Shown here: positions 1-64,000 of the stretch, one piece after another
How positions within the stretch are numbered: the first letter of the stretch is position 1
Layout of the letters: every line of letters begins with the position of its first letter
Assembly: GCF_003555505.1 (NCBI RefSeq)
Contig: NZ_CP032152.1
Span: 2,403,001-2,467,000 of the forward strand
Reading direction: 5' to 3'
Length of the DNA stretch: 64,000 nt
DNA from: Thermosynechococcus sichuanensis E542
GTDB lineage: Bacteria > Cyanobacteriota > Cyanobacteriia > Thermosynechococcales > Thermosynechococcaceae
Notes under the pieces: generated by a model
Database searches by the model: none
Told to the model about the DNA's origin: nothing
The model's input: the letters and a program-made list of their open reading frames with translations, nothing else
Translations under genes and position numbers: made by a program

Positions 1-956
1 TTTTGCTGCAATTGATTGGCTATCAACTGCCGACCGTCTTGGTCTTGGTCTTTCCGATGGCCGTGCTGCTAGCGGTGGTGGGGGCGATGAGTCGGCTCTC
101 GGAGGAGGGGGAGTGGATTGCCCTGCGCAGTGTGGGCATTTGTCTGCGCCGTGTCCTCGTCCCCGTGATGGTTTTTGCTCTGTTTGTTAGTGGGTTGACC
201 CTTGCCCTCAATGAAATTGCTGTACCGATCGCCAAGTATGAATCGCAAAAACTCATGCGGGAGTTGCTGCAACAGGAGCGCACCCTCGGCTCAGGCACCG
301 ATATTTTCTACCCTGAGTACGATCGCGACGGCAATGTGCGGCGGCTCTATTATGGGCATCGCTTTGATGGCAGCCGCATTCAGGGAATCACAGTTTTGGA
401 CTTTTCGCAACCGCAGGTGACTCAGGTCATTAGCGCTGAATCCGCCGAGTGGAATGTGCGTGAGAGTCGCTGGTTACTCTTGCAGGGGGTCGCCTATTTG
501 ATCAGCCACACGGGGGTCAGCCGTAATCTGTTGCAATTCGATCAACAGGAGATCCGCTTGCCTCGGCCTGCTCAATCTCAGCAACTGCGGCCAACGGATG
601 TGGATGATCTGTCAATTACCCAAGCCCGCCGTGCCCTGCAACGTCTCGATCCCGATCAAGACCCGGAACTCGTGCGTGCCCTAGAGGTTCATTTGGCTCA
701 GGCCTATGCCCAGCCTTTCTTAGCTGTGGTTTTTGCTCTGTTGGGGGTGGGGTTTGGTCTCAGTCCTTCCCAACGACGGGGGCGGCAGGGATTTGGCATC
801 AGTGTGGCGGTGGTGTTTGGCCAGTATGTGCTCACATTTTTTCTCAGCGCCTTGGGCAAGATTGGTACCCTTTCGCCCCTTGCGGCGGCGTGGTTGCCCC
901 ATGGTATTGGTTTGGCAGTGGCGATCGCCCTACTGTGGCGCGCGGATCGCAGCTAG
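1..956 (+). CDS. LptF/LptG (YjgP/YjgQ) family permease, 5' truncated by window edge
   Basis: The C-terminal ~317 residues of an inner-membrane permease of the LptF/LptG family are visible; the frame is open to the left edge, so the first part of the gene (family length is roughly 360-400 aa) lies outside. Hydrophobic segments occupy about residues 8-30 and 48-70, followed by a soluble beta-rich domain (about 90-215) and two or three closing membrane segments (about 235-315), which is the family layout. In Gram-negative bacteria LptF and LptG form the membrane part of the LptB2FG transporter that extracts lipopolysaccharide; a similar role in outer-membrane lipid export is inferred. LptF and LptG cannot be told apart here. 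Confidence 0.85.
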   Translation, partial: LLQLIGYQLPTVLVLVFPMAVLLAVVGAMSRLSEEGEWIALRSVGICLRRVLVPVMVFALFVSGLTLALNEIAVPIAKYESQKLMRELLQQERTLGSGTDIFYPEYDRDGNVRRLYYGHRFDGSRIQGITVLDFSQPQVTQVISAESAEWNVRESRWLLLQGVAYLISHTGVSRNLLQFDQQEIRLPRPAQSQQLRPTDVDDLSITQARRALQRLDPDQDPELVRALEVHLAQAYAQPFLAVVFALLGVGFGLSPSQRRGRQGFGISVAVVFGQYVLTFFLSALGKIGTLSPLAAAWLPHGIGLAVAIALLWRADRS

Positions 957-991
957 AGAGTTATGATGAAAAAAGTGCTGATTGCTGATCC

Positions 992-2053
992 ATGCCGCAA
1001 ACGTTTGATCTTCACGTTGTTGAGACGCGACCCTTGTTGACGCCTGCTACCCTGCTGGCGGATTTGCCGCTGACGGAATCCCAAGCCACCCTTGTGGCCA
1101 CCACCCGCGATCGCATTCGTGACATTTTCAAGGGGCGCGATCGCCGACTGCTAGTCATTGTAGGCCCTTGTTCTATTCACGATGTTAAGGCGGCTTTGGA
1201 ATATGGCGAAAAGTTGGCTCGGGTGCGCGATCGCCTGCGAGATAGTCTTGAGATCGTGATGCGGGTTTATTTTGAAAAACCACGAACCTCTGTAGGCTGG
1301 AAAGGGCTGATCAACGATCCGCACCTCGATGGTAGCTACGATATCAATACCGGCCTACGCCTTGCACGCAAGCTGCTACTGGATTTGGCCAACTTGGGGA
1401 TACCCGCTGCCACAGAATTGCTCGACCCGATTATTCCCCAGTACATCGCCGACGTTGTGAGTTGGACCGCCATTGGCGCTCGCACGACGGAAAGCCAAAC
1501 CCACCGTCAAATGGCCTCGGGTCTCTCAATGCCCGTAGGCTTCAAAAATGGCACCGACGGTCACTTAGATTCGGCAATTAATGCCATGATTGCCGCACAG
1601 CAATCGCACCATTTTCTGGGAATTAACGCTGAAGGTCGTGCCAGTATTGTTGCCACCACGGGGAATCCCGATACCCATCTTGTACTGCGCGGCGGCAAAG
1701 ATGGCCCCAACTACTCTGCTGCCCACATTGAAATGGCGGCTGCGCTCCTCGAGCGTAAGGGACTCACCCCCCGCCTGATGGTGGATTGTAGCCATGCCAA
1801 CGCTGCCAAAGATGCCCAACGCCAAGTGCTAGTGTGTGAAAACCTCGCCCAGCAGGTACAGCAAGGCTCCCGTTATTTGGCGGGTGTCATGATCGAGAGC
1901 CATCTCAAGGCGGGTAATCAACCGATTCCCAAGGATCTCTCACAGTTGGTCTATGGCCAGAGTATTACCGATCCCTGCGTGGACTTTGCAACAACAGTAA
2001 CAATGCTTGAACAGTTGGCGAGTGCTGTGGGGTCACAACTAGTGGCCAGATAA
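992..2053 (+). CDS. aroF: 3-deoxy-7-phosphoheptulonate synthase (DAHP synthase), class I
   Basis: First enzyme of the shikimate pathway, joining phosphoenolpyruvate and erythrose 4-phosphate. The 353-residue length fits the AroF/AroG/AroH type. Diagnostic segments are VGPCSIHD near residue 57, the PEP/phosphate loop KPRTSVGWKG near 96, GARTTESQTHRQMASG near 165 and DCSHANA near 265, which carries metal ligands. It starts at an ATG 35 bp after the permease stop and is co-directional with it. Which isoform (feedback specificity) it represents cannot be decided by eye, so the symbol is provisional. Confidence 0.95.
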   Translation: MPQTFDLHVVETRPLLTPATLLADLPLTESQATLVATTRDRIRDIFKGRDRRLLVIVGPCSIHDVKAALEYGEKLARVRDRLRDSLEIVMRVYFEKPRTSVGWKGLINDPHLDGSYDINTGLRLARKLLLDLANLGIPAATELLDPIIPQYIADVVSWTAIGARTTESQTHRQMASGLSMPVGFKNGTDGHLDSAINAMIAAQQSHHFLGINAEGRASIVATTGNPDTHLVLRGGKDGPNYSAAHIEMAAALLERKGLTPRLMVDCSHANAAKDAQRQVLVCENLAQQVQQGSRYLAGVMIESHLKAGNQPIPKDLSQLVYGQSITDPCVDFATTVTMLEQLASAVGSQLVAR

Positions 2054-2067
2054 CTGGATTGCAAAAA

Positions 2068-2406
2068 CTAGTCCCTTGCCTCTTGGGGAGGGGGATTCAA
2101 CGAAAAGAATTCTGCCTCATCTTTGAGGATTTGAAAGACCTTATCCATGCTCGTGAGTTCAAAGAGCATCATCATTTGTTTAGGAATATTGCAGAGGTAA
2201 AGCTGTCCTCCTCCTGCACGCACTGTTTTCAGAGCAACAACAAGAGCGCCTAAGCCAGAACTGTCAATGAAGGTGACATCAGCACAATCCAGCAACAGGG
2301 CTTGAGTCCCTCCTTGAACCAGCTCACTAATGGTTTGACGAAATTCCTGAGCTTGGGAGCCACCAAAGACCCCAGAGAGCTTCATCACTTCGACAGTGTT
2401 GGCCAT
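2068..2406 (-). CDS. STAS-domain anti-sigma-factor antagonist-like protein
   Basis: A 112-residue single-domain protein with the STAS fold. The segment DVTFIDSSGLGALV (about residues 43-56) contains the Ser that is phosphorylated in SpoIIAA/RsbV-type antagonists. Such proteins bind anti-sigma factors or serine kinases in partner-switching circuits; no partner kinase or phosphatase is adjacent, so the pathway is unknown. The C-terminal tail (NPPPQEARD) is short and polar. The gene faces DAHP synthase tail to tail with a 14-bp gap. A promoter-like element lies about 30 bp before its start (2436-2457). Confidence 0.85.
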   Translation of the reverse strand: MANTVEVMKLSGVFGGSQAQEFRQTISELVQGGTQALLLDCADVTFIDSSGLGALVVALKTVRAGGGQLYLCNIPKQMMMLFELTSMDKVFQILKDEAEFFSLNPPPQEARD

Positions 2407-2435
2407 AACAGGATGATGGAAAAGCGTTCCCCGCT

Positions 2436-2457
2436 AGTATACAGCCTTTCTTCACAG
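2436..2457 (-). promoter_or_regulatory. Promoter-like element upstream of the STAS gene
   Basis: On the minus strand the core reads TGTGAAGAAAGGCTGTAT and continues as a -10-like TATACT, ending about 29 bp before the ATG at 2406. Almost the same string (one mismatch in 18) occurs upstream of psbE at 27647-27668, with TATGAT at the -10 position. The agreement, the position and the -10 match suggest a shared promoter type; this is inference. Confidence 0.5.
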
Positions 2458-2602
2458 AGATTCGTAACGGGACAAACCCATAACCGCCCTTTTCTGAGTT
2501 CTCGAGGTTGTTCCTCTGTGAAATTTTGTGGAGCGAGCGTAACAAGCCGTAGTAGTCATAGTAGGCTTAACTCTAGCCGTTGAGAAATTTTTAGGACGAT
2601 AA

Positions 2603-2836
<234 letters not shown>

Positions 2837-2847
2837 TTTCTGAGACC

Positions 2848-3702
2848 GTGCCGGAATTACCGGAAGTTGAAACGATACGTCGTGGGCTAGGGGTGGTCAC
2901 CCTTGGGCAACCCATTGTTGGGGTCGAGGTGCTTCTAGCCCGTTCTATTGCACTTCCTGAAGAGCCGCAAGGGTTTATTGATCACCTGCGCGATCGCTCC
3001 ATTCAACAGTGGCACCGGCGGGGCAAGTACCTTTTGGCCGCCCTAAATGACGGCAGTTGCCTCGTGATTCATCTGCGCATGAGTGGCCAATTGTTGTGGC
3101 TGACAACCCCCCAGCCCCCCTGTCCCCATACCCGTGTGCGCTGGTTTTTCGCAACGGGGGCGGAACTTCGCTTTGTCGATCAACGGACGTTTGGTCGCTG
3201 TTGGTGGATTCCTGCCCATTGCTGCCCAGAAAAGGCGATTCCCCCACTGGCCAGATTGGCACCGGAACCCCTGAGTGAGGCCTTTACAGTTTGGTTCTTG
3301 GCGGAGCGGTTGGTGCATTATCGTCGCGCAGTGAAAACGGCACTCTTGGATCAAACCGTTGTTGCGGGCATGGGGAATATCTATGCCGATGAAAGTCTTT
3401 TCTTGAGTGGTCTGCACCCCGCCCTCCCCACCTGCACCCTAACGATTGAGCAGATCGCTCACCTCCATCAGGTCATTCGCCAAGTGCTAAGGGAAGCGAT
3501 TGCAGCGGGTGGCACGACAATTCGTAGCTTTGTCACTCCGGCGGGGGTGAATGGTCGCTATGGGGGTCAGGCATGGGTTTATGGTCGCAAGGGGGAAGCC
3601 TGCCGCGTCTGCGGCACAAGGATTGAACGGCTGCGCTTGGCAGGACGCTCCAGTCACTATTGCCCTCGCTGTCAGCCACTGTCTTTGGCAATGGGTAAAT
3701 AA
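2848..3702 (+). CDS. mutM: Formamidopyrimidine-DNA glycosylase (Fpg/MutM)
   Basis: Base-excision repair enzyme that removes 8-oxoguanine and ring-opened purines and cleaves the strand by beta/delta elimination. The protein starts (GTG) with the obligatory P2-E3 (MPELPEVETIRRGL), has the central AGMGNIYADE motif near residue 173 that contributes to the helix-two-turn-helix, and ends with the zinc finger CRVC-x16-CPRC. Length (284 aa) is normal. It lies 11 bp downstream of psaE and is probably co-transcribed; linking an oxidative-lesion repair gene to photosystem I is suggestive. Its last 31 bp overlap, tail to tail, the end of the minus-strand histidine kinase. Confidence 0.96.
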   Translation: MPELPEVETIRRGLGVVTLGQPIVGVEVLLARSIALPEEPQGFIDHLRDRSIQQWHRRGKYLLAALNDGSCLVIHLRMSGQLLWLTTPQPPCPHTRVRWFFATGAELRFVDQRTFGRCWWIPAHCCPEKAIPPLARLAPEPLSEAFTVWFLAERLVHYRRAVKTALLDQTVVAGMGNIYADESLFLSGLHPALPTCTLTIEQIAHLHQVIRQVLREAIAAGGTTIRSFVTPAGVNGRYGGQAWVYGRKGEACRVCGTRIERLRLAGRSSHYCPRCQPLSLAMGK

Positions 3703-4946
3703 AGGGTGAGAATTTCTCCCGCTTGGCGATCGCGCCGTTGAATGACCTTAGCCCCGACTGCCTCAATCAAGAGTTTGGCAGCTTCAAAATTGAGACTCAG
3801 TTGGCCGGTCGCCGGATGCCACAGGAGCAGGCGCCCCAAGGCGGCTAGATCGCTACGGTGTTTGTACTGGGGCGATCGCAATTCTAGCTTCACGTGCTGT
3901 CCTGCCCGCTGTACCACCAATTGCAGTTCACTCTCTGGGGCAAGGGTTTGGCTATAGTATTCCACTAACCCGGTCAAGACCTGATCTAAAGACGTTGGAT
4001 CACTAAGAACAAGAGGTAAATTGGGCGGATACTCAAGAACCAATTTGACTTGACGACGCGCCGCCTGTTTTTGCCAGCGAGACAAGTTTGTCGTGAAGAG
4101 TTCCGTCAAGTGGGTCTGGCCAAAAGCAAGGGGGGGTTTGGAGCTAGGACGGGTGAAGATTTCAGCGGCATCACTGAGGAGATTAAAGCGGGTGATTTGG
4201 TCTTGAATCTCCTGACCAATCTTTTGTAGATACTGGTACGTGCGCTGGGGTAGATCCTCTTGCCGTTGTAGCAATTGGATAAAGGTATTGATGGTGGTGA
4301 GGGGAGTGCGCACCTCATGGGAGAGGGCTTGGAGAAGACTAATGTCAGCAGCTATTGGGGGGGCAGTCACCGTCAGGGGTGTGGCCGGCGGTTGACTATA
4401 GTCCAGCAGCCATTGACCAAATTGACTCACCAAACGATAGCTGGGGGGCACCATCTCCACACTGGCCAGCCACTGATCAATCGGGTGGAGATCAGTCAAA
4501 GGAAGTTGCTGCCGCAACTGCTGCCAAAAAGCACGAATTTCCTCAGGAGCAAAGGAAAAGTGCAGTCCGCGCTCCCCTCGATAGACCAGCAAAAGATTGA
4601 CCTCTGGACTCAGCAGCAGGCAAAAGGGATTCATGCCTTCCCACACTGCGGGCAAAAGAGTCATTGCCGGCAAAGCAGGGTTGGCGTTTGTGGGGGGCAG
4701 GTAGCGGAGCGATCGCCCTTGGGGCATGAGGACATAGGTTTTTAGGGGACAATCTTGAAGAATCAGGCTGGGGAAGGAGACTAAAAAGCCCTCAATGGGA
4801 TGTGTTACTACCAATAACTTTTCTAAGGCAGCCACCCCCGCTTGCCACTGCCAAAAGCGATCGCTGGCACGGGTATCATACCGATCAATGGCGGAATGCG
4901 AGTGTCCCATAGCAGCCGATGCAACGTCCCCAACTGCCTTGACCAT
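3672..4946 (-). CDS. Sensor histidine kinase with degenerate ATPase domain
   Basis: A 424-residue protein. An N-terminal ~190-residue region of unknown fold is followed by a HisKA segment ALSHEVRTPLTTINTF (about residues 210-225) carrying the phospho-acceptor His. The ATP-binding part is recognisable from DPTSLDQVLTGLVEYY (about 325-340), but the expected N-box Asn is replaced (LTGLVEYY in place of NLLxNA) and no clear DxGxG G-boxes follow. It may be an inactive or atypical kinase. No response regulator is adjacent. It lies 40 bp downstream of rimO on the same strand. ATG at 4946 was kept; an ATG at 4910 is a possible alternative start. Confidence 0.75.
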   Translation of the reverse strand: MVKAVGDVASAAMGHSHSAIDRYDTRASDRFWQWQAGVAALEKLLVVTHPIEGFLVSFPSLILQDCPLKTYVLMPQGRSLRYLPPTNANPALPAMTLLPAVWEGMNPFCLLLSPEVNLLLVYRGERGLHFSFAPEEIRAFWQQLRQQLPLTDLHPIDQWLASVEMVPPSYRLVSQFGQWLLDYSQPPATPLTVTAPPIAADISLLQALSHEVRTPLTTINTFIQLLQRQEDLPQRTYQYLQKIGQEIQDQITRFNLLSDAAEIFTRPSSKPPLAFGQTHLTELFTTNLSRWQKQAARRQVKLVLEYPPNLPLVLSDPTSLDQVLTGLVEYYSQTLAPESELQLVVQRAGQHVKLELRSPQYKHRSDLAALGRLLLWHPATGQLSLNFEAAKLLIEAVGAKVIQRRDRQAGEILTLYLPIAKDSG

Positions 4947-4986
4947 AGCCCTAAGGTTTTCGATTCGCCTAGGGGTAAAACCGAAC

Positions 4987-6309
4987 TTAGGCGGGGATGA
5001 TGCCGTACAGATCGTAAATATCAGCAGCGGTGATTTCTACGGGGACAATCGTGCCTAAGGTGGCCACTCCCTTGACATAGACAACGCCATCCACATCCGG
5101 GGCAAATCGGGGCGATCGGCCAATGAATTCGCCAGTTTGCGGGTTTTCCTGCTCAATCAGGACAGGCACGGTTTTGCCCACTTCAGCGGCATTTTTGCGC
5201 TGGGCAATGGGTTGTTGCAGTTGCATCAGGCGATCGCGCCGCGCTATTTTGATTTCCTCTGGAATCTGATCCGGTAGATCATAGGCGGCAGTGCCTTCCT
5301 CGGCGGAGTAGGTAAAGACCCCCACATGGTCAAATTCATGGCGCTGCACAAACTGGCAGAGGTGCTCAAACTGGCTCTCGGTCTCACCCGGAAAACCGAC
5401 AATAAAGGTCGTGCGCATCACTGCTTCGGGTAATTCCTGCCGCAGCCGTTCAATCAGGCGATCGTTAACCCCCGCTTGCCAAGGCCGGTTCATCGCCCGC
5501 AGCACCTCTGGGTGGGAATGCTGTAGCGGCAAATCGAGATAGGGCAAGATGTTGGGCGTTTCCCGCATTGCTGCAATCACCTCAGCCGTCAGCCCCGTAG
5601 GATAGGCGTAATGCAAGCGAATCCAAGGCACCTCCACTTCGCCAAGGGCACGAATCAGGGCTGCCAGTTGGGGTTGGCCATACAGATCAATGCCGTAGTT
5701 AGTCGTAATTTGAGAAACGAGGATAAGTTCTTGAACGCCCTCATCAGCCAGTTGATGAGCTTCCTTAACAATGGATTCAATGGAGCGCGATCGCTGGTTG
5801 CCCCGCAGATGGGGAATGATACAAAAGGCACAACGATAGTCACAGCCTTCAGCAATCCGCAGATAGGCCACGGGTTCCGGCGTGGTGCGGTAGCGCGGAA
5901 CAGTTTCATCGGCAATGTAGGTGGGCACAGGACTAATTTGTTGTACCCGCTCGCCCCTTTCAACCCGCTCAATCACCTCAACAATGTGCTGGTAATCGCC
6001 ACTGCCGACAACGGCCACCGCTTCGGGAATCTCCGCCAACAGTTCCCCTTGAAAGTGCTGCGCTAAACAGCCCGTGATCACAATTTTTTTACTGGCCTCT
6101 GCCAGTTCTACGAGGGTGCGCACCGACTCTTCACGGGCGGCTTGAATAAAGCTACAGGTATTGACAATCACGTAGTCGGCTTCGCTTTCATCCGTACCCA
6201 CCCCATAGCCCGCTGCTGCAAGCAGACCAATCATGTGCTCCGTATCCACGCGGTTCTTGTCACAGCCAAGGTGGGCAAAGGCAATTTTGGGTTTAGTCGG
6301 GTTTGGCAT
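4987..6309 (-). CDS. rimO: Ribosomal protein S12 methylthiotransferase RimO
   Basis: Radical-SAM enzyme that adds a methylthio group to an Asp of ribosomal protein S12. The 440-residue protein has the N-terminal MTTase domain with [21 protein letters not shown] and TGCLAQ cysteines for the second iron-sulfur cluster, the radical-SAM motif CDYRCAFC near residue 155, and a C-terminal TRAM-type region. GCDKNRVD and [10 protein letters not shown] distinguish RimO from MiaB, which is separately present at 40231-41586. It follows the TerB/Mo-nitrogenase-C gene by 19 bp and precedes the histidine kinase by 40 bp, suggesting one minus-strand transcript. Confidence 0.95.
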
Positions 6310-6328
6310 CTAAGCAGCTCAGCAGCAT

Positions 6329-6985
6329 CTAACAGTAGGGGGTAATATCTTCACCACACTCATCGGCCAAATAGGTGAGCGAGCGGAAGCGCAACCCCAC
6401 TAATTGATCATAAAGGGGATTGAGTTTGCACAAGGGGGGAATATGAACAATCTTGCGACCAAAGAGGGTAATGTCGCGCTCAAAGGGGCATTGGGGAGGA
6501 ATCAGGCGGCAGAGAAAGCGCGCCACCTTGGCATCTTTGATCTCTAAACCATCCAGCCAGTGACGCACAGGATCCAAGAGGCGCAGCGTTTGTTCATTGC
6601 TCTCGTGCTGGCCATCAAGGGTATGTTTCAGGGACTCTAGGGCATCAATTTCCAGTCCTAGGGCGTTGCAGAAGCGTTGCAGTTCCGCGTCTTCCGATTG
6701 GGAGTAGATGCCATTGGCCAGTGCCACCATCACGGCTGTGCGCAGGAAATTCTCCGCAAGGGCGCGATCGCCCCCAAAGGTGGTCACCAGTTCTTCGGCG
6801 GTGACCGGCGCAAAATGCTCAAGATCAATTTCTGGGGCAATTTCCTCGCGAATTAGGCTGGCAATCAGTTGCTTCTCTTCGGGATCAAAGTGACCATCGG
6901 CACAGGCAATGCTCAAAAGACCCTTAATCCAAATGGCTGTTTGTTCTGGGGTCAGCTCAAGGGGAGATGCTGCGGTGGTTGCCAT
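6329..6985 (-). CDS. TerB-like protein with Mo-dependent nitrogenase C-terminal domain
   Basis: The N-terminal ~130 residues are helical and carry a TerB-like acidic segment (ACADGHFDPEEKQLI). The C-terminal part matches the small Mo-nitrogenase-C family seen in many cyanobacteria, with the conserved run HIPPLCKLNPLYDQLVGLR and a terminus CGEDITPYC. Despite the family name, no nitrogenase gene is present, and the function is unknown. The start at 6985 (MATTAASP) is preferred over a codon at 7012 because the first nine residues of the longer form look non-coding. It heads the group with rimO and the histidine kinase. Confidence 0.75.
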   Translation of the reverse strand: MATTAASPLELTPEQTAIWIKGLLSIACADGHFDPEEKQLIASLIREEIAPEIDLEHFAPVTAEELVTTFGGDRALAENFLRTAVMVALANGIYSQSEDAELQRFCNALGLEIDALESLKHTLDGQHESNEQTLRLLDPVRHWLDGLEIKDAKVARFLCRLIPPQCPFERDITLFGRKIVHIPPLCKLNPLYDQLVGLRFRSLTYLADECGEDITPYC

Positions 6986-7112
6986 AGAAATTGTCCCAAG
7001 ATGACTGCTCACTACGACTGTACTTTAGGTCTTGGCCTTTCGTGCCATCCTGAAGGACGGATAAAATCCTTGCTACAATTAACGAAGTTTTGTTAAGCAG
7101 TGTGTCACATCC

Positions 7113-7748
7113 TTGACTGTTTCGCTGTTGACCTCCACCTGCTCAACCCCTTGGTATGCCCTTGATCCCATTTGGCAGGGGGATGCGGCAGCGATCGCCC
7201 AAGGCTTGCCCCATGATCTTTTAGCGCCTGCGTGGCAAATCCTGATTCTTGGGGATGGCTCCCCCACCCGCCACTTACAACTGCTCACCGGCGAAAGCAC
7301 GGAAGTGGATGTAATTGATATGTCGGCCATTGGCCACGCCAGCGATCGCGCCCCAGCGCAACTACAACTGATTCCGGGGCCTCGGCTGCGGCGTCAAGTG
7401 TGGCTACGTACCGCCTCAGGTCAACGTTTGGCCTATGCCACCTCTTGGTGGGAAGCCGCCCATGTGGATGAGTACTTGCAAAACCGTGCCATGCCCATTT
7501 GGACAAACCTCGCCCAGCGTAAGGTGGAGCTTTATCGGGATATTCAAGCCGTGTATCTGGGGCACTCTGAAACCTTGGCGGCGGCCTTTGGCGAAGCAGG
7601 GCCGTTTTGGGGGCGGCACTATCTTTTTTGGCACGATCGCCGTCCCATTACGCTGATTTACGAAGTCTTTTCTCCCTACCTTTGCCGTTACCTTGGTCCG
7701 ATGGGAAGTACGGCCTACTTGGCAAATTCAGCCCCAACATTAGCCTAG
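7113..7748 (+). CDS. Chorismate lyase family protein (4-hydroxybenzoate formation)
   Basis: A 211-residue protein of the chorismate lyase/DUF98 family, which releases pyruvate from chorismate to give 4-hydroxybenzoate, the ring precursor of plastoquinone in cyanobacteria. Visible family features are PGPRLRRQVWL near residue 90, the conserved acidic YRDIQAVYLG near 143, and the C-terminal FWGRHYLFWHDRRPITLIYEVFSP, where R and E residues line the active site. The start is a TTG at 7113; no in-frame ATG or GTG lies near. Divergent from the TerB-like gene; 98 bp separate it from crtP. Functional assignment is by family. Confidence 0.85.
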   Translation: MTVSLLTSTCSTPWYALDPIWQGDAAAIAQGLPHDLLAPAWQILILGDGSPTRHLQLLTGESTEVDVIDMSAIGHASDRAPAQLQLIPGPRLRRQVWLRTASGQRLAYATSWWEAAHVDEYLQNRAMPIWTNLAQRKVELYRDIQAVYLGHSETLAAAFGEAGPFWGRHYLFWHDRRPITLIYEVFSPYLCRYLGPMGSTAYLANSAPTLA

Positions 7749-7776
7749 AGCGGGTGTCTCCGTAACGTTTTGTAAA

Positions 7777-7782
7777 TATAAT
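7777..7782 (+). promoter_or_regulatory. Possible -10 hexamer upstream of crtP
   Basis: TATAAT lies 64 bp before the crtP start in an AT-rich stretch between two GC-rich genes. No convincing -35 hexamer is seen at 16-18 bp, so this is only a candidate for the promoter of the crtP-crtB group. Confidence 0.3.
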
Positions 7783-7786
7783 ATGA

Positions 7787-10199
<2,413 letters not shown>

Positions 10200-10204
10200 G
10201 CACC

Positions 10205-10723
10205 ATGGCAGATTTGTACGTGGATTGGGACGAGTATCATCGCACGATTGAACAGTTGGCGATCGCCATCTATGAATCGGGATGGCAGTTCAACCAGATT
10301 CTCTGCTTAGCCAAGGGGGGGCTGCGGGTGGGGGATATTCTCAGCCGCTTGTTTAATCAGCCCCTTGCGATTTTGGCGGTGTCCTCCTATGGCGGTGCAA
10401 ACAATCAAGAGCGGAGGCGCATCACCTTTGCGCGGGACTTAACCATGACCACTGCGACCCTCGGCAGTCATGTCCTCTTGGTAGATGACTTGGTGGACTC
10501 TGGCCTTTCGTTGCAGAAAACCCTGCGCTGGCTGGAGGTTAAGTATGGCTTTGCAGTGGAGGAAGTGCGCACGGCAGTGCTCTGGTACAAGGCCGCCTCC
10601 TGCATTCGTCCCGATTACTACGTTCATTACCTGCCCGAGAATCCGTGGATTCACCAACCCTTTGAACGCTACGAACAACTGACAGCGGCTGATCTTGCTC
10701 GCACCCTAACCCCCTGTCCATGA
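10205..10723 (+). CDS. Phosphoribosyltransferase domain protein
   Basis: A 172-residue type I phosphoribosyltransferase. The PRPP-binding loop is [14 protein letters not shown] (about residues 88-101), and an early [14 protein letters not shown] segment supplies the other phosphate contacts; this resembles xanthine/hypoxanthine-type enzymes. Substrate is not evident. It sits 5 bp after crtB and its stop overlaps the pyrB start (ATGA), so a link to nucleotide metabolism through pyrB is more likely than to carotenoids. The ATG at 10205 is preferred to one nine codons upstream inside crtB. Confidence 0.8.
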
Positions 10724-11715
10724 CACCTACCCTCACTCCATCCCTCCAATGGCAGCGGCGCCACGTCCTCTCCCTCCAAGACTTTACGGTGGCGGAGCTA
10801 GATATTGTGCTGCAAACGGCGCTGAGTTTTCAGGAAGTCCTGAATCGTCGTACCAAAAAAGTTCCTACCCTCCAAGCGCGGGTGGTTGCCAATCTCTTCT
10901 TTGAAAGTTCGACGCGCACTCGCAATAGCTTTGAATTGGCGGCCAAACGGCTTTCTGCCGATATTCTCAACTTTTCCCCCGGTACCTCGGCCTTAAGTAA
11001 AGGGGAAACGATCCTCGATACCGCTAAGACCCTATGGGCAATGGGGGCAGAGTTCATGGTGATTCGCCATCAGCAGTCGGGGGTGCCCCAGACGATTGCG
11101 GCGGAAATGGATCGCCTTGGCGGTCAAGTGGCGGTTCTCAATGCCGGTGATGGCTTGCACGAGCATCCTTCCCAGGCGTTGCTGGATCTCTTTACCCTCT
11201 GCCAACTTTATGATCCGCGTCAGCCCCGCTGTGCCCTATTGCAGGGGAAGAAAATTGCCATTGTCGGCGATATTCGTCATTCCCGCGTGGCGCGATCAAA
11301 CCTCTATAGCCTCAAGGCCGCGGGTGCCGATGTGCATTTGGCAGGGCCACCCACCCTCCTACCGCTGGAATTTGCAGAGTATGGCGCAACCCTCCACTGG
11401 ACAGTGGAACCCGCCCTTGCCGATGCGGACATTGTAATGACGCTGCGCCTGCAACGGGAACGCATGGATCAGCACTTAATTCCCAGTTTGCGGGAATACC
11501 ATCAGCAGTTTGGCATCACCCATGAGCGACTGCACCTGTGCCGACCAGCGGTGCGGGTTTTGCACCCAGGACCGGTGAATCGTGGTGTAGAACTGAGTTC
11601 AGCGCTACTGGATGATCCGCAGTTCAGCTTAGTGAATCAGCAGGTAAGCAGTGGCGTGGCGGTGCGAATGGCATTACTGTACTTAATGGGAACATACCAC
11701 GAGGTCAAGCCATGA
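10720..11715 (+). CDS. pyrB: Aspartate carbamoyltransferase catalytic subunit (PyrB)
   Basis: Forms N-carbamoyl-aspartate in de novo pyrimidine synthesis. The 331-residue sequence has the carbamoyl-phosphate motif [13 protein letters not shown] near residue 63, [11 protein letters not shown] near 147, [12 protein letters not shown] near 184 and the [10 protein letters not shown] loop near 283. Start and stop both overlap neighbours by 4 bp (ATGA), coupling it to the phosphoribosyltransferase before it and the ferredoxin after it. No regulatory subunit gene (pyrI) is present nearby, as expected for cyanobacteria. Confidence 0.97.
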
Positions 11716-11957
11716 TTAGGGTGACGTTTCTGCCGGAGCAGGTGTCCGTGGAAGCGGAAGCGGGTGAAGGTTGGCTGAGTGTCGCTGCGCGAGCTGGGGT
11801 GGACATTCCCACGGGTTGTCGCATGGGGAGTTGTGGTGCTTGTACCGTGGAACTGGAAGATGGCGAAGAAATTCGTGCCTGTATTTCCACCATTGCGGGC
11901 GATCGCGACGATGGCACCCACATTACTGCCTACGTTTTTCGTGATCCGACTTGGTAA
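11712..11957 (+). CDS. Small [2Fe-2S] ferredoxin-like protein
   Basis: An 81-residue protein with a beta-grasp ferredoxin pattern. Cysteines 36, 41, 44 and 57 give C-x4-C-x2-C-x12-C; the first three spacings are those of plant-type ferredoxins, but the last gap is far shorter than the ~29 residues of photosynthetic ferredoxin and resembles the iron-sulfur domain of molybdenum hydroxylases. The net charge is strongly negative. It overlaps pyrB by 4 bp. Electron partner unknown; it could serve a desaturase or dehydrogenase, but nothing here proves it. Confidence 0.8.
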
Positions 11958-11980
11958 CTCAAAGTAAAATTGAGCGGCCG

Positions 11981-13330
11981 TCACTGCCAAATGAGAAAGC
12001 GCACCGTCAAAAAGAGTGCCGAAACCCCCAACTGCAACGCCGTAATCGGTATCCCATAGCGCAGGAAAGTTTTGAAGCTAATGCGGCGGCCGTGGAGTTC
12101 GGCAATCCCCGCACCGACAATGTTGGCAGAGGCACCGACAAGGGTGGCATTGCCCCCCAAGGTTGCTCCTAGCATCATGGCATAGAACAGGGGCAGTACC
12201 TGTGCTGGTAAATCACCACCATAGCCGACATGAAGAATTTCTGCACCCGCTAGCCCCACATCTACAAGGTATTTTTTCAGCAGCGGTACCATCGCCACCA
12301 CCAAGGGGATATTGGGAATGACGCTGGAGACAATGCCAATCGTAAACAGGAGGAGTAGCGAGCCAAAAAAGATATTTTGGCCAATGACAATGGCAAGGAT
12401 GTGGGAGAGTTGGCCAATGATCCCTGTTTTCTCAAGGCCGCCAATGAGGACAAAAATACTCATAAAGAAGATCAGGGTAGCCCAGTCCACATCCCGTAGA
12501 ATGTGGGTAACGGTATCAATCTTGCTTTGATGGGACAAAAGGAGTGCCAAGGCAGCCCCCATTAAAGCAACCGCAGGGGGAGCCACTTTAACAACCATGC
12601 CATCGCCAATAACAAAGAAGGTCAAGACAAAGACGATGATCACACAGCCGACGGCTAGGGTGCGGGGATGATTAATTTTTGGGTGGGGCAAGTGATCGAG
12701 GGAGTTGAGTTCTTTGCGCCAAATACGGCGAAAGAGAATCGGCAGGCAAAAGACAATGACGGCGATCGCCAGTACCCCCCCTAGACTGAGACGCAGCAGA
12801 TAATCGGCAAAACTAAGATTGATGGCATCCCCGACAATATAAGTCGCTGGATCTCCGACAAGGGTCAGCAACCCGGCACTATTAGAGACAATCACCATCA
12901 GGATAATCAGGGGTACAAAGTCCACCCCCACTTCAGCCGCCATGGGGGGCAACAAGGGAGCAAGAAGCATCACTGTTGTGGCATTGGGCAGCACGGCACA
13001 GATGGGGGTTGTTAGGGCCACGATCCCCAACAGCAGGCGTTTTCCCTGACCTCGGGCAAGGATCACCATTTGGGTTGCCAGATACTCAAATACCTTGGTG
13101 GGTTCAAAGGCGCGCACCAGAACCATGACCCCAAAAAAGAGAGCAAGGGTACCATGACTGCGGCCAATGTAGCTAATGGCCTCCCCAAGGGTCATGATAT
13201 TGAGAAAGACAAGGAGAATTGCCCCCAAAAAGGCCGCAATCGTAATGTTGATCCACTCGGTCATGATCAGAAGGATCACGCCTAGGAAGATCGTGCCAGC
13301 AGCGAATGCATGCCAGTGTTCAATCAGCAT
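11981..13330 (-). CDS. ArsB/NhaD-type (SLC13/ion transporter superfamily) membrane transporter under c-di-AMP riboswitch
   Basis: A 449-residue polytopic protein with about 11-12 hydrophobic segments. The conserved NATTVMLLAPLL near residue 115 and NSAGLLTLVGDPATYIVGDA near 150, plus LGGNATLVGASANIVGAG near 395, are typical of the ArsB/NhaD/citrate-transporter superfamily. Substrate cannot be fixed: sodium/proton antiport, arsenite or an organic anion are all found in the group. Control by a c-di-AMP riboswitch in its leader (13425-13550) favours a role in ion or osmotic balance. It ends 23 bp from the convergent ferredoxin gene. Confidence 0.85.
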   Translation of the reverse strand: MLIEHWHAFAAGTIFLGVILLIMTEWINITIAAFLGAILLVFLNIMTLGEAISYIGRSHGTLALFFGVMVLVRAFEPTKVFEYLATQMVILARGQGKRLLLGIVALTTPICAVLPNATTVMLLAPLLPPMAAEVGVDFVPLIILMVIVSNSAGLLTLVGDPATYIVGDAINLSFADYLLRLSLGGVLAIAVIVFCLPILFRRIWRKELNSLDHLPHPKINHPRTLAVGCVIIVFVLTFFVIGDGMVVKVAPPAVALMGAALALLLSHQSKIDTVTHILRDVDWATLIFFMSIFVLIGGLEKTGIIGQLSHILAIVIGQNIFFGSLLLLFTIGIVSSVIPNIPLVVAMVPLLKKYLVDVGLAGAEILHVGYGGDLPAQVLPLFYAMMLGATLGGNATLVGASANIVGAGIAELHGRRISFKTFLRYGIPITALQLGVSALFLTVRFLIWQ

Positions 13331-13424
13331 TGGGCTTCCTGAAAATTGCTAAGGTAACAAATTCGGTCAACACCACGAAACGGAAACGCTGGAACACTGA
13401 GCAGTTGTGAAAAACAGCCAGTCT

Positions 13425-13550
13425 CCAACTGAATGCCGACGAAGTTAGCTGACGGGCTAGGATTCAGTGGTATCCTTTCTCGGTGGAGAATGCGCCCCTG
13501 ATTCGTTGGTTCCTCCGCTCTAAGCTGCCAAGGCTCAGATTAGGCACAAG
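13425..13550 (-). ncRNA. c-di-AMP (ydaO/yuaA-class) riboswitch aptamer
   Basis: On the minus strand, reading toward the transporter at 13330, the stretch shows the conserved blocks of the ydaO/yuaA class in order: CTAATCTGAGCCTTGG, GAGCGGAGGAACCAA, GGGGCGCATT, AAAGGATACC and CCCGTCAGCTAACTTCGT, with a closing P1 stem (TGCC with GGCA). This is a close match to the pattern known from the Bacillus ydaO leader. After the aptamer a short CAGT/ACTG hairpin is followed by GCTGTTTTT (about 13411-13431), a possible but weak terminator. The known class senses cyclic di-AMP and usually switches expression off when bound. The rest of the 13331-13669 gap holds the leader and, presumably, two divergent promoters. 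Confidence 0.9.
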
Positions 13551-13669
13551 AAGATAAATTGCTACTCAACGTAGCACAGGCCTCTTGAATCCTTCAAGAG
13601 AAGTTCTTCTATGACGTAAATAGAAAATCTTAATGAGCGCTTTCCCAGACTGTTGCTCCTTGGTTAAAT

Positions 13670-14617
13670 GTGTCAAAATGTTTCCTGTGTCAATTTAACA
13701 GTGGCCTACCCTTGCAAACTCCTACGGCGATCGCCCTTGGCAATTTTGACGGTGTCCATCGAGGGCATCAACAGGTTATCCGTACGCTGGTTGCAGCAGC
13801 GCCTCCCGATTGTTACCGGTCAGTGATTACGTTTTCGCCCCATCCGCAGGCATTTTTTACGGGAGAAGCGCGCCTGTTGCTGACCCCAGAGGCGGAAAAA
13901 CGTGCCCTTTTGAGCCAGTATGGCATTGAGCAGGTGATTGTCCTGCCCTTTACCCATGCCCTTGCCCAACTGTCGCCCTTGGAGTTTGTGGAGCAGATTT
14001 TGGTACAGCAGTTGCAGGCCAAGGTATTGAGTGTTGGCTTTAATTTTGGCTTTGGCCGTGGGCGATCGGGGACAGCGGAAGATTTGCGCACCCTCTGTGC
14101 TGCCTTTGGCATTCCGGTGCATATTGTGCCGCCCTATTGTCGGGGGAGCGATCGCGTCAGCAGCTCAGCCGTACGAGCCGCCCTTGCTGAGGGAGATGTG
14201 GCTTTGGCACGGGAACTGTTGGGACGCGCCTACAGCTTGACAGGGAGGGTGATCCAAGGGGAACAGTTGGGACGGCAGTTGGGATTTCCCACCGCTAATT
14301 TAGCCCTCCCCCCAGACAAATTATTGCCTCGCTACGGCGTCTATGCCTGCCGCGTTACAGGGGCAGCGTTTGCCAATGAGCAGTTGGGGGTGGTGAATAT
14401 TGGGATGCGACCGACGGTGACAGGCCGGCAGGTGACGACAGAAGTGCATTTACTAAACTGGCAAGGGAACCTGTACAATCAAGAGATTACACTCCACCTA
14501 GAGGCCTTTATTCGCCCAGAGGTACGGTTTCCCAGTTTGGCTGCCCTCCAAGCGCAAATTGCTGCCGATTGCCAAGTAGCGGCTAATCTTCTTGAACGAG
14601 TGGTTTCCTATGCGTGA
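13670..14617 (+). CDS. ribF: Bifunctional riboflavin kinase/FAD synthetase (RibF)
   Basis: Makes FMN from riboflavin and FAD from FMN. The N-terminal adenylyltransferase has IALGNFDGVHRGHQQVI (about residues 20-36) and GFNFGFGRGRSGT near 122; the C-terminal flavokinase has GRVIQGEQLGRQLGFPTANL near 190 and GVYACRV near 218. Length (315 aa) is normal. The start is a GTG at 13670. The moxR start lies inside the ribF stop region (8-bp overlap). Confidence 0.95.
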   Translation: MSKCFLCQFNSGLPLQTPTAIALGNFDGVHRGHQQVIRTLVAAAPPDCYRSVITFSPHPQAFFTGEARLLLTPEAEKRALLSQYGIEQVIVLPFTHALAQLSPLEFVEQILVQQLQAKVLSVGFNFGFGRGRSGTAEDLRTLCAAFGIPVHIVPPYCRGSDRVSSSAVRAALAEGDVALARELLGRAYSLTGRVIQGEQLGRQLGFPTANLALPPDKLLPRYGVYACRVTGAAFANEQLGVVNIGMRPTVTGRQVTTEVHLLNWQGNLYNQEITLHLEAFIRPEVRFPSLAALQAQIAADCQVAANLLERVVSYA

Positions 14618-15518
14618 ACCCCTACAGCGACTGGTGAATAACCTTAGACAGGTCATGGTGGGCAAAGAAGCCGCCATTGAACTCATGCTAGTGGGGGTGC
14701 TGGCGGGGGGACACGTTTTGCTGGAGGATGTACCGGGCGTAGGAAAAACCCTCTTGGCCAAGGCCTTGGCGCGATCGCTGGCGGGTACCTTTCAGCGCAT
14801 CCAAGCCACACCCGATCTCCTGCCCACCGACTTATCGGGCACCAATATCTGGAATCCCAAAACAGCAGAGTTTGAGTTTCGCCCAGGACCAGTATTTTGC
14901 AATATCCTATTGGCGGATGAGATTAACCGCGCCACACCCCGCACCCAATCGGCACTCCTAGAGGTGATGGAGGAGTACCAAGTCACCATTGATGGCGTCA
15001 CCCATCCCTTGCCCCAGCCCTTTTTTGTCATTGCCACCCAGAACCCCGTGGAATACCAAGGCACGTTTCCGCTGCCCGAAGCACAGTTGGATCGCTTTGC
15101 CCTCTGTTTTAGTTTGGGCTACCCCACGGAGGAAGAGGAGCTACAAATGCTGCAACGGGTGCAGGGGGGCTTAGATATCAATCAACTGGAACCGTGCCTA
15201 AGCTTGGCGGAGATTCAACAGTTGCGGCAGCAGGTGCTACAGGTGCGGGTAGAGTCAGTGTTGCAAAAGTACATTCTTGCCCTTGTGCGGGCGAGCCGCG
15301 AGAGCGATCGCATTACCTTGGGGGTGAGTCCTCGCGGTACCGTCATGCTACAGCGCACGGCTCAGGCCTTGGCGTTTCTCAATGGTCGTGACTATGTCCT
15401 GCCCGATGATGTGAAGCAATTGGCTCCCCATGTGTTGGCACATCGTTTGATTACAGCCGCGGGGCGTTCGGGGCGTGCCTGTGTGGCAGAATTGTTGGAA
15501 ATGGTAGCGGTTCCCTAG
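14610..15518 (+). CDS. MoxR-type AAA+ ATPase
   Basis: A 302-residue AAA+ ATPase of the MoxR family. Walker A is DVPGVGKT (residues 40-47), Walker B LLADEINRA near 97, sensor 1 IATQNPVEY near 142, and the C-terminal lid includes GVSPRGTVML. MoxR ATPases act as chaperones in assembling metal-containing or membrane complexes, often beside a von Willebrand factor A protein; none is present here. The ATG at 14610 overlaps the ribF stop and is preferred to a TTG at 14592. Confidence 0.92.
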   Translation: MREPLQRLVNNLRQVMVGKEAAIELMLVGVLAGGHVLLEDVPGVGKTLLAKALARSLAGTFQRIQATPDLLPTDLSGTNIWNPKTAEFEFRPGPVFCNILLADEINRATPRTQSALLEVMEEYQVTIDGVTHPLPQPFFVIATQNPVEYQGTFPLPEAQLDRFALCFSLGYPTEEEELQMLQRVQGGLDINQLEPCLSLAEIQQLRQQVLQVRVESVLQKYILALVRASRESDRITLGVSPRGTVMLQRTAQALAFLNGRDYVLPDDVKQLAPHVLAHRLITAAGRSGRACVAELLEMVAVP

Positions 15519-15645
15519 GGAGAGTTGGCGCGACTGTTCTCTATGAACATCTCTGCGATCGCCAACCTGTCATTGTAGTGTTAAGTGTTTTTAACCTTTT
15601 TAACATCGCGATCGCCCTCGCAACCGTCCAAGGATTTAGCCATTT

Positions 15646-16269
15646 ATGACAACGATACTCATAACCCAAGCCCTCCAACGGCAGGGAGAAATTTGGCACA
15701 GCATCCTCAGCAGTCAGAATATTACGGTCATCTGGGAAAACCTCGACGCTGACATCCTTGCCGTGCTAGAGGGTATGGAAACGGCTGGCTTAGCACTGCC
15801 CCAATTGCTGCTGTTGGATATGGGCATGACGGTTACGAATCCCTACCGTTTCTGTCAGGTGGCACAGTCTCGCTTTCCGGGGATACCTGTAGTCATTACA
15901 GCGGGTCACGATCGCCAAATTAGCGCAGCAGAACGGCGCTGGGCCTTGCGTATGGGGGCTGCGGATCTCTTGCCCGGCATCCAAGAGTCGAGTCTCATTG
16001 CCACAGCCGTCTCCCATCTGACACGGGTGTTGGAGATTCTCAATGCCCTACCGATTCAGCAGGATACCCTGATGGAGAGCCTCAGTCGCTTAACAGCACC
16101 GACACCAGCCCCGACCCCAGCAGCACCCACGCCGCCACCTCTGGCTACTCCACCCGCCACACCCCATACCCAATATCGGGGCATTAGCACCGTTGCCGAC
16201 ACAGCTCCAACCCCAAAGGGAGAGGATGATGGGCAGCGTCGCCGTCGCTATCGTGGCTCAAGTTATTAA
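15646..16269 (+). CDS. Pseudo-receiver domain protein with Pro-rich linker and YRG tail
   Basis: The first ~130 residues resemble a response-regulator receiver: the phospho-acceptor-like Asp in LLLLDMGM (about residue 63) and the Thr of VVITAG are present, but the N-terminal acidic pair is absent and the conserved Lys of the usual KP motif is missing (ADLLPGIQ). It is probably a degenerate receiver used for protein contact. A Pro/Ala/Thr linker (about 145-175) leads to a short basic tail with two YRG motifs, TQYRGIST and RRRYRGSSY at the very end. No kinase is adjacent. The gene stands alone, 127 bp after moxR. Confidence 0.65.
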   Translation: MTTILITQALQRQGEIWHSILSSQNITVIWENLDADILAVLEGMETAGLALPQLLLLDMGMTVTNPYRFCQVAQSRFPGIPVVITAGHDRQISAAERRWALRMGAADLLPGIQESSLIATAVSHLTRVLEILNALPIQQDTLMESLSRLTAPTPAPTPAAPTPPPLATPPATPHTQYRGISTVADTAPTPKGEDDGQRRRRYRGSSY

Positions 16270-16270
16270 A

Positions 16271-16342
16271 CTCCCCAGGCTGGATTCGAACCAGCGACCA
16301 ATCGGTTAACAGCCGACCGCTCTACCGCTGAGCTACTGAGGA
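16271..16342 (-). tRNA. trnN: tRNA-Asn (GTT)
   Basis: A 72-nt cloverleaf is readable: acceptor TCCTCAG pairs with CTGGGGA, the D-arm is GCTCAGCGGTAGAGC, the anticodon loop holds GTT between CGGCT/ACCGA-type stem sides, and the T-arm is CTGGTTCGAATCCAG. CCA is not encoded. It lies between the pseudo-receiver gene and murF. Confidence 0.95.
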
Positions 16343-16390
16343 ATATCGACGATTTTTTAATGTAGCGTAGTTCACCGCTCTTGGCAAGTC

Positions 16391-17734
16391 TCAGCCGCAC
16401 TGAAGTTTTGGCCAACGCTGCCGCAGTTCAGTAACCACTTGATCGAGGGCAACGGCATGGGAGGCCTTAAAGAGGAGGCGATCGCCCGCTTGCAACTGCC
16501 GCAATAGGTACTCCACCAATTCTGCATGGGAAGCAAATTGCTGAGTGGGAACGCGCCCTGCTCCCCGTGCAAGGGCTGCTCCTTCATCGCCTTTATCGAG
16601 AATAAAGAGGCCGTCGAGGTTTAATTGAGCAACAGTGGCCCCCACCTGCTCATGGAAGGAGAGAGAAAAGGCGCCTAGTTCCCGCATGGGGCCAAGAACC
16701 GCCAGATGCCGCTGACCGGGCAGGGATCGCAACAGGTGCAAGGCCGCCACCATGGATTCCAGACCGGCATTGTAGGTTTCATCCAGCAAGAGAATATCTG
16801 GCTCAAGGAGATAACGGCCACCGCGACCACTGGGCAAGTCTAAGGTCAACTCTAACGGCAGGCGATCGCTCTCTAAAGCCAAGGCTTGCAGCACCCCAAG
16901 GGCAGCCAAAAAGTTCAGGGCATGGTGTGTCCCCGCAAGGGGAACGGTATAGGTGCGTTTACCCACCTGGAGGGTTTGGGGCGGTTGGTAGCTCCCCCGC
17001 AGGGTGCCCCCCTCAAGACCATAGGTAATTGTGCGCCCTGACCAGACCTGGGCCGCTGTCGGTAAAAGGAGGGGACTATCGGCATTGAGCACCGCTATTC
17101 CTCCTGAGGGCATTTCCGCGAGCAGTTCGCATTTGGCTTGGGCAATGGCTTCACGGGAACCGAGGCGGCCAATATGGGCAGTACCGACATTGGTAATCAC
17201 GGCAACATCCGGTTGGGCAATCTGGCTCAACAGGGCAATTTCACCGCGAGCACGCATCCCCATTTCAATCACGGCAAATTGGTGGTGGGGTTCCAGTTGC
17301 AACAGGGTTTTGGGCACGCCAATCTCGTTGTTGAAGTTGGCCTCGGTTTTGAGGACGGCACCATAGTGACGCAGAACAGCGGCAATCATTTCCTTGGTGG
17401 TGGTTTTGCCCACGGAACCAGTAACGGCAATGACTTTGGCTGGAGATTGCTGCCGCCACCACTGTCCCAAGCGTTGATAGGCACTTAGGGTATTCGGCAC
17501 ACGAAGCTGGGGGAGAGGAGAAGATACCGCTGTTTCAACAAGGAGAGCGATCGCTCCAGCGGCGGCTGCCTGATCGACAAATTGATGCCCATCAAAGGTT
17601 TCCCCCCGCAGGGCGACAAAGAGGTTGCCAGTTGCGATTTGGCGGGAGTCAGTACAAATGCCTGTGATGGGTAAGTTTGGATGAGTTGTGGCTAGCCCCA
17701 ACGCTTGGGCGATCGCCCCTAGGGTGGTGTTCAC
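16391..17734 (-). CDS. murF: UDP-N-acetylmuramoyl-tripeptide--D-alanyl-D-alanine ligase (MurF)
   Basis: Adds D-Ala-D-Ala to the UDP-MurNAc tripeptide, the last cytoplasmic step of peptidoglycan precursor synthesis. The Mur-ligase P-loop [15 protein letters not shown] is near residue 103, with [12 protein letters not shown] near 127, the substrate motif ICTDSRQI near 26 and [11 protein letters not shown] near 310. The GTG at 17734 gives a start [12 protein letters not shown] and overlaps the serS stop by 4 bp (GTGA), so it is preferred over an ATG at 17761. Translational coupling to serS is likely. Confidence 0.93.
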
Positions 17735-19023
17735 GATTTTGCCTCGCCAATGTGGCTGCATTTCAGATAGGGTTGCAGCACCTCCGGTACCCGCACCGTT
17801 CCATCGGGTTGTTGGTAGTTTTCAAGAATGGCTGCCATGGTTCGTCCGACGGCTAGGCCAGAGCCATTGAGGGTGTGGACAAACTGTGTTCCCTTTTGCT
17901 TAGCGCCTTTGAAGCGAATTTTGGCACGCCGCGCCTGAAAATCCCCAAAGTTGGAGCAACTGGAAATTTCGCGGTAGCAACCCGCAGCCGGCAGCCACAC
18001 CTCTAGGTCGTAGCACTTCATGGCACCAAAGCCCAAATCCCCTGTACACAGTTCAATCACGCGATAGGGTAACTTCAGGGCTTGGAGAATAAACTCGGCA
18101 TCGGCCACAAGGGCTTCATGTTCAGCGGCAGAAGTCTCTGGGTGGACAAACTTGACCAGCTCCACCTTGTTGAATTGGTGGAGGCGAATCAGACCGCGTG
18201 TGTCTTTGCCATAACTTCCCGCTTCGCGACGAAAACAGGGGGTGTAGGCACAGTGGTAAATGGGCAGTTGATCGGCGGCTAAAATTTCATCGCGATAGAG
18301 ATTCGTCACTGGCACTTCCGCTGTCGGAATCAGCCAAAGATCATCATCGGCGCAGCGAAAACTTTCCTCGGCAAATTTGGGTAACTGCCCTGTCCCGGTC
18401 AGCGAGGCACTATTGACCAGCAGGGGCGGCAAGACTTCCACATAGCCGCGATCGCGGTGGGTATCAAGCATGAATTGGATCAAGGCTCGCTCAAGGGCCG
18501 CCCCCATGCCCAAGAGGGTCACAAAACGACTCTGCGCCACTTTCACCGATCGCTCCACATCCCAGAGTCCCAGTTGAGTGGCAATGTCCCAGTGGGGCTG
18601 GCAAGGCTGGCTCGGTTTATACTCCTCACCCCAGCGGCGTACCTCAACGTTTTCAGTTTCATCGCGGCCAATGGGGGTGGTCTCACTGGGGGGGTTGGGA
18701 ATGGTCAGCAGCAGGCGCTCCAATTCCTCTTTGAGCTGCCGTTCTTGGGGTTCAAGATCACTGAGTTGCTGCTTGAGATCGTTGGCTTCAGCCTTGAGGG
18801 CTTGAATTTCGGGGTCAGTGGCGGCAACGCCGGACTTAATCTTTTTGCCGACGAGGGCACCAATTTCGTTACTGCGGGCTTGGAGGTGCGATCGCCGTTG
18901 CTCAAGCTGTCGCTGCTGCGCATCCAACTCTAAAATGCGGTCGAGGTCAAAGTCACCGCCGCGCCGCCGCAGGCGATCGCCAAAGGCTTGGGGATTTTCT
19001 CGCAGTTGTTTGAGATCAATCAC
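17731..19023 (-). CDS. serS: Seryl-tRNA synthetase (SerRS)
   Basis: Class II aminoacyl-tRNA synthetase charging tRNA-Ser. The N-terminal long coiled-coil tRNA-binding arm spans about residues 25-105 (many Q, E, R, L), followed by the catalytic core with [35 protein letters not shown] (motif 2) and the motif 3 region [14 protein letters not shown]. The GTG at 19023 yields [14 protein letters not shown], the normal SerRS beginning (430 aa); an upstream ATG at 19068 would add 15 unrelated residues. murF follows with a 4-bp overlap. Confidence 0.96.
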
Positions 19024-19245
19024 AGGTGGACGAAAACCAGTGCAAACCGCAATTGATCCTAACACCAAGGGGGAAGATTGACTCTAGGGGATAGTGTTGC
19101 TGTTTTAAGGGAATAGTTTGCCCTCAAGACATCTAACTCAAGACATCTATATTGTCTATCAACCGTTGAGATTTTGATCCTCAGTAGCGTCAACAAGGGG
19201 TCGCCGTCCTCTAAAATGAGGGATGTATTAAGCGGTGTTAGCAAT

Positions 19246-19731
19246 ATGAGTGTCATTAGTCAGGTTCTTCTTAAAGCGGACGATGAATTGCGCTACCCCA
19301 CCACGGGCGAACTCCAGACGATTACTGACTTTTTCCAAACGGGTGAGCAACGCCTCCGCATCGCCACGACACTGGCCGAAAATGAGAAACGCATTGTTGA
19401 GCAAGCCAGCAAAAAACTGTGGCAGAAGCGGCCTGACTTCATCTCACCGGGGGGCAACGCCTACGGCCAGAAACAGCGTGCTCTCTGTCTGCGCGACTAT
19501 GGCTGGTATATGCGCCTGATTACCTATGGCATCCTCGCGGGTGACAAGGATCCCATTGAGCGCACGGGGATTATTGGGGTACGAGAAATGTACAACTCCC
19601 TTGGTGTGCCGATGACGGGGATGGCAGAAGCCATTCGTTGCCTCAAGGACGCCTCCTTGGCACTGCTAAGCACCGAAGATGCTGAAGTAGCGGCACCCTA
19701 CTTTGACTACATTATTCAAGAAATGTCCTAG
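19246..19731 (+). CDS. apcD: Allophycocyanin-B alpha subunit (ApcD)
   Basis: A 161-residue phycobilisome core subunit, one of the terminal emitters that pass energy to the photosystems, notably photosystem I. The bilin-binding Cys lies in [13 protein letters not shown] (about residue 81). The start [18 protein letters not shown] and overall identity to ApcD rather than ApcA are clear from the sequence. The ATG at 19246 is used; upstream in-frame codons belong to the 5' leader. 222 bp separate it from serS, enough for its own promoter. Confidence 0.93.
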
Positions 19732-19776
19732 GGAGACGGACGGCAGCCAATTTTGCATTCAAGGGGAACACCATCC

Positions 19777-21132
19777 ATGACATCTCCCCTTGAAATTGTT
19801 GTGGTTAGCAATGGCCCCGGTGAACTGGCCACTTGGGTCTATCCTTTTGTGACAGCGCTGCGGCAAGAGGTCAAAGAGGGAATTCGAGTTTCAGTGGTGA
19901 TGGTTCCCTGTCCCCATGCCAGTGGTCAGGAGGCGGAGATTGCGCGCCGCTATCCGGGGGTGGATCGGGTGCTGCCGGCCACAGAGTTTTGGCACCTTGT
20001 ACGCACAAAAACCACCCGCAGCCATTGGGATTGGTTTCCCCAAGGGGTTGTGGTCTTCTTGGGAGGCGATCAGCTCTTTGCGGTGCTGCTGGCCAAGCGG
20101 TTAGGCTATCGCTGTGTGCTCTACTGTGAGTGGCAGGCACGCTGGCAAGGGTGGGTGGATGGCATTGGGCTGCGGCGTCCTCTACCCGTGGGCAAAACAA
20201 GAGCCAAGGTGGCAGTGGTGGGGGATCTGATGACCGATGTGCAAGCCCTTGCCCTCGATTCTTTGCCTGATGTACGCCAGCAGTTAGGCCTTGCCCCAGA
20301 GGCTCCCCTTGTGGGTCTGATGGTAGGTTCCAAGCCCAATAAGCTCAAGCTGGGGGTGCCCCTTTCGCTGGCGATCGCCGACCATTTAGCTGCCGCTCAT
20401 CCCCCGATTCAGTGTGTGATTCCAGTGGCCCCCACTCTCACTGTCAATACCCTCAGTCGCTACGCCGATCCCCGCTTTAACCCCGAACTCAAGCACGTTG
20501 AGGGTACGACTGCGACACTCATCCAACCAAGGGAAGGGCTACCCTATCTGGAGACGCCGAGGGGCACAAAGGTTTATCTTTGGCAGCAGTTACCCAACTA
20601 TCCTCTGCTGCGGCAGGTTGCCCTCTGTGTGACCACCGTTGGCGCCAATACCGCTGAACTGGCTGCCTTGCATGTGCCGATGATTGTCCTATTGCCCGCC
20701 CAACAACTGCGGGTACAGCGGGCACATCCTTGGGATGGTTTGGCCGGGTTGCTGGTGGGCTTGCCGGCGATCGGGCGACAGTGGACGGCGCTGGTGTTTT
20801 GGGCGCTTGTTGCCAAAGGATTGGGCTGGCGGCGCTTTTGGCAGTTGTGGCGATCGCCAGAGATGGATTGGGACTTAGTGAAACAGGGTCTCGGCTACAA
20901 AGCGTGGCCCAATATTTGGGCGGGCAGAGAAATTGTACCGGAGCTGGTGGGTCCCATTGAGCCAGCGATTGTTGCCGATCAGATTAAGTCTCTATTGAGC
21001 CATCCTCAGAAATTGCATCAGATGCGGCAGGATCTGCGGCAGCAGGTGGGGGCGGCGGGGGCAGCGGCAAAATTGGTGCAGTTGACGCTTCAGGTGGCGG
21101 GCTGGGCTGCCAGCGATCGAGAATGTCCTTGA
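19777..21132 (+). CDS. LpxB-like (lipid-A-disaccharide synthase-related) protein
   Basis: A 451-residue protein resembling the cyanobacterial branch of lipid-A-disaccharide synthase-like glycosyltransferases. The N-terminal VVVSNGPGELATWVYP is the hallmark; a Rossmann-type second half has VGLMVGSKPNKLK and CVTTVGANTAELAALHVPMIV, as in GT-B enzymes. It differs enough from canonical LpxB that the acceptor cannot be stated. The ATG at 19777 was chosen (MTSPLEIVVV). Its last 149 bp are antisense to the end of the AI-2E permease gene. Confidence 0.75.
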   Translation: MTSPLEIVVVSNGPGELATWVYPFVTALRQEVKEGIRVSVVMVPCPHASGQEAEIARRYPGVDRVLPATEFWHLVRTKTTRSHWDWFPQGVVVFLGGDQLFAVLLAKRLGYRCVLYCEWQARWQGWVDGIGLRRPLPVGKTRAKVAVVGDLMTDVQALALDSLPDVRQQLGLAPEAPLVGLMVGSKPNKLKLGVPLSLAIADHLAAAHPPIQCVIPVAPTLTVNTLSRYADPRFNPELKHVEGTTATLIQPREGLPYLETPRGTKVYLWQQLPNYPLLRQVALCVTTVGANTAELAALHVPMIVLLPAQQLRVQRAHPWDGLAGLLVGLPAIGRQWTALVFWALVAKGLGWRRFWQLWRSPEMDWDLVKQGLGYKAWPNIWAGREIVPELVGPIEPAIVADQIKSLLSHPQKLHQMRQDLRQQVGAAGAAAKLVQLTLQVAGWAASDRECP

Positions 21133-22123
21133 GCACAATTTCCGTAAACCAAATCTGACCCACAATCACGAGGGGCAGTGCCAACAGTAAGCCCAAAAAA
21201 CCAAAGAAAATCGCAAAAACAATTTGTGAAACCAGCGTCACAGCAGGCAGCAGCTCTACCTGTTTGGCCATAACCACTGGCACTAGCAGGTATTGCTCCA
21301 ACTGTTGAATCACAATGTAGGCAATGAGAACGGCCACCGCCCGCCACGGATTGTCAATAAAAGCAATGATCATTGGCGGAATCACACTCAGGGCAGGGCC
21401 AATGTTGGGAATTGCCTCAAGGAGACCGGCCAAGAAGGCATTGGCTAGAACCAAGCGCACTCCCAGCAAAGCAAGAACAATACCACTGACCACACCAATC
21501 ACAAGCATATTCAGACCTGTTCCCGCCAACCACGCCAAGAGTGCCTGTTCACTCTCGGTGAGAATTGTGTCAATGCGGGAGCGGTAGAAGGCTGGAAACA
21601 GGCGAATAAACCCTCGGCGGTAGGGCTGGGGATCCAGCACCAGCATCACTGTTAGCACTAACACCAACAGCGTATTCAGCAAGACCGCCAATGTATTGGA
21701 AAAGAGGGCAAAGAAGTTATTAAAGATTTGTTCGAGGAATGGCTCTAACTGCATAATCAGCCGATTGATTACAGGAGTGTCATCAAAGCCACTACTTGGC
21801 AAAAGGTAAGCAATCTCATCAAGCCATGCTTCCACCCGTCCTAGACCCTTGGGAATTAAAACCCCCAGTTGCTGCGCTTCCCGCAAAAAGGGGGGAATAA
21901 TCATCCAAAAGAAGCCAAAGATGATCAGGAAAGTCAAGCTAATACTGATGGCGATCGCCCGCCCCCGTTGCAGTCCCCAGTGCTGGAGCCGCAGTTGCAG
22001 CCAATTGAGAGCCGTGGCCAAGACCACCGCCAAAAAGACTAGGAGCAAAACTTGGCGAATTTCCCAGAGGATGTAGAGACACACCCCCAGTACGAGTAAG
22101 CCAATCCACTGCCCAAACGTCAC
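20984..22123 (-). CDS. AI-2E/PerM family membrane permease with Pro-rich cytoplasmic tail
   Basis: A 379-residue membrane protein with seven or eight hydrophobic segments in the PerM/AI-2E exporter pattern: two near the N-terminus (about 5-45), one at 60-80, and a cluster from 150 to 330 with EAIPNIGPALSVIPPMIIA and QQLEQYLLVPVVMAKQVEL, the family signatures. Substrate is not known for the cyanobacterial members. The last ~40 residues form a Pro/Ala-rich acidic tail and are coded antisense to the LpxB-like gene. The start is a GTG at 22123. Confidence 0.85.
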   Translation of the reverse strand: MTFGQWIGLLVLGVCLYILWEIRQVLLLVFLAVVLATALNWLQLRLQHWGLQRGRAIAISISLTFLIIFGFFWMIIPPFLREAQQLGVLIPKGLGRVEAWLDEIAYLLPSSGFDDTPVINRLIMQLEPFLEQIFNNFFALFSNTLAVLLNTLLVLVLTVMLVLDPQPYRRGFIRLFPAFYRSRIDTILTESEQALLAWLAGTGLNMLVIGVVSGIVLALLGVRLVLANAFLAGLLEAIPNIGPALSVIPPMIIAFIDNPWRAVAVLIAYIVIQQLEQYLLVPVVMAKQVELLPAVTLVSQIVFAIFFGFLGLLLALPLVIVGQIWFTEIVLKDILDRWQPSPPPEASTAPILPLPPPPPPAAADPAASDAISEDGSIET

Positions 22124-22206
22124 TGCTTTGTGTCCAATACGTATTCAAACCCCTATTAGAGCAGGTTTGAGGACTCTACCGGTTCACCCCCAAGAATTTG
22201 CATTAG

Positions 22207-23301
22207 CTAAATCACAAAAGCCGTATTGTTGTCCCCTAGGTGAGGATACTCCGTTGGTGGTCTGTGGTTAAACTGGGCAAAGTAGGCCGCCAAGGATGCC
22301 GGTAAATCAGGTAACGTCACTTGAGTATCCCCTTTAGCAATTTCAGGCCACAGAAAAGATAGCGTTTGGGCGAGGGGCTTGGCCTCAGTTTCTGGTAAAT
22401 TAAAGGGCGGCAAGGTGAGAAAGCGCACCATAAACCCCGCACCCCGCTGAAGCATCCATTCTCGTGACAGGTCACTCAAGGTGGGATAGGCCTTCAGGGA
22501 TTGAATGTGGTAGGATTGCACATCCACTTGCCAGCTCCCTTGGGGATGTTCCTGCAAAATGAGCCGACGATAGGGATGGGGATAGCTCACCAGGGAACCG
22601 GTGGTTAGGTCAAATAGCCCCTGCTCATAGGCAATATCTTGGACATGGAGATGTCCGGTTAAGACCAGAGCCACTCCCGCCGATCGCAACAGGTTCAATA
22701 ATTCCGCCCGATTCTCCAGAAGGTAGCGCTGTCCCATCGGACTTTGGCTCTGTTGTGGCCAATGCTCAAGGACATTGTGGTGAATCATCACAAGGCGCAG
22801 TCCAGCAAAGGGTTCTGCCAATAGAGCCGCCAACCATGCCAGTTGTCCCTGATCCACTGCCCCCACCTGCTGACCTGTCGGGCTAAATTGGTTGGAATTC
22901 AGAGCAATCAGTTGCAGGTTGTCTGCAAGCAGGGTTTGATAGTAATGCTTGGCGCCCTTGCCGTAACCAGCGTGGGCATACCACTGCGGAAAGTCAGCCC
23001 AACCAATACGGTTGTTATCCCCTAGCGGCAGAGGCACATCGTGGTTCCCCGGAATCACATAGCAGGGAACGGGCAGAGTTTGCAGATAGGTACTGAGCCA
23101 GCGATGATTGAGGACTTCGCCATCCCGCGTCAGGTCACCGGGAATCAATAGGGCATCAATTCCCAAGTCGAGGAGATGGGCAACGGCAGCTTCAAAGGCA
23201 GGAATACTGACTTCGTAGAGAAAAATGGGGGAATAATCTGTCGGAATTGTCTCCGGCAGGGCGATGTGGGGATCACTGATAATACCGAGTCGCACCGCCA
23301 T
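22207..23301 (-). CDS. Metallophosphoesterase (calcineurin-like)
   Basis: A 364-residue binuclear metallophosphoesterase. The ligand motifs appear in order: SDPHIA (DxH) near residue 10, IPGDLTRDG (GDxxxxG) near 54, YVIPGNHD (GNHD) near 83, MIHHNV near 175 and TGHLH near 217. It resembles 3',5'-cAMP phosphodiesterase-type members, but the substrate is not evident. A C-terminal ~80-residue region follows the catalytic core. It starts 9 bp downstream of purH and is probably in the same transcript. Confidence 0.88.
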   Translation of the reverse strand: MAVRLGIISDPHIALPETIPTDYSPIFLYEVSIPAFEAAVAHLLDLGIDALLIPGDLTRDGEVLNHRWLSTYLQTLPVPCYVIPGNHDVPLPLGDNNRIGWADFPQWYAHAGYGKGAKHYYQTLLADNLQLIALNSNQFSPTGQQVGAVDQGQLAWLAALLAEPFAGLRLVMIHHNVLEHWPQQSQSPMGQRYLLENRAELLNLLRSAGVALVLTGHLHVQDIAYEQGLFDLTTGSLVSYPHPYRRLILQEHPQGSWQVDVQSYHIQSLKAYPTLSDLSREWMLQRGAGFMVRFLTLPPFNLPETEAKPLAQTLSFLWPEIAKGDTQVTLPDLPASLAAYFAQFNHRPPTEYPHLGDNNTAFVI

Positions 23302-23310
23302 CGCTATTTC

Positions 23311-24867
23311 CTAGTGGCGGAAGTGTCGCCGGTTGGTAAAGACCATGGCAATTCCCGCTTCATTGGCTGCTTGGATGGACTCATTATCCCGCAAACTGCC
23401 CCCCGGTTGAATAATCGCCGCAATACCAGCACGGGCAGCGGCCTGCACCGAATCGGCAAAGGGGAAAAAGCCATCACTGGCCAGCACACCACCATGGGCC
23501 GCTTCACCGGCTTGATCTAAAGCAATTTTCACCGCGCCGACACGATTCATTTGACCGGCACCAATCCCTTGGGTCTGGCGATCGCGACTGACAACAATAG
23601 CATTGGACTTAACGTGTTTCACCACTTTCCAAGCAAAGATCAGTTCCGCCATCAACTCTGGACTGGGTTCGGTGGCCGTGACCACTTGCCACGCCTCTGG
23701 TTCAATGGGAGTGGGGTGAATATCTTGGACAAGAAAGCCGCCAGCAATGGTTTGAATCGCTGTGGTGGGAGCCGTCTGCAACTCAGGTAGGGTGAGGACG
23801 CGCATTTTGGGCTTGGTTTTCAGGATCGGCAGCGCCGCTTCCTCACAGGTGGGAGCCACCACACACTCTAAAAAGGTACGGGTCAAGGCTTCAGCAGTGG
23901 CCACATCCAAGGGGCGATTCAGGGCAACAATGCCGCCAAAGGCGGAGACACTATCGGCCGCAAAGGCACGTTCGTAGGCCGCCACAAGGGTTTTCCCCTC
24001 AGCGACGCCACAGGGATTGGTGTGTTTAATAATGACGGCGGCGGGGGCACTCTCCCCGAGGAATTCGCTGATTACTGCCCGTGCGGCTTCTAAATCGAGC
24101 AGATTGTTGTAACTGAGTTCTTTGCCCTGAAGCAGGTCGGCAGTAGCCCAACCACTGGGGTGTGACCCACTGATGTACCAAGCAGCCCGTTGATGGGGGT
24201 TTTCGCCATAGCGCAGGACTTGTTTTTGCTGGCCTGTTAGGTGGAAGACAGGGGGCAGAATTGGCGGCTCAGCACTAGGGGTAGTCATTTGCTGAAAATA
24301 CTGGGCGATCGCCTGATCGTAACTGGCCGTCAGCGCAAAGGCCCGCTGGGCACAGGCGAGGCGAAAGGCAGGTTGGGCTTCTCCGTGCAGACGCAGTTCC
24401 TGAAGATAGGTCTCATACTGGCTAGGATCCACCAGCACCGTCACATGGGCATGGTTTTTGGCAGCAGCGCGAATCAGCGTCGGCCCACCAATATCAATTT
24501 GCTCAATCGCCGCGGCAAGGGTAACGTTGGGCTGAGCAATTGTTTCGGCAAAGGGATAGAGGTTGACAACGACTAAATCAATGGGATGAATGCCTTGGGC
24601 TTGCAGATCAGCCTCGTCTTCGGGGCGATCGCGCCGGGCCAAAATGCCGCCATGAATTTTTGGATGCAGAGTCTTGACCCGCCCCCCAAGAATTTCCGGT
24701 GCCTCTGTGTACTCCGAAACCGGTGTCACGGGAATCCCCGCCGCCTGCAAGGTCTTTGCGGTGCCACCACTACTCAGGAGCGTAAAGCCAAACTCCTGCA
24801 CCAAGGCCGTAGCCAACTCCACCAGTCCCTGCTTATTGCTGGTGCTGAGTAAGGCAATCCGCCCCAT
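23311..24867 (-). CDS. purH: Bifunctional AICAR formyltransferase/IMP cyclohydrolase (PurH)
   Basis: Catalyses the last two steps of de novo purine synthesis. The N-terminal cyclohydrolase has LLSTSNKQGLVELA, SSGGTAKTL and GGRVKTLHPKIHGGIL; the C-terminal formyltransferase has IKHTNPCGVA and ends FTNRRHFRH. The ATG at 24867 (MGRIALL) is preferred: GGAGG lies 9 nt before it but directly abuts the upstream ATG at 24876. It follows prs by 36 bp, so PRPP synthesis and purine completion are probably co-transcribed. Confidence 0.96.
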   Translation of the reverse strand: MGRIALLSTSNKQGLVELATALVQEFGFTLLSSGGTAKTLQAAGIPVTPVSEYTEAPEILGGRVKTLHPKIHGGILARRDRPEDEADLQAQGIHPIDLVVVNLYPFAETIAQPNVTLAAAIEQIDIGGPTLIRAAAKNHAHVTVLVDPSQYETYLQELRLHGEAQPAFRLACAQRAFALTASYDQAIAQYFQQMTTPSAEPPILPPVFHLTGQQKQVLRYGENPHQRAAWYISGSHPSGWATADLLQGKELSYNNLLDLEAARAVISEFLGESAPAAVIIKHTNPCGVAEGKTLVAAYERAFAADSVSAFGGIVALNRPLDVATAEALTRTFLECVVAPTCEEAALPILKTKPKMRVLTLPELQTAPTTAIQTIAGGFLVQDIHPTPIEPEAWQVVTATEPSPELMAELIFAWKVVKHVKSNAIVVSRDRQTQGIGAGQMNRVGAVKIALDQAGEAAHGGVLASDGFFPFADSVQAAARAGIAAIIQPGGSLRDNESIQAANEAGIAMVFTNRRHFRH

Positions 24868-24903
24868 GCCTGTCATCCTCCTCGGCGACTAAGAATCCCT
24901 ATT

Positions 24904-25893
24904 TTAGCGGAACATGCTGCTCACAGAGCTATCTTCATGGATCCGCCAAATGGTTTCTCCGAGAATGCTCGCCACCGAGAGCACCGTAAGTTGGGGAAAG
25001 CGTTGCGTTTCCGGTACAGGAATCGTATTGGTGACAATCACCTCTTCAAAATCGCCCCCTTGGAGTCGCTCGATCGCCGGCGGAGAAAAGACCGCATGGG
25101 TGGCACAGGCATAGACTTCCTTAGCCCCTTCCCGCCGCAGTAACCGTGCCCCTTCTAAAATCGTGCCGGCGGTATCAATCATGTCATCCACAAGTACTGC
25201 TGTCTTGCCCTTAACATCCCCCACCACGTTCATCACTTCAGCTACATTGTGGGCTTGGCGTCGCTTATCAATAATGGCGAGGGGGGCATCATCCAGCTTA
25301 TTGGCAAAGGCACGGGCACGGGCTACCCCACCCACGTCGGGGGAGACGACCACAATATCCTCAAGATTTTTGCTGCGCAGGTAGTCAAGGAGCACGGGCG
25401 AACCATAGACATGATCCACGGGAATGTCAAAGTAGCCTTGAATTTGCGCGGAGTGCAGATCCATCGCTAGAACCCGACTGGCTCCCGCTTGGGTAATCAG
25501 GTTGGCTACTAGTTTGGCGGTAATAGACTCACGGCCAGCGGTCTTGCGATCAGCACGGGCATAGCCATAGTAGGGAATCACGGCCGTCACTTGGCGGGCT
25601 GAAGCGCGACGGCAAGCATCCACCATGATCAGCAGTTCCATCAGGTGGTCGTTAACCGGTCGGCAGCAGGGCTGGATCAGATAGACATCACAACCGCGAA
25701 TGGATTCTTGAATCTGTACATACAGCTCCCCATCAGCAAATCGCTTGCGCACCATGGGGCCGAGATCAATACCGAGGTAGCGGGCAATTTCCTGAGCAAG
25801 GGCAATATTGGCAGAACCCGAAAACAGCTTTAGACGACTATGATCAGAAATGTGAGAGGGGGTAGTCGTGGGCAATGGCGCAGTGTGAATCAC
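24904..25893 (-). CDS. prs: Ribose-phosphate pyrophosphokinase (PRPP synthetase)
   Basis: Makes PRPP from ribose 5-phosphate and ATP for nucleotide, His and Trp synthesis. Motifs: LFSGSANIALAQEIA near residue 22, FADGELYVQI near 47, DLHSAQIQGYFDIPVDH near 140, and the PRPP-binding loop VLVDDMIDTAGTI near 230. The GTG at 25893 has a GGGGAG Shine-Dalgarno 5-6 nt upstream and gives 329 residues; a longer frame from 25944 adds an N-terminus not seen in the family. Divergent from the ABC permease gene. Confidence 0.95.
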   Translation of the reverse strand: MIHTAPLPTTTPSHISDHSRLKLFSGSANIALAQEIARYLGIDLGPMVRKRFADGELYVQIQESIRGCDVYLIQPCCRPVNDHLMELLIMVDACRRASARQVTAVIPYYGYARADRKTAGRESITAKLVANLITQAGASRVLAMDLHSAQIQGYFDIPVDHVYGSPVLLDYLRSKNLEDIVVVSPDVGGVARARAFANKLDDAPLAIIDKRRQAHNVAEVMNVVGDVKGKTAVLVDDMIDTAGTILEGARLLRREGAKEVYACATHAVFSPPAIERLQGGDFEEVIVTNTIPVPETQRFPQLTVLSVASILGETIWRIHEDSSVSSMFR

Positions 25894-26011
25894 AGCATCT
25901 CCCCAAGATGGCGTGCGTTTTGATTTTGATCTTATCATTTCCAATTTCAGGAGCCACTACCCTAGGATTGAATTTATAGCAAGACGAGTTTTGAGGTCAT
26001 CATCTTTGCCA

Positions 26012-26908
26012 ATGGCGCGATCGCAATTCCTACGGTTGGGGGATGTTTTTTTGTCACCAACAGTAGTAGCTTGGTTATTCCTTTTACCTGCACTTTTGTT
26101 TCTGACAATTTTTGTTTTTTTGCCGATTTTGTACCTTGTCTATCTTAGCTTTACGACCGGTAGTTTTAGTCAAGAAGGGGTGCGTTGGGTTGGCCTGCAA
26201 AATTATCAGCAATTGCTCCTGAGTCCAGATTTTTGGCAGGTGATTGGCAATACCCTTTATTTCACAGCGGCAACGGTGCTACCCACGATTGTGCTGCCCT
26301 TACTACTGGCAGTAGGTCTCAATCAAGCCATTGTGGGACGGGATCTCCTGCGCACGGCCTACTTTTTACCGACAATGACCTCAATTGTGGCGGCAGGGTT
26401 AGGGTTTCGTTGGCTGTTTCAAACCGATGGCCCGGTGAATCAACTGGTGCAAACGTTAGGGGGAGAGCCGATTGCTTGGCTCAGTGATCCCACTTGGGCA
26501 ATGCCGGTGCTGATTTTGCTGAGTAGTTGGAAGCAGTTGGGCTTTAATTTAGTGGTCTTTTTGGCGGGGTTGCAAACCATTCCCCGCGATCGCTATGAAG
26601 CGGCACTCCTCGATGGTGCCAATGCTTGGCAACAGTTTCGCTACATTACGCTGCCGGGGCTGCGACCCACTTTAATTCTAGTGTTTGTCACAACAACGAT
26701 TTTCACGTTGCGCAGTTTTGAACAGGTCTATGTGGTCACTGGTGGCGGCCCCTTAGATACAACAAACCTGCTGGTATTTTATATTTACCAACAGGCCTTC
26801 GCGTTATTTGACTTTGGTTATGCCGCTGCGGCAGCAACGGTTCTTTTGGGAGTCACCCTTGGACTGATCTGGCTACAATTGCGTACGCGCCAAGACCCCA
26901 ATCTCTAA
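26012..26908 (+). CDS. Sugar-type ABC transporter permease (MalF/UgpA family), orphan
   Basis: A 298-residue inner-membrane permease with six expected membrane segments (first at about residues 18-42). The EAA loop [22 protein letters not shown] near residue 195 identifies the binding-protein-dependent sugar permease family and marks the contact with the ATPase. No second permease, ATPase or binding protein is next to it, so it must work with subunits coded elsewhere. The ATG at 26012 is used; the frame is open further upstream over the prs promoter region. Its stop overlaps that of the convergent psbJ. Confidence 0.85.
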
Positions 26909-27027
26909 AGGGAGGAGCCAAGGCCAGCGTAGGCACCGTAGAAGAACAGCCCCACAATCACAATCACTCCCATGCCGGCCACCGTTGCCACAATCCACAG
27001 GGGAATACGTCCACCTTCAGATAACAT
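26905..27027 (-). CDS. psbJ: Photosystem II protein J (PsbJ)
   Basis: A 40-residue single-span photosystem II subunit, too short for a usual gene finder but clear by sequence: [20 protein letters not shown] start, one hydrophobic helix, and the end [11 protein letters not shown]. It is the last gene of psbEFLJ, 41 bp after psbL with GGAGG before the start. It assists electron flow from QA and complex assembly. Stop codon shares 3 bp with the convergent permease stop region. Confidence 0.96.
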
Positions 27028-27068
27028 GATCAATTCCTCCTAAGCAGATTCAGTTATAGCGCAGAGAT

Positions 27069-27182
27069 TTAGTTAAAGAAGTAGCTTGAAAAGAGCAACG
27101 CAAGGACGAAGATCAGCAACAACCCTAGGTACAGGGATGTGCGATTCAGTTCCACCGGCTGACGATTGGGATTCGGTTCCAT
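27069..27182 (-). CDS. psbL: Photosystem II protein L (PsbL)
   Basis: A 37-residue single-span subunit at the photosystem II dimer interface. The polar N-terminus [20 protein letters not shown] and the helix ending in FSSYFFN are diagnostic. It starts 12 bp after psbF and precedes psbJ in the conserved psbEFLJ order. Confidence 0.97.
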
Positions 27183-27194
27183 GGCTGCACCTTC

Positions 27195-27332
27195 CTAACG
27201 TTGGATAAACTGCATTGCCGCGATCGCCCCAAGGAAGAAAATCGTGGGCACAGCAAGCGTGTGAACGGCCACCCAGCGGACCGTAAAAATCGGGTAGGAG
27301 ACGGGTTCTTGATTGGGTGTGTTACTGGTCAT
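27195..27332 (-). CDS. psbF: Cytochrome b559 beta subunit (PsbF)
   Basis: A 45-residue subunit that supplies one of the two haem-ligating histidines of cytochrome b559; the His lies in [12 protein letters not shown] (residue 24). The single helix and the end AAMQFIQR are typical. It is 7 bp downstream of psbE and 12 bp upstream of psbL. Confidence 0.97.
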
Positions 27333-27339
27333 GGCAATC

Positions 27340-27594
27340 CTACTTCAACTGTTCCAAGAAGGTTTCGACTTGTTGTTTGGCTTCAAAGCGATCGGTCACC
27401 AGAGGAATCGACCGCTGTTCCTGAGCATAGTAGCTATCGGGGCGTGGTGTGCCAAACACATCATAGGCCAAACCGGTGCTGACAAAGAGCCAGCCAGCAA
27501 TGAACAACGCCGGAATGGTGATGCTATGAATCACCCAGTAACGGACACTGGTAATAATGTCGGAAAATGGTCGTTCTCCTGTCGTTCCAGCCAC
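27340..27594 (-). CDS. psbE: Cytochrome b559 alpha subunit (PsbE)
   Basis: An 84-residue photosystem II core subunit. [14 protein letters not shown] (residues 18-31) carries the haem-ligand His 23, the helix runs to about residue 40, and the lumenal tail has the conserved [10 protein letters not shown]. The start is a GTG at 27594, supported by GGAGG 8-9 nt upstream. First gene of psbEFLJ; a promoter-like element lies at 27647-27668. Confidence 0.97.
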
Positions 27595-27646
27595 GTTGCA
27601 ATGCCTCCAAAGTGTCTAATGTTAAAAAAAGGAAACGGTACTATCC

Positions 27647-27668
27647 ATCATACAGCCTTTTTTCACAA
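27647..27668 (-). promoter_or_regulatory. Promoter-like element upstream of psbEFLJ
   Basis: On the minus strand the core is TGTGAAAAAAGGCTGTAT followed by AT, giving a -10-like TATGAT about 45-50 bp before the psbE GTG. The same core with one change stands before the STAS gene (2436-2457). A weaker relative with AAGGCTGTAGAG is about 57 bp further upstream (27704-27725). No TTGACA-type -35 is obvious, so the conserved upstream bases may replace it. Confidence 0.5.
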
Positions 27669-27733
27669 CGATTTAGCCCAATCAATCAGAACCGCCAGTT
27701 CCCTCTACAGCCTTAAAATTCTCAACCTTCAGC

Positions 27734-30700
27734 CTAAAGTCCAGCTTTGGCTAAATCATTAAGCACTTCTTCGGCACTCTGGTAGCGATCGCGAAAGTTG
27801 TACTTAATCATTTTATTGATAATGGCAACAAACTGCGGCGAGAGATGCCGTCCCGGCTGCCAGACAATATCCCCCGTGTGCGGGTCAGAGGGCAAATCCA
27901 TCGGGGCAAGTCCCGTCAGACCTTCAACAATCACCATGCCCAAAGAGTAAATATCACTGGCAATCACGGGTCGTCCTGCCATTTGCTCACTAGGGGCGTA
28001 GCCACGGGTACCAATTGAGATCGTATATTTGCCGTGCTGGAGCAAATCCTCGGGCTGGACATGGCGTACCGCCCCAAAGTCAATCAAAAACAGTTGTTGA
28101 TCACTGCGGCGGCGCATGATATTAGCGGGTTTAATATCCCGGTGCACCACCCCAAACTGATGCACATACTGCAAAATCTCCAGAATACTCTTGAGGATGG
28201 CGAGGGCTTCGGCTTGGGAGAGGGTAATTTTCTTTTCAAACTCTTCTTTGAGGGATTCGCCATCCACATACTCTTGGGTGAGATAGAAATATCCCCCCTC
28301 CTCAAAGTAGGCCAATAATCGGGGGATACGCTCGTGTTGACCCAATTGGGCTAAGGTTTCCGCTTCCCGCTGAAAGAGGCGACGAGCAATGGCCAAAAAA
28401 CGTTCATCCTTACGGGAAGGCACCAACTGCTTGACCACACAAATCGGATGATCCGGCAGGTGCAAATCCGCCGCCAAGAACGTGCGCCCAAATCCCCCTT
28501 CCCCGAGTTGACTCAGGACACGGTAGCGTCCCCCCACAGTTTGGGGCAGCGGTTCCCTAGGTTCTTCGCTGATGTCAGAAATGACGGTAGTTTTGGGTTG
28601 GGTGCCGCTCGGTGTTTGCGTCTCTGTGGTTGGGGGTGGTGGCGAGGGGACTGTTGTAGCGGGCATCACCTCTGGAAGCTGGGTGGCATCCGCAGGCAGC
28701 GAGGTCAAGGGGTCAGGGTTGGATGGTTGTGTTTCCGGTAAGTCTCCCCTAGGGGTGTCTGGAATTGACAGTTGGGTTTCCGGCAAGTCTGCGCTAGTTG
28801 CGAATTGAGTGGGCGGAGTTGAGGTAGTGTTCGGTGGCGTTTCAGGAATAGACAGTTGGGTTTCCGGCAAGTCCACACTAGTTGCGAATTGAGTGGGCGG
28901 AGTTGAGGTAATGTCCGGTGGCGTTTCAGGAATAGACAGTTGGGTTTCCGGCAAGTCTGCGCTAGTTGCGAATTGGGTTGAGGGTGTCGAGGTCAGGTCT
29001 GGGGTGGTCAGTGGTTCAGGTAGGGTGAGTTGGGTTTCAGGCAAATCAACAGTAGGGATGCTAGGGGTCTCCGGCATCGTTGTTAAGGCTTCGGGAGCCG
29101 TCAGTTGGGTTTCTGGGAAATCAGGACGCAGTGTCGCGGGTATCTCTGAGGGAGCCGTAGGAACCACCATCTGGGTTTCAGGAAGATCAGCAGGGGTAGG
29201 TTCAGGAGTCGTTAGGGGGCGTTCTGGCAATTCTGTGGCAGACGTGTCAGCCTCGTCAGGGTGAATCACTAAGAAGGTTTCCCTCTCATTAATAGGCTGT
29301 GGTGGTGTCTCGCGGATCTCTGTGGGGGGAATCTGATCGACCACGGAGGTGAGGAGAGTAGGGGCTGTGTGGGGTTTATCTCCAGTGGCAGGGGCTGGTG
29401 TGGGTTCGATGGGGGTAAAGGAAATTGCCGTTTCCGGTTGCAGCACCGTTGCATTGGCATCCGTCTCTAGGCAAGAGACTTCCGTTGGCGCAGTTTCGGG
29501 GATTTCCAAAATGGGGGCTGATTCAGGTGAGGTTGATTGACTGATGCCTTCAGTGATCAACTCTAAGGGAGTCGCCGAGAGGCCCCTAGGAACAGCCGTC
29601 GGTGCGGAGGGGGTAGAGGTGGATTCAGCAGGACTCAAGGCACGGTAGCCCAGCATCAAAACCGCCGCACTGCCAAAGCCAACCAGAGGTGCCACTAGGG
29701 GAATCCAACTCCCCTGTAAAAAGAGGAGAAAGGTGAGGCCACTTAAGCCCAGTCCCCCAGCTACCAACAGTGGCACAATTACCCAACGGTGTCCCTTGGC
29801 GATAATCAGGGCACCAAGCCCAGACCAAGCAAGCATCCAAAGGGCGATCGCCTCCTGTGGCCATGTACCCATAGGAGAACGGTTATCGAGAGCCGCTGCT
29901 AGCAAATCCTCAAGGATCGCTGCTTGCACGACAACACCGGGGGTAAGGCGGTTGGTTTGCCCCGGCAGGGTAATTGGAATCAAAAACTTGTCGTTACTGC
30001 TGCTGCCGGTAAGGCCAATGAGTACGGCGCGATCGCGCACCTTGGAGGGCAGCACTTGACCCGTCAGCACCTCGCCTAGGGTGACTGTTTCATAGGGCTG
30101 AGTGGGGTGGGCATAGTTGATCAGGATTTGAAACCCAGCGGCATCTAGGTTGTTGTAGCCGCCCCAGTTGCTGGTGAGGGTCTGAAAGCCAGCTGTTCCC
30201 AATTCAAGGCGGTTCTGCGTCACAGCTTGGGGATTAATCCCTAGAAAAACCCGCGCCAAGGCAAGGGCAAAGGATTGAGGCGTAGAGCAGCGATCGCTGG
30301 CTTCGGGTTGAGTTGCCAAAATAGCACGGCGCACCACGCCATCATCATCAATGGGAATGTCCGCAAACCCCACCTGATTATTCAGCAGTCCAGCGGGAGG
30401 GGCAATGCCAAGATCCCCTTCGCTCCGCACTTTGCAGACAATGACGGTGTTGGGTTGGGTCATCATGACCCGTCCGAGGGAGGGCAGCACATCGGTCGGC
30501 GGTTTGAAGCGATCGGGCACGGGAAAATCGCGAAAAATATCAATGCCAATGACCTTCGGTTGGTGCTCTTGCAATTCATTGACGGCCTGAATGAGCACTT
30601 CGTCCGGAATGGGGTACTGCTTGAGGGTTTGAATGTCAGCCTCGGTAATCTCAACAATCAGTAACCGCTGCGAGGTAGCCGCTGTCGATCGCCAGCGCAG

Positions 30701-30841
30701 CCATTGGTCATAGACTCTCAGTTCCAAAGGTTCCAGCAGGCCACCCACCCGTAGTGCTAGGACACCTACCGTGGCGATCGCCGTTGCAATGACCGCCGGT
30801 AAAGCGCGTTTAAGATGCTCAGGGATGGAGACAGGGGTCAT
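27734..30841 (-). CDS. CHASE2-domain serine/threonine protein kinase with repetitive Pro/Thr linker
   Basis: A 1035-residue transmembrane kinase. An N-terminal membrane helix (about 15-33) precedes an extracytoplasmic CHASE2 sensor domain (about 40-320, with DQWLRWR, GIDIFRD and LIGLTGSSSNDKFLIP), then two or three membrane helices (about 330-400). A 350-residue Pro/Thr/Glu-rich linker with seven LPETQ/FPETQ motifs and a 28-residue tandem repeat leads to a complete Hanks-type kinase: LGEGGFGRT loop near 780, catalytic HRDIKPAN near 903, DFGAVR near 922, and SIGTRGYAPSEQ. All catalytic residues are present. Ligand and targets are unknown. It stands alone between psbE and chlG. Confidence 0.9.
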   Translation of the reverse strand: MTPVSIPEHLKRALPAVIATAIATVGVLALRVGGLLEPLELRVYDQWLRWRSTAATSQRLLIVEITEADIQTLKQYPIPDEVLIQAVNELQEHQPKVIGIDIFRDFPVPDRFKPPTDVLPSLGRVMMTQPNTVIVCKVRSEGDLGIAPPAGLLNNQVGFADIPIDDDGVVRRAILATQPEASDRCSTPQSFALALARVFLGINPQAVTQNRLELGTAGFQTLTSNWGGYNNLDAAGFQILINYAHPTQPYETVTLGEVLTGQVLPSKVRDRAVLIGLTGSSSNDKFLIPITLPGQTNRLTPGVVVQAAILEDLLAAALDNRSPMGTWPQEAIALWMLAWSGLGALIIAKGHRWVIVPLLVAGGLGLSGLTFLLFLQGSWIPLVAPLVGFGSAAVLMLGYRALSPAESTSTPSAPTAVPRGLSATPLELITEGISQSTSPESAPILEIPETAPTEVSCLETDANATVLQPETAISFTPIEPTPAPATGDKPHTAPTLLTSVVDQIPPTEIRETPPQPINERETFLVIHPDEADTSATELPERPLTTPEPTPADLPETQMVVPTAPSEIPATLRPDFPETQLTAPEALTTMPETPSIPTVDLPETQLTLPEPLTTPDLTSTPSTQFATSADLPETQLSIPETPPDITSTPPTQFATSVDLPETQLSIPETPPNTTSTPPTQFATSADLPETQLSIPDTPRGDLPETQPSNPDPLTSLPADATQLPEVMPATTVPSPPPPTTETQTPSGTQPKTTVISDISEEPREPLPQTVGGRYRVLSQLGEGGFGRTFLAADLHLPDHPICVVKQLVPSRKDERFLAIARRLFQREAETLAQLGQHERIPRLLAYFEEGGYFYLTQEYVDGESLKEEFEKKITLSQAEALAILKSILEILQYVHQFGVVHRDIKPANIMRRRSDQQLFLIDFGAVRHVQPEDLLQHGKYTISIGTRGYAPSEQMAGRPVIASDIYSLGMVIVEGLTGLAPMDLPSDPHTGDIVWQPGRHLSPQFVAIINKMIKYNFRDRYQSAEEVLNDLAKAGL
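28767..29018 (-). repeat. 84-bp tandem repeat inside the kinase linker
   Basis: Three units of 84 bp begin at 28767, 28851 and 28935 (plus-strand GACAGTTGGGTTTCCGGCAA). Each encodes 28 residues of the kinase linker with the core LPETQLSIPETPP. Units one and two differ at only a few bases, so the expansion looks recent; a fourth, diverged unit precedes it near 29027. Confidence 0.9.
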
Positions 30842-31045
30842 GGCACAATCTGGGGCTGTTCCGCTGATGCTGAAAGATTCTAAAAGCAGTTTCGCTTCTA
30901 TCCTGACCTACCCCACGGGCGATTGGCAAATTCAGGAGGATAACTCTTAACATCCTGCCCACTCCAAAGGGCAACAGGTTCCCCTAGGTGGAGGAAGGTG
31001 AAACGACTATAATCATTGAGGTGATTGCTGAGCACAACAAGCGCT

Positions 31046-32041
31046 ATGACGGAAACCCCCGATTCAACGACGACTTCAACATCCCCAGAAAGTACAACGG
31101 CAGCGGCACGTCAACTGCTGGGTATGAAGGGTGCCAAAAGCGGCGAGACGAATATCTGGAAAATTCGCCTGCAATTGATGAAGCCGATTACATGGATTCC
31201 CCTCATTTGGGGCGTAGTCTGTGGTGCTGCCTCCTCAGGAGGATTTACATGGCGTCTGGAAGATGTGCTCAAGGCAGCCACCTGTATGCTGCTGTCGGGG
31301 CCTTTGATGGCCGGCTATACGCAAACGCTCAACGATTACTACGATCGCGAGATTGATGCCATCAATGAACCCTACCGCCCGATTCCTTCGGGGGCGATTT
31401 CTCTTAATCAAGTGCGGGCACAGATTATCTTCCTTGTTGTCGCGGGTTTGGGCCTAGCTGTTTTACTCGATCTATGGGCTGACCATCCCACCTTCCCCGT
31501 GACCAAAATTGCTTTGCTAGGGGGCTTTTTGGCCTATATTTACTCTGCACCGCCCCTGAAACTGAAAAAAAATGGTTGGCTGGGAAATTATGCCCTAGGA
31601 GCAAGCTACATTGCCTTACCGTGGTGGGCAGGTCACGCCCTTTTTGGCGAATTGACGCCAACCATTGTGATCTTGACTTTAATTTACAGTTTGGCGGGCT
31701 TGGGCATTGCCATTGTCAATGACTTCAAAAGCGTTGAGGGCGATCGCCAGCTCGGCTTGGCCTCCTTACCGGTGATGTTTGGCGTCACCACGGCTGCTTG
31801 GATCTGTGTCCTGATGATTGATATTTTCCAGTTGGCAATTGCAGGCTACTTGATGGCAATCCATGCCAATCTTTATGCAGTGCTGTTGATTTTGCTAATT
31901 ATTCCCCAAATCGTCTTTCAGGATATGTACTTTCTGCGGGATCCTTTGAAGAACGATGTCAAGTACCAAGCGAGTGCGCAACCGTTTCTCGTCTTAGGGA
32001 TGTTAGTGGTGGGGTTAGCCCTTGGCCATACGCTGGTGTAG
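31046..32041 (+). CDS. chlG: Chlorophyll synthase (ChlG)
   Basis: UbiA-family membrane prenyltransferase that esterifies chlorophyllide with phytyl or geranylgeranyl diphosphate, the last step of chlorophyll synthesis. The first Asp-rich motif NDYYDREIDAINEPYRPIPSG (near residue 95) and second NDFKSVEGDRQLG (near 230) are both complete; about eight or nine membrane helices follow the polar Ser/Thr-rich first 30 residues. The ATG at 31046 (MTETPDST) is preferred to one seven codons upstream. The RluA-type gene follows after 9 bp. Confidence 0.96.
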   Translation: MTETPDSTTTSTSPESTTAAARQLLGMKGAKSGETNIWKIRLQLMKPITWIPLIWGVVCGAASSGGFTWRLEDVLKAATCMLLSGPLMAGYTQTLNDYYDREIDAINEPYRPIPSGAISLNQVRAQIIFLVVAGLGLAVLLDLWADHPTFPVTKIALLGGFLAYIYSAPPLKLKKNGWLGNYALGASYIALPWWAGHALFGELTPTIVILTLIYSLAGLGIAIVNDFKSVEGDRQLGLASLPVMFGVTTAAWICVLMIDIFQLAIAGYLMAIHANLYAVLLILLIIPQIVFQDMYFLRDPLKNDVKYQASAQPFLVLGMLVVGLALGHTLV

Positions 32042-32050
32042 TTGGGGGGC

Positions 32051-32980
32051 ATGACGACATCGCTGACCTTCAAGGTAGAAAAGGGGGGCGATCGCCTCGA
32101 TACGTTCCTTGCCCAACAGCATCCTGAACTCTCGCGATCGCGCTGGCAGCAATTGATCCAACAGGGGCACGTACGCCTCAATGGCCAAGTGTGCGATCGC
32201 AAAAATCAGCCCCTCAGTGGGGGCGAGGTACTGGAGGTGGCGCTCCCTGAGCCAGAACCATTGGATTTAATCCCTGAACCCCTGCCCCTGAGTATTCTCT
32301 ACGAGGATGATGAGTTACTGATTCTCAATAAACCGGTGGATTTAGTGGTGCATCCCGCCCCCGGTCATAGTCGCGGTACACTCGTTCATGGTCTATTAGC
32401 CCACTGTCCTAACTTGACGGGCATTGGTGGTGTGCAGCGGCCGGGGATTGTGCATCGCCTAGACAAAGACACCTCTGGCGTCATGGTTGTTGCCAAAACG
32501 GAGTTTGCCCTACACCATCTGCAACAACAACTGAAAGCACGACAAATGCAGCGCCACTACCTTGGTGTCGTCTATGGTCAACCCCCTGAAGATACGGGAA
32601 CGGTAATTACACCTATTGGCCGTCACCCGGTGGATCGCAAAAAGATGGCAGTGGTGCCCCCTGAAAAAGGCCGCGTCGCAATTACCCACTGGTATGTAAA
32701 AGAGCGCTTTCGCCACTGTGCCCTTGTCGAGTTCCACCTTGAAACCGGTCGTACCCATCAAATTCGGGTTCATGCCGCCCACTTGGGTTGGCCACTGTTG
32801 GGGGATCCCCTCTATGGCCGAGGCACGCCGCTAAAAGTGAAGCTTCCCGGTCAAGCGCTTCATGCCTATCGCTTACAGTTGCAGCATCCACGTACAGGTG
32901 AGGAGGTTGTGGCGATCGCTCCCCTGCCAGAGCATTTAGAAAAACTATTGCGAATCTTGCGCCAGCAAGCTCTCAATTGA
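32051..32980 (+). CDS. RluA/RluD-family 23S rRNA pseudouridine synthase
   Basis: A 309-residue pseudouridine synthase with an N-terminal S4 RNA-binding domain (RLDTFLAQQHPELSRSRWQQL, VRLNG) and the catalytic HRLDKDTSGVMVV containing the essential Asp near residue 137, plus RTHQIRVH near 235. RluD modifies helix 69 of 23S rRNA in E. coli; the exact target here is inferred. The ATG at 32051 is used rather than a TTG at 32042. Co-directional with chlG. Confidence 0.92.
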   Translation: MTTSLTFKVEKGGDRLDTFLAQQHPELSRSRWQQLIQQGHVRLNGQVCDRKNQPLSGGEVLEVALPEPEPLDLIPEPLPLSILYEDDELLILNKPVDLVVHPAPGHSRGTLVHGLLAHCPNLTGIGGVQRPGIVHRLDKDTSGVMVVAKTEFALHHLQQQLKARQMQRHYLGVVYGQPPEDTGTVITPIGRHPVDRKKMAVVPPEKGRVAITHWYVKERFRHCALVEFHLETGRTHQIRVHAAHLGWPLLGDPLYGRGTPLKVKLPGQALHAYRLQLQHPRTGEEVVAIAPLPEHLEKLLRILRQQALN

Positions 32981-32997
32981 GGTTTTTACTCTTCCTA

Positions 32998-33070
32998 TGG
33001 AGCTAAGCGGATTCGAACCGCTGACCCCTTCAATGCCATTGAAGTGCTCTACCAACTGAGCTATAGCCCC
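32998..33070 (-). tRNA. trnA: tRNA-Ala (GGC)
   Basis: A 73-nt cloverleaf: acceptor GGGGCTA pairs with TAGCTCC, the D-arm is GCTCAGTTGGTAGAGC, the anticodon stem CTTCA/TGAAG encloses ATGGCAT with anticodon GGC, and the T-arm is CAGCGGTTCGAATCCGCT. No encoded CCA. It lies between the RluA-type gene and the FHA-PrsW gene. Confidence 0.95.
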
Positions 33071-33300
33071 GAATCAGCAGAATCCTATCTTCGCCCAAAG
33101 TACGACCCTTTGTCAACTCCTAGTTACAAAGCAAACCTCTCCTCAGCAGCGCTACCCCAGTTTCCCGGTGCCTTGTCTTGGGGCGATCGCCCTCCCGATC
33201 AAAGGAAGTATCAAGTACCCAGTGTATAGTGGGTGTGAGTGCTAAGCAGGTTAGGACGTTGGGATTGTCATCGTCCCCCTTGCAGTTGATCCGGGTGCTA

Positions 33301-34590
33301 ATGAATCGCGATCGCTCCCCCCTCAATCCAACGCTGAAGTATGCGGGTGTACTGCGGCAAGTCTCCCCTGAAATGGGGCAGTTTTGGCTCTCCCAAGAGG
33401 ATGTGACGATTATTGGCCGTGACCCAGATACTTGCCATATTGTCCTTGACGCTCATATCTATACGTCTGTTTCCCGCCACCATGCCCAACTCACCTGTCA
33501 AAAACGGGGCGGTATTCCCGTGTGGGCGATCGCTGACCTCGGGAGTGTCAATGGCACCTACGTCAATCAACAGCGAGTGGAGACATTAACGGTGCTCAAT
33601 GCGGGCGATCGCATTCAATTGGGACGCCAAGGGCCTGAATTTGTCTTAGAATACCTCCCCCTCACTGAAGTCGTCAGCACCCAACCCGATCAGCCCCTCA
33701 CCCTCACGCAACTGCTGCCTATTTTTGCCATTCATCCCGACTGGGTACGCAAAGCCTATCTGGTACCGGGGATTGTTACCGTTGTTGCGGTCATCCTACT
33801 TTTTGCCACGGCTGGCTCCCCCGACGCGTTCAAGGTCATCTTGGCGCTCTATTTGGGCAGTGCTGCCTATTACTTCATTTATCAACTCTGTGGCAAACGC
33901 AAACCTGTATGGGTTTTACTGGGCACGTTGACGCTGGAAATTTTGATTCTGCAAAGCCCGATTTTGCCAGCAATGATCTATCTCTTTCGCACAATCTTAC
34001 CGGGTCAACTGCATCCGCCCCATTCTTCATTTTGGGTGCTATTCGGCCGCAACTTCATTGGTGCCGGGCTAATGGAAGAGCTACTCAAGGCCTTACCAAT
34101 TGTCGTGGCCTATGGGTTAGGGCGATGGCTGCCAAGTCCATGGAAACAAAAGGTGGGCGTATGGGAACCCCTCGATGGCATTCTTTTGGGGGCCGCCGCC
34201 GGCCTCGGTTTTACGTGGACAGAGACCCTTGGCCAGTATGTCCCTAGTATTGCAGGTCAATTTGGTAATTTAGCTGGTCTGCAAGTGCTGATTCCCCGGG
34301 TATTGGGATCCCTAACGGGGCACATGGCCTACACAGGCTACTTGGGCTATTGTGTGGGCTTGAGTGTATTGCGCCCCCATCGCGCACCCTTGATTTTAAT
34401 CGTTGGCCTAAGTCTAGCGGCCTTTCTCCATGCCCTTTGGAATACGGCTGCCGCCCGTTTTGGTCCGATGGGTTTGGCCGTGGTGGGGATTTTGGCCTAT
34501 GTGTTTCTTACCGCCGCGATTTTGAAAGCGCGTCAACTGTCTCCGACGCGATCGCAAAACTTTGCCACCCGATTCTATGGTTATCGCTAA
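33301..34590 (+). CDS. FHA domain fused to PrsW-family intramembrane protease
   Basis: A 429-residue two-part protein. The N-terminal FHA domain (about residues 20-120) has IIGRDPDTCHIVL, SVSRHHAQL and DLGSVNGTYVN, the phosphothreonine-binding loops. About eight membrane helices follow, with PrsW protease motifs: EELLK near residue 258, a WTE near 302, HMAYTGYLGY near 342 and HALWN near 380. PrsW in Bacillus performs site-1 cleavage of an anti-sigma factor. The fusion suggests that recruitment of a Thr-phosphorylated partner controls proteolysis. The ATG at 33301 is used. Confidence 0.85.
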   Translation: MNRDRSPLNPTLKYAGVLRQVSPEMGQFWLSQEDVTIIGRDPDTCHIVLDAHIYTSVSRHHAQLTCQKRGGIPVWAIADLGSVNGTYVNQQRVETLTVLNAGDRIQLGRQGPEFVLEYLPLTEVVSTQPDQPLTLTQLLPIFAIHPDWVRKAYLVPGIVTVVAVILLFATAGSPDAFKVILALYLGSAAYYFIYQLCGKRKPVWVLLGTLTLEILILQSPILPAMIYLFRTILPGQLHPPHSSFWVLFGRNFIGAGLMEELLKALPIVVAYGLGRWLPSPWKQKVGVWEPLDGILLGAAAGLGFTWTETLGQYVPSIAGQFGNLAGLQVLIPRVLGSLTGHMAYTGYLGYCVGLSVLRPHRAPLILIVGLSLAAFLHALWNTAAARFGPMGLAVVGILAYVFLTAAILKARQLSPTRSQNFATRFYGYR

Positions 34591-34780
34591 TCTCTACATC
34601 GGTGAGGAGAGCAGGGTGGCATTCCCAGAAATGATTGGCTGACTTTTCTAATATGGGTTTGCTCTGTAGCTCTAGGCGCAAGCATTGATGTATAAAATAT
34701 ACTCATTTTGATTCTTTCATCCACTGGCGCGATCGCAACAGTGCAGCGGAACTGTATCACCTTTTACTTCGACAATCTCA

Positions 34781-36031
34781 ATGGTTGGCTATCTCATTTC
34801 CCTTGGTATCTTCACTGCCACCTTTGCCCTTTTTAGCTTGGGGCTGAATTTGCACTGGGGGTACACGGGGCTAATTAACTTTGGCCATGTTGGCTTTTTG
34901 GCCATTGGTTCCTACACCACGATTTTGTTGGGGATTGCTGGCGTTCCCATGTTCTTTGCCGTTCTTGCTGGCGTGGTGCTGGCGATGGGACTGGGCTTTT
35001 TAATGGGGATTGCTACGCTGCGACTGCGGGAAGATTACCTTGCGATTGTGACGATTGGCATGGCGGAAATTGTCCGCTTGATTGCCCTCAATGAGGATTG
35101 GCTCACCCGAGGGGGGCGCGGGGTGTATGGCTTTCCACTGCCCCTTGCTCAGTTCAACCCCAATATGCCGACCAAGCTGGGGATGATTGCTCTTTTTTGG
35201 GCTGTGGTGGGGGCGGCGGCATGGCAGTGGTGGCAATGGCTAGAGCGGCAGTATGGGGGATCGCACCCCCGCTGGTTACTCCCTAGCTATGCAGCTCTAT
35301 TGATTGCCGGTACCCTCAGCCTGTGGGCAACATTGCTCCCCTTGAGCTTAGGACGAGGAATAGCCATTTTTCCCCTGGGGTTGACGCTGGTGACCCTGGG
35401 TGGGGCGATCGCCCTCGTGAGCTATTATTGCCGTTCAGAAAAACCAGCAGTGGTTCCCATCGCTTTGAATACGTTGGCCGCTGCTCTGGTGGGTCTGGTG
35501 GTCAAAGCCCTTACCCTTGGCCTGTGGGATTTTAGTTACCGGGCTGGGCTGTTGTGGCTGTTGGTGTTGGTGTTGGCCTTGGTGGTGTGGCAGTTAGAGC
35601 GGTGGATTCATTCCCCCTGGGGACGGGTGCTCAAAGCGATCCGCGAAGATGAAGAGGTGGCCAAAGCCCTAGGCAAAAATGTCTTTGCCTACAAAATGCA
35701 GTCACTGCTGTTGGGGGGGGCGATCGCGGCGGTAGCAGGGTCTTTTTATGCGTGGCAGCTCACATTTATTAACCCCGATGGCTTTGTATCCCTGATTACA
35801 TTTCAGGCGTGGACAATTGTGGTTTTAGGGGGCGCAGGCAATAACATGGGTACCCTTCTCGGCGCTGCTCTCTTTTGGGCCTACACTGCCCTGACCCGCT
35901 TTATTCCCCTTGATGGCGGTCGCCTAGAGGCCTTGCGGATGATGCTCATTGGCCTTGTCCTCATTATCTTGATGATGTGGCGACCCCAAGGTATTTTGGG
36001 CAAAAAGGAGGAACTCAGCCTTGGTCGATGA
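34781..36031 (+). CDS. Branched-chain/neutral amino acid ABC permease (LivM type)
   Basis: A 416-residue permease with about ten membrane helices. Conserved LivM segments are GYTGLINFGHVGFLAIGSYT near residue 28, LRLREDYLAIVTIGMAEIVR near 85 and SPWGRVLKAIREDEEVAKALGKN near 280, the site of ATPase contact. Cyanobacterial counterparts (NatD) belong to a neutral amino-acid uptake system. Its end overlaps the ATPase gene by 11 bp. LivH, a binding protein and LivF are not adjacent. Confidence 0.92.
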   Translation: MVGYLISLGIFTATFALFSLGLNLHWGYTGLINFGHVGFLAIGSYTTILLGIAGVPMFFAVLAGVVLAMGLGFLMGIATLRLREDYLAIVTIGMAEIVRLIALNEDWLTRGGRGVYGFPLPLAQFNPNMPTKLGMIALFWAVVGAAAWQWWQWLERQYGGSHPRWLLPSYAALLIAGTLSLWATLLPLSLGRGIAIFPLGLTLVTLGGAIALVSYYCRSEKPAVVPIALNTLAAALVGLVVKALTLGLWDFSYRAGLLWLLVLVLALVVWQLERWIHSPWGRVLKAIREDEEVAKALGKNVFAYKMQSLLLGGAIAAVAGSFYAWQLTFINPDGFVSLITFQAWTIVVLGGAGNNMGTLLGAALFWAYTALTRFIPLDGGRLEALRMMLIGLVLIILMMWRPQGILGKKEELSLGR

Positions 36032-36833
36032 ACCTTCTCTCGCCCCCGTCTCTAGCGGTGTCAGTCCAGTCTTGCCCTCAGACCTGCTAGTGGCTACGGG
36101 GCTATGCAAAAGTTTTGGCGGCATTCGCGCGGTGGATCAGGCGGAAATTCGGGTTGCCCGCGGCAGTATCACCGGTCTCATTGGCCCTAATGGTGCCGGC
36201 AAAACCACCCTCTTCAACCTGTTGTGCAACTTCCTCACCCCCGACCAAGGCCGTGTGATTTTTGACGGTGTCCCCATTAGCCATTTGCCCCCCTACCAAG
36301 TTGCCCTTCAGGGACTCCTGCGCACCTTCCAAGTGCCCCGCGTACTCTCGCGCCTATCGGTTCTGGAGAATATGCTCCTAGCCGCGCCACTGCAAACGGG
36401 GGAGAAGTTTTGGAATAGTTGGCTGCAACCCCTGCGCATCCGCCAAGAGGAACAGGAACTGCGGCAACGGGCGTGGGCAATTTTGGAATCTGTGGGGCTA
36501 GCAGCCAAGGCCAATGACTATGCGGGTGCGTTGTCGGGCGGGCAGCGCAAACTCCTCGAAATGGCACGGGTAATGATGCACCGTCCCCGCATGGTGCTCC
36601 TTGACGAGCCAGCCGCTGGCGTCAACCCAACCTTGATCAACCAAATTTGCGAGCATATTGTGCGTTGGAATCAGGAGGGCGTGACGTTTCTGATCATTGA
36701 ACATAATATGGACGTGGTCATGTCCCTGTGTCAGCACATCTGGGTCTTGGCCGAGGGGAAAAATCTTGCTGACGGTCCTCCAAGTGAGATTCAAACCAAT
36801 CCTGAGGTTTTGAGAGCTTATCTCGGACAATAG
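36021..36833 (+). CDS. Branched-chain/neutral amino acid ABC ATPase (LivG type)
   Basis: A ~270-residue ABC ATPase of the LivG (NatA) kind. Walker A is GPNGAGKTTLFNLL near residue 56, the signature ALSGGQRKLLEMARVM near 172, Walker B MVLLDEPAAGVNP near 192 and the switch His IIEHNMDVV near 228. The longest frame begins at a TTG (36021) inside livM; an in-frame GTG at 36090 is a possible alternative start. Coupled to the LivM-type permease. Confidence 0.92.
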   Translation: MVDEPSLAPVSSGVSPVLPSDLLVATGLCKSFGGIRAVDQAEIRVARGSITGLIGPNGAGKTTLFNLLCNFLTPDQGRVIFDGVPISHLPPYQVALQGLLRTFQVPRVLSRLSVLENMLLAAPLQTGEKFWNSWLQPLRIRQEEQELRQRAWAILESVGLAAKANDYAGALSGGQRKLLEMARVMMHRPRMVLLDEPAAGVNPTLINQICEHIVRWNQEGVTFLIIEHNMDVVMSLCQHIWVLAEGKNLADGPPSEIQTNPEVLRAYLGQ

Positions 36834-36844
36834 CTCATCGCTCT

Positions 36845-38932
36845 TTAGGAATAGCCTCGAATCACCGCCAAGGAAGGACAGCGCTGCTGATCCAATTGCT
36901 GAAGGTATTGGCGATGCTGGTAGTAGTCATGGCGCAGTTGTTCAAGGACTTGCAGCCGCTCGGGTGCCACACCGGGAATATCGTCAATTTCACTGTCGCT
37001 GTCGGTCAGTAAGCGATTTAGATAGTGGCGTAGGGCTTCACTGGTGGGAGATTCACTTAAAATCAGAGCAACAGTTTCCTGCCAAGACTGGAGGATGTAG
37101 CGACAGCGCTTTTCAACGGCAATGCGCTCAAGGGCGGCGGCGGCGGCTTGGATGACAAGTTCGGGGCGATCGAGACTGACGGCAGTGGTCTCATCTAAGT
37201 GTAGGAGCGGAGTCATCAGGGAAGCTTCTTCCGCTTCGGCGAGGCGATCAAAAAGATGGGTGACCAAATCCAAGTCCGTCAGTTGTGTGCCAGTTTCCAT
37301 GGGTGAATGGAGGGGCCACTCAGCGGTATAGGGATCATCCGGTGCAGGCAGACCGGCACACTGTTCTTCTTCAATCGCTAGGATTTGCCGCCACAGCCAG
37401 CGATGGTGGGAGAGGCTAAATTCAATATCCCGTGTTTGCAGCGTTTGCCGAATCAGGGGGCGATATTCCCCACAGTGCAGATAGAGGCGTAGTAGCTGTT
37501 CTTCAGCCGCTTGACGCAAATTATAGTCCGCTGGACGTTGCCATTTTTGCGATCGCCCCTGCCAGCGCTGACCCCGCACCTGTTGCCGCAGCGATTCTTC
37601 GATGCGGAGGATAAAGCGACTATCGTGGCGTCCCAGTAGCTCAGCACAGTGGTGAATGTAGTGACTGCGCAGCGTGGCATTGGGGAGTTTGCCCAAGAGT
37701 TCACTCAAGGCTTGGCTCGCCTGCTGAAATTGATCGCTTTGGTCGAGATCGTACTGTTGCAAGATGTTTTGGATTTGCCAATCGAGCCAGAGGGGCGCTT
37801 GATCTAAGAGGGTTTGGTAGCGATTGCGCCGTGCTTCTAAGGACTCCGCCGCATCCGTGAAAAAGTCAGCCGCATCTTTACCGGCTGGTAACGTGAGAAT
37901 GCGCAGTCGCAGATCTCCCCGATAGGCCAAATCCGCAGCCTCGCCAATGGCGCGATCGGCAGCTCGCTGTCCTGCTGAATCAGCATCAAAGTTGAGAATA
38001 ATTTGCTTCGACTCGGTGTAGCGCAGTAGCAGTTTAATTTGGGCTTGAGTGAGGGCAGTGCCTAAACTGGCCACCGCTTGGGGAAACCCCGCTTGGTGCA
38101 ATGCCATCACATCAAAGTAACCCTCAACCACAATGGCTTGATCCTTTTGGACAATGGCTTGCCGTGCTTTATCAAGGCCAAAGAGCAACTGTCCCTTGTT
38201 AAAAATGGGGGTTTCTGGCGAGTTGAGATACTTCGGCTCTTCGTTGCTCAGGGTACGACCGCCAAACCCCACCACCCGTCCTTGGGCATCCATGATCGGG
38301 ATCATCAGGCGATCGCGAAAGCGGTCATAGTAGCCGTCCCCTGTTCGCCGAGGCATAATCAAGCCCGCCTGCTCAACTAAAGCAGCAGGGTATCCCTTTT
38401 GCTCCACAAGATAGCTGTAGAGCACTTGCCAACCCGCAGGGGCATAGCCCAAACGAAATTGTTGGATAGTCTCCTCTTGTAGGCGGCGTTGCTGTAAATA
38501 GGCTTGAGCCGCTTGGCCAATGGGCTGCCGTAGGGCGTGTTCATAGAAACTGGTGGCGATCGCCAGAATTTCGTACAGTTGCTCTTGCAGGGATAGCCGT
38601 GCCTGTAGGGCCTGTTTTTGCTCACTATCGAGGGTGCGCACCGGAATCTGATGGCGTTGGGCAAGGTCGAGCACTACCTCGGCAAAGGAGCGCTTTTGCA
38701 GTTCCATTAGGAACTTAATGGCATTGCCCCCGGCACCGCAACCAAAACAGTAGTAAAACCCCTTCAGGGGGCTGACCGTAAAACTGGGGGTTTTCTCTTC
38801 GTGAAACGGACAACAGCCAACGTATTCTCGCCCGCGCTTGCGTAGGACAACGTGCTCGGCCACCACGTCCACAATGTTGACCGCTTGGCGCACAGCCTCA
38901 ATCGTATCGGGGTGTAGGCGAGGAATTTCCAT
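36845..38932 (-). CDS. dnaG: DNA primase (DnaG)
   Basis: Synthesises RNA primers for DNA replication. The 695-residue protein has the N-terminal CHC2 zinc ribbon (CCPFHEEKTPSF and CFGCGAGG, residues 41-68), the RNA-polymerase core with the TOPRIM motif VVEGYFDVMALHQAG near 268 and DADSAG near 317, and a C-terminal helical region that would contact DnaB. Convergent with LivG (11 bp apart). Confidence 0.97.
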   Translation of the reverse strand: MEIPRLHPDTIEAVRQAVNIVDVVAEHVVLRKRGREYVGCCPFHEEKTPSFTVSPLKGFYYCFGCGAGGNAIKFLMELQKRSFAEVVLDLAQRHQIPVRTLDSEQKQALQARLSLQEQLYEILAIATSFYEHALRQPIGQAAQAYLQQRRLQEETIQQFRLGYAPAGWQVLYSYLVEQKGYPAALVEQAGLIMPRRTGDGYYDRFRDRLMIPIMDAQGRVVGFGGRTLSNEEPKYLNSPETPIFNKGQLLFGLDKARQAIVQKDQAIVVEGYFDVMALHQAGFPQAVASLGTALTQAQIKLLLRYTESKQIILNFDADSAGQRAADRAIGEAADLAYRGDLRLRILTLPAGKDAADFFTDAAESLEARRNRYQTLLDQAPLWLDWQIQNILQQYDLDQSDQFQQASQALSELLGKLPNATLRSHYIHHCAELLGRHDSRFILRIEESLRQQVRGQRWQGRSQKWQRPADYNLRQAAEEQLLRLYLHCGEYRPLIRQTLQTRDIEFSLSHHRWLWRQILAIEEEQCAGLPAPDDPYTAEWPLHSPMETGTQLTDLDLVTHLFDRLAEAEEASLMTPLLHLDETTAVSLDRPELVIQAAAAALERIAVEKRCRYILQSWQETVALILSESPTSEALRHYLNRLLTDSDSEIDDIPGVAPERLQVLEQLRHDYYQHRQYLQQLDQQRCPSLAVIRGYS

Positions 38933-39124
38933 AGATCACCAGTCTAATTGATCCTCTCAATCAGATGTTTCCCTCTGGAAAATTCAAGGATTCCTAAGGA
39001 TGTTGCAAGCTCTTAACTCAAGCAGCCAAGGGCGATTGAGCTTCGCTAGGATGTTGACGGTGCCTTTGTTAGGCGCAGAGGCAGGCTTTGAGGCCACAAC
39101 TGTTCATATAGGGAGCAAGTATTC

Positions 39125-40234
39125 ATGAGTACCAGCCGCAAACGACTGGGTGTGTTCACTAGTGGCGGAGATTGCCCAGGTTTAAATACGGCCATCCGTG
39201 CCATTGTTGCCCATGCCACCTTAAGTTACGGTTGGGAAGTGCTTGGCATTCTCCACGCTACTCAGGGGTTAATTGAGCGGAAGGCGATCCCCCTGAATGC
39301 AGAAGGCCTCGGGGGAATGGATGTACTGCTCAACATGGGGGGAACCATTCTCGGAGCGATTAATAAGGGCGATACCCTTGGCCATGGCGATGAAGTGATT
39401 GCTGGCTACTATGAATTGGGGTTGGATGCCCTCATTGCCATTTGTGGCGATGGCAGCCTGAAAATTTTGCATCAACTGGCACAAAAGGGAAATTGGAACT
39501 TCCTTGCGATACCGAAAACCATTGATAACGATGTCGCCTTGACCGATCGCGCCATTGGCTTTGATACGGCTGTTAACACTGTTGTCGAAGCCTTAAGTCG
39601 GATTACCTCCACCGCCGCTAGCCATGATCGGGTGTTTGTGGTGGAAGTGATGGGGCGTACCGCGGGTCACTTGGCTCTATATTCGGGTATTGCTGGCGGT
39701 GCCGATATTATCCTGATTCCAGAAATTCCCTACTCCATTGAAGGCATTTGCCAGCACCTCCAGAAGTTGCGCGATCGCTGGGGACGCAAATTTGCCCTCA
39801 TTGTCGTTGCCGAGGGCGCCAAACCACTAGAGCAGGACGCCAACCATTGCCATCATGCCAGTATCGCCCACTATATTGCCGATAAAATCCTCCAGCACAG
39901 TCCTATCCCCATTGAGCTAAGGGTCTCAGTGTTGGGTCATATTCAACGCGGCGGTGCCCCGATGGCCATGGATCGGCTACTGGCAGCAGGCATGGGCAAT
40001 ACTGCTGTGGATCTTGCCGCCCAAGGGACATTTGGTCGGATGGTGGCATGGCAGGCAGGGCAAGTCGTAACCGTTCCCATTGCCGACGTGGTTGCTAAAT
40101 GCCCGCGCCACGTAGATCCCGATAGCTTTTTGATTCGCACCGCCCAAGGCTTGGGGATTTATGTTGGCGATAAGCCGATGTTGCCCTACGTGGATCCTAC
40201 CCTCTGCCGCAATGAGGTGATTTGTGCAATCTAA
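39125..40234 (+). CDS. pfkA: 6-phosphofructokinase (PfkA)
   Basis: Glycolytic phosphofructokinase, 369 residues. The N-terminal [17 protein letters not shown], the catalytic [20 protein letters not shown] near residue 123 and [10 protein letters not shown] near 176 are diagnostic. CGDGSL with Gly at the ATP/PPi-deciding position points to ATP use, while the Lys of PKTIDND is a feature shared with PPi-type enzymes; this mix is known in one bacterial subgroup. It overlaps the end of miaB tail to tail by 4 bp. Confidence 0.95.
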
Positions 40235-41586
40235 GCGCCAGCTAACGCATGATCCACAAGGGGCACCCCACTAAGGCTAAAGGCTCGTGCGTCCGTAATA
40301 CGGACACGCACCAGTTGTCCCCGTAGGGTCTCAATATCACCGGGCAGGTACGTGAGGCGGTTGCCATCGGTGCGGCCATAGACTTGTTGCGCATCCTTGG
40401 GATTTACCCCCTCCACCAGCACTACCTCTTCTCTCCCCAAGTAGCGTTGGGAGCGATCGCTAGCGATCGTGGCCACTAAATGATTCAGCCGTTGGAGGCG
40501 ATCTTCTTTAATCTCTTCCGGTACTTGATTGTCCCACGTGGCCGCTGGCGTATTCGGGCGCGGAGAATAGGCTGCCGTGTTCAGTTGATCAAACCCCACC
40601 TCCGCCACCAGATCCAGCGTGCGCTGGAATTGTGTTTCCGTTTCGCCGGGAAAACCCACAATGGCATCAGCACTAATGGCCGCATCCGGCATATAGCGGC
40701 GAATGGTTTCAATGATTTGGAGGTAACGCTCGCGCGTATAGCCCCGTGCCATTGCCTTGAGAATCTCATTGTCCCCCGACTGAAAGGGAATGTGGAAATG
40801 CTTACACACCTTGGGCAGTTCGGCACAGGCTCGAATCAAGCGCTCCGTAAAATAACGGGGATGGCTGGTGGCAAAGCGAATCCGCTCAATCCCAGGCACA
40901 TCATGAATGTAATAAAGCAAATCGGTAAACGTGTGCTGGCGTCGCCCCTCTGGAGTAATTCCCGGCAAATCACGACCGTAGGCATCAATGTTTTGCCCGA
41001 GGAGCGTCACTTCCTTGTAGCCTTGAGCGGCTAGTTCCTCAATTTCAGCGCGAATTGCTTCGGGTCGCCGAGATTGTTCTTGCCCCCGTACCCCCGGCAC
41101 CACACAGTAGGTACAGCGTTCATTACAGCCATAGATCACATTGACCCAAGCGGTGACTGTACTATCGCGGCGGGGTTTGGTAATGTCCTCAACAATGTGC
41201 AGTGGTTCTGTTGCCACCACTTGGCTGCCATTCCACACCTGCTCCAGCAGCTCGCCAAGACGATTGGCATACTGCGGCCCCATCACCAGATCCACCTCAG
41301 GCACTCGCCGCAGCAGTCGCTCCCCCTCCTGTTGAGCCACACAACCAGCCACAATCAGCGTTAGGTTGGGGTCTTGATGCTTGCGCTTAGCCTGCCGCCC
41401 TAAATAAGAATAGAGCTTTTGCTCCGCGTTGTCGCGAATCGTACAGGTGTTGTAGAGCAGCACATCGGCCTCATCCGGTTCAGGAACCGGTTCTAAGCCC
41501 ATTGCCTCCAAGACCCCGGCCATGCGCTCGGAGTCAGCTTTGTTCATTTGGCAGCCAAAGGTGGTGATGTAGTAGCGGCGTGGCAT
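40231..41586 (-). CDS. miaB: tRNA-2-methylthio-N6-dimethylallyladenosine synthase (MiaB)
   Basis: Radical-SAM methylthiotransferase that converts i6A37 to ms2i6A37 in tRNAs. The N-terminal [16 protein letters not shown] and [11 protein letters not shown] contain cluster cysteines; the SAM motif is [15 protein letters not shown] near residue 155; a C-terminal TRAM domain closes the 451-residue protein. QMNKADSE separates it from RimO. It follows grpE by 15 bp. Confidence 0.96.
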
Positions 41587-41601
41587 TCCCGTGAAGTGCC
41601 C

Positions 41602-42291
41602 CTATACGTCCGTCACATCATTGGTGGGATTGGTGTCATTGGCGCTGCTTTCTTCAGCAGGGGCAGCAACTTTGACCATAGCATGGCGCAACACGCGATC
41701 GCCCAGCATGTACCCCCGCTTGAGTTCTTCAAGCACTGTGCCTTCGGGGTGTTCATTCGTAGCTTCCCGCAGCACTGCCTCGTGGAGATTGGGATCAAAG
41801 GGCTTGCCTTTGGCTTGCATCGCCGAAACGCCAATACGCTTGAGGCACTCCACTAGTTGCTTGTAAACCCCCTGATAGCTGCGGTGGATTTTCTCTTCCG
41901 CTTCAGTTTCCGTTTGAATGTGGGTGCGGGCTAACTCAAAGCTGTCCACCACAGGCAGCAAATCAGCAATGACACTGCACTTAATCTGTAGCTCTAGTTC
42001 CTCTTTTTCCCGCTGGGTGCGTTTGCGGAAGTTTTCAAAGTCAGCGGCAAGGCGCATGTATTGGTTATTGCGCTCCTCCACGACCTGGGAAAGGCTGGCG
42101 TTAGCAGCTTCAAGGGCAGCAACTTTCTCTAGCAAGTCCGCTGCATCCGCAGGAGTTTCTGTCGTAGAGGTGGCTTCAGGTGCTTGACCCTCTTCGCTTG
42201 TAGTGCCCTCTGCATGATTCTCAACGACATCGGGGGTCATTTCGCCTTCTTGGGCTTCAGCAGCAGGATTGGTTAAGGTTTCATCACTCAT
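41602..42291 (-). CDS. grpE: GrpE nucleotide exchange factor
   Basis: DnaK (Hsp70) co-chaperone that drives ADP release. The 229-residue protein has a long acidic N-terminal region, a coiled coil (about 60-125, NNQYMRLAADFENFRKRTQ) and the C-terminal beta domain with NEHPEGTVLEELKRGYMLGDRVLRHAMVKV. The acidic tail and N-terminus are typical of cyanobacteria. No CIRCE element is seen in the 240 bp upstream. dnaK and dnaJ are not in the window. Confidence 0.95.
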   Translation of the reverse strand: MSDETLTNPAAEAQEGEMTPDVVENHAEGTTSEEGQAPEATSTTETPADAADLLEKVAALEAANASLSQVVEERNNQYMRLAADFENFRKRTQREKEELELQIKCSVIADLLPVVDSFELARTHIQTETEAEEKIHRSYQGVYKQLVECLKRIGVSAMQAKGKPFDPNLHEAVLREATNEHPEGTVLEELKRGYMLGDRVLRHAMVKVAAPAEESSANDTNPTNDVTDV

Positions 42292-42534
42292 AGTGTTGAC
42301 TCAGGTTATGCCCTTTAGACTGTAGATTGCGCACTGCTGTGCGTTCAATCGTTTTAGCCTATCACTTTCCCCATTGTATCAATAGGGGCGAGGCATCCGT
42401 CTATTACGGACTTCTCTACAAAAGCAAAGAATACAATGGTTAGCTCATCGCTCTTGGAACTGAAAGATTTAGTTGCTCGTCCTCTAAGGGGTACGTAACT
42501 GCCAAAGCAAAGTTCAGGAGTGGAGTTTTCGTTG

Positions 42535-42666
42535 ATGTCTTTTCGCCCCATGACCTTCAGCCTAATTCTAACGTGCGCGTTGACAGGTGTAAGTCCAGTG
42601 CTGGCACAGACAGAGCCACCGCCCCGGGAAACCTTATGGGCAGCTTTTAGGGCTATCGGTGCATAG
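42535..42666 (+). CDS. Short exported peptide, possibly 5' part of a frameshifted gene
   Basis: A 43-residue frame starts with a convincing signal peptide (MSFRPMTFSLILTCALTGVS, cleavage near VLAQ). It stops at 42664. In the +1 frame the reading continues across 42662-42739 with a coding-like, charged sequence ending QEIAAAV. Either a tiny secreted peptide or the start of a gene broken by a one-base shift. No function can be proposed. It lies between grpE and the ADO gene. Confidence 0.35.
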   Translation: MSFRPMTFSLILTCALTGVSPVLAQTEPPPRETLWAAFRAIGA

Positions 42667-42795
42667 AGATTCGCCTATTGAGGAACTCGAAAATCTCTGG
42701 CACGCTGCCCCTCGTCAGGAGATCGCTGCTGCGGTATGATAACGGAAGCCCTGCTACCTCATAACCTCTAAAATTTGCGTTTAGGAGAGTTTGCA

Positions 42796-43491
42796 ATGAC
42801 AACGGCTACCGCTGCCCCCGAGTTGGACTACCATAGCGATCGCTACAAGGATGCCTACAGCCGCATCAACGCCATTGTCATTGAAGGTGAGCAGGAAGCC
42901 CACGACAACTACATTGATTTAACCAAGCTGCTGCCGCAGCACCAAGAGGAACTCACCCGTCTTGCCAAGATGGAAGCCCGCCATAGAAAGGGGTTTGAGG
43001 CCTGTGGTCGCAACCTGAGCGTGACCCCAGATATGGAATTTGCCAAAGCCTTCTTTGAAAAACTGCGCGGCAACTTTCAAGCGGCACTGGCAGAGGGGAA
43101 AATTGCGACTTGCCTGCTGATTCAAGCTTTGATCGTCGAGTGCTTCGCGATCGCGGCCTACAACATCTATATTCCCATGGCAGATCCCTTTGCCCGCAAG
43201 ATTACTGAGGGCGTGGTCAAGGATGAGTACACCCACCTCAACTTTGGCGAAGTCTGGCTAAAGGAAAACTTTGAGAACGTCAAAGGGGAACTTGAGGAAG
43301 CCAATCGTGCCAACCTGCCCTTGGTCTGGAAAATGCTCAACCAAGTGGAAGCCGATGCCAAAGTGCTCGGCATGGAAAAAGATGCCCTCGTGGAAGACTT
43401 CATGATTCAGTACAGTGGTGCCCTAGAAAATATCGGCTTTACCACCCGTGAAATTATGAAGATGTCAGTTTATGGCCTAACTGCGGCATAA
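42796..43491 (+). CDS. Aldehyde deformylating oxygenase (cyanobacterial alkane synthesis)
   Basis: A ferritin-like di-iron enzyme turning fatty aldehydes into alkanes with one carbon lost as formate. In the 231-residue frame the metal ligands are visible: E32, E60 and H63 (EARHRKGF), E115 (LIVECFAI), E144 and H147 (KDEYTHLNF). The ATG at 42796 has AGGAGA 9 nt upstream and is chosen over a codon at 42775. The partner acyl-ACP reductase follows after 44 bp. Confidence 0.96.
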
Positions 43492-43535
43492 TGGTGGCTT
43501 AATCTATCGTTACATTTTAGTCACCGCACGCTTGT

Positions 43536-44564
43536 ATGTTTGGATTGATTGGTCATCTGACGAATCTGGAGCACGCCCAAGCCGTCGCCCACCAGTTAGG
43601 GTATCCCGAATACGCTGATCAAGGCTTGGAATTTTGGTGTATGGCACCGCCACAGATCGTCGATGAGATTACGGTGACGAGCGTAACGGGCAAAACTATC
43701 TACGGCAAATACGTCGAGTCCTGCTTCTTGCCGGAAATGCTGGCTAACCAGCGGGTGAAGGCGGCAACTCGCAAAATCATTAACGCCATGGCCCATGCCC
43801 AAAAGCACGGTATTGACATTACGGCCCTAGGGGGCTTCTCCTCGATCATCTTTGAGAACTTTGATCTGGAGAAAATGTCCCATGTTCGCAATATCGAGCT
43901 GGACTTTCGCCGCTTTACAACGGGCAATACCCACACCGCCTATATCATTTGCCAACAAGTTGAGCAGGCGGCGCCGCAGGTGGGGATTGATTTGCGTCAG
44001 GCAACTGTGGCTGTGTGTGGGGCGACGGGGGATATTGGCAGTGCCGTCTGCCGCTGGTTGAATACCTGTTTGGATGTCCAAGATCTCTTATTGGTGGCAC
44101 GGAATCGCGATCGCCTGCTGGAGCTACAGGCGGAATTGGGACGCGGAAAAATTCTAGACCTAATGGATGCCTTGCCCCTTGCCGATATTGTGGTTTGGGT
44201 GGCCAGTATGCCCAAGGGAGTTGAGCTGAGCGTTGAGCAGTTAAAACGCCCCTCGCTAATGATTGATGGCGGCTACCCCAAAAATATGGGCACCAAAATT
44301 CAGCATCCGGAAATCCATGTCCTCAATGGGGGCATTGTTGAGCACGCCCTCGATATTGACTGGAAAATTATGGAAATTGTGAATATGGATGTGCCCTCGC
44401 GGCAGATGTTTGCCTGTTTTGCCGAGGCCATGCTGTTAGACTTTGAGGGCTGGCACACAAACTTCTCTTGGGGGCGCAATCAAATCACGGTAGAAAAGAT
44501 GCAGCAGATTGGTGAAGTCTCCCGCAAACACGGATTTAAGCCCCTACTGTTAAACCCTCAGTAA
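43536..44564 (+). CDS. Long-chain acyl-ACP reductase
   Basis: Reduces fatty acyl-ACP to aldehyde with NADPH, feeding the aldehyde deformylating oxygenase just upstream. The 342-residue protein starts [18 protein letters not shown] and has the Rossmann motif [18 protein letters not shown] near residue 158; [12 protein letters not shown] and the central Cys-containing segments fit the cyanobacterial family. accA is 23 bp downstream, so fatty acid synthesis, reduction and alkane release may be co-expressed. Confidence 0.96.
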
Positions 44565-44587
44565 AACTAAAAGGAATCTAATCGCCT

Positions 44588-45562
44588 ATGGCAAACGAAC
44601 GTCGCACGCTTCTGTTGGAGTTTGAAAAGCCCCTCGTGGAGCTAGAAGCCCAAATTCAGCAGGTGCGAGATAAGTCCTCGGAGTTTGGTGTTGATGTCTC
44701 GGAGCAAATCCGGGAATTGGAGGAGCGTGCCAAGCAACTGCGCTATGAAATTTTCAGTAAGCTGACGCCGGGGCAAACCCTGCAAGTGGCTCGCCATCCG
44801 CGCCGCCCCAGTACATTGGATTACATTCAAGCCATTAGCGAAGAGTGGATTGAACTCCATGGCGATCGCCGAGGCAGTGATGATCCGGCCATTGTCGGGG
44901 GTATTGGTCGCCTCAATGGTCAACCGGTCGTGATGCTGGGGCAGCAAAAGGGTCGCGACACCAAAGATAATGTGGCTCGCAATTTTGGTATGGCCTCGCC
45001 GGGGGGCTATCGCAAGGCGCTGCGTCTGATGGAGCACGCCAACCGCTTTCAAATGCCTATCCTTACGTTTATTGATACACCAGCGGCTTGGGCGGGGGTG
45101 GATGCGGAAAAGTTTGGCCAAGGGGAAGCCATTGCCTACAATCTGCGGGAGATGTTTCGCTTTGAGGTACCGATCATCTGCACCGTGATTGGCGAAGGCG
45201 GCTCAGGGGGAGCGTTGGCCATTGGTGTTGGCGATCGCCTGCTGATGTTTGAACATGCCGTCTATAGTGTGGCACCCCCGGAAGCCTGTGCTGCGATTCT
45301 CTGGCGCGATGCCCAAAAGGCGCCCCAAGCGGCGGAAGCCCTGAAAATTACGGCTCGTGACCTGCTGAAGCTGGGGATTATTGATGAAATTGTGCCCGAA
45401 CCCGTCGGCGCTGCCCATAGCAACCCCGTAGAAGCGGCAGAAAACCTCAAGGCGGCTCTCCTGCGAAATTTGGCGGAAGTGCAAGCCCTCAGCAGTAGTG
45501 AACGGCGGGAGTTGCGTTACCAGAAGTTCCGGCGCATGGGCGTCTTTAGTGAAACGGTATGA
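44588..45562 (+). CDS. accA: Acetyl-CoA carboxylase carboxyltransferase subunit alpha (AccA)
   Basis: The alpha half of the carboxyltransferase making malonyl-CoA for fatty acids. The 324-residue protein shows the N-terminal helical part, then [19 protein letters not shown] near residue 94, [15 protein letters not shown] near 137, [21 protein letters not shown] near 162 and [19 protein letters not shown] near 205. Its stop overlaps the following SDR start (ATGA). Confidence 0.97.
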
Positions 45563-46266
45563 CCCAACAAGTCTTAATCACGGGAGCCAGTAGTGGCATT
45601 GGGGCAGCCACGGCCATTGCCTTTGCCCAAGCGGGGTTTAATGTGGTGCTGTTGGGGCGATCGCCGGCTAAACTTGCTGCCGTTCATGCCCAAGTAGTGG
45701 CCTGTGGGGTTGAAGCCCATACCTTTAGTGTGGACTTTAGCGATCCTGAACCCCTGCGATCGCGCCTTGACGAGATTCTCAACCGTGTTGGCGATGTCCA
45801 TGTATTGGTGAATAATGCCGGTATGGCCAGAACCGCTCCCCTCATTGACCAACCCTTGGCGGACTGGCAGCAAATTCTTAACGTCAACCTCACCAGTGCC
45901 CTGATTTGTTCCCAAGCAGTACTGCCGCAACTGCGATCCCGCCAGTGCGGTACGATAGTAAATGTTGTTTCAATTGCTGGCCGCCAAGTTTTTCCCGACT
46001 GGGGCGCCTACTGTGTCTCGAAGTTTGCCCTCATGGCCTTGACCAAAACAATGGCGGCTGAAGAACGCGCCCACGGTATCCGCGTGATTGCCATCTGTCC
46101 CGGCGCCGTTGATACCCCCATTTGGGACGATGTCGCTGGAAACTTTGACCGCACGGGGATGCTCACCCCCGAACACGTTGCTAACACGATTTTGTACACG
46201 ACTCAATTGCCGCAAACGGCCTTTATTGAAGAGCTAGTGGTGATGCCCCTTGGCGGAACCCTCTAG
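45559..46266 (+). CDS. Short-chain dehydrogenase/reductase
   Basis: A 235-residue classical SDR. The cofactor motif [13 protein letters not shown] (residues 6-18), NNAGMA near 89, the catalytic Ser in VVSIAGR near 137 and [11 protein letters not shown] near 155 (Tyr-x3-Lys) are all present. It resembles 3-oxoacyl-ACP reductase, and its 4-bp overlap with accA is compatible with a role in fatty acid metabolism, but the substrate is not proven. Confidence 0.88.
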
Positions 46267-46298
46267 GCTCCCTTTGTCCTTCACTTGTCACGCTTTCT

Positions 46299-46988
46299 AT
46301 GACAACGTTCAATATGCCCGATTCGATCATTAACGGTAAAGCGACCCCTCCGGCAATTCTGCCCGATCGCAACACGCACCAAGGCAAAGAAGCAATTCCC
46401 CAGCCACCCCCCCCAGAGGTTGCCAAGGAAGAAATGATGGCTGCTGTGCGCACGATTCTGCTGAATGTGGGTGAAGATCCCGATCGCGAGGGATTACTGA
46501 AAACCCCGAAACGGGTCGCCGAGGCCATGCAATTTCTCACTAGTGGCTACAGTCAATCCCTTGAAACCCTTGTCAACGGGGCGATTTTTGATGAAGGCCA
46601 CGATGAAATGGTCTTAGTGCGCGACATCAACTTCTTTAGCCTCTGTGAGCATCACATGTTGCCTTTCATTGGCAAAGCCCATGTGGCCTATATCCCCAAT
46701 CAGCGGGTGATTGGCCTCAGCAAACTGGCACGGATTGTGGAAATGTATGCACGGCGGCTGCAAGTGCAGGAGCGCCTGACCCGTCAAGTGGCCGAAGCCA
46801 TTGAAACGGTTCTTGATCCCAAGGGAGTGGCGGTGGTTATGGAAGCCAGCCACATGTGCATGGTGATGCGCGGTGTCCAAAAACCCGGCTCTTGGACAGT
46901 CACCAGTTCAATGCTGGGGGTCTTCCGTGAGGATCAAAAGACCCGTGAGGAGTTTCTCAACCTGATTCGCCATCAGCCGAATTTCTAG
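46299..46988 (+). CDS. folE: GTP cyclohydrolase I (FolE)
   Basis: First enzyme of tetrahydrofolate/pterin synthesis. The catalytic zinc ligands are visible in [22 protein letters not shown] (near residue 108) and [14 protein letters not shown] near 185, plus [18 protein letters not shown] near 60. The first ~45 residues are a variable extension; an in-frame ATG at codon 6 could also start it. Lies 32 bp after the SDR. Confidence 0.96.
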
Positions 46989-47085
46989 GCGGTATCTGGT
47001 GGGGGCGATCGTCCCCCTGAGGGCTTCTCAAACAACTTGGGTTAGGATAAGGAACAGAAAGGAACAGAAGCGTCGTTCTAAAGTC

Positions 47086-47604
47086 ATGGGACAATCATTC
47101 ACTCGTCGAAGCCGTCACCTCCAAGGGCAACCGCAGCCAAGCTTGTTGAACATAGGAGTCGCCTACCTTCTCTGGTGTGCCAGCCTGATGGGAATCTGTG
47201 GCTTGCAACGCTTTTATGTTGGCCAGCCAATGGCTGGTTTGTTGTACTTGATCACCCTTGGCTTTTGTGGTGTGGGTCAATTCATTGACCTGTTTTTGAT
47301 TCCGAGCATGGTAGAACAGCGCAACACTTACTTGCAGGGACGTTACTTGATGACTCTACAGATAAGCCATCTGTCAGCACGGGAGGAAACTGAACTTAAC
47401 CCAACCTCTACCACACCCATGCAGCGTTTACTCCAAGCGGCTAAGGAACACGGAGGAGTTCTCTCGGAGGCACAGGTTTCCCTTTATACCGGTTTTGATG
47501 CTAAGCAGGTTAAAGAGCTACTCTTTGAAGCTGAGCGGCTGGGCTACGCCTACGTGTTTAATGATCCAGAAACGGGCGCGGTGCGCTATCGTTTTGATGT
47601 CTAG
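47086..47604 (+). CDS. TM2-domain membrane protein
   Basis: A 172-residue protein. A basic N-terminus (residues 1-22) precedes a TM2 domain with two helices joined by GICGLQRFYVGQPMAGLLYL, where the FY-G turn is conserved, and TLGFCGVGQFIDL. The C-terminal ~75 residues look like a small helical, winged-helix-like domain (QVSLYTGFDAKQVKELLFEAERLGY). Function unknown. The ATG at 47086 is preferred to an upstream in-frame codon at 46999. cobJ begins 3 bp after its stop. Confidence 0.8.
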   Translation: MGQSFTRRSRHLQGQPQPSLLNIGVAYLLWCASLMGICGLQRFYVGQPMAGLLYLITLGFCGVGQFIDLFLIPSMVEQRNTYLQGRYLMTLQISHLSAREETELNPTSTTPMQRLLQAAKEHGGVLSEAQVSLYTGFDAKQVKELLFEAERLGYAYVFNDPETGAVRYRFDV

Positions 47605-47607
47605 TTC

Positions 47608-49443
47608 ATGCCACGGTTAGACGATTTTCAACCCATTGGGGCGATCGCCACCACTGCCCAAGGACTGGCTCAACTCGAACGTCTTGTTGACACGGGGATT
47701 TCCCTAACCATTTGGGTACCTAGCCATTTAGCATCCACCCACCCTAGGGTACAAACCTACGATCGCCCCCTTGCAGCACATCTCGAAAAGCACTGGTGCC
47801 ACTATCAGGCTTGGATTTTTGCCTTGGCTTGCGGTGCGGTGGTGCGGTTAATCACGCCCCTGTTGACCCACAAACAACAGGATCCGGCGGTCTGCGTCCT
47901 TTCTGAGGATGGCCAATGGATCGTGAGTTTGTTAGGCAGTCATGGCGCTGGGGGCGATCGCCTGTGTCAAGTTCTGGCAGCGGCAATTGGTGCAACACCA
48001 ATTCTCACGGGAGCTAGTCATGCCCAGGGTTACTTTGCTGTGGATACCTGGGGGATAGCCTTGGGCTGGCAACGGGGGGCAGGAGATTGGAATGCGATCG
48101 CCAGCCAACAGGCTCAAGGAAAACCGCTGCACGTCTATCAAACTTGTGGGAGTTCTTGGTGGCGCACGGGTCTCAGTTCAGACCACTCCCTTGAGTTTGT
48201 CAGCACCCCACCCCTAGAAAATGCCGTTTGGATTACGGAAAAAGCGTTGCCCCCCTCTCTGACCTCAGGTGTGGCTTGGCATCCACGGGTACTGTGGCTG
48301 GGCATTGGCTGTGAACGGGGAACCTCGGCAGCCCTGATCCAGCAGGCGATTGATCAGACCCTTGCCCAAACCGGGTTAAGCCCGCTGGCGATCGCCGGCC
48401 TTGCCAGTATTGATCGCAAAGCCGATGAAGTGGGGTTATGTCAGGTGGCCGAGGCGCACGATTGGCCAAGCCGCTGGTTTTCCGCTCAAGAATTGGCGCA
48501 GGTTACCGTACCCACCCCCTCAGCAATTGTGGCCGCAGAAATGGGAACCCCCAGTGTGGCTGAAGCCGCAGCAGTTCTAGCGAGTGATGGGGGGCATTTA
48601 ATTGTCCCTAAACAGATCTATCGTCAAGGGGGGGAACCCGGTGCGGTGACGATCGCCATTGCCCAATCCGAACGGGAGTTTATTCCCCGCCAAGGTTCCC
48701 TGAGCCTGATTGGCATGGGTCCGGGGGCGTTGGATCAGCTCACCTTCGCAGCCCGCTCTGCCCTTTTGGCCGCTGATATTCTCGTCGGCTATGCGCTTTA
48801 CCTAGAATTGCTGGCTCCGCTGCGGCGACCGGGACAGATGGTTGCCGCCTATGCCATTACCCAAGAGCGACAACGTGCCCAAGCGGCGATTGATCTGGCA
48901 CAGTGGGGACTCAATGTTGCTGTGGTCTCTTCGGGGGACTGTGGCATCTATGGCATGGCGGGTCTTGTACTGGAGCTACTGGCAGAAGCGGGTATCAGTC
49001 ATTTACCCGTAGAGGTGTTGCCAGGGGTGAGTGCCGTCAATGCTGCGGCGGCTCGTTTGGGAGCACCCCTGATGCACGATTTTTGTACGATTAGCCTCAG
49101 CGATCGCCTGACCCCTTGGCCAGTCATTCAGAAGCGCCTGCGGGCGGCGGCAGAAGCGGATTTTGTGACGGCTCTTTATAACCCCCGTTCTCGCGATCGC
49201 CAGCAACAATTGGTGGAGGCCAAAGCCATTTTCTTAGAATATCGTTCACCGCAAACACCGCTGGCGATCGTCCGTGCCGCCTACCGACCTGAGGAGCACA
49301 TTACCCTAACTACCCTTGGGGCATTTCAACCAGAAGCAGTGGATATGTTCAGCTTGGTGCTGATTGGCAATGCCAGTACTCGCCGCTTCCACGATTGGCT
49401 CATTACCCCTCGCGGCTATTTGGCAAGCATTTGGCAAGCCTAG
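47608..49443 (+). CDS. cobJ: CbiG-CobJ fusion: cobalt-precorrin-5A hydrolase / precorrin-3B C17-methyltransferase
   Basis: A 611-residue fusion for cobalamin synthesis. The N-terminal ~350 residues match CbiG: HLEKHWCHYQAWIFALACGAVVRLITPLL, then LLGSHGAGGDRLCQVLAAAIGATPILTGAS and a C-terminal CbiG domain with GIGCERGTS and ASIDRKADE. The second part is a SAM-dependent tetrapyrrole methylase of the CobJ/CbiH type: SLIGMGPGALDQLT near 365, SSGDCGIYGMAG near 430, VLPGVSAVNAAAARLGAPLMHDF near 470. Consecutive ring-contraction steps are joined in one chain, as known in cyanobacteria. Confidence 0.92.
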   Translation: MPRLDDFQPIGAIATTAQGLAQLERLVDTGISLTIWVPSHLASTHPRVQTYDRPLAAHLEKHWCHYQAWIFALACGAVVRLITPLLTHKQQDPAVCVLSEDGQWIVSLLGSHGAGGDRLCQVLAAAIGATPILTGASHAQGYFAVDTWGIALGWQRGAGDWNAIASQQAQGKPLHVYQTCGSSWWRTGLSSDHSLEFVSTPPLENAVWITEKALPPSLTSGVAWHPRVLWLGIGCERGTSAALIQQAIDQTLAQTGLSPLAIAGLASIDRKADEVGLCQVAEAHDWPSRWFSAQELAQVTVPTPSAIVAAEMGTPSVAEAAAVLASDGGHLIVPKQIYRQGGEPGAVTIAIAQSEREFIPRQGSLSLIGMGPGALDQLTFAARSALLAADILVGYALYLELLAPLRRPGQMVAAYAITQERQRAQAAIDLAQWGLNVAVVSSGDCGIYGMAGLVLELLAEAGISHLPVEVLPGVSAVNAAAARLGAPLMHDFCTISLSDRLTPWPVIQKRLRAAAEADFVTALYNPRSRDRQQQLVEAKAIFLEYRSPQTPLAIVRAAYRPEEHITLTTLGAFQPEAVDMFSLVLIGNASTRRFHDWLITPRGYLASIWQA

Positions 49444-49799
49444 AGCAAACCTGCCTGAGCGAGTAAGCTAAAGCAAGCCCAGTTGACAATACTGAGGGCG
49501 ATCGAGCCAAACAGGGCACTCCAAAAGCCATTGCGTAGTCTAAAGCCATCCACAAGGGCTGCTGCTAGGGCAAAAATGGCGGCATTGATAATCAGCGCAA
49601 CCAAGCCAAACGTGAGAAAAATAAAGGGAAAGGCAAGGAATTTCAGGATAGCCCCCAACGTGGCGTTCAACAAGCCAAAAACAATCGCCGACCACAACGC
49701 CGTTGTGAACTTATCAATTTCCACGCCCAAAAATGAGAGGCGCGACACAATAAACAAACTAATGCTGGTGACAATCCAAGTAATGAGTAAACCCCACAT
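49440..49799 (-). CDS. Phage-holin-family (DUF360-type) small membrane protein
   Basis: A 119-residue protein with four hydrophobic segments and the repeated motif pattern of this family: SRLSFLGVEIDKFTTALWSAIVFGLLNA and, later, ALVDGFRLRNGFWSALFGSIALSIV. The family name comes from holins, but these chromosomal members have no proven lytic role. The ATG at 49799 has GAGGAG 6 nt upstream and is preferred to a TTG two codons earlier. It meets cobJ tail to tail with a 4-bp overlap. Confidence 0.8.
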   Translation of the reverse strand: MWGLLITWIVTSISLFIVSRLSFLGVEIDKFTTALWSAIVFGLLNATLGAILKFLAFPFIFLTFGLVALIINAAIFALAAALVDGFRLRNGFWSALFGSIALSIVNWACFSLLAQAGLL

Positions 49800-49817
49800 A
49801 TGCAACTCCTCACAACA

Positions 49818-50030
49818 TTAGACAATGATCAAGAAGAAGGGGAATACTGGTACCCCAAAGGCTACGCTAAACCAGTAGCTAATCAGGCTCAGGAAAAGAC
49901 TCAGTAGTAGCGAGAGACACAGCGACCACAGCAAATGGCAGGTAAACTCCTGCACCCTTTGCCAGAAGGAATCAAAAGGTACATCTAGCACATGGCCATT
50001 GCCAGACACCAGTACAGGGGCTTGAGACAT
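49818..50030 (-). CDS. Small membrane protein of unknown function
   Basis: A 70-residue protein: a polar ~30-residue N-terminus (MSQAPVLVSGNGHVLDVPFD) and one or two hydrophobic segments over the rest. The ATG at 50030 has AAGGATGG upstream; a longer frame from 50189 would run over the promoter region of the S2P protease. It precedes the holin-family gene on the same strand by 18 bp. Not recognised. Confidence 0.55.
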   Translation of the reverse strand: MSQAPVLVSGNGHVLDVPFDSFWQRVQEFTCHLLWSLCLSLLLSLFLSLISYWFSVAFGVPVFPFFLIIV

Positions 50031-50171
50031 CGCACCATCCTTTAGCAGCGCTGCCTTTATTTTAGGCCAGAGGCGAGAAGGTAACGTTTTGAGACATAAA
50101 TTCTTGTTAAGCCATGTGCCGTTAGAATCTGGGGCGATAATGGAGATAGAGCGCGATGCACTGAGGTCAGC

Positions 50172-51419
50172 ATGGGACAAGGTTGGCAAGTGGGGCGTGT
50201 CTTTGGCATTCCCCTCTATATTGATCGGTCGTGGTTTCTGGTGATTCTGCTGTTTACTTTTCTCAATGGCAGTGACTGGCAGGCCACGTACCCGCAGTGG
50301 GGAGCACTGGTATGGCTAATGGGATTTGTGGTTGCCCTGCTGTTGTTTGCCTCAGTATTGCTCCATGAATTGGGGCACAGCTTGGTGGCGCGTTCCCAAG
50401 GGATTACAGTGCGCTCAATTACCCTCTTTCTCTTTGGCGGCATGGCGGCCATTGAACGGGAATCCAATACCCCCGGTCAAGCGTTTCAAGTGGCGATCGC
50501 GGGGCCTTTGGTGAGTTTTGCCCTTTTTGCCCTGTTGCAAGGGGCAGCCGTGGTACTGCCGGCAGATCATCCCCTCCATGAACTGGTGCTCTATCTGGCC
50601 AATATCAACTTTGTCTTGGGGGTTTTTAACCTCTTGCCGGGACTTCCCCTCGATGGTGGCCAAGTGCTCAAGGCAGCCGTTTGGAAATTGACCGGCAATC
50701 GCTTTCAAGGGATGCGCTGGGCGGCGCGATCGGGACAAGTATTGGGCTGGTTGGCGATTAGTTTTGGACTGTTTGTGACCCTCCTTGGCAGTGGCAATGG
50801 GCTGTGGTTGGGTCTGCTGGGGTGGTTTGCCCTACAAAACGCCACGCTTTACAATCGCCTCAGTCAACTCCAAGAAGCATTGGTTACCCTGACGGCGGCG
50901 GATGCCATGACACGGGATTTTCGCGTGATTGAGGGAACGCTATCGCTGCGGGAGTTTGCCGATCGCTATCTCCTGCTGGCCGATCGCCAGCCCACAGCCT
51001 ACTTTGTTGCCACCGATGGCCGCTACCGGGGCTATTTGGATTCCCAAGCCCTGAACCATGTGGAGCGCAGCCGCTGGGAAGTGACGCCAGTCGAAGAGTT
51101 AGCTGTTCCCCTGCGGGCGATCGCCACCGTCAAAGAAACCGATTCCCTCGCCAAGACAGTTTGCACCCTAGAGGAGCAGCAGCAACGCTTTGTTACGGTT
51201 TTAACCCCTGCGGATGCGGTGGCTGGCGTCATTGATCGCGGCGATATTCTGCTGGCTCTGGCCAAGCAGTTGCACTGGCAACTGGGGAAACAGGATATTC
51301 AACGCCTCAAGCGAGAAAAGCATTATCCCCCTGAACTGCAGTTGTTGGAACTGGCAAAAACAGCGCTACAATTTCAGGGAAGCGATCGCGGCACATCACT
51401 CGTTTCTCAAGTTCGCTAA
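50172..51419 (+). CDS. Site-2-type (M50) intramembrane zinc metalloprotease with CBS-like C-terminus
   Basis: A 415-residue rhomboid-unrelated S2P protease. HELGH at residues 65-69 supplies zinc ligands, NLLPGLPLDGG near 156-166 the third ligand, and four to six membrane helices surround them. The C-terminal ~170 residues resemble a pair of CBS modules (TAADAMTRDFRVIEGTLSLREF and TPADAVAGVIDRGDIL), which often bind adenine nucleotides and gate activity. Such proteases cleave membrane-bound regulators; the target is unknown. The last backbone gene before the island. Confidence 0.93.
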   Translation: MGQGWQVGRVFGIPLYIDRSWFLVILLFTFLNGSDWQATYPQWGALVWLMGFVVALLLFASVLLHELGHSLVARSQGITVRSITLFLFGGMAAIERESNTPGQAFQVAIAGPLVSFALFALLQGAAVVLPADHPLHELVLYLANINFVLGVFNLLPGLPLDGGQVLKAAVWKLTGNRFQGMRWAARSGQVLGWLAISFGLFVTLLGSGNGLWLGLLGWFALQNATLYNRLSQLQEALVTLTAADAMTRDFRVIEGTLSLREFADRYLLLADRQPTAYFVATDGRYRGYLDSQALNHVERSRWEVTPVEELAVPLRAIATVKETDSLAKTVCTLEEQQQRFVTVLTPADAVAGVIDRGDILLALAKQLHWQLGKQDIQRLKREKHYPPELQLLELAKTALQFQGSDRGTSLVSQVR

Positions 51420-51522
51420 GAATTTTAACAATGGCTACTGCAACAGCGATCGCTAGAGCAATGATCCCTGCACAAAACATTACACGAAGACTTTAGAGGT
51501 AGGTTGTAGCCATTACAAGTCT

Positions 51523-54500
51523 CTAAATGTAATCTCCTGGCCTTCGTAAAGCAATTAGAGGGTTAACAGGAAGAATATTGTGATTAGGATAAATTTGTCT
51601 TATCAAATTTAAGGTTTCTTGCCATTGTGAGTGATGATTATTCCAAAGAGGATGACGAACAATCCGAATTTCTTTACGACGAGAATTTGTAGATATAAAA
51701 CTAACTAGGTTTCCATGATTATCAATACACTTATAACCCAAACTCTCAAACACGCTTTTAACGGCTCCATTGATTAGACTTGCCCAAGGGTTGCAAATTG
51801 TTCTCGAATCTGTGGAAAAACTCCAATCTGTGGACAAATCAAGCACACTATTAACGTCCATAATCAGACGTGCCATATCCAGTGCTAATCGCCAATCAAG
51901 CAAGCCGTGGTACGCAGAATTGTGGTAGTCCCTTAAACAATCGTTGCAGGAAGTATCACAGCGATCGCTATGGAATTCAGGGTTAAGCCAACGGCTAGCA
52001 ATTCTCTTAGCTTCTTTCATGACTTCCTGAAACTTTTCAGGTTGAGCTAAAAAAGTACAGTAACCTGCGCCATTTTCTAAGGCATCGCAGAGAAAAGCCT
52101 CACCCACTACTTTCCCATCTTGGCTAAACGAGCGAAATCCTGCTTGTAATTCCTGTGGATCAACATCAAGGTAAGCGCAAGCGGCTATTCTTAAAAAGAA
52201 GGCAAAGGAGTACCAAGCAGCTCTACCCTCCACTGTTGTGGGATCAGCGAAGATCCCATCTTGCCATTGCCCTACATTTACCAACAAGACATCAGTTTTA
52301 CGTCGAGCTAGAAGTGCTACTTTATAGCTCTGCCCTGAACCCGATACTGGACTGAAACTACTTTCAATACAGTCTTTTACCAGATATGCACCATTGGCAG
52401 ATTTACCAGATACACTAGCTTGCTGAAACCAAAATCCACCTTTACCTCCATTATCATTAACTGAAATAATGTGTTCACTAGTAGAGGATATATTAGCATT
52501 CAAAACTTGAACTGGACTACTTTCAATAGTATTGATACTCAAGGAAGGACGGGTTGAGTGCGGTGACCATTCAAACTGCCCATCGTAATCTTTGGGTTGT
52601 AAGTCGGTAAAAAATCCTTTTGGTTCTCTCGCATCCAAACACCTCAGAGTTCTTCGATGGCATACTGGACATTCAACTTTACCATTACAAGTGCCAACGA
52701 TTGGTTGTTGAGGCTGGTAAGGATAGACTACAGCTTGACAGTTTTGGCATAGCCCTAATGCATGATTGGAGTCTGGAAGAGGAGGGACAAAGCCATTTCT
52801 AACTTCTACTCTTCTATTTCTTGGCACCAACTCCACAACCCCACAAGCTGTGTGGACTGCCTTATCTTTGACTGTCTGTGAACCAGGAGCAAATTGACTG
52901 ATTGCTACATCTAAATTACGATCAATCGTTTGTTTATCTGACCACCTTGTATAAAGGAGGCGCACTCTGGTAGGAAAACCAAACATTGGCAAGAAGCCTG
53001 CATTTGCTAACCTCTCACTAAGAATCTGGTGAGTAAAAGTAGAATCATTGACAATCTTTGTAATTTCTGGAATAAGCTTATGCCGTAGAAGTTGCATGAA
53101 TTCTTGATAGCAATCCTTCAAATGAGTTTCTATGGAGAGACTATTCAAAATGTCATGAATTTTTTTCTCATTTTCTGAACTGTTTAGCCAATCTGAAATC
53201 CGAGATTCATAATTAGCCCAGTCTTCTACACGTCCAAACTCTCCATGAACATTATCAGTGGTTTCCAGAGATGGGCTGATACCAGTATCGGAGAATGCCT
53301 GCCTTAACACTTCTTTAATTAACACTCGCTGGAAAATTACCTTACTCCTCATATCAACATAGGGAGCTGGGGGCGGATCGCCTGTCATCCGCTCTGGGCG
53401 TTGAAAATAAAAATCATCATGGCTTCTACCCCGACAAAAAGTAACCGCTAGGGCAACACCTGCCGATCTCCTTCCTGCGCGTCCCACCCGTTGTTGATAA
53501 TTGAACCTGCGGGGTGGCATGTTTGCCATCATAACTGCCAATAATGACCCAATATCTACCCCTGCCTCCATAGTTGTTGTTACACTGAGTAAATCAATTC
53601 CCTGCACTCTGGGGATTTCATCATTGATAAAAATATCTTGAAACCATCGCTGTCGTTTAGATCGCTCCTCTTTGTCAGTTTGCCCTGTCAGTTCTGCCGC
53701 ATTCATACGGAAAGCTGATCCTGACTGTTCAGACAGATAAGTATAGTAATCAAAGTCAGAGTTAACTGCGTCAGGCTCAAGGGAAATAATAGGGTCACTG
53801 GGATCATTACCACTATTACATTCAGGACAAATGCCCCCCGCCCGATGTAGATAGAAAGCATTACACTGGAAACAACGATAACCTAATTGAGTACCATCAC
53901 TATTGAGCATCGGAGGTACTAGATAAAGCTTGTCTGGATTAAGAACAATACCTCTGTCACTGGCTATACCTGCATTAGACTTTGTAAGCTGTTCCAAAAC
54001 ATCACTTTTAGAAACATCACTGATACGGCTAATATACTTGTCAGAATAACGTGGTAAGCTTTTATTATTGCCCGGTTTGAAATAACTAGAGTACCTATGA
54101 AGTCGGCGGACACCTAATTGGCGAATGACAGCATCTACTACTTCAATTAAAGTGTTGGATGGATTATCGGCAGGTGCATAGCTAACCCAGCCCTGTCCAG
54201 TATTTTCAAGCACCCTAGCTACATGAACAAATAGAGCATACATTATTTCATCAGTTAATTTTGCCTCTAACCGATCAAGATGATTCTTTTGCTCAGCTGT
54301 AATAGCAGACACTGGAACTACTGGTATATCCCAGCTATAGCAGTCAAACCAAGGGTGCCATTCTTTTCCGCTGCCTTGTCCGACGGAGTAATTAAGTGAA
54401 CTAAAATCAGTTCCACCTGGACAAATTCCATACTCTAATAAAGAATCTCTCAGTTGACGTCTTAAATCTAGGAGAGGTACGCGATGTGGGTAGTTTTTTA

Positions 54501-57234
54501 ACATTCTTAACCACTCATTTCTAGCATTTTCATTTTGAGGTCGTTGCTTCCTCATCCATCGCTCAGCTTCTCTCACAATTTCTAAATATCTATTGCTAAA
54601 CTCATCCGCTTTCCGGATATCAAATGTTTCAGAATTGGTAGTAATATTTTTATAGAGAAGTGGATTAATCTCTTGAACTAACTTAGAGTCAAGAGTGGGA
54701 TTTTCTGCGTAGAAGTTTTTTAGATATTCTACAAAGTCAATCCAATAGTTATTGAAAGACTGAATGAGTAATAACCGCACCATATCCCGATAGTGATCCC
54801 GCTCCATCCCTGCCGCTAACTTTGCCGCATCTTGCCGACTATCGGAGAAAATAACCAATTTGCGAGGAGAACGAATACTCTGAGGGTCAGGTGCAGGCAT
54901 TTCTCGCAATAGAGCACCAGCAATCACTTGACAAGCTTTCTGAAAGCCAGTGCCGTGAGTACGTAAGGGTGTACGAAATACTTCCTTTCTGCCATAATCA
55001 GAATCACAGCGAGGACACTTACTGGGAAAGGCAGAAACTTCTGCATGATTGTCGTCCACCTCTGCATGATTGTCGTCCACCTCATAGAGCCATCCTGCTA
55101 CTTCATTTTCTTTGGGTGGGGTAGCATTTTGCTCTATTATCCCGGTTACATGATCTAGTTTTGCCTTCACCCACTTGCATGTAATCTTACCTTGACGCCA
55201 TTCGTTATCTTGGGGCTGCGTAGCCCATGGGGTTGCATCGTTAGGTAAAGGCCAAAAAATTCGATAGTTGTCATATTTCTGATTTAGAACAACTGTGTCT
55301 GGAATGCCTTCCAAATCAGGCTGATCTGGAGTAAGAATTTCCACATTTTTGTTACCTACTTTACGGGTTGCTTTATAGCCACCAAGTAGAACCTCGCCAC
55401 AGACTTCACACACTATTAAGTCTAAAACACGAGAGTTGCAAGAGCAGGTTAGAGTATGTTTAGGGTGAATTGCACCAATGTTTGGTTTATTCTTAAATTT
55501 GTCTCGCAGTTCTCTATCAATATGACGATCAGTACAGTTTGGGTTAGTACAAGCCCAGAGGCTTTGTAAGTTGTGGAAAAATAGATGCCCTCTCACCGGT
55601 TGAGGCGATCCCCCACCTACTGTAGTTGCCATTCCAAGAGCCAACAAAAATCCACGCATTGCCTCTGACACAAACTGATCAGGCCGTCTTTCATCAGGAA
55701 ATAGTTGATCATCTAAATCTCTGACATTAGTAGCACGCACACTGCCATTAACTGCACAACAAGCATCTCTTAAAGCATCTGCTGCCTTAATCTTTTCTAA
55801 AGCATCACCTAATTGTCTTCGCTCATCAGAATTACTACTAGGAAATCCCAGATTTTTTGCGAGCTTAGCCATAGCAGGTCGTGATTGATCAACATCTGGC
55901 GGCTGCATTGGATTAAATGGATCGGGCTGAATCGAACGCGCAAATTCAGCAAAGTACTTACAATAAGACCTTAGGTAATATCTCGCACCTTCTTGGGGTG
56001 GCGTCTGCTCACCACTGATAAAACTGAAGTTGTTTCTCCCAAAAAACTGACGCAGAAAATTATTACCTTCTTCACCTGCTTCTAAACTAGCAGTAGTAGT
56101 TAAAATCCTCAGTTGAGGAGAATTAGGGGTTAATCCGAGCCTTTGATATAGTAACCTTAAAATATAGGCAACCTCTGTTCCCGGTGTACCCCGATAGGCA
56201 TGAAGCTCATCAATAATTAAGAAAAATTGGTTTTCAGGGTTACTTGCTAGCCACTCTTTAGTAACATCAAATATACTCTGTTCAATACTCCGCATCATCA
56301 TGATATTAAGCATTACATAGTTAGTAATCAAAATATCAGGTGGTCTATCTTGCATATCCCAGCGCGATCGCATTTCACCGCCATCAACTCTGGGTAAGTA
56401 GAATGGCAAATCGGGCATATCAGCAAGTAGAGTAGGGTTATCGCGGAGTGCTATTTGGAGGTTGTTAAATTCTGCCTCCATATCACGCATAATCTTTCTC
56501 ATTTCTGCAATCTTGCTATTATTTCTTACGCCTGCAATTGGCGTTAAGCCAGTATAGCGACCAAAAGTAACACGATTTCCACCCCTCCTTTGATCAAGCC
56601 ACTTGTGTACAGAAGGACTATCCAGTAACTTTCGCAGTCGTCTTAGCTGATCTTCAACCAATGCATTGAGGGGATATATAATCAGAGCACGCACGGCAGC
56701 AGGACGGGTTTCATGCTTCCGTTGGGAAATCCAATCTCCACTTGGATTAACATTTTCATCCCACCATCTTTGATTAGGTGATACAGGATTAGCTGGTGAC
56801 CAATTCAGTGATTCTTTTGCTATTTGTGCCAGTAAAGGTAACAGAAAACATTCTGTTTTACCTGAGCCCGTACCCGTAGTTACAACAATATCTCTTTGAT
56901 GTGTGATTACATCCTGCAAACTTTGCCATTGGTGCTGGTATAGCTGTATATTTTGCTCAAAAAGAGTTTGTCCTAGATACTCTAAATCTTGATACTCTCG
57001 TGATAAATGACGGGTCGCTTGAGATAAATTCATCCCTGATGATTGATAAATTGGTACTGGCTCTATCAGCGGTGGAACGCTAAGAACAGGGTTATGGGGA
57101 TTATGAAGGTAATCTAAGAGTTTTTCTCTTTCTCCAACTAAAGCAGGATACCTCAGGGGAAAAGCACTTTTAATATAGAGTTGATAAACTCGATCAAGAC
57201 GCTGATAAGTACCAAGTAGATCGTGCATTACCAT
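51523..57234 (-). CDS. Giant DEAD/DEAH-box helicase with zinc clusters and DUF1998-like C-terminus
   Basis: A 1903-residue SF2 helicase. Motif I TTGTGSGKT is at 119-127, motif Ia PLNALVEDQ at 188-196, motif II DELH at 342-345, motif III-like TTTASL near 378, and motif VI QQRVGRAGRR near 1250. Cysteine pairs suggest zinc sites near 561 (CTNPNC), 740 (CPRC), 1128 (CFQC, CPEC) and 1500 (CQNC, CPVC). The C-terminal CNDCLRDYHN and HGLLDWRLALD near 1770 match the DUF1998 signature. Related architectures occur in DruE (Druantia), in split form in DISARM (DrmA/DrmB) and in MrfA repair helicases. It is the last gene of the operon, 2 bp after the 457-aa gene. A defence role is inferred. Confidence 0.85.
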   Translation of the reverse strand: MVMHDLLGTYQRLDRVYQLYIKSAFPLRYPALVGEREKLLDYLHNPHNPVLSVPPLIEPVPIYQSSGMNLSQATRHLSREYQDLEYLGQTLFEQNIQLYQHQWQSLQDVITHQRDIVVTTGTGSGKTECFLLPLLAQIAKESLNWSPANPVSPNQRWWDENVNPSGDWISQRKHETRPAAVRALIIYPLNALVEDQLRRLRKLLDSPSVHKWLDQRRGGNRVTFGRYTGLTPIAGVRNNSKIAEMRKIMRDMEAEFNNLQIALRDNPTLLADMPDLPFYLPRVDGGEMRSRWDMQDRPPDILITNYVMLNIMMMRSIEQSIFDVTKEWLASNPENQFFLIIDELHAYRGTPGTEVAYILRLLYQRLGLTPNSPQLRILTTTASLEAGEEGNNFLRQFFGRNNFSFISGEQTPPQEGARYYLRSYCKYFAEFARSIQPDPFNPMQPPDVDQSRPAMAKLAKNLGFPSSNSDERRQLGDALEKIKAADALRDACCAVNGSVRATNVRDLDDQLFPDERRPDQFVSEAMRGFLLALGMATTVGGGSPQPVRGHLFFHNLQSLWACTNPNCTDRHIDRELRDKFKNKPNIGAIHPKHTLTCSCNSRVLDLIVCEVCGEVLLGGYKATRKVGNKNVEILTPDQPDLEGIPDTVVLNQKYDNYRIFWPLPNDATPWATQPQDNEWRQGKITCKWVKAKLDHVTGIIEQNATPPKENEVAGWLYEVDDNHAEVDDNHAEVSAFPSKCPRCDSDYGRKEVFRTPLRTHGTGFQKACQVIAGALLREMPAPDPQSIRSPRKLVIFSDSRQDAAKLAAGMERDHYRDMVRLLLIQSFNNYWIDFVEYLKNFYAENPTLDSKLVQEINPLLYKNITTNSETFDIRKADEFSNRYLEIVREAERWMRKQRPQNENARNEWLRMLKNYPHRVPLLDLRRQLRDSLLEYGICPGGTDFSSLNYSVGQGSGKEWHPWFDCYSWDIPVVPVSAITAEQKNHLDRLEAKLTDEIMYALFVHVARVLENTGQGWVSYAPADNPSNTLIEVVDAVIRQLGVRRLHRYSSYFKPGNNKSLPRYSDKYISRISDVSKSDVLEQLTKSNAGIASDRGIVLNPDKLYLVPPMLNSDGTQLGYRCFQCNAFYLHRAGGICPECNSGNDPSDPIISLEPDAVNSDFDYYTYLSEQSGSAFRMNAAELTGQTDKEERSKRQRWFQDIFINDEIPRVQGIDLLSVTTTMEAGVDIGSLLAVMMANMPPRRFNYQQRVGRAGRRSAGVALAVTFCRGRSHDDFYFQRPERMTGDPPPAPYVDMRSKVIFQRVLIKEVLRQAFSDTGISPSLETTDNVHGEFGRVEDWANYESRISDWLNSSENEKKIHDILNSLSIETHLKDCYQEFMQLLRHKLIPEITKIVNDSTFTHQILSERLANAGFLPMFGFPTRVRLLYTRWSDKQTIDRNLDVAISQFAPGSQTVKDKAVHTACGVVELVPRNRRVEVRNGFVPPLPDSNHALGLCQNCQAVVYPYQPQQPIVGTCNGKVECPVCHRRTLRCLDAREPKGFFTDLQPKDYDGQFEWSPHSTRPSLSINTIESSPVQVLNANISSTSEHIISVNDNGGKGGFWFQQASVSGKSANGAYLVKDCIESSFSPVSGSGQSYKVALLARRKTDVLLVNVGQWQDGIFADPTTVEGRAAWYSFAFFLRIAACAYLDVDPQELQAGFRSFSQDGKVVGEAFLCDALENGAGYCTFLAQPEKFQEVMKEAKRIASRWLNPEFHSDRCDTSCNDCLRDYHNSAYHGLLDWRLALDMARLIMDVNSVLDLSTDWSFSTDSRTICNPWASLINGAVKSVFESLGYKCIDNHGNLVSFISTNSRRKEIRIVRHPLWNNHHSQWQETLNLIRQIYPNHNILPVNPLIALRRPGDYI
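55040..55081 (-). repeat. 21-bp tandem duplication within the helicase gene
   Basis: The 21-bp unit TCTGCATGATTGTCGTCCAC plus C occurs twice in perfect tandem (55040-55060, 55061-55081). It duplicates seven residues in frame (EVDDNHAEVDDNHAEV), immediately before the CPRC zinc pair. Perfect identity indicates a recent slippage event that keeps the gene open. Confidence 0.95.
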
Positions 57235-57236
57235 TT

Positions 57237-58610
57237 CTATTCTTCAAAAAATTCTAGTTCCAAGTTTTCTGAAAGTTCTCTAGCTATTTCTTCTGGAATA
57301 TGACTGTAAATCAAGTATCCTTTTGCATAAGTAGGCAAGCTTCCTGATTGCATAACTAAACAGGTTTCATAAACTTCCGGTAGTCTCTCACTAAAAAGAA
57401 TTGACAATGTCTTTTGAACTTTATTATAGTAAATAGCAGGTTGAATTCCCATAGACAAAATAGCTAAAAATCTCAAGCCGTACCAATCTCCTTGTAACCA
57501 TGAGTCATTACTTTCATCATAGAAAAAGCTACAGACAGGCTTTTGATCCTCTTGAGTATAGAATTGGTAGAATCCAGTCTGATTTTGAAAAGCGCAATCT
57601 ACAAACTCTCTCCCGTCAAACTGCTTAACTTTATACTTATAAGTGGGAACTCCTTGTACACGAGGTAAGCTGTTCCGCCATTCGTGAAAGCTAGGTATCT
57701 TGGGCAAATTTGAAAGAATAATAGAATATCCATAAGTTTTTAGTTTTTCTTGAAAATTTTGAGGTGTAATTTCATCTGACACAGTTAGATAAATACAGTA
57801 AGGTGATTGTCCTCTTGGTTGTAATTCTTTTCTAATTTTACCAAACTCTTGTAACTTATTTAGGAATGGATGACTACGTTGACCATGTAGTAAATAAGTG
57901 CGATCCCCAGTTCCTAAGTCACTTTGCAACAAAAGTAACGAAGGTGGCTTAACGTCCCATTTAGAGCCATTTTCAGAAATAGTTAAATGCCCTAGTAACT
58001 TCAGTCTTCTCAAAATACGCTTCGGTTCTGGTAACTCTAAAACTTCGCAAATCTTCTTAAAAGATTGCCATGTACCGTTGCCAGAAGCTGAGAGCCAATA
58101 CAGTAGATATTCATGCCTTTCGGATAATTTTCTGATTACCTTTTCATCAATGTCTTGGATGTTAGTACTCTCTGCCAAAGCTAGAGGACTTTCAGGGGTA
58201 GTTCTGGGTTGAGAGCAGTAGGGGATAGGGTTGGTATAATCATACACCTCATGAGATACACCAACCATCTGCTTAATCTCTTCAAGTATAAAAATATTCC
58301 CCTTTTTTGTGGCCGCACAATTAAACAATGGTAAGTCAAGAAATTTGGAATCAACTATTGGCCTAGGAATCTCACCTTGTACTTCGCTTTCTATTGCAAG
58401 AAAGAAGTAGTATTCGCCTCTCGGATTTTTTTCTATTCTGAGTAAAGGTATATATTGACTGAGATTATGACGGTGTACTTGATTTGTTATTACTTCAACT
58501 AGCCTTGAAGGATTGTAGCCTCTTCCTCCAGTTCTTTGCTTAAATCCCATATACCATCTTACTGTTTTTGGCCTGAGATTTTTTTGATTTATAACCATAG
58601 ATTTTGTCAT
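57237..58610 (-). CDS. Unknown protein of helicase operon (457 aa)
   Basis: Not recognised. The N-terminal ~110 residues are basic and aromatic-rich; about residues 163-232 (LLYWLSASGNGTWQSF to SKWDVKPP) look like a winged helix-turn-helix fold, which would bind DNA; the remainder is mixed alpha/beta with an acidic end LELEFFEE. No signal peptide or membrane helix. Its ATG overlaps the upstream stop (ATGA) and carries a strong AAGGAGGT Shine-Dalgarno 5-6 nt before it, so it is translated efficiently and coupled. It is followed after 2 bp by the helicase. Confidence 0.7.
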   Translation of the reverse strand: MTKSMVINQKNLRPKTVRWYMGFKQRTGGRGYNPSRLVEVITNQVHRHNLSQYIPLLRIEKNPRGEYYFFLAIESEVQGEIPRPIVDSKFLDLPLFNCAATKKGNIFILEEIKQMVGVSHEVYDYTNPIPYCSQPRTTPESPLALAESTNIQDIDEKVIRKLSERHEYLLYWLSASGNGTWQSFKKICEVLELPEPKRILRRLKLLGHLTISENGSKWDVKPPSLLLLQSDLGTGDRTYLLHGQRSHPFLNKLQEFGKIRKELQPRGQSPYCIYLTVSDEITPQNFQEKLKTYGYSIILSNLPKIPSFHEWRNSLPRVQGVPTYKYKVKQFDGREFVDCAFQNQTGFYQFYTQEDQKPVCSFFYDESNDSWLQGDWYGLRFLAILSMGIQPAIYYNKVQKTLSILFSERLPEVYETCLVMQSGSLPTYAKGYLIYSHIPEEIARELSENLELEFFEE

Positions 58611-60250
58611 GAGATTACCTCCTTACTTCTCAAATCAATACTTTCCCAGTCCACTAATTTGACTAATCTTTGTGCAGATTGACCTTGACAAGAGGCTTGA
58701 ACTAGAAAATTTCCTGAGGATGGAAACTCGATCCTAATTGCCGTGTTGCTTGGGCAAGATTGTTTAAATATGGAAGTATTACTTAAGCTGACGTTCAATT
58801 CTACTGTAGGATGAAATGCAAAAACTGTGATTTGTGGGGGATAGTCTTTAATCCACGAATTTATTTTAGGAATTTTTAGTCCCCCTGAACAACTAATAGA
58901 TAGTTTAGTGGTTGGTTGCAGTGCATTTTTCAGTTCAGGTGATTGAACAAAGACTGCATCCCATCTCTGCGAGAGAATTTGGCAATTATGAATTTCATAC
59001 CAGTTACTACCACTAAATACTTCATATTTGGTTTCGCGATCTCCTTCCCATTGGATTAAATTTTCATCTCTCAACCTTTGTAAATCACTGAATATGAAAT
59101 CCTTAAAAAGGATAATAAATGGCTCTCCTAGTTTTGGAGCGCCCCAACTAGCGTAAACTCCTGATGCTGGATTATCGGGGTCAGGTACTAAAATCCAAAA
59201 ATCTTTATTTGGTAATACTAAGTTATTAACTTGAATATTTGGGTTTACAGAATATACTCTACCTTCTGAGATTTCTTTAGCAGTTAATGGGGTACCGACT
59301 GGTAAATACCAGCCTACCCTATCTTCTTTTAAGGGATATGTTTCTCCATTTCGTATAATTTCTAATGAATTTAACAATCGCCCTTTTTGTTGTTTGGGAT
59401 GTAAATAATATTCTATGTTTCCTAAAAAGTCCTCTGTACGATAGAGCCCTGCGTATAATTGTCGCTTCCATTGCCTTCCTAGCCTGTAACCTGCTTGTTT
59501 TTTTACAGAACCATTACTCAACCATTGTTCATAGGTATTGTGAATTGCCTCAGCTACTGCCTCATATCTTTGGCGATCGTCTATGAGTTTTTTCAAATGC
59601 TTCGAAAGCTTATGATATTCATTGGCAACCTTGGTAAATAATGTTTGTTCATCCCAGTAAGCCCTCCATTGTTTTTCACTAAAAAGTTCTATTAATCTAT
59701 CTCTGTCTGCATTTCGTAATAAAGTCTGAGAAATTGGATAGTTGATATATCGGCTTGGGCCTTTTCCCTCTTCAGCAGTTGGTGTAAAGCCGCACTTCAC
59801 AAGCCACTGATTCCACCTTTTCCATAAATTGACTTCTGGAGCTTCACCTTCAGATGTGATTCTTAATCCTCTTGGCCTTGTTTGTCCATCTAGAGGTAAG
59901 CCTATAATTTCACGCAGTCTTCTAAAGTAGTTGGTTTGGTTGATCTCTTCATCATCTGCCATTTGAGTAGCGGCCAATACCATTAGTCCAAGAAATGCAA
60001 CGTACTTAGGATAGTCATTTTCAACATAACTAATACTTTCTAAATCTATACGATCGCCCATTACAACTCTATTTTTTACAGCTTCACAAAAATTCTGTGT
60101 CCAAGATTGATGACTAGGTTCTATCTCCCAAGAGTTTCCTATTAGCTCAAGAACATCATCATTTAAGCTGAGGTAAATTTTTGATCCCATTGGAGTACGG
60201 CTAATGAAGTATTCAATGATTGAATTATTCCATTCACTATATGTACTCAT
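58607..60250 (-). CDS. Unknown protein of helicase operon (547 aa)
   Basis: Not recognised. An N-terminal segment with GSKIYLSLNDDVLELIG (residues 22-38) and a helical, basic first half (to about residue 270, with KLSKHLKKLIDDRQRYEAVAEA) are followed by a beta-rich second half. The last ~80 residues (QITVFAFHPTVELNVSL to RLVKLVDW) look like an Ig-like beta sandwich. No enzymatic motif stands out. It is the first gene of the operon, about 80 bp after the predicted promoter, with no clear Shine-Dalgarno. It overlaps the 457-aa gene by 4 bp. Confidence 0.7.
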   Translation of the reverse strand: MSTYSEWNNSIIEYFISRTPMGSKIYLSLNDDVLELIGNSWEIEPSHQSWTQNFCEAVKNRVVMGDRIDLESISYVENDYPKYVAFLGLMVLAATQMADDEEINQTNYFRRLREIIGLPLDGQTRPRGLRITSEGEAPEVNLWKRWNQWLVKCGFTPTAEEGKGPSRYINYPISQTLLRNADRDRLIELFSEKQWRAYWDEQTLFTKVANEYHKLSKHLKKLIDDRQRYEAVAEAIHNTYEQWLSNGSVKKQAGYRLGRQWKRQLYAGLYRTEDFLGNIEYYLHPKQQKGRLLNSLEIIRNGETYPLKEDRVGWYLPVGTPLTAKEISEGRVYSVNPNIQVNNLVLPNKDFWILVPDPDNPASGVYASWGAPKLGEPFIILFKDFIFSDLQRLRDENLIQWEGDRETKYEVFSGSNWYEIHNCQILSQRWDAVFVQSPELKNALQPTTKLSISCSGGLKIPKINSWIKDYPPQITVFAFHPTVELNVSLSNTSIFKQSCPSNTAIRIEFPSSGNFLVQASCQGQSAQRLVKLVDWESIDLRSKEVIS

Positions 60251-60331
60251 TGCTAAATTAGATTAAGATTTTCTAAATAAAGTTAAGAAGTACCGGGCTT
60301 TTCCTCAAGAAAGGTATGCAGATATATAGGT

Positions 60332-60360
60332 AGTATGACGTCTTTTATAAATTTTGTCAA
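60332..60360 (-). promoter_or_regulatory. Sigma-70-type promoter of the helicase operon
   Basis: On the minus strand TTGACA (60355-60360, a perfect -35) is followed by exactly 17 bp and CATACT (60332-60337, four of six matches to TATAAT). It lies 82-110 bp upstream of the first gene's ATG at 60250, leaving a 5' leader of about 75 nt. Confidence 0.65.
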
Positions 60361-60361
60361 G

Positions 60362-60420
60362 GTACAACAGCCTTTTTTCCACAATATGGAACATGTAAGG
60401 GGTATGTAAAGCTGTTGTAC
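60362..60420. repeat. 10-bp inverted repeat directly upstream of the island promoter
   Basis: GTACAACAGC (60362-60371) and GCTGTTGTAC (60411-60420) are perfect inverted arms 39 bp apart; the near arm abuts the -35 hexamer. A smaller palindrome TTCCA-N5-TGGAA lies inside (60377-60391). Position and symmetry suggest an operator for a dimeric regulator or a looped RNA; which one is inference. The interior also resembles the psbE/STAS promoter core. Confidence 0.7.
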
Positions 60421-60487
60421 AGCAGTTCGAGGTGTTTTGAGCATGTCTAATTCTGTATTCCTGACTAGAACCTGAGGATGTGCCAGT

Positions 60488-60517
60488 ACTTTTTACCGCT
60501 GCACTTTTTACCGCTGC
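60488..60517. repeat. 15-bp tandem repeat in the island's right flank
   Basis: ACTTTTTACCGCTGC occurs twice in direct succession (60488-60502, 60503-60517) in the non-coding flank between the operon promoter and tRNA-Trp. No gene is seen in 60421-60693; a short frame around 60591-60690 reads like a decayed coding piece but has no recognisable match. Confidence 0.9.
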
Positions 60518-60693
60518 TACGTGATCTTTTTGTCAGTAGCGCCTAAATCATACATGGATGACTTGATATACTCTCCTACCTAAAACTGCGGAATTCTTGT
60601 TACTGGTTCAGCAATCCCACTTATGACTTCAGGTTTAGCCACTACCGCAGAGGCAATTGCCTCCCCAGTCATTTGTAGCATTGATTTAGATAA

Positions 60694-60766
60694 CGCGCCC
60701 TGGAGGACTCGAACCCCCGACATCCGGTTTTGGAGACCGACGTTCTACCAACTGAACTAAGGACGC
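60694..60766 (-). tRNA. trnW: tRNA-Trp (CCA)
   Basis: A 73-nt cloverleaf: acceptor GCGTCCT pairs with AGGGCGC, the D-arm is GTTCAGTTGGTAGAAC, the anticodon loop CTCCAAA gives CCA, and the T-arm is GGGGGTTCGAGTCCTCC. It follows rplS by 8 bp on the same strand. Its 3' end faces the island. Confidence 0.95.
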
Positions 60767-60774
60767 AAGGCTAT

Positions 60775-61137
60775 TTACAGAGGGCGATCGAACCGTGCTT
60801 TGATGCGCGAGGCTTTACCCACGAGGTTGCGCAGGTAGTAGAGTTTGGCACGGCGGACTTTACCCCGCTGAATTACTTTTATACTATCAATTCGCGGCGA
60901 ATGTAGCAAAAAGACACGCTCAACGCCCACTCCCTGAAAAACGCGACGCACCGTGATTGTGCGGTTAATCCCCGTACCGCGCATGGCAATCACGTCCCCT
61001 TCATAGGGCTGGACGCGCTCTTTACCGCCTTCTTGAATTTTGACTCCAACCCGAACGCGATCGCCCACATGAATCACGGGCAAGTCAGTCTTCATTTGCT
61101 CCGCTTCAATCGAGCGAATAATGTCTTGGGCGTTCAT
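60775..61137 (-). CDS. rplS: 50S ribosomal protein L19
   Basis: A 120-residue ribosomal protein at the 30S-50S interface. The central [23 protein letters not shown] and the C-terminal [29 protein letters not shown] are typical L19 segments. It lies 52 bp after maf and 8 bp before tRNA-Trp. Confidence 0.97.
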
Positions 61138-61189
61138 GACAGTTCCTTAACTCGCAATCTCTTAGCATACCCTAAGCATTTAGACTTGT

Positions 61190-61792
61190 CTAGGCCAATT
61201 TTTTGGTTTGCACATCGCCAAGGGTGTATCCCAAGCTCAGCAGCATCCGCCGCAGTAGGGGCAAGCTCAAGCCAATGACATTACTAGGAGTACCAACAAT
61301 TTTCTCGACAAAGGCACCGCCTTGGCCATCGAGGGCAAAGCAACCCGCACAGGCAAGGGGTTCACCAGAGGCCACATAGGCAGCAATTTCGGCATCACTG
61401 ATATCGGCAAAAACGACTTGGGTGGACTCCACCTCAACACAGGTACGCCCCTGTGCCAAATCAATCAAGGCGTGGCCTGTCAGCAATTCTCCCGTTTGAC
61501 CGCGCATTTGTTGCCAGCGGGCGATCGCCACCTCTGGCGAGGCCGGCTTACCGTGAATTTCGCCGCCAAGAACTAAGACAGAATCACAGCCCAAAATTAA
61601 GGCAGGGGGAGAGTAGCTTCGAGCTACCGTCTCTGCTTTACACCGTGCCAGTAAGCGCACCAGTTCTGTCGGTGTTGTTGCCTGAATCACTGATTCATCA
61701 AAGTGACTGGGTTGAATGATTGGCTCAATACCAATTTGTTGCAGTAATTGGCGGCGGGCAGGGGAGGCAGAGGCAAGGATAAAGGGCACCAT
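61190..61792 (-). CDS. Maf-family nucleotide pyrophosphatase
   Basis: A 200-residue Maf/YhdE-type protein that hydrolyses nucleoside triphosphates (dTTP/UTP or modified nucleotides) to monophosphates. Characteristic pieces are [29 protein letters not shown] at the N-terminus (P-loop-like SASPARR and the Glu of DES), [16 protein letters not shown] near 68, and the C-terminal [30 protein letters not shown]. Substrate preference cannot be read directly. The ATG at 61792 is used. Confidence 0.92.
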
Positions 61793-61906
61793 AGCACTGT
61801 TTGCAAAGTCACCAAATCTTCATGATCTCATATTGAAATTATTAAAACTGCATGCACTAAGCCATTGAGGACTTATTATCTAGGTGTTGCGTCTGGAGCC
61901 AAACAA

Positions 61907-63883
61907 ATGACCAGTGCGGCCTACACCTACACTCCCCCCGGCGGGCTACCCCAAGATGCGTCCTTACCCGATCACTTTTTGCCCTACAAAACACTCCAGT
62001 CACTGCCGGAAATGTGGCCTCTTTTGGCGCAACGCCATGGGGATGTAGTGGCTCTTGATGCCCCCTACGAAGACCCCCCGACTCGCATTACCTACAGTGA
62101 ACTCTATCAACGCATTCAACGCTTTGCCGCTGGACTACAAGCGCTGGGTGTCGCTGCCGGCGATCGCGTGGCCTTATTTGCGGACAATAGTCCCCGCTGG
62201 CTGATTGCCGATCAAGGCAGCATGATGGCCGGTGCCATTAATGTCGTGCGCAGTGGTACCGCAGAAGCTCAAGAACTCCTCTACATTTTGCGTGACAGTG
62301 GTTCAACCCTGCTGCTGATTGAAAACTTGGCTACCCTGCGCAAGCTCCAAGAGGGTTTAGCAGATACACAGGTGGCAACGGTTGTTCTCTTGAGTGCCGA
62401 ACCCCCAGAACTTGAGCATTTTCCCCTGCGGCTTTTGAACTTTGGCCAAGTCTTTACCGAAGGACAATATGGCACCGTGCGGGCGGTAGCCATTACCCCC
62501 GATGACTTAGCAACGCTGATGTACACCTCTGGTACCACGGGGCAACCCAAGGGCGTAATGGTCACCCATGGGGGGTTACTGAGTCAAATCGTCAATCTTT
62601 GGGCTATTGTGCAACCGCAGGTGGGCGATCGCATCCTCAGTATCTTGCCCATTTGGCACGCCTATGAGCGGGTGGCCGAGTACTTTCTCTTTGCCTGTGG
62701 CTGTAGCCAAACCTATACCAACCTGCGTCACTTCAAGAATGACTTAAAACGGTGTAAGCCCCACTACATGATTGCTGTACCTCGGATCTGGGAAGGGTTT
62801 TACGAAGGGGTGCAAAAGCAACTGCGGGATGCCCCAGCCATGAAACGGCGTCTTGCCCAGTTTTTCCTCAGTGTCGGCCAGCAATATGTGCTGCAACGGC
62901 GACTGCTCACCGGCCTCAGTCTGACCAACCCCCATCCCAGTGGTTGGCAAAAATTTCTTGCCCGTCTGCAAACTTTCTTCCTCAAGCCCCTCTACGAGCT
63001 GGGGGAGAAGCGGGTCTATAGCAAAATTCGTGAAGCCACGGGCGGTGAAATTAAACAGGTGATCAGTGGTGGCGGTGCCCTCGCTCCCCATTTGGATACA
63101 TTCTATGAAGCCATCAACCTAGAAGTGCTGGTGGGCTATGGCCTCACGGAAACGGCCGTGGTGCTGACTGCTCGCCGCTCTTGGGCGAATCTTCGCGGAT
63201 CGGCTGGCCGTCCGATTCCCGATACTGCGATTAAAATTGTTGATCCAGAAACCAAGGTTCCCCTTGAGTTTGGCCAAAAGGGACTGGTGATGGCTAAAGG
63301 GCCACAGGTAATGCGTGGCTATTACAACAAACCGGAGGCCACTGCTAAGGTACTGGATGCTGAAGGCTGGTTTGACACCGGCGACTTGGGCTACCTGACG
63401 CCCAATGGGGATCTGGTACTGACGGGGCGGCAGAAGGACACGATTGTACTCAGCAACGGTGAAAATATTGAACCGCAGCCTATTGAGGATGCCTGTGTTC
63501 GCAGCCCCTACATTGATCAAATCATGCTCGTGGGACAGGATCAAAAGGCGCTTGGTGCCCTGATTGTGCCCAATTTAGAGGCTTTGGAGCAGTGGGTCGT
63601 TGCCAAGGGATACCGACTGGAGTTGCCCAACCGACCGGCAGCGGCAGGCACTGGTGAGCTAGTGACGCTGGAGAGCAAAGTCATTATTGATCTCTACCGC
63701 CAAGAACTGCTGCGGGAAGTGCAAAATCGCCCCGGCTATCGCCCAGATGATCGCATTGCCACGTTTCGCTTTGTCCTCGAACCCTTTACGATAGAGAATG
63801 GTCTTTTGACCCAAACCCTAAAAATTCGTCGTCATGTCGTGAGCGATCGCTACCGCGATATGATTAACGCCATGTTTGAGTAA
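61907..63883 (+). CDS. AMP-dependent long-chain acyl-CoA/acyl-ACP synthetase
   Basis: A 658-residue ANL-superfamily enzyme that activates fatty acids through an acyl-adenylate. The P-loop-like TLMYTSGTTGQPKGVMVTH is near residue 205, GYGLTETAVVLTARR near 410, and the hinge GWFDTGDLGYLTPNGDLVLTGRQKDTIVLSNGENIEP near 490, including the catalytic Lys region. Cyanobacterial members recycle free fatty acids (Aas/FadD type). The ATG at 61907 is chosen; the frame is open a little upstream. Confidence 0.92.
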   Translation: MTSAAYTYTPPGGLPQDASLPDHFLPYKTLQSLPEMWPLLAQRHGDVVALDAPYEDPPTRITYSELYQRIQRFAAGLQALGVAAGDRVALFADNSPRWLIADQGSMMAGAINVVRSGTAEAQELLYILRDSGSTLLLIENLATLRKLQEGLADTQVATVVLLSAEPPELEHFPLRLLNFGQVFTEGQYGTVRAVAITPDDLATLMYTSGTTGQPKGVMVTHGGLLSQIVNLWAIVQPQVGDRILSILPIWHAYERVAEYFLFACGCSQTYTNLRHFKNDLKRCKPHYMIAVPRIWEGFYEGVQKQLRDAPAMKRRLAQFFLSVGQQYVLQRRLLTGLSLTNPHPSGWQKFLARLQTFFLKPLYELGEKRVYSKIREATGGEIKQVISGGGALAPHLDTFYEAINLEVLVGYGLTETAVVLTARRSWANLRGSAGRPIPDTAIKIVDPETKVPLEFGQKGLVMAKGPQVMRGYYNKPEATAKVLDAEGWFDTGDLGYLTPNGDLVLTGRQKDTIVLSNGENIEPQPIEDACVRSPYIDQIMLVGQDQKALGALIVPNLEALEQWVVAKGYRLELPNRPAAAGTGELVTLESKVIIDLYRQELLREVQNRPGYRPDDRIATFRFVLEPFTIENGLLTQTLKIRRHVVSDRYRDMINAMFE

Positions 63884-63888
63884 TCTCC

Positions 63889-64000
63889 ATGACAGACCCT
63901 ATGGATACTAAACTGCTCCTGCGGCGCCAGATTATGGTGAAAGCAATCGTTACTCCCGAGTGGAAAGACGATGCCCAAAGGCAGCTTCAGGCACAACTTA
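63889..64000 (+). CDS. YlqD-like protein, 3' truncated by window edge
   Basis: Only the first ~37 residues are visible (MTDPMDTKLLLRRQIMVKAI, then VTPEWKDDAQRQLQAQL). The LLLxRQxxVKxIVTPxWK pattern and the following Gln-rich helix resemble the YlqD family of small coiled-coil proteins found in cyanobacteria and Firmicutes, function unknown. The start codon is 5 bp after the acyl-CoA synthetase stop, suggesting one transcript. Confidence 0.6.
   Translation, partial: MTDPMDTKLLLRRQIMVKAIVTPEWKDDAQRQLQAQL

What the first reader, a model, noticed from the sequence alone, without database searches (positions are those of the whole stretch)
51523..60250. Three-gene operon with a giant DUF1998-type helicase and two unrecognised partners: candidate defence system
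A 1903-aa DEAD/DEAH helicase with several zinc clusters and a DUF1998-like end is translated together with two unknown proteins (547 and 457 aa; ATGA overlap and 2-bp gap). Seen: motifs, spacing, AT-rich composition. Known: helicase plus DUF1998 architectures are cores of Druantia (DruE) and DISARM (DrmA/DrmB). Inference: this is a defence-type module. It lacks a methyltransferase, a phospholipase-D protein (DrmC) and a DruH-size partner, so it fits none of those types cleanly.
Basis: partly seen in the sequence, partly recalled or inferred. Interest (0 to 1): 0.85.

Follow-up and report, generated by a model that had tools for sequence, protein, structure and literature searches.

The report
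Divergent Druantia type IV defence operon
A cyanobacterium carries a three-gene anti-phage operon that belongs to a little-studied, already named defence family (Druantia type IV), in a divergent form whose two helper proteins have a different domain layout from the usual one.

Summary
In detail: three same-strand genes at 51523-60250 (547, 457, 1903 aa), with an ATGA overlap and a 2-bp gap, in an AT-rich island. It is a defence-type operon, but not an unnamed one: PADLOC models identify DruE (DruE4, 1632 bits), DruL (DruL4, 3.8e-12) and DruF (DruF2 3.6e-25, DruF4 7.5e-21), which is Druantia type IV (PMC8565338).

It is a divergent branch of that type. DruF is shorter (526-576 aa) and DruL carries a ~160-aa N-terminal module not found in the shorter DruL proteins. 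Profiles show that DruL is the detached C-terminal third of ~1000-aa DruF, and one relative encodes DruF-DruL as a single protein. The F/L junction holds unrelated-looking modules in different lineages. I saw no nuclease signature.

The trio is mobile: five of ten other same-genus genomes have an empty or near-empty site, and relatives lie on plasmids. I infer that DruF-DruL senses or loads and that DruE translocates on phage DNA. I found no experiment on type IV.

The parts
58607..60250 (-). druF: 547-aa DruF of the short form; first gene of the operon
   Evidence: PADLOC DruF2 3.6e-25 and DruF4 7.5e-21 on the N-terminal half; profile alignment to longer DruF over columns 6-531, E 4.1e-33; AlphaFold model of low confidence (pLDDT 56): helical N-terminal half, then beta-rich, beta-sandwich at the C-terminus
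57237..58610 (-). druL: 457-aa DruL of the long form; second gene, ATGA overlap with druF
   Evidence: PADLOC DruL4 3.8e-12 over residues 166-450, model positions 3-301 of 309; homologous to the C-terminal third of ~1000-aa DruF
58122..58610 (-). N-terminal module of DruL (about residues 1-163), absent from the shorter DruL proteins; ferredoxin-like (beta-alpha-beta-beta-alpha-beta) in a low-confidence model
   Evidence: no similarity to the DruF tails or F/L linkers of other lineages; model residues 15-105 align to ferredoxin-like chains, Z 6-7.7, a range that the tool calls common
57948..58145 (-). winged-helix-like segment of DruL (about residues 156-221)
   Evidence: helix 156-176, strand 178-180, helices 181-190 and 196-205, strands 209-211 and 217-220 in the model, pLDDT about 77-90 for residues 161-220; reading it as a winged helix is mine
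51523..57234 (-). druE: 1903-aa YprA/MrfA-like SF2 helicase with several Cys clusters and a C-terminal tail without evident nuclease residues
   Evidence: PADLOC DruE4 1631.6 bits over residues 3-1876; Pfam DEAD and Helicase_C; solved relatives 9wae_A and 9tu7_Y
51526..51867 (-). C-terminal tail of DruE (residues 1790-1903), where related helicases carry a Vsr-like domain; no invariant acidic residue, W1817, H1861 and P1862 invariant
   Evidence: alignment of 20 DruE proteins; inactive Vsr in types I and II as described in PMC12458937 (passages); that this tail is such a domain is inference
51420..60692 (.). AT-rich insertion between an M50 protease gene (stop at 51419) and tRNA-Trp (60693-60767); boundaries approximate
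   Evidence: composition; five of ten other same-genus genomes have 60-95 bp between the two flank matches (alignment of the ends)

Best explanation
This is a horizontally acquired Druantia type IV anti-phage operon (druF-druL-druE) of a divergent branch. Shown here: the family identity of all three proteins, their conserved order, their patchy and plasmid-borne distribution, and the homology of DruF plus DruL to the two ends of ~1000-aa DruF. Inferred: DruF and DruL form one sensor/loader unit (they are one polypeptide in some genomes). A winged helix in DruL and the beta-sandwich end of DruF contact DNA or a phage product. This unit gates DruE, a zinc-rich ATP-driven translocase of the YprA/MrfA type, which engages phage replication intermediates and blocks or dismantles their replication. 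Because I recognised no nuclease active site in any of the three proteins, I expect remodelling of DNA or hand-over to host nucleases rather than cutting by the system itself.
For: PADLOC matches of all three proteins. Trio in the same order in G005, G062, G044 and G032, on plasmids of Calothrix, Oscillatoria and Deinococcus and in a Poribacteria MAG. A DruL-like gene in 16 of 386 genomes of the phylum, each with a DruE-type helicase, whole or in pieces, beside it: 13 with F, L and E intact (three of these with an extra gene, one with F and L fused), two broken, one without F and with a helicase of another subtype. Natural F-L fusion matching DruF4 (5.1e-162) and DruL4 (1.3e-85) in one protein. 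Neighbours in some relatives are defence genes: pAgo (L061), DndB (L096), type III CRISPR RAMP and Cas_APE2256 (L099), NERD-UvrD (L104), an annotated cytosine methyltransferase (L106). Foreign composition and empty sites in the genus. Conserved ATPase residues in 20 of 20 aligned DruE. For type III, published work assigns DruH as likely sensor and DruE as helicase-nuclease effector on ssDNA-containing intermediates (PMC13192584: abstract, passages and section 13).
Against: No type IV system was among those tested in the paper that named it (passages of PMC8565338: Zorya III, Hachiman II and Lamassu II). The DruF4 models match only the first ~250 residues here. DruF and DruL show no sequence similarity to DruH, so the sensor role is by analogy only. 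Both structure models come from 3-4 sequences and the DruF model is poor. Housekeeping genes, not defence genes, flank the operon in this window and in several relatives. Absence of a nuclease is judged by eye from sequence only; DruE of type III does have one.
Confidence: 0.72

Rival explanations
1. A DISARM- or ARMADA-type system: a YprA-like helicase working with a methyltransferase and other partners.
For: DruE shares the YprA family with DrmA and ARMADA helicases (PMC12458937, section 5); weak DrmA match (8.8e-09, 31.7 bits).
Against: DruE4 scores 1632 bits. No methyltransferase, BrxHII helicase or separate DUF1998 protein beside it: the flanking genes scanned are M50 protease, L19, Maf, AMP-binding and CbiG, with tRNA-Trp between. 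The partners match DruF and DruL.
Confidence: 0.03
2. A DNA-repair operon of the YprA/MrfA kind, fixed in the host for housekeeping.
For: A solved relative of the helicase core is YprA/MrfA (6znp, 2.6e-12), a repair helicase (PMC12458937, section 5).
Against: Full-length helicase in 1 of 10 other same-genus genomes, an empty or near-empty site in five of ten, foreign composition and plasmid carriage. The helicase of G005 is only 70% identical while the two flanks are 91-92% identical between this genome and G005.
Confidence: 0.07
3. A selfish or decaying insertion without present function.
For: Broken copies exist: G201 has DruE and DruF in pieces, G057 has in-frame stops and a contig break, G007 keeps only an 84-residue DruE match. 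A 21-nt tandem duplication lies in this DruE.
Against: All three frames are open here, ATPase and Cys residues are kept, and spacing is tight with a strong Shine-Dalgarno before druL.
Confidence: 0.08
4. An abortive-infection device in which DruF or DruL is a toxin held in check until infection.
For: For type III in M. smegmatis, DruH alone is toxic and infection leads to a non-canonical abortive outcome (passages of PMC13316683).
Against: No toxin or nuclease family matched DruF or DruL above cut-off in Pfam or NCBIfam, and PADLOC gave only DruF and DruL; DruF and DruL are not related to DruH by profile comparison.
Confidence: 0.1

Closest known systems
Druantia type IV (PADLOC 2021; DruE, DruF, DruL)
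   Same: All three proteins match its models; same three components, no DruM or DruG; gene order F-L-E also in the Nostoc C052 and TIOX110 plasmids, which I call usual type IV by their protein lengths without a PADLOC scan of their own
   Different: DruF 526-576 aa instead of 607-685; DruL 441-494 aa instead of 289-358 (longest-ORF lengths, some starts trimmed), with an extra N-terminal module; DruE falls in a branch of 12 of 23 sequences (support 100; 98 in an earlier tree), whose deepest member L099 has the short DruL
Druantia type II (DruM, DruF, DruG, DruE)
   Same: DruE2 models score almost as high as DruE4 (1561 against 1632 bits); ~1000-aa DruF of loci with a type II-like helicase contains both F and L regions
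   Different: F and L are separate genes here; no DruM methyltransferase or DruG seen in the operon
Druantia type III (DruH, DruE)
   Same: DruE-family helicase with a non-helicase partner module; likely sensor-plus-helicase logic
   Different: No DruH (no profile similarity); no PLD domain in the Pfam scan of DruE
MrfA/YprA repair helicase
   Same: Helicase core and MrfA-type Zn-binding end (the latter below Pfam's cut-off)
   Different: 751 aa against 1903 here; operon partners; patchy distribution

Membership tests
Druantia type IV | DruE present | tested here: met
   DruE4 best model, 1631.6 bits, residues 3-1876 of 1903
Druantia type IV | DruF present | tested here: met
   DruF2 3.6e-25 and DruF4 7.5e-21, but only over the N-terminal ~250 residues, about 37% of the DruF4 model; profile-profile alignment to longer DruF spans columns 6-531, E 4.1e-33. 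PADLOC's own coverage cut-offs were not available, so whether PADLOC itself would call the full system is not known
Druantia type IV | DruL present | tested here: met
   DruL4 3.8e-12, model positions 3-301 of 309
Druantia type IV | No DruM and no DruG in the operon | tested here: met
   The trio are the only non-overlapping ORFs of 100 aa or more between the M50 protease gene and tRNA-Trp; flanking genes are housekeeping
Druantia type IV | Protects against phage | not testable with these tools
   No experiment on type IV found in the searches made
Druantia type II | DruM and DruG accompany DruF and DruE | tested here: not met
   No further gene in the operon, and none such among the flanking genes scanned with Pfam
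Druantia type III | DruH partner | tested here: not met
   No DruH model matched the three proteins; no profile similarity of F or L to five DruH proteins, no better than reversed controls
DISARM | DrmA helicase with separate DrmB (DUF1998) and usually a methyltransferase (the latter recalled) | tested here: not met
   Helicase is DruE, with the Zn-binding end in the same protein; no methyltransferase beside it
[quoted passage not shown]
   Partners are DruF and DruL; feature list from PMC12458937 section 5

The most novel reading that the evidence does not exclude
Druantia II and IV share one sensor protein, DruF-DruL, which is fused in some lineages and split in others, and whose F/L junction is an exchangeable slot. 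In the branch of this window the slot holds a ferredoxin-like module on DruL, in type II-like and other type IV-like loci unrelated-looking modules on DruF, and in relatives from outside the class a further tail plus a whole inserted gene. The slot would set what the system recognises, and the system would act without any nuclease of its own.
Probability: 0.3. Interest if true: 0.55.

Novelty: new variant of a known kind. Interest (0 to 1): 0.4.

Why it matters
Druantia type IV is named, but I found no experiment or mechanism for it, and PADLOC lists DruF and DruL as 'unknown function'. Showing that DruL is the detached end of long DruF turns two unknown proteins into one unit and points to the F/L junction as the variable part to test. 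The divergent branch may also be missed or mistyped by tools, because the PADLOC DruF models match only the N-terminal half of its DruF.

Tried and rejected
DruF plus DruL as a split relative of the type III sensor DruH (prompted by Ig-like domains described in DruH): profile comparison with DruH from E. coli ATCC 8739 and four plasmid DruH proteins gave nothing above reversed controls. Not supported.

A shared origin of the DruL N-terminal module and the DruF tails or linkers of other lineages: no similarity found. Distant homology is not excluded.

Viral contigs: two scans with DruL and DruF found no relative. Searches of solved structures with DruF and DruL profiles gave no convincing match (DruF best E 0.052, DruL none up to E 1). 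Foldseek with both models: nothing at E <= 0.001. VIA-align rows for DruF stayed at Z <= 5.7, nearly all on the last ~90 residues, a generic beta-sandwich. The C-terminal part of DruL was barely tested because the N-terminal module filled the list.

DruH3 model PDLC00042 in 146 genomes: nothing, and no control genome rang, so it says nothing. Branching of type II against type IV DruE is unresolved: the two trees differ, p-AU 0.509. Both are quick trees (the careful search did not finish), with long branches flagged for L114 and for L106 and L099; L114-L116 were left out of the second. Helicases in pieces (L063, L097, L098) were not put in the trees. Promoter and terminator scans of the region were no richer than shuffles. 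CoCoNuT paper PMC11090510 (passages) had nothing on DruF.

The query 'DruG' matched the word 'drug' and was useless.
Full report
OBSERVATION. The first pair overlaps by ATGA, with AAGGAGG shortly before the second start; the second pair is 2 bp apart. GC falls to 0.36-0.43 against about 0.50-0.58 in the flanks. The helicase carries Walker A and DELH motifs and several Cys clusters that are kept in 20 of 20 aligned DruE proteins (six more distant helicases left out). Homologues begin at its third codon, so the real start may be 6 nt further on.

IDENTITY. PADLOC models name all three: DruE4 at 1631.6 bits over nearly the whole helicase (DruE2 1561, DruE1 733, DruE3 392); DruL4 at 3.8e-12 over almost the full model for the 457-aa protein; DruF2 at 3.6e-25 and DruF4 at 7.5e-21 for the N-terminal half of the 547-aa protein. 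Pfam and NCBIfam name nothing in the two partners above their cut-offs. DruE+DruF+DruL without DruM and DruG is the definition of Druantia type IV in PMC8565338 (passages read), where 168 instances were counted and DruL was called a hypothetical protein. Its tests covered Zorya III, Hachiman II and Lamassu II (passages). In the held library the phrases 'Druantia type IV', 'type IV Druantia' and 'Druantia IV' occur in that paper alone, and 'DruL' with 'Druantia' in three papers, two of them known to me only from the search listing.

DISTRIBUTION. The helicase was sought in 97 genomes, own included. Full-length copies stand in the window's genome and four others (G005 of the same genus, G062, G044, G032; 57-70% identity), with pieces in G093 and G057 and an 84-residue match in G007. 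The remaining matches (31 of 97 genomes in all at E <= 0.001) are far weaker, at most 120.7 bits. The four full copies are each preceded by DruF and DruL in the same order. A DruL-like gene was sought in 386 genomes of the phylum and found in 16. Of these 16, 13 have intact F, L and E together: nine as plain F-L-E (G000, G005, G062, G044, G032, G175, G207, G270, G103), three with an extra 583-626-aa gene between F and L (G246, G174, G155), and one with F and L fused (G332). Two are broken or split over contigs (G201, G057). One, G143, has DruL beside a split helicase of another DruE subtype and no F match. In the plasmid collection DruL was found in 3 records and DruF in 8. The three with DruL (Calothrix, Oscillatoria, Deinococcus aquaticus) carry the trio. 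Of the other five DruF records, two (Nostoc C052, TIOX110) have F, a short L and E; two (Alisedimentitalea, Shinella) have a ~1000-aa DruF beside DruE; and one (Deinococcus gobiensis) has a 178-aa DruF piece with no DruE in the 18.5 kb fetched, where a helicase-related neighbour scores only 11 bits. A Poribacteria MAG also carries the trio (L077). G175 contig C4 has the length (55,337) of Calothrix PCC 6303 plasmid NC_019752.1, with DruL at the same place, so that system is counted once as a genome and once as a plasmid.

MOBILITY. The operon sits between an M50 protease gene and tRNA-Trp, with L19 and Maf genes beyond. Of ten other genomes of the genus, five (G002, G004, G006, G007, G009) have only 60-95 bp between the two flank matches. 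Two (G001, G005) have about 710-730 bp, which in G001 holds a 227-aa ORF with a sub-threshold match to the N-terminus of type I restriction R proteins. In G008 the flanks are on different contigs, and in G003 and G010 they are not adjacent. G005 carries its own copy of the trio at another place, next to a fumarase-family lyase gene. No integrase-sized extra gene lies in the island, and the repeat search showed no clear flanking direct repeat. In relatives, neighbours include a prokaryotic Argonaute (L061), DndB (L096), type III CRISPR and Schlafen genes (L099), a NERD-UvrD protein (L104) and an annotated cytosine methyltransferase (L106), but also plainly housekeeping genes (L059, L060, L062, L095). 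Only selected neighbours (20 proteins with Pfam) were scanned.

WHAT THE PARTNERS ARE. Profiles made from the window-like proteins show that ~1000-aa DruF proteins contain both partners end to end. DruF of this branch aligns with columns 34-525, and DruL (from column ~165 on) with columns 737-1024, of the profile of three long proteins (E 9.5e-27 and 5.1e-18; short DruL 1e-24). This holds for each long protein singly (6.3e-9 to 2.6e-17), and reversed DruL profiles give nothing. One cyanobacterial protein of 1040 aa (L102) matches PADLOC DruF4 (residues 37-697) and DruL4 (residues 728-1039) together, and the 1011-position DruF2 model of PADLOC matches a DruL-like protein at its end (945-1001, E 0.0013). 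The other two long proteins (L105, L110) I call type II-like; the L110 helicase scores best with DruE2, while the L105 helicase and both of these DruF proteins were not scanned with PADLOC. DruL is thus best seen as the detached C-terminal third of long DruF. I did not see this in the papers read.

THE JUNCTION. In this branch DruF is 526-576 aa (14 proteins) and DruL 441-494 aa (12 proteins), with about 160 extra N-terminal residues. L099, at the base of the branch, has the short DruF and a short 308-aa DruL. The five other split DruF are 607-685 aa, and the short DruL 289-358 aa (six proteins, L099 among them). These are longest-ORF lengths, some trimmed by alignment; annotated starts give 413 aa for the Deinococcus aquaticus DruL and 286 aa for the TIOX110 DruL. 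Fifteen pieces from the junction fall into groups with no detectable similarity between groups: the five DruL N-termini of this branch; L102 with L108; L105 with L110; L101 with L103; L106 and L100 match none of the others; the ends of the two short DruF match each other weakly. DruE trees put the 12 branch members together (support 98 and 100), while the order of type II and other type IV-like helicases is unresolved (quick trees only).

STRUCTURE. DruF was modelled at 56 and is useful only for its broad outline. The last 114 residues of DruE, where related helicases have a Vsr-type nuclease (inactive in types I and II; PMC12458937, passages), show no invariant acidic residue. By eye, conserved polar residues of F and L do not form a nuclease signature that I know.

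MECHANISM. Shown: family identity, operon structure, patchy distribution, unity of F and L. Taken from the literature on type III: DruH likely senses phage proteins and DruE works on ssDNA-containing intermediates (PMC13192584, abstract, passages and section 13; PMC13316683, passages). Inferred: F-L does the sensing or loading, DruE translocates, and no nuclease is built in. The analogy with DruH is of role only, since no similarity was found.

VERDICT. A real, mobile, probably functional operon of a named but, as far as I could find, uncharacterised defence type, in a divergent form. The claim of an unnamed system falls; the claim of a defence module stands.

Noticed in passing
window 55037-55078: 21-nt tandem duplication in frame inside druE, giving a repeated VDDNHAE; not seen in the four relatives aligned.
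   Followed up: partly
window 60488-60517: Exact 15-nt tandem duplication in the leader upstream of druF.
   Followed up: no
window 13419-13556: c-di-AMP riboswitch (ydaO/yuaA leader), 70 bits, on the minus strand.
   Followed up: no
L098:3617-10494: DruL-like gene (361 aa) behind a DruE-type helicase of another subtype split in two frames, with no DruF match.
   Followed up: partly
L100:10084-11964, L101:10051-11802, L103:6279-8036: Extra gene of 583-626 aa exactly between DruF and DruL in three relatives of the same phylum but outside the class; weak matches to JetC for the two that were scanned.
   Followed up: partly
L061:2148-4379: Prokaryotic Argonaute (PADLOC pAgo, 1039 bits) directly upstream of a DruF-DruL-DruE trio, same strand.
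   Followed up: no
L107:9001-9537: Stand-alone 178-aa DruF N-terminal piece on a Deinococcus gobiensis plasmid, near a helicase-related protein and a DUF1998 protein.
   Followed up: no
L071:543-1226: The same M50/tRNA-Trp spot holds a 227-aa ORF with a weak type I restriction R N-terminus match in G001; the spot may be a small defence hotspot.
   Followed up: partly
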